IMG/VR virus record: IMGVR_UViG_3300035158_000052
Location: 1 to 26,375 of that record
Strand: one strand, 5' to 3'
Origin: a virus
Length of the DNA stretch: 26,375 nt
Part shown: piece after piece, positions 1 through 26,375 of the stretch
Layout: each line of letters starts with the position of its first letter
Numbering within the stretch: the stretch's first letter is position 1
The notes under the pieces: generated by a model
Seen by the model: only the letters and a program-made list of their open reading frames with translations
Told to the model about the DNA's origin: nothing
The model's database searches: none
Position numbers and translations under genes: made by a program

Positions 1-167
1 CAGTGAATCGGGTTCAGCAGGACGGCGAGTAGCGGGTCGGTATACCAGTGCGTGAAGCCGGGGCCGCACAGGTCGCCCTCCCCGTTGGTCTCGTGCGTGA
101 CGCCCTCGCCCCACTGGCAGCCGTTGTAGGTGCGATCATTCACATCCGTCAACTTATAAAGCTTCAT
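1..167 (-). CDS. Small phage protein resembling the DUF7666 family, 3' part cut by the window edge
   Basis: Fifty-five codons are visible from an ATG at 167, and the reading frame runs off the left edge. The start is well set by a purine-rich AGGAGGAGAAGG ribosome site immediately upstream. The protein opens MKLYKLTD and contains WGEGVTH, then LCGPGF and YTDPLLAVLLNPIH. I associate this pattern from memory with small phage proteins of a DUF7666-like family of unknown function. It is the first gene after the promoter at 245-273 and so begins a transcription unit separate from the late structural operon. Its GATC content is ordinary, like the small-gene region at the right end of the window. 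Function is unknown and the family name is a moderate-confidence recollection. Confidence 0.72.
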   Translation of the reverse strand, partial: MKLYKLTDVNDRTYNGCQWGEGVTHETNGEGDLCGPGFTHWYTDPLLAVLLNPIH

Positions 168-244
168 TCCTTCTCCTCCTTCCCGTCTTTGAGAATCACC
201 CGCTCAGCTTCTCGTGCGCACGCGTTCCCTCCGCGTCTGATAGA

Positions 245-273
245 ATAATATCACGCGCCTGACACTGTGTCAA
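245..273 (-). promoter_or_regulatory. Strong sigma-70 promoter with overlapping palindromic operator
   Basis: On the minus strand there is a perfect -35 TTGACA (268-273), a 17-base spacer and a -10 TATTAT (245-250). The perfect 13-base palindrome TGACACAGTGTCA (260-272) overlaps the -35 and the start of the spacer, where a dimeric repressor would block polymerase. The predicted start lies near 238, giving a leader of about 70 bases before the ATG at 167. The hexamers and palindrome are seen directly; repressor control is inferred. Confidence 0.8.
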
Positions 274-487
274 CACGTTTCGGACGGATTCCGGCCCGAT
301 TCAGCGTCTTTTTCGGATTTCAGGAAATGCCGCGATTCGGCGGATACTGTGCGAATTCGCATAGAACGGCGGGATTGGCGGAAGAACGCCAGAAAAAAGT
401 CGACGGAAATCGACACGGCTGATTTCACACGTCCCCGGAATCAGCCCGATTCCAGCCGCGTCCCCGGATACAACATCCTCTATGTGT
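274..487. other. Non-coding junction between late operon end and next promoter
   Basis: No credible gene lies here. The open frame at 301-591 is a shadow of the virion gene that ends at 488. The stretch holds a perfect 12-base palindrome TGCGAATTCGCA at 350-361, an inverted repeat GGAATC-5-GATTCC at 437-453 and the terminator candidate at 393-414. With 168-273 it forms a gene-free gap of about 320 bases between two transcription units on the same strand. Confidence 0.55.
393..414 (-). terminator. Weak intrinsic terminator candidate at the end of the late operon
   Basis: Reading the minus strand, a 5-base-pair stem GTCGA/TCGAC (410-414 with 399-403) with a 6-base loop is followed directly by six T residues (393-398). 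It sits about 75 bases past the last structural gene stop at 488 and before the next promoter. The stem is short, so efficiency is uncertain; position and T-run are the main support. Confidence 0.4.
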
Positions 488-1558
488 TCACGTCGCCAGC
501 GCGTCGCCGATAGTTTCGGACGCGTCCAGTTCGAACGGAAGAACCTTCGCGAAGTGATCGCGGAAGAACGTCTGGAAGACGCCGTCGTCATTCGAACGCG
601 TCTGGAACTGGATGATGTCGCCGACGGCGAAGTCGACGCCGCCCGCCGTGATCGTGAATTCGATTCCCAGTTCGTCGTCGTTCGACGCGCCCGGCCATGC
701 GACGCCCGTCTGACACGTCACGGACGCGGCGCCACGTTCCGCCGACGTGACTGTCCAGATCTCGTTTCCGGCGCCGCCCGCGATGGACGAACATTCGATC
801 TTGATGTCGTCTTCATCAAGCGCCATCTGCGTCGCTTCCCATGCGGACAGCGTCCCGTTCCCCGTCCGGATCCCTTCGAAGCTGAACGTCACCGTGATCG
901 AATCGACGGCGCCGACGGCGTCGACTGTGATCAAACCGTAGACGCCGGACGAATTGTCTTCCGTGATCGCTTCCGTCCCCGGCGCGTTATACGTCCCCGT
1001 GTGTCCGACAAGATCCCCGGCGCCCTTCGCCGCGTCGTTATAGAGATCGACATGGCGGAAGCCGCCGCCGTCGTCGACGATTTCCACATACAGGATCCCG
1101 GACGCGTCGACGTTGTCGGACTTGATCCCCCGGATCAGATCGTATCCGGAAAGCTGATTCCCGCCGTCGCCCGCTTCGACATACGCCGGAAGGACGGACA
1201 CGTTGATCCCCTTGACGGATTGCGGGACAGCGGCGTCGTTCATCTTCGCGACAAGATCGTCGATCAGATCGTCGCGCGTCGTGAAGGACGATTCAAGCTT
1301 TCCCCGCCCGACGCCGCCGAGATAGTTCGACACTTGTCCGGCCAGTGTTCGCGCGGCGGACGCGCCGGAACTGATCGCGGCGTCGACGGCGCGGATCACG
1401 GACGACGCGAACGTCACGTCATCGGCGTCATCGTCGAACAAATCACTGATGACTGTCTTTTCGGCTTCCAGTCCCGTCGACATCGTCGCGCCCAGATTCG
1501 CCGACTTGATCAGCTTCCCAATGTCTGTGAAGTATGCTGTCCACGGATACGGCTTCAT
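488..1558 (-). CDS. Unrecognised large virion-type protein (356 aa), last gene of the late operon
   Basis: The 356-residue protein begins MKPYPWTAYFTDIGK, has an alpha-type first third rich in Ala, Asp and Ser, and then a glycine- and threonine-rich beta-type second half. That composition is typical of phage structural proteins. It starts 17 bases after the stop of the preceding gene, with AAGGAAGG as ribosome site. Lying after the tape measure and two other large proteins, it is most likely part of the tail tip or baseplate. I recognise no catalytic motif. The neighbouring terminator candidate suggests it closes the operon. No family is assigned. Confidence 0.75.
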   Translation of the reverse strand: MKPYPWTAYFTDIGKLIKSANLGATMSTGLEAEKTVISDLFDDDADDVTFASSVIRAVDAAISSGASAARTLAGQVSNYLGGVGRGKLESSFTTRDDLIDDLVAKMNDAAVPQSVKGINVSVLPAYVEAGDGGNQLSGYDLIRGIKSDNVDASGILYVEIVDDGGGFRHVDLYNDAAKGAGDLVGHTGTYNAPGTEAITEDNSSGVYGLITVDAVGAVDSITVTFSFEGIRTGNGTLSAWEATQMALDEDDIKIECSSIAGGAGNEIWTVTSAERGAASVTCQTGVAWPGASNDDELGIEFTITAGGVDFAVGDIIQFQTRSNDDGVFQTFFRDHFAKVLPFELDASETIGDALAT

Positions 1559-1575
1559 CTGTCACCTTCCTTTCA

Positions 1576-2634
1576 TCAGTCGTCCGGAACGATCCGGATC
1601 CATCCCTCGATACAGATCGGGTAATCAATTGAATAGCTAAAGTTCGTGATGTGTGCATAACACCCGACGCCCGATCCTGCGGCGACGACGACTTCGCCGG
1701 ACGCTTTGTTCGTGTGTGTCGCCGCCGAGAGTTGAGTAGAGAATCCGCCCGCCGTCCATGTGTTCTGCCCGCCGTTCCGCGTGTCGACTTGCGGGCAAGT
1801 GCATGGAATGACATCCATCGTCCCGCCCGTGATCGTCCCGCCCGCGGGCGTCCCCGAATGAATGGACGCCCGAATGTCTGTGATGAATCCCGCCGCTTCT
1901 TCCGCAAGGAATCCGTCACCATGCGCCGCAAGCGGATCCGGCATGTTCAGCGTCGATCCGCGCGGCGACATCCAGAACCAGTGATTCGTCGCGGGCCATC
2001 CGGATCCAATCCGAACCCACAAACATCCCGTGAAGAAATACCATTGTCCGCGATCCGCCTGCGGCGCATTCGCGTCGAACTGAATGACCGCCCAGTGAGC
2101 GACAGTCGGATCCACGACGGATTCTTCCCACAGGATCCGCGCCTGTCCGTCGGCGCCCGCCGTCAGATATTGCGCCCCGGATGTCAGCGCCGCCCTGTCG
2201 CCCGTGACGCCCGCCGCCCGGACGACGGGACACGGGACGATCCCGTCCCGATAGACGACGCCGATGTCGTTCGTCCCGATCTCCGACGACGCGATGATCG
2301 CCAGTGACTTCCCCGCCGTCCCGTCCGCCAGCGTGACTTCGATCATCGGATCCCCGGCGAACGCCGTCGCGTCGGCTGGCCCGATCCCTTCGATCTGAAC
2401 GGGTTCGAACTGATTCACGGGGACGCCCGTGTTCACGGCTGGGATCGTCGTCCCCTGCGCCGGATACTGGAAGACGTGATCCCTGTTCCGGACTTCCAGC
2501 CCGCCGCCGATGACATCGATGTCCAGCCCGCGAGTTCCCCGCGCGTTCATCAGCGCCCGAAGCCCGGCGGAATGCTGATTGAAATCTTCCGCCCGGATCG
2601 TGTCGCCCGCTGTCTGTTCCTTCGGAACGAACAT
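1576..2634 (-). CDS. Unrecognised tail-associated protein (352 aa)
   Basis: I take the ATG at 2634 (MFVPKEQTAGD), one base past the stop of the upstream gene. An in-frame extension to 2685 only reads through the end of that gene in another frame. The N-terminus (ETAG-like segment, then IRAEDFNQHSAGLRALMNARG) resembles short adaptor segments of phage structural proteins. The body is Gly-, Thr- and Ala-rich and ends in a Trp- and Cys-containing beta-type region (WYFFTGCLWVRIGSGW, PCTCPQVDTRNGG). Position after the tape measure suggests a tail-tip or fibre-like component. No enzymatic motif is seen and the function is inferred from place and composition only. Confidence 0.75.
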   Translation of the reverse strand: MFVPKEQTAGDTIRAEDFNQHSAGLRALMNARGTRGLDIDVIGGGLEVRNRDHVFQYPAQGTTIPAVNTGVPVNQFEPVQIEGIGPADATAFAGDPMIEVTLADGTAGKSLAIIASSEIGTNDIGVVYRDGIVPCPVVRAAGVTGDRAALTSGAQYLTAGADGQARILWEESVVDPTVAHWAVIQFDANAPQADRGQWYFFTGCLWVRIGSGWPATNHWFWMSPRGSTLNMPDPLAAHGDGFLAEEAAGFITDIRASIHSGTPAGGTITGGTMDVIPCTCPQVDTRNGGQNTWTAGGFSTQLSAATHTNKASGEVVVAAGSGVGCYAHITNFSYSIDYPICIEGWIRIVPDD

Positions 2635-2635
2635 G

Positions 2636-3553
2636 TCAGTCTTCTTCGATGTCCATCTGAAGCGCGTCGAAGTTCGACGCTTCATAGACCGTCGCGACGT
2701 GGATCGACGCGATCCCCGCCTTCGTCTTCGATGACGCGGATCCCGGAGCGCCCGCCAGCGCCCGGCCCGGCCCTGTCCAGAGATATTCGTGCCCGCCCTT
2801 TTCGACGTTCACCTTCGTCCCGTCGATCAGTTCGAATTCCAGCGCGTCCGGCCCGGTTCGGTTCGGTTCGAAGACATACTTTGCGACAGTCTTCGCGCGT
2901 TCGCCGCCCGTCCGGGACACCGTGACGCCCATGAACAGAAGTTCGCCGATCTGCGCTTCGATCTTCCCGACAGTGAACGGCGCGTCGTTCGTCGTCGCTT
3001 CCGCGTTATGCCACGTCCGCATCAGTTCCGGCGTGATGTCTTCGTGTGTCCAGAACTTCGTCACTTCGATTTCAGCCGCGCCGACGAAGATGTCGACGCC
3101 TTCGATCTTGTCCCCGTTCACGCCTATCGCCGTCGACGGATCTTCCCCGCCGCCCGCTGGCGGATAGATCTTCTGCTTCGACGGATCCTTGACGTGTGTG
3201 ATGTGTCCCGTCTGGGACATCAGCGTCGTCGACCATGAATCCCGCTGTCTGTTCCCGCCTTCGCCGCCGCCCTTGTCGAACGTGTATGTCACCGTCCCCA
3301 GCGTCAGCGGATCCGCCGTCCGCCCGCCCGTCTTCGCGGGTTCAGTCTTGATGTCCGTGACTTGCGCCAGCATCACCGTTCCGGACGCGGTTTCATAGAG
3401 TTCGCCATAGTCCGGAAGATAAGACTTCGCGTCGATGGGATCGAAGATCCGAACGTCGAACGTCCGCGTGATCGTGTATCCGTCGGACGTTTCTTCATAG
3501 ACTGGGGATCCGTCCTTCTCCGTGACGATGTTGGGATCCAGAACCTTCGCCAT
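2636..3553 (-). CDS. Unrecognised virion protein after the tape measure (305 aa)
   Basis: This is the first gene downstream of the tape measure, where siphoviruses carry distal tail or tail-hub proteins. The 305-residue product opens MAKVLDPNIVTEKDG and is a mixed beta-type protein with many Thr, Gly and Asp. It includes FVGAAEIEVTKFWTHEDITP and a Gly/Ala-rich segment WTGPGRALAGAPGSASS near residues 257-273. The ATG at 3553 has GGAAGGGG upstream. No family motif is recognised, so a distal tail role is inference from order alone. Confidence 0.75.
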   Translation of the reverse strand: MAKVLDPNIVTEKDGSPVYEETSDGYTITRTFDVRIFDPIDAKSYLPDYGELYETASGTVMLAQVTDIKTEPAKTGGRTADPLTLGTVTYTFDKGGGEGGNRQRDSWSTTLMSQTGHITHVKDPSKQKIYPPAGGGEDPSTAIGVNGDKIEGVDIFVGAAEIEVTKFWTHEDITPELMRTWHNAEATTNDAPFTVGKIEAQIGELLFMGVTVSRTGGERAKTVAKYVFEPNRTGPDALEFELIDGTKVNVEKGGHEYLWTGPGRALAGAPGSASSKTKAGIASIHVATVYEASNFDALQMDIEED

Positions 3554-3570
3554 GTGTCAGCCCCTTCCTG

Positions 3571-5298
3571 TCATCCGAACTGCGCCGCTGGCGTGACATC
3601 CGTGTTTTCGACGATCTTGTCAGCGGCGACGACGATCTTCTTCAGCGCGTCCAGTTGCTTTTCCTGTGTCCGCGTCTGCGGGATCATCCGCGCCGCCAGC
3701 TTCCCGCTGAACGTCCCGAACACCTTCCCGGCGTCGCCGCCCTTCCCGAAGTCCAGCCCCAGATCCGTCCCGGCGCCGCCGAATCCGCCGACGGCTTTCC
3801 CGACGATGTCCTTCCGCTTCTTCGCTTCGGCTTCCGCGATGTCTTCGGCGAAGACGGCTTCGGACGCCGCGCGAAGATCTTCGATCTTCTTCTGTGTCGC
3901 CATGTCCCGCGCGACTTTCCGTTCGCCCAGTTCCCGCCAGCGATCATCGGACGCCTTCAGCGATTGTTCTTCCAGCCCGTCATAGTATGCCTTCGCGTCC
4001 GCCTTCAGCCGACGGATCGAATCCGTCCCGATCTCCGGGACAGACCATTTATCAGGAAGGATGCTGTTCAGTTGGCGGATCATCCAGTTCATCGCGGACA
4101 CGACCTTTTCGACAAGCCACCAGATCGCTTGATTCATCCCGCGCGACATCCGAACCCAGATCCGGAACAGGACGGATCCGACATCGCGGAACTGAACCGT
4201 CAGCGCGTCCCATGCGTTCGCCAGCCAATTCACGACGCCTTCCCAGACGCGAAGGATCCCCAGCCCGACGGCTGTCAGCCACGTCTTGATCTTCACGCCG
4301 CCGATCCGGACGTTCCCGACGAAGTCGCTGAAGCCGACATCGATCACGCCCAGCGCGTCCAGAAGGATGAACAGCCCGGCGACGGCTAGCCCCAGCGCCC
4401 CGGCTGGCGTCAGAAGCATCATCACGAACGCGATGATCTTCCCCAGCGCCAGAAGCGCGACGCCGATCCCGAAGACTAGCGCCGTGATCTTCACATACAG
4501 GATGACGGCTTCCTTGTTCGCCGCGATCCACTTCGCGAACGCGACGATCTTCTGGATCACCGTCGCGAGAAGATCCTTCGTCGCGGGAAGAAGCGCCTTC
4601 GCGATCTGCATCGACGCGCCCAGCATCGACAGCTTGACATCCGTCCACGCGTCCCGAAGTTCTTCAGCGGCGACGGCGTCCTTCCCGGACACGCTGATCC
4701 CCAGTTCGCGCGCCCGCGCCCGAAGCTTGTCGATCCCCGCCGCGCCCTGATTCATCAGCGGGATCAGTTGCATCCCGGCCCGCCCGAAAACGCGCTGTGC
4801 GACAGCCGCCTTCAGCGTCGCGTTTTCCATCTTCCCGATCCGATCCGCCAGAAGAAGGAACTGCTGTTCCGGCGTCAGCTTGTCCAGTTCTTCCAGCTTC
4901 ACGCCCGCCGCTTCCAGCGTGTCTTCTGCGTCCTGAAGTTCCCGCTTCGCATCGAAGACGACGCGGGACATCCCCTTGAACGCTTTTTCGAACGTCTTCG
5001 CGTCCGCCCCTGTGATCGTCGCCGCGTATCCCAGTTCGGACACGGCTTCAGTCGTCAGCCCCAGCCGCCGCGCCGTCTTCGCGACATCGTCCCCGTATCG
5101 CGTGAACGCCGCCAGCGATCCGATGACTGGCGCCGCCATGACAGCGCCCGCCTTCATCAGCGACTTCCCGGCGGTTTCGATCCCCTTCCCGAAGTTGGCG
5201 ACTTTCCGCTTCGCGCCCGCCAGCGCCTTCGCCAGCTTCGCGTCCTTCCCGCCGATCTCGACGTAAGCGGCGCCCGCCTTGACTTCACTTCCCGGCAT
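3571..5298 (-). CDS. Tail tape measure protein
   Basis: The 575-residue protein has the build of a tape measure. A charged, Ala/Lys-rich N-terminus is followed by a glycine/alanine hydrophobic patch and a TMP-like segment with RYGDDVAKTARRLGLTTEAV. A long hydrophobic stretch of roughly residues 265-320 (IGVALLALGKIIAFVMMLL) would form one or two membrane-inserting helices during DNA ejection. The C-terminal part is charged and helical. At about 1.5 angstroms per residue the length predicts a tail near 85 nm, which is inference from the usual relationship. Its ATG overlaps the end of the GT frame (5285-5298), the normal order of chaperone then tape measure in siphoviruses. Confidence 0.92.
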   Translation of the reverse strand: MPGSEVKAGAAYVEIGGKDAKLAKALAGAKRKVANFGKGIETAGKSLMKAGAVMAAPVIGSLAAFTRYGDDVAKTARRLGLTTEAVSELGYAATITGADAKTFEKAFKGMSRVVFDAKRELQDAEDTLEAAGVKLEELDKLTPEQQFLLLADRIGKMENATLKAAVAQRVFGRAGMQLIPLMNQGAAGIDKLRARARELGISVSGKDAVAAEELRDAWTDVKLSMLGASMQIAKALLPATKDLLATVIQKIVAFAKWIAANKEAVILYVKITALVFGIGVALLALGKIIAFVMMLLTPAGALGLAVAGLFILLDALGVIDVGFSDFVGNVRIGGVKIKTWLTAVGLGILRVWEGVVNWLANAWDALTVQFRDVGSVLFRIWVRMSRGMNQAIWWLVEKVVSAMNWMIRQLNSILPDKWSVPEIGTDSIRRLKADAKAYYDGLEEQSLKASDDRWRELGERKVARDMATQKKIEDLRAASEAVFAEDIAEAEAKKRKDIVGKAVGGFGGAGTDLGLDFGKGGDAGKVFGTFSGKLAARMIPQTRTQEKQLDALKKIVVAADKIVENTDVTPAAQFG

Positions 5299-5635
5299 TC
5301 TTCAGAATCCCTTTCACTTCTTCCCAGCGTTCGTCGATCTGTTCCCGCGTCAGCGTGTCCGGAAGAAGATCCTTCACTTCTTCAGCCCAGCGCATCGCGT
5401 CCGCCATACTGACGGATCTGGATGACGCGGACTTCCGATGTGGATTCATCGACGCGACGCTTCGCCGCGTCCGCTTCCACGTCGGAATGTGACAGATCAG
5501 CCATGCGACTTGATCCCAGTCTTCGATCTGGATCGCCCGGACGCGGAACATCAGTTCCCGAAGCGTGAACGCGAAGGGATCCGATACCTTCGCCAGCGCG
5601 CCTATTTCGTGGAACGACTTCCACGTCCACGCAGA
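5285..5635 (-). CDS. T portion of tail assembly chaperone, reached by -1 frameshift
   Basis: This frame has no good start of its own. It is open across the end of the upstream G gene and reads SAWTWKSFHE, then FTLRELMFRVRAIQIEDWD and DQVAWLICHI, which matches the style of the T part of siphovirus G/GT chaperones. It lies in the -1 frame relative to the G gene. If ribosomes slip on TTTT at 5635-5638, 158 codons of G join 116 residues of T to give a product of about 274 aa. GT proteins bind the tape measure and recruit tail tube subunits in lambda-like phages. The frame ends inside the tape measure start. The alternative, an internal start at MFRVRAIQ (5551), would discard the conserved-looking TLREL segment. 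Confidence 0.78.
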   Translation of the reverse strand, partial: SAWTWKSFHEIGALAKVSDPFAFTLRELMFRVRAIQIEDWDQVAWLICHIPTWKRTRRSVASMNPHRKSASSRSVSMADAMRWAEEVKDLLPDTLTREQIDERWEEVKGILKNAGK

Positions 5636-6108
5636 AAATCCGACGGCTTGTCCTTCGCCGCGTCGAACCCTTCGCCGGACGCTTCCGGGAAGAAGTCCAG
5701 AAGAAGGATGATCGCCGTCTTCATCGCGTCCGCCAGCGCGTCGCCGTCGAACCCTTCACAGAAGTCGTCGAAGGACACCTTCGCCGGAATCATTCCATAC
5801 AGCCCCGGCGTCAGTCGACGATCTCCGCGACACGCTTCATATAGCAAGATCTGAAGATGCTCGATCTTGCCGAAGATCGCCTTCGACAGTCTGATCACTG
5901 TCGGAAGCGCCAGCGTCGCGCCTTCGCCGTCTTCCTTGACGACTTCTTCGGGATCCAGATCGGACAGAAGATCGAACATCAGTCCGAAGAATCCGCCGCC
6001 CGTCGCCCTGTCGAAGTCACGAAGGACACGTCCGTCGATGCGCGGCGTCCAGTCACGTCCCTTCGAATCACGCCAGATCATCGGCTTCCCTTTCACTGCG
6101 CCAGCCAT
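5602..6108 (-). CDS. Tail assembly chaperone, G-like (168 aa)
   Basis: This gene lies between the tail tube and tape measure genes, the fixed place of the G chaperone in siphoviruses. The product carries RIDGRVLRDFDRATGGG, then an acidic middle and an alpha-helical C-terminal half with FDDFCEGFDGDALADAM and AIILLLDFFPEASGEGFD. It ends at TAG (5602-5604), a few codons after the proposed slippery run. The ATG at 6108 lacks a ribosome site and lies just below a hairpin. An ATG at 6081 (MIWRDSKGRDW) has AAAGGG upstream and may be the true start, giving 159 aa. Both starts share one frame. Function is assigned from gene order, size and the overlapping T frame. Confidence 0.82.
   Translation of the reverse strand: MAGAVKGKPMIWRDSKGRDWTPRIDGRVLRDFDRATGGGFFGLMFDLLSDLDPEEVVKEDGEGATLALPTVIRLSKAIFGKIEHLQILLYEACRGDRRLTPGLYGMIPAKVSFDDFCEGFDGDALADAMKTAIILLLDFFPEASGEGFDAAKDKPSDFLRGRGSRSTK
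5634..5640 (-). promoter_or_regulatory. Candidate programmed -1 frameshift site in the tail chaperone
   Basis: The minus strand reads GATTTTC. The zero-frame Phe codon TTT (5635-5637) can slip back one base onto an identical TTT, after which the T frame (TCT GCG TGG) is read. This allows single-tRNA slippage and is not the classic two-codon heptamer. It is about ten codons before the G stop. The frame relationship is seen directly; slippage itself is inferred. Confidence 0.55.
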
Positions 6109-6114
6109 GCGGAC

Positions 6115-6140
6115 GGACGGCGATCACTTGAACGCCGTCC
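6115..6140 (-). other. GC-rich RNA hairpin between tail tube and chaperone genes
   Basis: GGACGGCG (6133-6140) and CGCCGTCC (6115-6122) form a perfect 8-base-pair stem with a 10-base loop. It lies 24 bases after the tail tube stop and has no following T-run. It may protect the upstream message or attenuate the chaperone; a true intrinsic terminator is unlikely. Confidence 0.5.
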
Positions 6141-6163
6141 GGATCCGCCGCGAGATCGGAAGA

Positions 6164-6559
6164 TCAGGATGTCGGCACGACACGCGCCAGCGCGCCCGTC
6201 CCGACAAGACTGATTTCAGCCGTGACGACATCGTTCAGTGGTTCGCCCCGCTTGAACGACATGACTTTCGCGTTCCCGCTGAAGCCGTATCCGGCGGAAT
6301 CCGTGAACACGACAGCGATGTCCGCGCCGCTGAAGAACGCGTTCTGAAGCGCCATCATCGCCGCATTCGTCGGAACCCACAAATTCGTCACGCTGGAAGA
6401 CCATTCCTTGATCAGATGAATGATTTCCTTCCAGCCGCCCGAACCGCGTGTCGTGACATCGCCTTCGCCAGCGGACATTTCGACATCCACGTCTTGCGCC
6501 CGCCCCGCGACGATCCCGCCGACAGTCAGTTCACAGTCGAACCCTGCTTCGCCCGGCAT
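6164..6559 (-). CDS. Major tail tube protein
   Basis: The 131-residue protein forms the stacked rings of the tail tube. It begins MPGEAGFDCELTVGG and continues VEMSAGEGDVTTRGSGGWKE, a hydrophobic/aromatic middle (SVTNLWVPTNAAM), and a C-terminus FKRGEPLNDVVTAEISLVG. This is the beta-sandwich pattern of short siphovirus tube proteins, where a modified-residue-like DVTTRG segment and a closing PLxDVVTxxISLxG strand are common. Length fits the short end of the family. It follows two head-tail joining proteins and precedes the chaperone pair, as expected. The start is two bases past the preceding stop. Confidence 0.85.
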   Translation of the reverse strand: MPGEAGFDCELTVGGIVAGRAQDVDVEMSAGEGDVTTRGSGGWKEIIHLIKEWSSSVTNLWVPTNAAMMALQNAFFSGADIAVVFTDSAGYGFSGNAKVMSFKRGEPLNDVVTAEISLVGTGALARVVPTS

Positions 6560-6561
6560 AG

Positions 6562-6999
6562 TCAGATCTCCAGAACCTTGATCCGCGTCCGGATCGTATA
6601 ACCGGGGAATCCCCCCGGCGAACTTGTCTTCAGCGGCGCGTCCGCCGTGAAGATCCAGTGTTCGAAGCCGTATGGCGCCAGAAGATGATCCAGCCGCGCC
6701 CTGTCCAGCCGCTTCCAGATCAGGATCCCCAGCGCTTCCATGTCGCTGTCCGTGTCCTTGTCCCCGTAGACCGTGACATCCGCGAAGATCTCAAGTCCGC
6801 GATTCCCCTTCGATCCGAATTCAGTCCCCGGCGACACTTCGACGATATGGATCGCCGGGAATTCCGCGTCGTCCGGGATCCCGTGTTCCATCGTGAAGAT
6901 CGCCGGATCCGGGGACGGATTCCCGAAGTCATACGTCGCCAGAAGCGCCGTGATCGACGCGTCGTTCGATAGACGCTGATGGATCACTTCGGGGATCAT
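6562..6999 (-). CDS. Tail completion/terminator protein, DUF3168-like
   Basis: The 145-residue product would cap the tail tube and bind the head connector. It has the pattern of DUF3168 (HK97 gp17-like) proteins: an N-terminal helix with RLSNDASITALLA, the central strand FPAIHIVEVSPG, a GLEIFADVTVYGD strand, a helix EALGILIWKRLDRARLD and a closing beta segment. The ATG at 6999 follows the stop of the morphogenesis gene by four bases. Order (virion morphogenesis protein, this gene, tail tube) agrees with the family. The assignment rests on pattern and position and is moderately secure. Confidence 0.75.
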   Translation of the reverse strand: MIPEVIHQRLSNDASITALLATYDFGNPSPDPAIFTMEHGIPDDAEFPAIHIVEVSPGTEFGSKGNRGLEIFADVTVYGDKDTDSDMEALGILIWKRLDRARLDHLLAPYGFEHWIFTADAPLKTSSPGGFPGYTIRTRIKVLEI

Positions 7000-7003
7000 C
7001 GTG

Positions 7004-7522
7004 TCATCCCTTTCGCGAGTTCAGCCGACGCCCCGCCCGCGTCGACGCCAGCTTCAGATGACGGAACTTCGGCGGGAAGGATCGCGAAGCCGAGATCAGC
7101 GCCGGACGCATGAACGGACGCTTCGGCATGACGATCTTGTCCGTCTTCACATGCCAGCCATACTTCCACGCGAGAAAGCCGCGCATCTTCGGCGTCACCG
7201 GGATCACGCCGCCGAATTCGTGGATCCGCCCATAGATCACCGTCGGCCCGATCCGGACGATCCGCCCGCCCTTGTCCTTTTCGACTTGGATCGAGTTCGC
7301 CAGAATCGCGTCCTGTCTGTTCGGCGGGGATCCCGGCGCGGACGGGACGCGTTCGGGATCTTCGCCTTCCGACGGCGCCTTCCGCCCGCCCTTCATCGAA
7401 CGGATCGCCGTCGCCCGGACGGATTCCCCACACTTGAACAGCGGATCGACGGACGCTTGACGGACGGCGTCCCGGACGCCGCGTTCGTCCAGCCACATCT
7501 TCCCGCCCTTCAGCGTGATCAT
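7004..7522 (-). CDS. HK97 gp10-like / virion morphogenesis protein
   Basis: I choose the ATG at 7522, which overlaps the previous stop as TGATG; a GTG one codon earlier is also possible. The protein has about 172 residues. It carries the hallmark IYGRIHEFGGVI around residues 97-108 and RPFMRPAL around 140-147, both shared by HK97 gp10 and Mu gpG-type tail completion proteins. The N-terminal half is helical with a proline-rich linker (EGEDPERVPSAPGSPPNRQD), and the C-terminus is basic. It probably helps join tail and head. The exact subfamily cannot be separated without profile search. Confidence 0.82.
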   Translation of the reverse strand: MITLKGGKMWLDERGVRDAVRQASVDPLFKCGESVRATAIRSMKGGRKAPSEGEDPERVPSAPGSPPNRQDAILANSIQVEKDKGGRIVRIGPTVIYGRIHEFGGVIPVTPKMRGFLAWKYGWHVKTDKIVMPKRPFMRPALISASRSFPPKFRHLKLASTRAGRRLNSRKG

Positions 7523-7632
7523 CACTTCTTCCCGATGGGAACTTCGACCTTTTCGACAGTCAGTTCCTTTTCGCGCGTCCCCGGAACTTTCCGGACACGC
7601 TTGACCCGATAGTGCGACTTGATCTTCGCCAT
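7522..7632 (-). CDS. 36-aa basic small protein
   Basis: This short gene runs from an ATG one base after the holin-like stop to a TGA that overlaps the next ATG (TGATG at 7520-7524). The product starts MAKIKSHYRVKRVRKVPG and ends EKVEVPIGKK, so it is strongly basic with alternating charged residues. It was found by reading the gap between two genes. Tight coupling on both sides argues that it is translated. I do not recognise it; a small tail or head accessory role is possible. Confidence 0.6.
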   Translation of the reverse strand: MAKIKSHYRVKRVRKVPGTREKELTVEKVEVPIGKK

Positions 7633-7633
7633 G

Positions 7634-7894
7634 TCACGTTCCCTTCGCCGACGCTTCGCGCATGCATGGACGGACGCGCAGTTCCCGCGCCAGATCCCGG
7701 CTTGCCTGCGCGTCTGCGCGAAGCGCGTCCGTGTTATCTGCGACGACCTTTGACAGCGTGTCGCGGATATAGTCTTCAGACTTGTCCAGCCGTTCGGACA
7801 TCCGGCGTTCCCGCTTCGTGTCCTGAAGCACGAAGAAGATCACAAGCGCCAGCGGGACGCCGAAGACCTGCGCGACTTGAATGATCGTCGCCAT
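7634..7894 (-). CDS. Holin-like membrane protein, BhlA/UviB type
   Basis: The 86-residue protein has one N-terminal membrane helix (about residues 5-23, VAQVFGVPLALVIFFVLQ). A charged, helical cytoplasmic tail follows: DTKRERRMSERLDKSEDYIR, then DTLSKVVADNTDAL. One short helix plus a coiled-coil tail ending in an ENT/DNTxAL-like segment is characteristic of BhlA/UviB-like holins, which open the membrane for lysis or export. The AAGGAG site before ATG 7894 is good. It follows the coiled-coil lipoprotein gene, so the two may form a lysis pair, but no endolysin is visible. The alternative is a non-holin membrane anchor. Confidence 0.68.
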   Translation of the reverse strand: MATIIQVAQVFGVPLALVIFFVLQDTKRERRMSERLDKSEDYIRDTLSKVVADNTDALRADAQASRDLARELRVRPCMREASAKGT

Positions 7895-7917
7895 ACGCTT
7901 CTCCTTTCCTGTTCAGC

Positions 7918-7943
7918 CGCTTTTAGTCTTTCACCCAAAAGCG
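7918..7943 (-). other. Inverted repeat between lipoprotein and holin-like genes
   Basis: CGCTTTT (7937-7943) pairs with AAAAGCG (7918-7924) over a 12-base loop in the 54-base gap between the two genes. The stem is AT-rich at the loop side and has no T-run after it. It could tune expression of the holin-like gene. The pairing is seen directly and its role is unknown. Confidence 0.35.
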
Positions 7944-7948
7944 CTATA

Positions 7949-8551
7949 TCAGCCCGACGGATGTTCTTCGGCCCGTTTCAGCGCGGCGATCAGTTCCGCC
8001 ATGGATACGCCGTTCGCTTCGTCACGCTTCTTCTTCCGTCGTTCGGACAGGTAGTTGTTCCCGAACAGCGCGATCATCGCGCCAGCCGCCAGCTTGTTCG
8101 CGTCGATGGGAAGCCCGAAGAAGTCATTCCCGGCGGGGTTCGTGATCGCTTCCTTCATCATCCCGATCCCCGTCGCGATCCGTTCGCCTTCTTCCTTCAG
8201 CGAAGTCAGCGCCTTGTCGACCTTCGCGGACGTGTCCTTGTCGGCCTTGATGGAAGCGTCCGTCTTCGCGTCCAGATCCGCCAGCTTCGCTTCCAGATCT
8301 TCGCGCAGTTTCGCCGCTTCCGCCGTCTTCAGTTCGTTCGCCCTGTCCAGCGCCGCTTCGACGTTCGCGATGGACGACTTCAGCGCCAGCTTCGCCGCGT
8401 CGACTTCCGCCGACAGCGCCGTCGCCTTCGCGTCGACAGCCACCTTCGCCGATTCGACGGCGTCGCCCAGATCGCGGATCGCGCCCGGCCCGACACAACC
8501 CACAGCGAACGTCGCCAGCGTGATCATCAGAAGGATCGCCAGCTTTTTCAT
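7949..8551 (-). CDS. Coiled-coil lipoprotein, spanin-like candidate (200 aa)
   Basis: The ATG at 8551 has AAAGGGGG upstream and opens MKKLAILLMITLATFAVGC, a lipoprotein signal with the lipid-bearing Cys at residue 19. An in-frame extension to 8725 is probably non-coding. After the Cys comes a long Ala/Lys/Glu/Asp coiled coil (roughly residues 25-135). A moderately hydrophobic segment, LPIDANKLAAGAMIALFG (147-164), follows, then a strongly basic patch SERRKKKRDE. An outer-membrane lipid anchor, coiled coil and C-terminal membrane segment is the plan of a unimolecular spanin, which fuses the two membranes at lysis. The C-terminal helix is weak, so a plain coiled-coil lipoprotein remains possible. 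Confidence 0.7.
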   Translation of the reverse strand: MKKLAILLMITLATFAVGCVGPGAIRDLGDAVESAKVAVDAKATALSAEVDAAKLALKSSIANVEAALDRANELKTAEAAKLREDLEAKLADLDAKTDASIKADKDTSAKVDKALTSLKEEGERIATGIGMMKEAITNPAGNDFFGLPIDANKLAAGAMIALFGNNYLSERRKKKRDEANGVSMAELIAALKRAEEHPSG

Positions 8552-8589
8552 CGTCGATCCCCCTTTCCGCTGTCCGTCAGCCCGTTTCC

Positions 8590-8633
8590 GGCGTCGTGTG
8601 ACGCCCCAGCCGCCGCGTCGCCGACTTCCGGCG
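8590..8633 (-). promoter_or_regulatory. Two adjacent hairpins in the leader of the lipoprotein gene
   Basis: In the minus-strand leader, CGCCG/CGGCG (8619-8633, loop of five) is followed by GGCGTC/GACGCC (8590-8605, loop of four). They lie 38-82 bases before the ATG at 8551. Perfect pairing in a gene-free leader suggests post-transcriptional control or simply GC-rich chance structure. Confidence 0.4.
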
Positions 8634-8702
8634 ATCCGCCCGGCGAACTGATCAGGACACAGTTCCGGACAGCTTAGAACGCGTCCTGATGCGTCGCTTC
8701 CC

Positions 8703-8711
8703 ATTGTATCA
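8703..8711 (-). promoter_or_regulatory. Possible extended -10 promoter before the lipoprotein gene
   Basis: The minus strand reads TGATACAAT, an extended -10 form (TG-N-TACAAT) with no good -35. It lies at the start of a 170-base gene-free gap in an otherwise tightly packed operon, where an internal promoter for lysis genes would make sense. Support is weak and comes from one hexamer and the context. Confidence 0.3.
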
Positions 8712-8721
8712 TTCTGTAACA

Positions 8722-8922
8722 TCACGCGTCTTCTTCGATTTCAAGGATGTCGCCGATCTGGATGTCTTCCCCAGCGTCGACGACGATCCGGATTTCTTCG
8801 TCGTGTTCCCGGCGGATCCCCCAGACCGTGACGCCCGTCCCCAGCGTTTCCGTGTAGCTGTGCGGCGGATTCCCGACTGGGGTTCGCGTCGGACGATAGC
8901 GCGTCATCGGTTCGTTCATCAT
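8722..8922 (-). CDS. Small head-tail joining protein, possible head closure (66 aa)
   Basis: The ATG at 8922 overlaps the connector stop (ATGA). The 66-residue product opens MMNEPMTRYRPTRTPVGNPP and continues with a beta-type region TGVTVWGIRREHDEEIRI and DAGEDIQIGDILEIEEDA. Gene order (connector, this gene, later gp10-like) is where a head closure or stopper protein normally sits. Those proteins usually have about 100 residues, so this one is short and the match to a beta barrel is partial. Hypothetical structural protein is the safe description. Confidence 0.6.
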   Translation of the reverse strand: MMNEPMTRYRPTRTPVGNPPHSYTETLGTGVTVWGIRREHDEEIRIVVDAGEDIQIGDILEIEEDA

Positions 8923-9464
8923 CCGATCAGTCCCCCGACACGCTGGGACGACAGAACCTTCGCCGTGTCGCTGTCCATCAGATCCGCCCAGTTCACGGAA
9001 TGTCCGGCGCCGGATTCGGACGCCCGCCCGTCCGGATTGTTATAGGCCCGGCTGATCAGCCCCAGAAGCGCCAGCTTGATCGCGTTCGGGATCGTCGCCG
9101 CCGTGTATCCGGCGCGGAAGTCGACCTTCCAGCGCCGCCGTCCGGCGCTCCATCGTTCGCAATCATCCCGGCGGATCCCGTTCGCCCCGTCGATTTCATA
9201 CGCCGTCGCCAGAACAGTCAGATCCGTTTCCGTGTCCGTGATCGTGACGATCTGCGTGATCGGCGCGGACGACAGCCGAAGGACGAAGACGTTCCCGTCG
9301 ACGTGTTCGGATCGAAGCGCCTGCGCGTCGTCGAACACGATCCCGAACTGTTCTTCGATGAATTCCATCAGCCCGTCGCGGATGATGGGAAGGACGTTGT
9401 CGGAAGCCGTGTGACTGATCCGACAGTATTCCTTGATCAGCGCCAGTGTCAGAACGTCGGCCAT
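8919..9464 (-). CDS. Head-tail connector protein, gp6/gp15-like
   Basis: The 181-residue protein fits the connector (adaptor) family that binds under the portal. It opens MADVLTLALIKEYCRI with the helix that includes TASDNVLPIIRDGLMEFIEE, has strands around VFVLRLSSAPITQIVTI, then WKVDFRAGYTAATIPNAIKL and the helix ALLGLISRAYNNPDG. The sequence RAGYTAAxIPxAIKxALLxLISxxYxNP is typical of gp6-like connectors. It starts one base past the upstream stop and overlaps the next gene. Role and place agree. Confidence 0.85.
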   Translation of the reverse strand: MADVLTLALIKEYCRISHTASDNVLPIIRDGLMEFIEEQFGIVFDDAQALRSEHVDGNVFVLRLSSAPITQIVTITDTETDLTVLATAYEIDGANGIRRDDCERWSAGRRRWKVDFRAGYTAATIPNAIKLALLGLISRAYNNPDGRASESGAGHSVNWADLMDSDTAKVLSSQRVGGLIG

Positions 9465-9465
9465 T

Positions 9466-9783
9466 TCAGGATCCCCCTTCGACTTCGTCTTCGGCCTCGG
9501 CGACTTCGCCGGGCGCCGTATCCGGCGGGACGCTTGTCCCGTCCGTCCGCCCGTCGGCGTCCGGTTCGGGATCGTCGATGACTTCGACTTCGACCTTGTC
9601 CCCTTCGATCTTCCGCGAGTTCATCACGGCTTCCGGCGTCCCGATGATTTCGCAGATCCCGGAGATCGCCAGCCGCTTCGCTTCGATCTTGTCCAGTAGA
9701 TCTTCGTCGCCCGCTTCGCGGGGACGCGCCTGTCCGCCGATCACGGCGACAGTCTTCATCTTCCACTTCACCATCACGAACAT
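9466..9783 (-). CDS. Hypothetical 105-aa protein with acidic tail
   Basis: The ATG at 9783 overlaps the pyruvyl transferase-family stop as ATGA, so the gene is translationally coupled to the modification module. The N-terminal half opens MFVMVKWKMKTVAVIGG and includes EAKRLAISGICEIIG. The C-terminal third is very acidic and Pro/Gly-rich (EVIDDPEPDADGRTDGTSVP). The N-terminal part could be a small virion domain of the kind found near capsid genes. I do not recognise the family. Confidence 0.65.
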   Translation of the reverse strand: MFVMVKWKMKTVAVIGGQARPREAGDEDLLDKIEAKRLAISGICEIIGTPEAVMNSRKIEGDKVEVEVIDDPEPDADGRTDGTSVPPDTAPGEVAEAEDEVEGGS

Positions 9784-10571
9784 CAGTCACCCTTTCCCAT
9801 AAACGGACACGACGCCAGAAGCGTCGACTGGATGTCGCCGGGAATCCGGAACGCGTCACCGACAGACGCGATGACGGCGTCGGCTGGAACACCATCGTCG
9901 CGGATCTGGAACGGCGACACGTCCGGACGCCCGACGCCCGCGAAATAGTCCCTGAACTTGAACCCCCCGCCCGCGACCTTGTCGCTGAATTCCGCCCAGA
10001 CAGCCGGGATCCCATACGCGTCCGCGATGATGATCGCGTGAAGCGACGACGACACGACAGCGGCGCAAGACACGACGGATCGGACGAAGTCTTCGACGCG
10101 TTCGGACACGTTCAGGATCCGGAAGCGCCCGTCCTTCTTCGCCCGCTTGATCCACGCGTGTCCCTTGTCGATATAGTGCGGACAGATCCCGATCCTGTCG
10201 TCGCGTTCGACCTTCTTCGGCGCGAAGATGAACGGAAGGATGATCGCCGGATCCCCGAAGACGCCGGGATGATCGATCCCCTGCGCTTCGACGACGGCGC
10301 CGGATAACGGCCCGCGAAGCGCCCGGATGTCCTTCGGCGCATTGTTCATCCGCTGTCTCGCCGACAGGAAGCCGGATCCCCAGACGATCCCGTTCGTGAA
10401 GTCGATGTCCTTCGTCCCCAGAACAGACCCCGCCGCGACGATCAGCGGATCGTCCGGCTTCCCGACAGTCGCCAGCTTCGGATCGACGCCCGCCAGCCGC
10501 CGGATCAGATATGGCGTCAGCCGATCCCCGACGTTCGGTTCGTCGTTATCCGTGAAGTAGAACACGCGCAT
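9783..10571 (-). CDS. Polysaccharide pyruvyl transferase family protein
   Basis: The 262-residue protein fits PF04230. It begins MRVFYFTDNDEPNVGDRLTP, with the family's N(W/V)GD motif at residues 13-16, and continues with IVAAGSVLG, GIVWGSGFL, IRALRGPLSGAVVEAQGI, FGDPAIILP, IGICPHYID and the late signature VVSSSLHAIIIADAYGIP. Characterised members move a pyruvyl group from phosphoenolpyruvate onto a sugar as a ketal; other members act as sugar transferases. The TGATG overlap couples it to the double glycosyltransferase, so both probably act on one glycan. The donor and acceptor cannot be read from sequence. Confidence 0.86.
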   Translation of the reverse strand: MRVFYFTDNDEPNVGDRLTPYLIRRLAGVDPKLATVGKPDDPLIVAAGSVLGTKDIDFTNGIVWGSGFLSARQRMNNAPKDIRALRGPLSGAVVEAQGIDHPGVFGDPAIILPFIFAPKKVERDDRIGICPHYIDKGHAWIKRAKKDGRFRILNVSERVEDFVRSVVSCAAVVSSSLHAIIIADAYGIPAVWAEFSDKVAGGGFKFRDYFAGVGRPDVSPFQIRDDGVPADAVIASVGDAFRIPGDIQSTLLASCPFMGKGD

Positions 10572-12724
10572 CAGACGATCCCTTTCGCTTCGGCGACGAC
10601 ATCAGCCGGGATCCCCGTTTCGGCTTCGACAGGATCCGCTTCCGGCGCCTTCCTTTCGATGTGATCGAACGCCCGCGTGACGATGTCCGGAAGCGCCCAG
10701 TCGACGCGCTTCACAATCCCTTCCGGCGTGTTCCCGATCTTCCCGTCCCAGTTCATCCACGCTGTCTTTTCCTTCGCCTGTCCTTCGATCTCCGCATAGA
10801 ACGACTTCTTCTGTTCCATGAAGTCGCGGGGAAGCGCGTGTCCCAGATGATACAGGACGCACTTGTCCCGAAGCGCCATCACCGTCGGAATGTTCTGTTC
10901 GGGATTCCAGACACATTCTTCGTTCGACTTCATCGGGACGACGTGAAGCTTCCAACCGTAGGACGCCCGCCATGTGAAGATCCGCGTGTGAGGCCAAATC
11001 GCGCCGAACGTCGTCAGATCGGACGCCTTCCCCCAGCGTCGGAGATCCGGACAGACGATGTGATGATCGCGATCATGCCAGAACGTCACGCCCAGCGGAC
11101 AGCCGCCGGAGATCTCGCGACGTTCAAGCGCCCGGACGAAGTGTTCCAGCCCCGTCCAGATTTCATCACCGTCCAGAATCAGGACGAAGTTCCCCCGGAC
11201 GTGACGACACGCGGCGCGGCGCATCTTCTGGCGACACTGTTCTTCCGTGTTCCCCTTCCAGACGATCCCGCCGTCCGGCGGGAAGATGACGCGGATCTTC
11301 TGTTCCGGATCCGGGAAGGACGTGATGACTTCCAGCGTGTCGTCTTCCGGCCAGTTCCAGATCTGTTCCCGCCCGTATGCGATCAGGATTTCGTCGACGT
11401 GATCATATACGCCTTCCAGCGCGAAGCCGACAGTCTTCGCACACGCGAACGCGTTCATCACGGCGGATATGTGAACGGACTTCGAATGATGAAGCGGCGT
11501 CGCGTCGACGGTTCGCTTCATCGCGTCCATCCCGATCTTCGCGACGACGCGCTGTCTGTCTTCCGCCGACACGCGGACGGGATCCTTCAGAAGCGTCGCC
11601 GCCTTCGCCTTGAACGCTTCGTGATCCCCGTGTGGAACGTAGTGAAGGACATCCCCATATTCTTCCCGAAGGACGGGAAGATCGAAGACAAGCGACGGCG
11701 TCCCGACAGCCGCCGCTTCGCCCGGTACCATGCCGAACCCTTCGAACCGCGACGGCGCCAGAACAAGCGCCGCCCGTTCCATCAGCGCGAACTTCACGCG
11801 ATCCGGCAGTTCCGGGAGCTTGTGGAAGCGATGAAGCGACGTTTCCGCCGCGTCCAGCGTCGTCCGTCCGACGGCGACAAGATCACACTGGAACGGAAGC
11901 TTCCACACGGCGCGGATCGCCAGCGGATTGTTCTTATATGTGTCCGCCCGCCCGCTGATGACGGCGAACTTCCGACCCGATAGCTGGATCGGAAGATCGG
12001 CGCCGACATCGATCTGGAACGTGTTCACGCCCGGACGGATGACGACGATCTGGGGTTCGTCCTGTCCGATCCACTCGCGAAGATGACGCGCCGATTCGGC
12101 GCTATTCGCGACGGCGAGATCCGCCGCCCGGAAGACATCCTTGAACGTGTCGTGATAGCGGATGTTCGACACAAGATCCGGACAGAACTTTTCGAACCAG
12201 TTCGGCGTTTCGAAGTTCCAGACGACAAGCGGGATCCCGCGCTGGCGGGACACCTTCAGCCCCTTCCGCGCGACGGGATTCTTCCCGTCCGCGATGATCA
12301 GATCGATGTCCGCGATGGATTCCCAGTCGTCCGCCGTGAAGCGCAGATTGTCACAAAGCGGATAATCATCCCACCATTTCGGCTTCCGGTTCGCGCAGAA
12401 GATCACGTCGTTCCCCAGCCGCGCCAGCGTGTGCGCCGTCTGGAAGATGTGGATCCGCCCGCCCGAATACCATTTCGACATCGGCATCGTGACGACGACG
12501 CGATTCCGGCCCGGCGCCAGATCCAGCACGGGCTTGATGTCCGCCGCGTTCAGATCCCGCGCCGATGACGTGTGCGCCGGGACGACCTTCCCGTCCGCCA
12601 GAAGCTTCGCCGCGACGTGTCGATTCGAAATGTCGACAAGCTGTCCCTTCTGGATCACGACTTCGCGTCCGTGTGGATCCTTGAACTTGAACGCGACCTT
12701 CGCCCTGTGCCAAGATTCGATCAT
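10571..12724 (-). CDS. Fused GT4-GT2 double glycosyltransferase with phage-type N-terminal domain
   Basis: I choose the ATG at 12724 (MIESWHRAKVAFKF), giving 717 residues; the longer frame to 12880 runs into the capsid gene. Residues 1-55 resemble a small phage domain (VVIQKGQLVDISNRHVAAKL, then LADGKVVPA). Residues 74-410 are a GT-B, GT4-like enzyme with an E-x7-E motif, PSRFEGFGMVPGEAAAVGTP (E328, E336). Residues 417-680 are a GT-A, GT2-like enzyme with VDEILIAYG and the metal-binding DGDE at 518-521. The two domains would add successive sugars. Placement straight after the capsid gene and a hairpin suggests that virion proteins are the acceptor. Cytoplasmic; no membrane segment is seen. 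Confidence 0.88.
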   Translation of the reverse strand: MIESWHRAKVAFKFKDPHGREVVIQKGQLVDISNRHVAAKLLADGKVVPAHTSSARDLNAADIKPVLDLAPGRNRVVVTMPMSKWYSGGRIHIFQTAHTLARLGNDVIFCANRKPKWWDDYPLCDNLRFTADDWESIADIDLIIADGKNPVARKGLKVSRQRGIPLVVWNFETPNWFEKFCPDLVSNIRYHDTFKDVFRAADLAVANSAESARHLREWIGQDEPQIVVIRPGVNTFQIDVGADLPIQLSGRKFAVISGRADTYKNNPLAIRAVWKLPFQCDLVAVGRTTLDAAETSLHRFHKLPELPDRVKFALMERAALVLAPSRFEGFGMVPGEAAAVGTPSLVFDLPVLREEYGDVLHYVPHGDHEAFKAKAATLLKDPVRVSAEDRQRVVAKIGMDAMKRTVDATPLHHSKSVHISAVMNAFACAKTVGFALEGVYDHVDEILIAYGREQIWNWPEDDTLEVITSFPDPEQKIRVIFPPDGGIVWKGNTEEQCRQKMRRAACRHVRGNFVLILDGDEIWTGLEHFVRALERREISGGCPLGVTFWHDRDHHIVCPDLRRWGKASDLTTFGAIWPHTRIFTWRASYGWKLHVVPMKSNEECVWNPEQNIPTVMALRDKCVLYHLGHALPRDFMEQKKSFYAEIEGQAKEKTAWMNWDGKIGNTPEGIVKRVDWALPDIVTRAFDHIERKAPEADPVEAETGIPADVVAEAKGIV

Positions 12725-12762
12725 CAGTCTGTCCCCAGCCGAACACGGTTCACGCCAGATAA

Positions 12763-12794
12763 CGAAGGGACGGGACGTTCGCCCCGCCCCTTCG
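12763..12794 (-). other. Long GC-rich hairpin after the major capsid gene
   Basis: On the minus strand CGAAGGGGCGGGGCG pairs with CGTCCCGTCCCTTCG across AA. Thirteen Watson-Crick and two G-U pairs are possible, with the innermost pair probably open. It begins ten bases after the capsid stop and ends 38 bases before the glycosyltransferase ATG. No strong T-run follows, so partial termination, attenuation or protection of the capsid message is more likely than full termination. Confidence 0.68.
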
Positions 12795-12804
12795 GAAACG
12801 TCGA

Positions 12805-14262
12805 TCAGGACGACGCGACATCGTCCAGATAGACGAGCGCGCGCGGAAGCATCGGACGCCCGCCGGCGACGGCGAAACACTTGAACGCCGTGACGTTGTC
12901 TTGGAACTTGTAGTGTTCCGACTTCGCGATGGTGATTTCTTCTTCCATCGCAAGGAAGTAGGAACGCAGATTCCCGAAGATCACGTCCCCGGCGTTCCCC
13001 AGCGTCGGACAGTTCGTCCCGACTTGATGGGGCTTCCCGTTCAGCCGATCATAAGGCCCATTCGCCATCGACGCCCGGAACAGCGGACGACCCAGCGTGT
13101 CGACCTGAAGTTCCAGATGTTGCATGACTGAATCGGCCAGCGTGTAGGATCCCGCCGCGCGCGACTGGGGCTTGATCGCATATTTCAGATTCGTCAAGTC
13201 CGTCGCGCCCACAGCGCCCGCCGCCTGTCTTGCGACAGTCCGGACGCCAGTTTCGACAAGGATCCCCGTCGGCTGTCCCGTCCCCGTCCCGCTGATGACG
13301 ACGATATCGATGGCGCGCTTGATCGCTTCGCCGAACAACAGCGTGATCAGCGCTTCCAGATCGATAGCGGAACGCTTCAGCATCCGATCACCGATTTCCG
13401 TGTAGGCCGCGACTTCGTGTGTCGTGATCTGACGCTGTGTGAACTGGGGACGCGTCGCGGGTTTCGGCGCGCCTTCGTCGATCCACGTCACGGACACGCC
13501 CGCGAGTTCGTCCGAATCCGACTGGACAAGTCCCGGCCATGTGATCGTCCCGCCACGCGACGGGATGATCGTGACGCGATCAAACACGTTCGGCACGTCG
13601 AAAGGAAGGTATTGCAGAACGGCGCGATAGTCCGGCGGGACAAGTTGCGCCGCGCCGGATCCGGATCCCGACCCCGCCGCCGAATCCGTCGACAGAACGA
13701 CGAGCGGATCCGCCGCCTTCCCCGCGATGTGTGGCGACGGCGCGATCCCGAAGATGGAATCGAACCGTTTCCCGAGCATCGCGTGAACGACGTGACGCGG
13801 AAGAAGAACCGAACCGTCGGCTTCGCCTTCCCGGAGCGCCTTACAGGACGGCGTCAGAAGATCCCGTTCCGCGTCCGACAGAATCATCTTCGGATCGGGA
13901 TTCGCCGTCGACGCGCGAAGATACTTGAACAGCGCCTTCGCATGCGCCCGCTGGCGCTCCATGTGATCGACGGGCTTCGCGTCCGGCTTCGGCGGATCGT
14001 CATCGGGAAGATCCACTGTCTTCGCGTCCGCGATCCCGGCGACATCGTTCTGAACGGCGATCATCGCCGCCCGTTCCTTCAGCCGCTTCGCTTCGACTTC
14101 CAGCGCCTTGAATTCGCCGACCTTCGCGTCATACGCTTCCCGCGCAGACGTGATGTCGGCGTCTTCCGCGCCGTCCGCTTCCAGCTTGGCGACCTTCCCG
14201 GCGAGATCGTCGCATTCGGCGATCAGCGCCTTCATCTTTTCCGCCAGCTTTTTCGGATCCAT
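12805..14262 (-). CDS. Major capsid protein, HK97 fold with delta domain
   Basis: The 485-residue protein has an N-terminal coiled coil (about 1-75, MDPKKLAEKMKALIAECDDL), the internal-scaffold delta domain that the prohead protease removes. After an acidic linker the capsid body begins near residue 100. Family-like features are RVTIIPSRGGTITWPGL, VSVTWIDEGAPKPATRPQFT, the helix region LLFGEAIKRAIDIVVISGTG and the QPTGIL segment, and a C-terminal DNVTAFKCFAVAGGRPMLP. It follows the prohead protease gene, the canonical order. It is longer than HK97 gp5 (385 aa), partly through the delta and linker region. Confidence 0.93.
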   Translation of the reverse strand: MDPKKLAEKMKALIAECDDLAGKVAKLEADGAEDADITSAREAYDAKVGEFKALEVEAKRLKERAAMIAVQNDVAGIADAKTVDLPDDDPPKPDAKPVDHMERQRAHAKALFKYLRASTANPDPKMILSDAERDLLTPSCKALREGEADGSVLLPRHVVHAMLGKRFDSIFGIAPSPHIAGKAADPLVVLSTDSAAGSGSGSGAAQLVPPDYRAVLQYLPFDVPNVFDRVTIIPSRGGTITWPGLVQSDSDELAGVSVTWIDEGAPKPATRPQFTQRQITTHEVAAYTEIGDRMLKRSAIDLEALITLLFGEAIKRAIDIVVISGTGTGQPTGILVETGVRTVARQAAGAVGATDLTNLKYAIKPQSRAAGSYTLADSVMQHLELQVDTLGRPLFRASMANGPYDRLNGKPHQVGTNCPTLGNAGDVIFGNLRSYFLAMEEEITIAKSEHYKFQDNVTAFKCFAVAGGRPMLPRALVYLDDVASS

Positions 14263-14295
14263 CGTCAGATCCCCTTTCGTGAACAGTTCGCCGGA

Positions 14296-15093
14296 TCACA
14301 GATCCAGCATGACAAGACGCTGTCGCATGCCTTCGATCTGACGGCGCATCGCGCCGCTGTCGATATGCCCGGCGACGGAATCCGCGCCCGGCGGGATCGA
14401 CATCAGATCGTCCAGCTTCTTCGCGACAGCCCGGAACACGGACGCGGCGGTTTCGACCTTGTCGCGTCCGACGACATCGATCTGGGAACGACTGTCTTCC
14501 AGCGTCCCCGCGCCGATGGACATCACAGCGGCGACGGCGTCCAGATCTTCGGCTGGAACGCCCAGCGACTTCGCCGCCGTCAGAAGCGCTTGTTCGTTCA
14601 TCGGGACAAGCGTCAGCGTGACTTCATACAGCTTCGATTCCGTGTGTTCGATGACTTCACGCCCGTCGATCTCCGTGAAGCCCCATGTGATCGGCCCGTA
14701 TCCGACGGAACACGCCTTCACGATCTTCCGGACGACCTTGTTCCGGACGTTCGCCGCGAGTTCGTCATCGGGGATGAAGTCCGCGTGGAAGAACAGCCCG
14801 ACATCGTCTTCCTTCGCGGACGTGACTTGTCCGACGCAGTCCAGAACGTCGCCGCCGTGTGCGAAGTGTTTCACCATCAAGGCGACGTGTCCCGCCGGGA
14901 CGCGTTCGCGGATCGACTTCGCGAACGCCCCGCGACGCATCACTTCGTCCCCCAGATCGACGTTGTCCCATGTCGCCGCGTATCCTTCGACGAAGCCCGC
15001 GTCGGATCCGCCGCCTTCCGCCTTTCCGCTGATCCGCGCGTCTTCGACGTGGAAGACACGTCGAACATCCTTCGTGATTGTTCGCTTCGCCAT
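14296..15093 (-). CDS. Prohead protease, HK97 family (S78)
   Basis: The 265-residue serine protease cleaves the capsid delta domain during maturation. The core GYAATWDNVDLGDEVMRRGAF (about 37-57) matches the family's GYA...D..GD...GAF. The His lies in ALMVKHFAHGG (H76 or H79), the Ser in KACSVGYGP (S129), and the LYEVTLTLVP strand closes the domain. The remaining C-terminal 80 residues are helical and may act as a scaffold or self-cleavage region. It lies just upstream of the capsid gene with a 33-base gap. Catalytic assignments come from pattern only. Confidence 0.92.
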   Translation of the reverse strand: MAKRTITKDVRRVFHVEDARISGKAEGGGSDAGFVEGYAATWDNVDLGDEVMRRGAFAKSIRERVPAGHVALMVKHFAHGGDVLDCVGQVTSAKEDDVGLFFHADFIPDDELAANVRNKVVRKIVKACSVGYGPITWGFTEIDGREVIEHTESKLYEVTLTLVPMNEQALLTAAKSLGVPAEDLDAVAAVMSIGAGTLEDSRSQIDVVGRDKVETAASVFRAVAKKLDDLMSIPPGADSVAGHIDSGAMRRQIEGMRQRLVMLDL

Positions 15094-15110
15094 TGTCAGA
15101 TCCCTTTCCT

Positions 15111-15980
15111 TCAGAAGACGGCGACGACAGCACAGCGACAGTTCGGATGAAGCGGCGGATGTCCGACATCGAAGCTGATCGGAAGATCCTTCGTGTCGCC
15201 CGCTTCGTTCGACACTGTCATCGTCCCTTGTTCCATGAACGCGTCTTGAACGCGAACCTGTTTCCCGTCCATCGCTTCACAGAAGTCACACAGCGCGTCG
15301 TCCGGCGCCGTAACCCATTCTTCGACGGCGACGCCTTCTTCGATATAGCGCAGATGTGCGCCTTCGTTATAAGACCAGATCGATTCCGTCCGCGCCCACA
15401 TCACGGATCGCCAGCCCGCGTTATCGATCCCGCGACGGCGCATCAGCGCCGCGATGTCCTTCGCCGTCGTCCCGACAGCCGCCCGCGTGACTGACGCCTT
15501 GTCAAAGATCCGCTGGATCTCCCCGGCTGTCGTCCGGGACGCGCGTTCGCTGATCTCCGTGATCCGATCTTCGACGCCCGTGAAGTCGTGTGTCTGAAGG
15601 AATTCTTCCCAGTCGTCGACGGATCCTTCGGCGACGCCGCCGATCTGCGCGATCTGAACGCCCTTCCCCCGGACGGACTTCGCGGATCCGAATTCTTCGT
15701 CCGCGAGATTCCGCCCTTCGAAGATCATGTTATACGCCAGCGGACGATATGCGTCCTTCAGTTCCTTCGTCCAGCCGTCGATCAGTTCTTCCGTCACGGG
15801 TTCGGCGGGATCGATCAGTTCCATCCGATCCGCCGCTTCCCGGACTTGCGCCTTGATCTGTTTCAGGACAGCCCGGCGGACACGCCCGATCCACTTGTCG
15901 GCGCGGATCGCCCGCTGAAGAACTGGCGCGGACAGTCTGTTCCGCACCCGTCGCTTCCCGGCTGTCGCTGTCGGCGTCAT
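15111..15980 (-). CDS. Phage head morphogenesis protein, Mu gpF / SPP1 gp7-like
   Basis: The ATG at 15980 (MTPTATAGKRRVRN) overlaps the methyltransferase stop as ATGA, giving 289 residues; the longer frame to 16139 is a shadow of that gene. The N-terminal half is helical and binds the portal in known members. The C-terminal domain shows the family's signature: MWARTESIWSYNEGAHLRYI, then WVTAPDDALCDFCEAMDGK and GHPPLHPNCRC at the end. The Cys pairs CDFC and CRC are usual. It is normally adjacent to the portal, but here three enzymes separate the two. Confidence 0.9.
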   Translation of the reverse strand: MTPTATAGKRRVRNRLSAPVLQRAIRADKWIGRVRRAVLKQIKAQVREAADRMELIDPAEPVTEELIDGWTKELKDAYRPLAYNMIFEGRNLADEEFGSAKSVRGKGVQIAQIGGVAEGSVDDWEEFLQTHDFTGVEDRITEISERASRTTAGEIQRIFDKASVTRAAVGTTAKDIAALMRRRGIDNAGWRSVMWARTESIWSYNEGAHLRYIEEGVAVEEWVTAPDDALCDFCEAMDGKQVRVQDAFMEQGTMTVSNEAGDTKDLPISFDVGHPPLHPNCRCAVVAVF

Positions 15981-16651
15981 TTCGCTTCCTGTCCCGTCTT
16001 CCTGTCCCGACAGTCGCCCTGTCGTGTGAAGATGCACATCCCATGCGCCCCTTCGCCGTGTCGCCGCCCGGAGATCGCGCCGTCCAGCCACGTCGCCAGA
16101 ATCCCCGTATGTGCGACTTCGAATTCCACGTCCCGACACGCCCGGCGAACGTCGTCGATCCCCAGATTCACGTCATGGACGACGACGACCTTCGGTTCGA
16201 GCCCGATGGAAACACGGATGTCCGCGACGGCGACATCGTATCGATGACACGCGTCGACGTGGATCAGATCGAAGGATCCGGGGACGGCTTCGTCCAGATA
16301 GTCGTCCGTCGACTTCGATTCGATGTCGACAGACAGCCCCAGATCCGCCAGCCGCTTCAGCGCCTTGTCCGGGGATCCCCCGCCGCCGCCGCCCGTGTCG
16401 CCCGTCCAGTTGTCGACGCCGACGACGCGGACTTCCGCCGGGATCCCCGCCTGCGTCATCGCTTCGGCCTGATCATGCGCCGCCGCCGCCAGCCACGACA
16501 GCGACGCGCCCGTGTTCACGCCCAGTTCAAGGATCCGCGTCGCCCCATACATCCGCGCCAGCCCATACAGGAAGACGCGTTCCGGCTGGGACGTTCCCGC
16601 GTGTCCGTGATCGGCTTCCCAGCGGATCAGTTTTTCGATCCGGCTTGTCAT
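15977..16651 (-). CDS. Class I SAM-dependent methyltransferase, Methyltransf_24-like
   Basis: The ATG at 16651 overlaps the sulfotransferase stop (ATGA) and gives 224 residues; an in-frame extension to 17284 is a shadow. The Rossmann core shows TRILELGVNTGASLSWLAA (motif I, about 38-56), RVVGVDNWTGD (75-85), FDLIHVDACHRYDVAVADI (117-135) and PKVVVVHDVN (143-152). That arrangement, with an Asp-His-metal-like HVDACHRY, resembles O-methyltransferases of the CmcI/Methyltransf_24 group, often acting on sugars or glycan precursors. A glycine run at 87-92 is unusual. It follows two sulfotransferases in a coupled cluster and is likely to modify the same product. Substrate unknown. Confidence 0.86.
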   Translation of the reverse strand: MTSRIEKLIRWEADHGHAGTSQPERVFLYGLARMYGATRILELGVNTGASLSWLAAAAHDQAEAMTQAGIPAEVRVVGVDNWTGDTGGGGGGSPDKALKRLADLGLSVDIESKSTDDYLDEAVPGSFDLIHVDACHRYDVAVADIRVSIGLEPKVVVVHDVNLGIDDVRRACRDVEFEVAHTGILATWLDGAISGRRHGEGAHGMCIFTRQGDCRDRKTGQEAK

Positions 16652-17361
16652 TCGTGACAGCGTCCCTTCATGACCTTCGTGATGTCGCCGACGACGGACG
16701 GCGACAGCCGCTTCCACTTCGTCAGCGTCGCCGCGTCCGGCTGTTCGAAGTCGACTTCCTTGAACGACACCGTCAGCCCCAGAAGATCTTCGACGGGCTT
16801 CAGCGCCCGCGTCGGCGACTTGACAAGCGTGTCGAAGTTCACGACGCGGATCCGATCCTTCCCCAGCGCCTTCTTCAGACGCCGAAGTTCCCGCGTGTGC
16901 GAACGGACGCGGATCGCGTGTCGCACATGCGCCGCCAGCTTGCCGAAGCCGTCGGCGTTCTTCTCCGTCTTCCCGATGAAGGGACACGGAACGGGAAGCT
17001 GATCGGCGTCCCAGCCCGAAACGCCCGCATGCGCCAGCATCGACGCGACTGTCGCGACGGCGTCCCGCTGGATCCCGACGAAGACGATGTCGTCGTCCAG
17101 CTTCGCGAGATCTTCCGCCGCCCAGATCGCCGGATGCGCCTTGAACACGGAATGCTTCTTCGGGAAGCCCGACGCGACGGCGTTCATCTGGCGGATCATC
17201 TTCGGGACAAGATCCCGAAGCCCGTGAACGCCTATCGCCATCGCTGTCCCGAACACGTTCGACGCTTCCCCGAAGTGAACGCATTCGGGATGCGCCGCCA
17301 GAATCCTTCCGATCCAGTTCGTCCCGGATCGCCCTGTCCCGATGATGATCGCCTTCTTCAT
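16648..17361 (-). CDS. Sulfotransferase family protein (second copy)
   Basis: The 237-residue protein has the PAPS-type P-loop AIIIGTGRSGTNWIGRIL (4-21), where sulfotransferases place the 5'-phosphosulfate-binding loop. It also has VFVGIQRDAVATVASMLAHA (93-112), matching the R...S 3'-phosphate site, and RVVNFDTLVKSPTRALKPV, the usual region before the C-terminal helices. These enzymes move sulfate from PAPS onto sugar or tyrosine hydroxyls. It overlaps the first sulfotransferase and the methyltransferase by ATGA junctions. It shares only the fold motifs with its neighbour and is not a recent duplicate. PAPS would come from the host. Confidence 0.86.
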   Translation of the reverse strand: MKKAIIIGTGRSGTNWIGRILAAHPECVHFGEASNVFGTAMAIGVHGLRDLVPKMIRQMNAVASGFPKKHSVFKAHPAIWAAEDLAKLDDDIVFVGIQRDAVATVASMLAHAGVSGWDADQLPVPCPFIGKTEKNADGFGKLAAHVRHAIRVRSHTRELRRLKKALGKDRIRVVNFDTLVKSPTRALKPVEDLLGLTVSFKEVDFEQPDAATLTKWKRLSPSVVGDITKVMKGRCHE

Positions 17362-17969
17362 CTGTCCGCCCCTTCCTGTTCGTATCCCAGACGTGTCGCG
17401 ACTTCCCAGTCGAACCGTCCGATGACAGCGGACAGCGTGTCGCGCGAATAGTGATCCATCCAGCGCCGTTCCGTGTAGTATGTCGGATCGAACCGTTCGT
17501 CCGACACCTTCCCCGTCGTCGTCATCTTCCCCTTCGGCATGTGGAACGGCTTCGAATTCCGTTCGGCGCCGATCTCCGACGCGACGCGTTTCATCACGGC
17601 TTCCGGATCCACGATCAGATCTTCATATCGGACGAACGACATCCCGCATTCTTCCAGCCGGACTTCCGTCCAGTCCCGATAGAGCGTGTTCCAGCGTCCG
17701 ACGGCGCCGGATCGCGTCGCGAACTGATGGAACGTCATCGTCTGTCGCTGGAAGCGGAACATCGACGGAAGCCATGCCAGCGGATGCTTCGACATCACGA
17801 CGACGTTCACTTCCTTCCCGTAGATCTCCGGGACGCGATACAGCCCATGCGTCCAGCCGCCAGCGGACGACGTGATGATCTCCGCGCGGAAGTTCGTCTG
17901 AAGAAGGAACTTCATCAGATTGTTCCCGCTTCGCATCGCGCCGAAGATCTTGACTTCCGTCTTCGTCAT
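17358..17969 (-). CDS. Sulfotransferase family protein (first copy)
   Basis: The 203-residue product opens MTKTEVKIFGAMRSGNNLMK with a P-loop at 9-20 (GAMRSGNNLM, cf. GxxRSGTN). It has VNVVVMSKHPLAWLPSMFRF (54-73) at the 3'-phosphate site and FVRYEDLIVDPEAVMKRV (112-129), the usual late helix signature. The SGNN form in place of SGTN/GTT is a variation, and the size is at the short end. It begins in the portal stop (ATGA), so it would be made with the portal. Target is unknown: glycan sulfation fits the neighbouring sugar enzymes, but protein tyrosine sulfation is possible. Confidence 0.84.
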   Translation of the reverse strand: MTKTEVKIFGAMRSGNNLMKFLLQTNFRAEIITSSAGGWTHGLYRVPEIYGKEVNVVVMSKHPLAWLPSMFRFQRQTMTFHQFATRSGAVGRWNTLYRDWTEVRLEECGMSFVRYEDLIVDPEAVMKRVASEIGAERNSKPFHMPKGKMTTTGKVSDERFDPTYYTERRWMDHYSRDTLSAVIGRFDWEVATRLGYEQEGADR

Positions 17970-19408
17970 TCGCCTTCGCCTTCGTCGTCGCCTTCGTCGT
18001 CCCCGCCGCCGCCCTTGTCCTGATCGGCGTCCGTGTCGCCCTCGCCGCCGCCCGTGTCTTCGTCTTCGTCGGCGTCCGGTTCTTCCGGCGGAAGCGTGTT
18101 CGTCGTGTCGACGACTTCTTCGTCGATCCGGATCAGCGACATCGGAAGGACGCGCATCCCCGCCGTGTCGTCTTCTTCCGGCTTGTCGACGCCAGCCATT
18201 TCAGCCGCTTCGCCCAGTGTGATGACGCCCGCATGGAACAGCTTCACGGCGCGATCCGCCCGGACTGTCGCTTCTTCCTGAAGCTGTTCGACGTTCGACG
18301 TGTCGAACCGCAGTTCCAGATCCTTGTCGGCTTCGCCTTCTTCCGTGATGATCAGCCCGCGCGTCATCGCCGCCGCCAGCCGCTTCCAGAACGGGGACAT
18401 CGTCCCGCGATAGAACGAACGGACGGCTTCCTGATAGTTCGCGAACGTGGATCTGTTCAGCCCGACACGCATCCCGATCAGGATCGGCGGAACCTTGAAC
18501 ACGGCGCAGATCCGGGCTTCGGACATGTCCGCCAGTCCCGGCCAGTCCAGATCCTTCAGCGGCGCGACGGCTTCGACGCCAGCCCCTTCGCCTTCGATCA
18601 GAAGCGGCGATCCCCGCTTCGTCGCCCCGATCAGATCTTCCAGTTCCGTCCGGAGCGCCTTCCGCTGTTTCGGCGACAGCGCCGTCTTCCCCGACTTGAT
18701 CACAAGCCCCGGCACTTTCAGATTCGTCAGCATTTCGATCACATAGTCTTGTCGACCTTCGTCCGTCTGAACGTCCCGAAGCGCCGCGTTCATCGGCGAT
18801 AGTGACGCGTAGATGTTCGCGGGATCCACGTTCCGGATGAAGACGACATCTTCCGGCGGGATGTCGAACGTCTTTTTCCCCTTCGCCGTCTTGACTTCGA
18901 AATGACTGATCGGCTTGTCCGACTTCCGCGTCCACTTCGGCGTCGCCCACGCCGCCGGGATCGGCCAGATCTCCGCGACTTCGCCCAGCCCGTTCCGAAG
19001 CTTCCACAGATACGCTTCCCCGGACGATAGCAGATTCGCCGCCGTGAAGACTTCCAGATCCGCTTGATCCATCATCGGATTCGGCGCCTTCAGGACGCGA
19101 TTCAGCGGATGCTTCGTGTCGACTTCCCAGCCGTTCGTCCCTTCCTTCCCGACGACAAGATCCGCTTCCGGGATCCGGGAACTGATCGCGTCGATACATG
19201 CGAAGATGACGGCGTGTCGCTTCTGAAGCGCGAGAAGATCCGCTTCCGTGAACGTCTTCCAGATGTCCCCGGACTTCTTCATCGCGATTGTCCCAGTCAG
19301 CGCTTCCCATCCGCCCCAGCCGTGTTCCGGTTCGGACGCCAGCGCCTTCCCTGCGACACGAAGCCCGGCACGTCCCAGAAGCTTCCCCGCCCACAATCGA
19401 ACGCCCAT
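17966..19408 (-). CDS. Portal protein, HK97 family
   Basis: The 480-residue protein forms the dodecameric ring for DNA entry. It carries HAVIFACIDAISSRIPEADL (about 65-84), KHPLNRVLKAPNPMM (100-114), LLSSGEAYLWKLRNG, EIWPIPAAWATPKW, EDVVFIRNVDPAN, SPMNAALRDV, ARICAVFKVPPILIGMR (about 313-329) and GLNRSTFANYQEAVRSFYRG, all hallmarks of the HK97 portal family. The C-terminus is a very acidic, Gly-rich tail (EEPDADEDEDTGGGEGDTDA). The stop is shared with the first sulfotransferase start. The gene comes directly after the large terminase. Confidence 0.93.
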   Translation of the reverse strand: MGVRLWAGKLLGRAGLRVAGKALASEPEHGWGGWEALTGTIAMKKSGDIWKTFTEADLLALQKRHAVIFACIDAISSRIPEADLVVGKEGTNGWEVDTKHPLNRVLKAPNPMMDQADLEVFTAANLLSSGEAYLWKLRNGLGEVAEIWPIPAAWATPKWTRKSDKPISHFEVKTAKGKKTFDIPPEDVVFIRNVDPANIYASLSPMNAALRDVQTDEGRQDYVIEMLTNLKVPGLVIKSGKTALSPKQRKALRTELEDLIGATKRGSPLLIEGEGAGVEAVAPLKDLDWPGLADMSEARICAVFKVPPILIGMRVGLNRSTFANYQEAVRSFYRGTMSPFWKRLAAAMTRGLIITEEGEADKDLELRFDTSNVEQLQEEATVRADRAVKLFHAGVITLGEAAEMAGVDKPEEDDTAGMRVLPMSLIRIDEEVVDTTNTLPPEEPDADEDEDTGGGEGDTDADQDKGGGGDDEGDDEGEGE

Positions 19409-19425
19409 GTCATCGTCCCTTCAGA

Positions 19426-20892
19426 TCACAGTCGCGAGATCCCGAACCGCGCCGCCGCTTCTGTGATCTCCGTGTAGACGGCGATCACCGTCGCGTCGAC
19501 CTGATCCAGCTTCATCCCGCGTCCCTTCTTCGGAAACGTCGCGAATTCCTTGATGAAGTCTTCGTTCCAGTCCGCCCGCTTCAGGATCATGTTCCCCGCT
19601 TCGATAGGCGCCTGAAGGACGGATCCCCGCGCGACCTTGTCCTTGTCCGGCGTCACGCGCTCGACGACACAGAAGCCCGACAGCTTCGTCGCCATTCTGT
19701 CGAATGTGTCCTTGTAGCCCGCGACAGCTTCGATCCGAAGACGCGAATCGGATCCGTCGCTGATCGCCGTCGCCGTCATCACGTCGTCCCGGCGCGACGC
19801 GCCCCACTGTCCGCGAACGACATCGCGGACAAACACCTTCCCTTCCGCATACGCCGCAAGCGCGCCGACGCTGAAGTCCGGATCGTCGCTGTCCAGTTCC
19901 TTCGCCGTCGACGCCGGATCCCAGCCCCGGACGAAGTCCGCCCCGGCGTTCGTCGCGAGTTCGTCGAAGCGATCCGGCGGGACGATCTGGATCTTGTCGG
20001 CCCGGAAGAAGTTCCCCGTTCGCGGACGCGGATCCTGAAGCCCCAGCGCCGCCCATGCGCCCGACGACATCAGCGCCCGCGCCGAACGATACCATGACGC
20101 CGGGAAGCGTTCCGGGAACAGGAAGCCGTCCGGATTCCCCTTCCGCTTCCACGCGTCGTTCTGCGCCGGGAACTTGATCACGTCGAATTTCGGGAAGTCC
20201 GGATCGAACAGTTCGGATTCCGGATCGTTCACGGATTCGATCCAGCCACACAGATCGTCCGGGTGCCACCTTTGCGCGACGATGATGACGGCGTGAACTG
20301 GCGCCCGCCGCGTCATCAGATCGACCTTGAACGATTCGCGAACGCGATCCCGGATCAGTTGCGATTCCGCTTCCTGAATGTTCTTGTGGAAGTCGTCGAT
20401 GATCAGGAAGTCGGCGCCGCGCCCGATGATCGTCCCGCCCAGCCCCGCCGCGTGAAGCGCGTCCCCGTGTGTCGTGTACCATGAACCGATCCGATCCCTG
20501 TCCTGTGCGATCCCGATCCCGAATTCCGGCCCGCGTTCCCGGACGCATTCCCGCGCGTCGAACGACAGCCCCGCCGACAGTTCGAAGTTGTATGTCGCCA
20601 GAATGACTTCCAGCGGCGGATCGTCCGGACGCTGTCCCATGAGGATCCACGCGGGAAGCCGACGCGACGCGATGTCCGACTTCCCGTGTCGGAAGGGGAC
20701 GTTCAGGATCACATATCGCGACACGCCCCGCCGGACATCGGCGACGACAGTGTTCAGTTCCGCCAGCATCCCCAGCGTGTGACGCCCGAACAAGTAGGAC
20801 GGACGCGGCGAGAATAAGCGGAAGAACGTGTCGAAGTCTTTCCGCGCGATTCGAAGAAGATGATCCCGTCGGACGACGGCTTCGTTCAGCAT
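19426..20892 (-). CDS. terL: Terminase large subunit
   Basis: The 488-residue packaging motor has an N-terminal ATPase with Walker A NVPFRHGKSDIA (64-75) and Walker B FLIIDDFHK (162-170). An AQRWHPDDLCG coupling motif (206-216) follows. A C-terminal RNase H-like nuclease domain begins at FVRGWDPASTA (D325), with later acidic residues including DQVDATV (about 466). The form VPFRHGKS in place of VPPRHGKS is a small variation. The 488-aa length fits Terminase_6C-type enzymes. ATG 20892 lies 20 bases past the preceding stop. It is followed by the portal, the normal order. Confidence 0.94.
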   Translation of the reverse strand: MLNEAVVRRDHLLRIARKDFDTFFRLFSPRPSYLFGRHTLGMLAELNTVVADVRRGVSRYVILNVPFRHGKSDIASRRLPAWILMGQRPDDPPLEVILATYNFELSAGLSFDARECVRERGPEFGIGIAQDRDRIGSWYTTHGDALHAAGLGGTIIGRGADFLIIDDFHKNIQEAESQLIRDRVRESFKVDLMTRRAPVHAVIIVAQRWHPDDLCGWIESVNDPESELFDPDFPKFDVIKFPAQNDAWKRKGNPDGFLFPERFPASWYRSARALMSSGAWAALGLQDPRPRTGNFFRADKIQIVPPDRFDELATNAGADFVRGWDPASTAKELDSDDPDFSVGALAAYAEGKVFVRDVVRGQWGASRRDDVMTATAISDGSDSRLRIEAVAGYKDTFDRMATKLSGFCVVERVTPDKDKVARGSVLQAPIEAGNMILKRADWNEDFIKEFATFPKKGRGMKLDQVDATVIAVYTEITEAAARFGISRL

Positions 20893-20911
20893 TCAAGCGC
20901 GATCCCTTCCG

Positions 20912-21220
20912 TCAGCCCAGATCGACGAACGGCGTCGGCGACATCTGTTCGCTGATCATCTTACCGTCCGCGTCGAAGAAGTAGACGTGCATCTTCCGGC
21001 CCGGACAGTCGAAACAGAACGACGCCCGGACATTGTCGGAGATCAACTTGAATTCGTCCGCCGCTTCATCCCGGCGACGGACACGCGCGACGGCTTCGGG
21101 ATCCTGTGCGATCCCGTCGATCCACGCGCGATCTTCCGGCGACAGCGGATCCTTCGGCGACGCCGTCGTCTTCTTCTTCGACTTCTTCGCCGCCTTCCGT
21201 CGCTTCTTCTTCGATCCCAT
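20912..21220 (-). CDS. Lys-rich CxxCPGR-motif small protein (102 aa)
   Basis: The product has a basic N-terminus (MGSKKKRRKAAKKSKKKTT), a helix LSPEDRAWIDGIAQDPEAV and a compact C-terminal motif CFDCPGRKMHVYFF (69-82). The same pattern is seen in the 78-aa protein at 25737-25973: L(T/S)xE(Q/D)..W, then CxxCPGR(R/K).H.Y. The two look like paralogues. The CxxC pair could bind zinc or form a disulfide. It sits before the large terminase with GGAAGGGG upstream. A role in DNA binding or in packaging is guessed from the basic tail; no known function is recognised. Confidence 0.7.
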   Translation of the reverse strand: MGSKKKRRKAAKKSKKKTTASPKDPLSPEDRAWIDGIAQDPEAVARVRRRDEAADEFKLISDNVRASFCFDCPGRKMHVYFFDADGKMISEQMSPTPFVDLG

Positions 21221-21237
21221 CGGCCAGCCCCTTCCTG

Positions 21238-21459
21238 TTATCGCCCGGCGACGACGACGGACGCGTCGATCTTGTCAAGGATCGTCGACTTCAGCTCCGC
21301 CTTCTGCGCCAGCGCATGGTCGGCCTGGCGCTGTAGCCCGTTCATAATCGCTTGCACCTGCTCCTTCGTGTTCGTCACCTTCACGCCCGACGGATGCGTC
21401 AGTTCGACAGCCGTCTTCGTGAACGTCATCGTGATTTTGTCCTGCACGTTGCCCGCCAT
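21238..21459 (-). CDS. 73-aa protein following the DUF1566 gene
   Basis: The ATG at 21459 has AAGGAG at the right distance, and an extension to 21579 is a shadow. The sequence opens MAGNVQDKITMTFTKTAVEL, continues HPSGVKVTNTKEQVQAIMNG and ends in a helix with ILDKIDASVVVAGR. It lies 10 bases after the DUF1566 stop and shares its composition (TTG and CTC codons, ordinary GATC content). It may form one acquired unit with that gene, for example as a chaperone or an anchor. It is shorter than known accessory variability determinant proteins and I do not claim that identity. Confidence 0.65.
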   Translation of the reverse strand: MAGNVQDKITMTFTKTAVELTHPSGVKVTNTKEQVQAIMNGLQRQADHALAQKAELKSTILDKIDASVVVAGR

Positions 21460-21469
21460 GACTTTCTCC

Positions 21470-22045
21470 TTACGGCGTGTTGTTGTTGTAGACGCCGCCG
21501 CGTACCGGCCACGCCCAATACAGCGACGACTTCGCGCCCCAGAAGTAGATATGTACGTCGAGGAAGTCCCACCATACATACCAAGCGTATGGCGACCAGG
21601 TCGCGTCCGTAGTCGCAGACCAGTAGTAGTAACTGCCGTCCGCCAGTACGAGCGGGCTCCACACCTTCATAGAGGCGTTCTCGAAGTCGATAATGGAGCA
21701 CAACTCGTTGATGTTGGGAAGCCGCCAGTCCGTATGTCCAGCATAACTGAGAGCCAGACAGTTGTCGATTGCATCGTCCCAGTCCATCGTGGCGTCGAAC
21801 GGCGAGCCGGGGCCGTTCTGAGGGTCTTTCACCCACATCAGCCCCGTTGCGTGATCCGTTACCGTGCCGTCGCCGTTGTCAACGAAGCGCGTAGCTTCGT
21901 CCGGGTCTCCGAACAACTGCACGAGAGCGGCTGTCGTGCCGTCCGGAAGTCCAGTTTCAAAGTGACCGTCGTCACCCGCTCGGTAGATTGTCGTCTGCGC
22001 GGTTGGCGGCAACCCATACAACTTTTTCAAACGCTTCGTGTGCAT
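21470..22045 (-). CDS. DUF1566 (Lcl C-terminal) lectin-fold protein, likely surface adhesin or DGR-type target
   Basis: I choose the ATG at 22045 (MHTKRLKKLYGLPP), which has AAAGGAG upstream overlapping the previous stop, giving 191 residues. The DUF1566 domain covers about 53-184: RFVDNGDGTVTDHATGLMWV, GHTDWRLPNINELCSIID, YYYWSATTDATWSPYAWYVW, and the closing WPVRGG. This C-type lectin-like fold displays variable ligand-binding residues and is used by some diversity-generating retroelement targets and by phage host-binding proteins. Residues about 139-180 (WYVWWDFLDVHIYFWG and on) are in the variable position of such targets. No reverse transcriptase or template repeat lies in the window. 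Codon use differs from its neighbours. Confidence 0.82.
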   Translation of the reverse strand: MHTKRLKKLYGLPPTAQTTIYRAGDDGHFETGLPDGTTAALVQLFGDPDEATRFVDNGDGTVTDHATGLMWVKDPQNGPGSPFDATMDWDDAIDNCLALSYAGHTDWRLPNINELCSIIDFENASMKVWSPLVLADGSYYYWSATTDATWSPYAWYVWWDFLDVHIYFWGAKSSLYWAWPVRGGVYNNNTP

Positions 22046-22056
22046 CGCGTTCTCCT

Positions 22057-22593
22057 TTACCACACGCTGATTCGGAGGTTCGTGTAGTTACTACCACCGA
22101 CCGCGTTCTTCGCCTGAATCACGGATCCCGCCGGGATGTTCAGCCCGTCCAGCGCGTAGATCTGATTCGCCGTGACGAAGAAGTGATCCGTCGTCCCGCC
22201 GTCCAGCGACAGGATCGCGTCGTTCCCCGGATCAAGCTGAAAGATCAGATAGTGACAGACGCGGTTCGGCGTTGTCAAGACTGTCGCGTATGCGTCCGCG
22301 CCAGCGGCGTCCGTCTGGAATTCCGCCGGAAGCCCGGATCCCGGAACGACGCGAAGCGCCGCCGCGTCCGCTTCGACGCGCGCCCTGTCGTCGTTCGTGT
22401 GATCCTTGATTTCGACGGCGCCGATCTCCACGTCGCCGACTTGCAGTTCGGCGTCGACGCCCGTCTTGATCTCGCCAAGATCTTCCGTGATCGCGCCGCT
22501 GACGACGCGGACAAGATGCATCTTCCCCGTCGACGCATTGAACGCCTGTTCGATGATCCCGCCGCCGATTCGTGTCAGATCGGAGATCGCCAT
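22057..22593 (-). CDS. Unrecognised virion-type protein (178 aa)
   Basis: The product opens MAISDLTRIGGGIIEQAFNA and ends PAGSVIQAKNAVGGSNYTNL, then RISVW. It is Ala-, Gly- and Asp-rich with many beta-prone segments (AELQVGDVEIGAVEIKDHTN), which is the look of a phage decoration, fibre-anchor or small tail protein. It lies between the small-terminase candidate and the DUF1566 gene and may be a base on which the lectin domain sits, an inference from order. The TAA stop forms part of the next gene's ribosome site. No family is recognised. Confidence 0.72.
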   Translation of the reverse strand: MAISDLTRIGGGIIEQAFNASTGKMHLVRVVSGAITEDLGEIKTGVDAELQVGDVEIGAVEIKDHTNDDRARVEADAAALRVVPGSGLPAEFQTDAAGADAYATVLTTPNRVCHYLIFQLDPGNDAILSLDGGTTDHFFVTANQIYALDGLNIPAGSVIQAKNAVGGSNYTNLRISVW

Positions 22594-22608
22594 AGTCCCG
22601 CCCTTTCG

Positions 22609-23154
22609 TCAGTCTGTGTCGCCGTCCGGCGACGTGTCTTGATCATCGGCGCCAGCCGCCGCCGCCCGTTCGTCGAACATGCGGATCAGTTCCGCGACTT
22701 CTTCATCGGACTTGTCGGATAACGGCCCGCTGTCGTGTCGGATCTTCCCCCTGAAGTCGACCTGAAGCTTCTGTGCGCGCATCCGCCCACAGTGAACGAG
22801 CAGACTGTGCGCCGCCGACTGTCGGATCCTGTGATCTGCGTCCTTCAGAAGATCGATCTGCGTCTGGATCGCCGTCGCTTCGACAGTGTCCAGCCGAAGT
22901 TCCCGCTGGCGATCATACGCGTCCCGCCATGCGTCCCGATGCTTTCCTGTGATGAAGCTTCGGATCGAATCCCCGGAAGCGTATCCGTGTCGCTCCGCGA
23001 TCACGTCCCATGTGTCGCCTTCGACGCGCTCGATTGCGACGGCTTCGATCTTGTCCAGAAGTTCCGGCGAAGTCGTCCCCGCGTCGTCCGGCGGATCCCC
23101 CGCGCGCGTTTTCGTCGTGTCAGCCGTGTCCGGCTTCCCGTCAGATTCGCCCAT
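22609..23154 (-). CDS. Probable terminase small subunit
   Basis: The 181-residue protein has an acidic, flexible N-terminus followed by a helix-turn-helix-like segment near residues 45-75 (GDTWDVIAERHGYASGDSI then RSFITG). A long helix follows (DAYDRQRELRLDTVEATAIQ, DLLKDADHRIRQSAAHSLL), and the tail is acidic. A DNA-binding N-terminal domain, a central oligomerisation helix and a first place in the packaging operon are typical of small terminases. The ATG at 23154 is about 17-20 bases from the predicted transcription start. A small terminase normally lies right next to terL, but here four genes intervene. The call is supported by layout more than by motif. Confidence 0.62.
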   Translation of the reverse strand: MGESDGKPDTADTTKTRAGDPPDDAGTTSPELLDKIEAVAIERVEGDTWDVIAERHGYASGDSIRSFITGKHRDAWRDAYDRQRELRLDTVEATAIQTQIDLLKDADHRIRQSAAHSLLVHCGRMRAQKLQVDFRGKIRHDSGPLSDKSDEEVAELIRMFDERAAAAGADDQDTSPDGDTD

Positions 23155-23177
23155 CGCGATCCCCTGAAGGATGTACC

Positions 23178-23207
23178 ATAATAGGACATTCTTCGGGGAT
23201 GTGTCAA
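23178..23207 (-). promoter_or_regulatory. Late operon promoter, sigma-70 consensus
   Basis: The minus strand has TTGACA (23202-23207), an 18-base spacer and TATTAT (23178-23183). The predicted start near 23171 lies about 17 bases before the small-terminase ATG at 23154. The -35 overlaps the TGA stop of the preceding gene (23204-23206). Both strong promoters in the window begin TTGACACA and carry TATTAT. Confidence 0.8.
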
Positions 23208-23524
23208 GGGATTTCCGTCGGACGTGTCCCCAGATCGCTTTTCACGCTGTCCCAGACGCCCCAGAATCCACACTGATCCAGTCGCTTGACTATGTGATCA
23301 CCGTTCAGGATCGGACGCCCCAGAACGTCGATGATAGGATCCTTCAGACACGGATCGACGCCTGGATCGGCGGAAGTCAGTCGAAAGACTTCCAGAAGCT
23401 TCGCTTGATTCTCCGGATCCCTGAAGACGATGACGCCTTCGATCATCCCGCCCGCCTTCGGGACATCGTCGCCCGGCGGATCCGGCTTCACCACATGTCC
23501 CCAGTCCCCCCCAGATCCTTCCAC
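23204..23524 (-). CDS. Hypothetical small protein (106 aa)
   Basis: A GTG at 23524 starts one base past the DUF4031 stop with AAAGGGG upstream. The product reads MEGSGGDWGHVVKPDPPGDD, then a helical/strand middle (PENQAKLLEVFRLTSADP) and ends with RLDQCGFWGVWDSVKSDLG. I do not recognise a family. The stop codon lies inside the -35 of the late promoter, so this is the last gene of the accessory block. Function unknown. Confidence 0.65.
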   Translation of the reverse strand: MEGSGGDWGHVVKPDPPGDDVPKAGGMIEGVIVFRDPENQAKLLEVFRLTSADPGVDPCLKDPIIDVLGRPILNGDHIVKRLDQCGFWGVWDSVKSDLGTRPTEIP

Positions 23525-23525
23525 G

Positions 23526-23801
23526 TCAGCCCCTTTCCCGTCGGCGTTTCCGGATGAAGTCCGCCGTCGCCTGTCGATCCAGTTCGACAGCGCCAGCCCG
23601 GACAGCTTCCCGACGCATGTTCCGATTCAAGTCATAATGGACGAAGCCCGTCTTGTCCTGTCGCCAGCTTGTCATCATGCCGATCTTCAGCGCGAAGCGA
23701 TCCAGTTCTTCGACGCTGTCGGCGAACATGACACAGGATTCCTTCCAGCGCCAGCGGCGATTCGGGACACACGGAAGCATCTTGTCGACGTAGACGCCCA
23801 C
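23526..23801 (-). CDS. DUF4031 domain protein (91 aa)
   Basis: A GTG start at 23801 is supported by AAGGGGG six bases upstream. The product has MGVYVDKMLPC, then SCVMFADSVEELDRFALKIG, TSWRQDKTGFVHYDLNRNMR and REAVRAGAVELDRQ. This order, a VYVD start, a (C/H)xM.ADS.EEL..FA..IG segment, then HYDL and A...GA.E, is that of DUF4031, a small family common in phages and of unknown biochemical role. The match is close in motif spacing. It is one gene in a tightly packed accessory run. Confidence 0.85.
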   Translation of the reverse strand: MGVYVDKMLPCVPNRRWRWKESCVMFADSVEELDRFALKIGMMTSWRQDKTGFVHYDLNRNMRREAVRAGAVELDRQATADFIRKRRRERG

Positions 23802-23802
23802 G

Positions 23803-23943
23803 TCATTCCCCCTTCCCTTCGTCCGGCGGGATCGTTTCGATCTGTCGAAGATCGACCTTCCGCCCGTATCGGCGCCGCGCCGCCGTCAGCTTCTTCCGAA
23901 GCTTCGCCAGCTTCCGCTTTTCGTGTGCCTTCAGTGTCTTCAT
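23803..23943 (-). CDS. Basic 46-aa protein
   Basis: The ATG at 23943 overlaps the upstream stop as ATGA and the stop at 23803 precedes the DUF4031 GTG by one base. The product starts MKTLKAHEKRKLAKLRKKLT and ends with an acidic cap DEGKGE. It is almost all helix and Lys/Arg, which would suit nucleic-acid binding, but no known family is recognised. Perfect packing between two genes is the main evidence that it is real. Confidence 0.6.
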   Translation of the reverse strand: MKTLKAHEKRKLAKLRKKLTAARRRYGRKVDLRQIETIPPDEGKGE

Positions 23944-24467
23944 CACAGATCCCCCAGTTCGATCAGACGCTTCGCGAGTTCAAGCGACGCCTTCCTGCCC
24001 CCGTCGGCGTCGGACGCTTCGACGCGCCACATGTCCAGATCGATCCCGCCCGTCCGCGCGTCGTCGACGACCCGGATGAATCCGATCAGGACGCCCGCCG
24101 TGATCTTCGGCTTCGGATTGTCGTCGAACGACAGCCCGTTCCAGACGATCAGCCCGGCTTCCAGATCGGCGCGTGTCAGATCGTTCGCGTCCAGCTTCGC
24201 CAGCCGATAGAGCGCGAAGCCGTCGCTGTCACACCGTCCGGGGAACGTCCCCGTGTTATAGCAAGCCGCCGCGACGGACATCATGATCGACGCCCGCCAG
24301 TGACGCAGACGATCCGCGAACAGGATCCGCCCGCATCGGCGACAGTAGATCGCCAGAACGGGACAGTGAACGGACGATCCCCATCCGCCCGTCCGGATCC
24401 GCCAGTCGTGTCTTCGGCGGAAGATCACTTCGATCAGCCGCCCGATCAGATGTCCGATCCTTCGCAT
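23943..24467 (-). CDS. Hypothetical 174-aa protein with a CxxxxxYCxxC motif
   Basis: The product starts MRRIGHLIGRLIEVIFRRRH and contains HCPVLAIYCRRCGRILFADR (about 34-53), a possible zinc ribbon. The later part (ANDLTRADLEAGLIVWNG, AGVLIGFIRVVDDARTGGID) is mixed alpha/beta and ends LAKRLIELGDL. It overlaps the small basic gene upstream by 22 bases and the next start by ATGA. The frame shows normal protein composition. I do not recognise a family. Confidence 0.68.
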   Translation of the reverse strand: MRRIGHLIGRLIEVIFRRRHDWRIRTGGWGSSVHCPVLAIYCRRCGRILFADRLRHWRASIMMSVAAACYNTGTFPGRCDSDGFALYRLAKLDANDLTRADLEAGLIVWNGLSFDDNPKPKITAGVLIGFIRVVDDARTGGIDLDMWRVEASDADGGRKASLELAKRLIELGDL

Positions 24468-24592
24468 CGATCGAACCCTTTCGCCTTCGCCTTCATGTCG
24501 CGCCGCGCTTCGCGGATCCGCGCCGTCCGGCGTTCCCAGTGTGTCCGCCAGTTCTTCCCGCGTCCCCGGCGGGATCGGCTTCGTCGCTTCAT
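24446..24592 (-). CDS. Basic 48-aa protein
   Basis: The ATG at 24592 overlaps the upstream stop (ATGA), and the tail overlaps the next gene by 22 bases. The product begins MKRRSRSRRGRGKNWRTHWE and ends RCEGSDI. It is Arg-rich and helical in its middle (RRTARIREARRDMKAKAKG). The longer in-frame extension to 24850 is a shadow. The start-stop overlap supports it but the length and composition leave some doubt. Confidence 0.5.
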   Translation of the reverse strand: MKRRSRSRRGRGKNWRTHWERRTARIREARRDMKAKAKGFDRCEGSDI

Positions 24593-24903
24593 CGTCGCGC
24601 CCAGTAGATGATCCCGCATTCCCGACAGTCGCCCGCCCAGATCGTCAGCGTCGTCGGCCCGGATCCCATCCTGATTTCGGATCCTTCCATCGTCACTTGA
24701 ACTTCTCCGTCCTTCGGACAGTCGCACAGATGAACGATCATCGTCGGCGGACGCTTCTTCTTCGTGTCGATCACGTCGACGAACTTCCAGCCACGATCCA
24801 GCGCGTCGCATCGGATCTTCCCCGCCTTGATCAGCGAATCCACGATCCACGCTGGCGGGACGCCGTCGCCCAGCTTCCGGATGTCCGGATCCGCTTCGTT
24901 CAT
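24589..24903 (-). CDS. Hypothetical 104-aa protein with a C-terminal CxxC
   Basis: The product starts MNEADPDIRKLGDGVPPAWI, contains a helix AWIVDSLIKAGKIRCDALD, a CDC pair (LCDCPKDGE) and closes with WAGDCRECGIIYWARR. The two Cys groups could bind zinc. It overlaps both neighbours by ATGA and so is part of a coupled run. No family is recognised. High GATC content matches the late operon, so it marks the edge of the ordinary composition at about 25010. Confidence 0.68.
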   Translation of the reverse strand: MNEADPDIRKLGDGVPPAWIVDSLIKAGKIRCDALDRGWKFVDVIDTKKKRPPTMIVHLCDCPKDGEVQVTMEGSEIRMGSGPTTLTIWAGDCRECGIIYWARR

Positions 24904-25013
24904 TCGTCGGCTTCCGTCACGCGATCCGCGCAGACAGGACAGAACTGCGCGTCGTTCAGGAAGCCGATGATGTCGTCGCGTTCCTTTTCCAGAACGTCAA
25001 GATCGACGCTCAT
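24900..25013 (-). CDS. 37-aa protein with a CPVC motif
   Basis: The ATG at 25013 overlaps the previous stop (ATGA at 25010-25013). The in-frame extension to 25178 is a shadow of the upstream gene. The product starts MSVDLDVLEKERDDIIGF and ends CPVCADRVTEADE; a helix followed by one CxxC suggests half a zinc site that could be completed by dimerisation. It overlaps the next gene by ATGA as well. The tight coupling supports translation; the function is unknown. Confidence 0.6.
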   Translation of the reverse strand: MSVDLDVLEKERDDIIGFLNDAQFCPVCADRVTEADE

Positions 25014-25267
25014 CCGCCCTCCTCCTTCGCCTCTACGCCTTTCTCGAACACCTTCTGGCTGACGCCCATGTTGATTTTCAGCCGTCGAACGACGCGCCGC
25101 CCGTCGATGTAGCCGAACTCGACCGACGCGCGCGCGGGGACTTCCGACAGCCCCTTGATCCACGAGAATGTCCGGCATCCATCGTCTCGATAAACGAACA
25201 CCGCGTCGGCGTCCCGCAACAGGGCCAGCATTTTCCGCTCTGCGTCAGTGATCGGGTCGTCACTCAT
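25010..25267 (-). CDS. Hypothetical 85-aa protein
   Basis: The product starts MSDDPITDAERKMLALLRDA, continues DAVFVYRDDGCRTFSWIKGL, then FGYIDGRRVVRRLKINMG. It has GGAGG seven bases upstream of ATG 25267. This looks like a small mixed alpha/beta protein with one Cys; no family is recognised. Its codons (GAG, CTC) and low GATC content put it with the right-end block. Confidence 0.65.
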   Translation of the reverse strand: MSDDPITDAERKMLALLRDADAVFVYRDDGCRTFSWIKGLSEVPARASVEFGYIDGRRVVRRLKINMGVSQKVFEKGVEAKEEGG

Positions 25268-25292
25268 ACCGTGCCTCCGTGTACTCCGTGGG

Positions 25293-25733
25293 TCATGCCC
25301 TCTTGGTCAGCCGGTAGTTCTCGGCCGCGAGTTCGCCGACTCGCCGAGACAGCCGCTTCTTGCGCTCCGTCAGCCGCTCGACCTCCTCGGTGGCCTTGAG
25401 ACGGTCGGCGTCCACCACGTCGATCCCGCGTTGGAGCTCCTCGACCTCGGCCTCTAGGTCGGCGATCTTGAGGTCTTTGGTCTGGGCTTCCCCGAACCAG
25501 AAGTTCGCGTCCGCTGCTTTCTCCAGCGCCTCGACGACCGGGACGATGTGGCGGAGGATGGTGGCGATGTATTTCGCGTCCATCTTGCAACGAAAAGCCA
25601 GAGCATCGTCCCGGTTGAGGTAACAACTCAATTCGACTACATCCTCCTCGGCGGCTTCACGTATCTCTTTTGCCGCCTTCCGAGCGGCCTCCTCGACCGT
25701 CAACGGCTTCGGGGCGTCTGGTTGATCAGTCAT
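25293..25733 (-). CDS. Coiled-coil hypothetical protein (146 aa)
   Basis: The product has a helical N-terminus (TVEEAARKAAKEIREAAEED), a short segment with FRCKMDAKYIATILRHIVP and a long C-terminal coiled coil (KIADLEAEVEELQRGID to ERKKRLSRRVGELAAENYRL). It resembles small phage scaffolding-like or chaperone-like coiled-coil proteins of early regions, but no family is recognised. A GGAGGAGG site supports ATG 25733. It sits three bases after the upstream stop. Confidence 0.68.
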   Translation of the reverse strand: MTDQPDAPKPLTVEEAARKAAKEIREAAEEDVVELSCYLNRDDALAFRCKMDAKYIATILRHIVPVVEALEKAADANFWFGEAQTKDLKIADLEAEVEELQRGIDVVDADRLKATEEVERLTERKKRLSRRVGELAAENYRLTKRA

Positions 25734-25736
25734 CGC

Positions 25737-25973
25737 TCAGTCCTCCTCCGGCCAGAGCGACAGGCCGTCCTTGCCGTCGTCGCCGACGTACTTCACCCGT
25801 TCGCCCTTGCAGGTGTAGTAAATGTGTATCCGACGACCGGGGCAACCAAGACAATCCGTCTGTGCCTTCTTGATAAAGCCATCGAGTCGCATCAAGACTT
25901 CAACCGCTGGAGGCCACTTCCTGAGCGCCTTGAGCCAGTCCTTCTGCTCCTTCGTCAGTTTCGCCTTTGCCAT
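25737..25973 (-). CDS. CxxCPGR-motif small protein (78 aa), paralogue of the one at 20912-21220
   Basis: The product reads MAKAKLTKEQKDWLKALRKW, then TDCLGCPGRRIHIYYTCKGE (39-58). The helix LTKEQKDWL and the CxxCPGRRIHIY motif align with LSPEDRAWI and CFDCPGRKMHVY in the protein before terL. A zinc-binding or disulfide pair at C41/C44 is likely. It has AAGGAGG upstream. The fold is unknown. It looks like an older, compact relative without the basic N-terminal tail. Confidence 0.72.
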   Translation of the reverse strand: MAKAKLTKEQKDWLKALRKWPPAVEVLMRLDGFIKKAQTDCLGCPGRRIHIYYTCKGERVKYVGDDGKDGLSLWPEED

Positions 25974-25976
25974 CGT

Positions 25977-26195
25977 TCAGTCCTCCTTGTCTGCCGGGCG
26001 GCGGCTCCTGTCCCACGCAGCAATCGCGTCATCAGGGTCCGCGAACTCGCCCGTGCAATAGCCGCAGTCCCGCTTGTCGCACTCGACGAACCAGCCCGTT
26101 GAGGGAACTCGCCCGTCGAAGTACGTCGCCTTGAGTAACTTCGCCTTGCCCCCACACGCGGGGCACTCATACACGACCTCATGCATCGTTCCCAT
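25977..26195 (-). CDS. Lar-like restriction alleviation protein
   Basis: The 72-residue protein has ECPACGGKAKLL (10-21), WFVECDKRDCGYC (35-47) and FADPDDAIAAWDRSRRP. CPxCGG...V.C..C....D.xDAIAAWNxR is the layout of Lar/RalR-type zinc-ribbon proteins. In the Rac prophage, Lar modulates type I restriction-modification so that host enzymes spare unmodified DNA. Many phage proteins with this pattern are only annotated by similarity, so the function here is inferred. It overlaps the preceding Cys-rich gene by 17 bases and has AAGGAG upstream. Confidence 0.78.
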   Translation of the reverse strand: MGTMHEVVYECPACGGKAKLLKATYFDGRVPSTGWFVECDKRDCGYCTGEFADPDDAIAAWDRSRRPADKED

Positions 26196-26340
26196 CGTCC
26201 TTCTCCTTGTCGATCTCCTCTAGGCATTCTCTTAGCCCGTCACACTTGTTCGTGCCAGCATCGCATCTGCCGAGTCCGCTGCACGCCTCGCATGCCAACT
26301 CGCGGGCCTCGGCTATCTCATCGGCAGTCCAGCGGGTCAC
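26179..26340 (-). CDS. Cys-rich small protein, GTG start (53 aa)
   Basis: A GTG at 26340 with an excellent AAGGAGG seven bases upstream starts this gene, which overlaps the upstream stop by four bases. The product reads MTRWTADEIAEARELACEAC, then SGLGRCDAGTNKCDGLRECL, with Cys at 17, 20, 26, 33 and 39, enough for a zinc or disulfide knot. It ends inside the Lar-like gene. The strong ribosome site and close packing support it. No family is recognised. Confidence 0.65.
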   Translation of the reverse strand: MTRWTADEIAEARELACEACSGLGRCDAGTNKCDGLRECLEEIDKEKDDGNDA

Positions 26341-26375
26341 TTCTTGGCCTCCTTCCGCATCTGCCCGATGAGGTC
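26337..26375 (-). CDS. C-terminal end of an upstream gene, cut by the window edge
   Basis: Only the last 12 codons are visible (DLIGQMRKEAKK, then TGA). The frame carries the AAGGAGG ribosome site of the next gene. The start and identity are outside the window. Confidence 0.4.
   Translation of the reverse strand, partial: DLIGQMRKEAKK

Follow-up and report, generated by a model that had tools for sequence, protein, structure and literature searches.

The window analysed here is the entire 26,375-bp linear virus record IMGVR_UViG_3300035158_000052, a fragment with a GC content of 62%. Read along the minus strand, it begins with small genes, a putative terminase small subunit (a weak assignment), a 178-aa gene and a gene for a DUF1566 protein. 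These are followed by genes of 73 and 102 aa, the terminase large subunit, the portal, two sulfotransferase-like genes, a Mu-F-like gene, the major capsid protein, glycosyltransferase-like genes, tail completion and tape measure (Table 1). The two sulfotransferase-like genes, together with a polysaccharide pyruvyl transferase and a glycosyltransferase (group 1) ORF, lie at 16648-17969 and 9783-12880 on the minus strand; these genes for surface-modifying enzymes sit among the head genes and form an unusual set. A DUF4031 protein (PF13223, E 5e-14) is encoded at 23526-23801, also on the minus strand.

Table 1. Coordinates of the DUF1566 gene, its parts and its neighbours in the window
Feature	Position	Strand	Basis
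Terminase large subunit	19426..20892	-	phrog_38, E 3e-67
Small 3' neighbour, 73 aa, coil-like by eye	21238..21459	-	hhalign E 7.5e-6, probability 84%
DUF1566/Lcl_C C-type-lectin-fold protein, 191 aa from ATG	21470..22045	-	PF07603, AF2 model; homology and RBS for the start
Conserved tail PVRGGVYNNNTP	21473..21508	-	32 nt identical to L007; 12/12 aa
W/Y-rich fast-diverging block, residues 127-185, presumed ligand face	21509..21685	-	L007 comparison, model secondary structure
Neck and first half of lectin domain, residues 16-126, conserved	21686..22018	-	74% aa and 71% nt identity to L007
Upstream neighbour, 178 aa, function unassigned	22057..22593	-	Position only

The DUF1566 ORF is open as far as a GTG at 22063 (21470-22063, minus strand). 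The ATG at 22045 is the likely start, as the earlier note had it, since an AAAGGAG Shine-Dalgarno sequence precedes it and the starts of relatives agree (MHIQQ.., MHLKH..). The protein matched the full PF07603 (Lcl_C) profile (positions 1-117) with 83 bits (E 2.5e-23), compared to a curated cut-off of 34.9 bits, and an AF2 model (pLDDT 76, pTM 0.78) predicted a C-type-lectin fold, so that the earlier description of a DUF1566 lectin-fold protein was borne out. The best solved structural match was the C-terminal domain of Legionella Lcl (8q4e; Z 10.8 over 121 residues, 18% identity), and a search of the PDB by sequence gave no relative of the protein below E 0.02. The last strands and loops are the usual ligand face of the C-type-lectin fold, and the divergent block described below, in which the model places strands at residues 146-152, 159-164 and 169-174, covers these last strands and loops. 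Legionella Lcl is a trimer that binds sulphated glycosaminoglycans (PMC11162425). It shares the PF07603 domain and the fold with the window protein, but trimerisation and glycosaminoglycan binding are features of Lcl; the window protein is phage-encoded and lacks the collagen-like stalk, with no Gly-X-Y repeat in its sequence.

The C-terminus is rich in Tyr and Trp, as had been noticed earlier. These two residues make up 23 of the 197 residues of the ORF (11.6%), mostly C-terminal, compared to 1-7% in the other ORFs of the window. This composition, and the position of the block, had led to the suggestion that the gene is a possible target of a diversity-generating retroelement (DGR) served by a distant reverse transcriptase (RT), a retired target, or a stable receptor-binding protein. 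Among the domains that DGRs target, DUF1566 is common (PMC4159848, PMC6642488), and RT-bearing viral DUF1566 genes exist. Targets of this kind (in the Bacuni phages, PMC8143477, and at our loci L025 and L026) have in common with the window protein the domain, a block at the position of the variable repeat (VR), and a terminal VRPVRG strand; they differ from it in that neither RT nor template repeat (TR) was found in the window record, its codons are not all NNY and its synonymous divergence is ordinary. Mtd of Bordetella phage BPP-1 resembles the window protein in fold (1yu3, Z 8.2 over 125 residues; Mtd variants about 8), which is modest support, and no DGR is evident in the window. The GC-rich WPVRGG segment, which the earlier note placed at the end of this region, is the terminal strand; it is not in itself a DGR signature, because VRPVRGG is found in nearly all of the DUF1566 relatives aligned.

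No RT (PF00078) was detected anywhere in the 26,375-bp window, and a scan of both strands for template copies, tolerant of changes at A, gave best matches that scored like dinucleotide shuffles; both results agree with what had been reported for the 26 kb. A single low-scoring 40-mer at 9672-9711 (minus strand) was rejected as a TR, as it carried 6 non-A mismatches and was equalled in 2 of 30 shuffles. As positive controls, we used RT-bearing viral DUF1566 loci, run through the identical scan: a profile scan of IMG/VR yielded 46 viral DUF1566 loci, of which 10 were in RT-bearing records. A TR free of non-A mismatches over 60 nt was recovered in 9 of these 10 (there was no test result for the tenth, L020), at a distance of 0.6-1.1 kb from the target. 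Since the scan recovers the control TRs, the null result for the window is informative within the record, where it covers 4 kb on the upstream side of the DUF1566 gene and 21 kb on its downstream side. One of the RT-bearing records (L026, record G020) has two RT genes, at 12094 and 25576. DGR-type VRs, each accompanied in its contig by a near-identical second copy, were also seen in L013, L037 and L048, with no RT found in the record; L048 gave a TR with 0 non-A mismatches in 60 nt, and L013 and L037 had NNY codons at all 11 variable columns defined below.

A run of NNC codons had been taken to fit adenine-directed change. We found no enrichment of NNC or NNY codons; NNY made up 49% of the C-terminal block compared to 53% of the remaining gene, and the share of C-ending codons in the gene (38%) is usual for this phage. 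For a more specific comparison, the AAY codons of seven templates were mapped onto the DUF1566 alignment, which defined 11 variable columns. At these columns the controls had NNY in 61 of 61 cases and the window in 7 of 11 (Fisher p 3e-4; for the window, the column mapping depends on an alignment in which its protein has a 2-residue insertion). The four exceptions, TGG, GCG, TCG and CTG, all end in G, and at a background NNY share of 46%, at least 7 of 11 would be reached in 19% of cases. This shortfall is strong but not absolute, because template codons of the AAG type, and only those, could still yield the four exceptions.

The sole relative of the window, and a distant one, is IMGVR_UViG_3300028193_000090 (L007). 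Its protein is 57% identical to the window protein over 182 residues, and the DNA is 73% identical across the N-terminal half of the gene. The two have the same neck and the same VYNNNTP tail; however, their C-terminal blocks are unrelated and their 3' neighbours differ, and the L007 gene sits after the capsid and other late genes, while that of the window sits before the terminase. L007 also has a Mu-F-like ORF (3032-4777; PF04233, E 7e-7) with an intein-splicing-like segment 3' of the Mu-F domain (PF14890, E 5e-7, below the cut-off). Within the W/Y-rich block, identity was at background level (33% nt, 9 of 56 aa), with a saturated pS of 0.82 and a pN of 0.56 (roughly 21509..21685) compared to a pN of 0.26 upstream. 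The block has diverged more rapidly than the remaining gene, and beyond any RT-less pair measured. Given this pS and this nucleotide identity, the blocks of the two genes do not go back to a recent common template. When homing starts from one template, synonymous sites stay similar (pS 0.03-0.33 in the controls), and the block therefore reflects either ordinary fast divergence or replacement of the whole segment. Beyond the block, the two genes share an identical 32-nt tail encoding RGGVYNNNTP; its codons are identical at 10 of 12 positions compared to a background of 42 of 78 (binomial p 0.036), which is mildly unusual. The tail carries a 6-bp stem (CGGCGT/ACGCCG) with a 13-nt loop, which is not supported as a DGR cruciform, since the stem is not unusual when compared to shuffles (z scores: window -1.3, L007 0.1).

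If the gene were an active DGR target, the RT, Avd and TR would lie in the missing part of the genome or in the host and would rewrite the C-terminal block. An RT could be remote, since the record is a fragment and one DUF1566-type target of the Bacuni phages is far from its RT (PMC8143477), so that remote targets of this type are known; the divergence of the block between conserved flanks, and an identical 3' tail that resembles a homing anchor, would also fit. Against this stand the absence of RT and TR in the record over distances greater than those of the control TRs, the codons ending in G, and the synonymous and nucleotide divergence from L007. We consider active retrohoming quite improbable.

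The motif of the conserved part of the protein (residues 16-126), a TGQT..Y..GDDG-type neck followed by VDNGDGTVTD..GLMW..DWRLPN, is common to 14 viral records (L008-L012, L015, L018, L019, L021, L022, L061, L064, L067 and L068). None of these 14 records contained an RT; they span 12-51 kb, some of them 35-51 kb, and in the five that were measured at least 6 kb lay on each side of the DUF1566 gene. A gene of 59-84 aa is found directly 3' of DUF1566 in L008, L010, L011, L012, L019, L021, L061, L064, L067 and L068, and the 73-aa neighbour in the window matches by hhalign the family of 59-81 aa proteins at this position in the first six of these. The 178-aa gene upstream occupies the position of a 96-98 aa protein 5' of DUF1566 in relatives, but was rejected as its homologue (hhalign no match, probability 0.4%).

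In the V-block, pN/pS was 0.01-0.39 for RT-less pairs and 0.77-5.6 for RT-type control pairs, which had few synonymous changes in this region. The rank test gave p 0.001 but is merely indicative, because pairs share members. Judged from these substitutions, the C-terminal block of the RT-less relatives is under purifying selection, the clearest pair being L018/L021 with 18 synonymous changes and 1 nonsynonymous change over 50 codons. The lack of excess variation among close relatives, which the earlier note had named as telling against a DGR, is thus what we found in the wider RT-less subfamily. In L012/L022, the block had a pS of 0.58 compared to 0.14 upstream, with both kinds of site raised. 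This pattern fits the import of a diverged segment by recombination, which is suggested rather than proven because the regional background is uneven and the block lies mildly above it. The DUF1566 genes are identical within the pairs L016/L054 and L067/L068, which tells little, because the contigs are near-identical around the gene too. In L016 (3465-4376) and L054 (9983-10894), the DUF1566 ORF runs in frame for about 130 residues beyond the lectin domain; the extension resembles tail-completion sequence by eye and had no Pfam match.

Stability of the window gene itself is inferred from relatives that are 35-45% identical, because the nearest relative is distant. Searches for close relatives of the window with the terminase, the capsid and a 20-nt tail pattern gave nothing useful, no DUF1566 match was present in the INPHARED phages even at E 10, and a search of genome contigs gave one distant match, in a Kiritimatiellae MAG. 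Among plasmids, only cellular-type DUF1566 homologues were matched; Lcl_C proteins annotated plainly as DUF1566 occur on many bacterial plasmids, so a DGR ancestor is unnecessary. Such an ancestor is assumed if the gene is a target that was once diversified, lost its RT and TR, and is now drifting. The shared fold and the VR-like placement of the block agree with such a history, as do the three loci that carry DGR-type VRs in records with no RT found. However, no decayed TR above chance similarity and no residual NNY pattern was seen in the window, and retirement would have to be old and subfamily-wide, because the whole related subfamily is without an RT and under purifying selection. We regard a retired target as very improbable. 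The codons at four of 11 positions, which AAY templating would not yield, the missing template in the record, the saturated synonymous divergence and the purifying selection in relatives speak against both forms of the DGR proposal, and on these sequence comparisons the window gene is not supported as a DGR target. Of the three options raised earlier, the data favour a stable receptor-binding protein, with binding itself inferred.

We propose that the gene probably encodes a stable, RT-independent phage protein of the Lcl_C fold that contacts the host, and whose specificity shifts by point divergence and block exchange and not by retrohoming. By analogy, it would act in association with the virion, as an adhesin or by binding a receptor. 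Anchoring or multimerisation is probably the task of the conserved neck (TGQT..GDDG type), perhaps assisted by the small coil-like 3' protein, and the aromatic C-terminal face may contact a glycan or another receptor on the host surface or in the surrounding matrix. Specificity would then change through ordinary point divergence and, presumably by recombination, through exchange of the C-terminal block between the conserved flanks, with mutagenic retrohoming playing no part.

The protein might instead act outside the virion, as a surface protein, secreted or of the moron type, with which the phage changes its infected host or the lysogen. Its gene lies between those for the two terminase subunits (the small one putative), away from the tail-tip genes; the window also has sulfotransferase and glycosyltransferase genes, and the plasmid matches are to cellular-type proteins. 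However, inspection of the N-terminus by eye shows no evident signal peptide, the L007 copy follows capsid and other late genes, and the pair of DUF1566 and small 3' protein is retained in several phages. We give a non-virion role a low probability and retain the host-contacting phage protein as our preferred explanation.

That the C-terminus of a phage DUF1566 protein is divergent and aromatic is thus not, on its own, evidence of a DGR. NNY codons at aligned positions, the pS of the block and an A-tolerant template scan separate real targets from RT-free relatives. Our results point to RT-free lectins with a conserved partner gene as a subfamily that recurs among phages. It is conceivable, though we think it rather doubtful, that neck, DUF1566 domain and coil-like protein make up a modular, RT-free lectin cassette of phages, in which the aromatic tip is exchanged as a whole between conserved flanks and the 3' tail, conserved at the level of DNA, serves as a recombination anchor. 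If true, such cassette swapping would diversify the tip of this same fold by a route other than a DGR.
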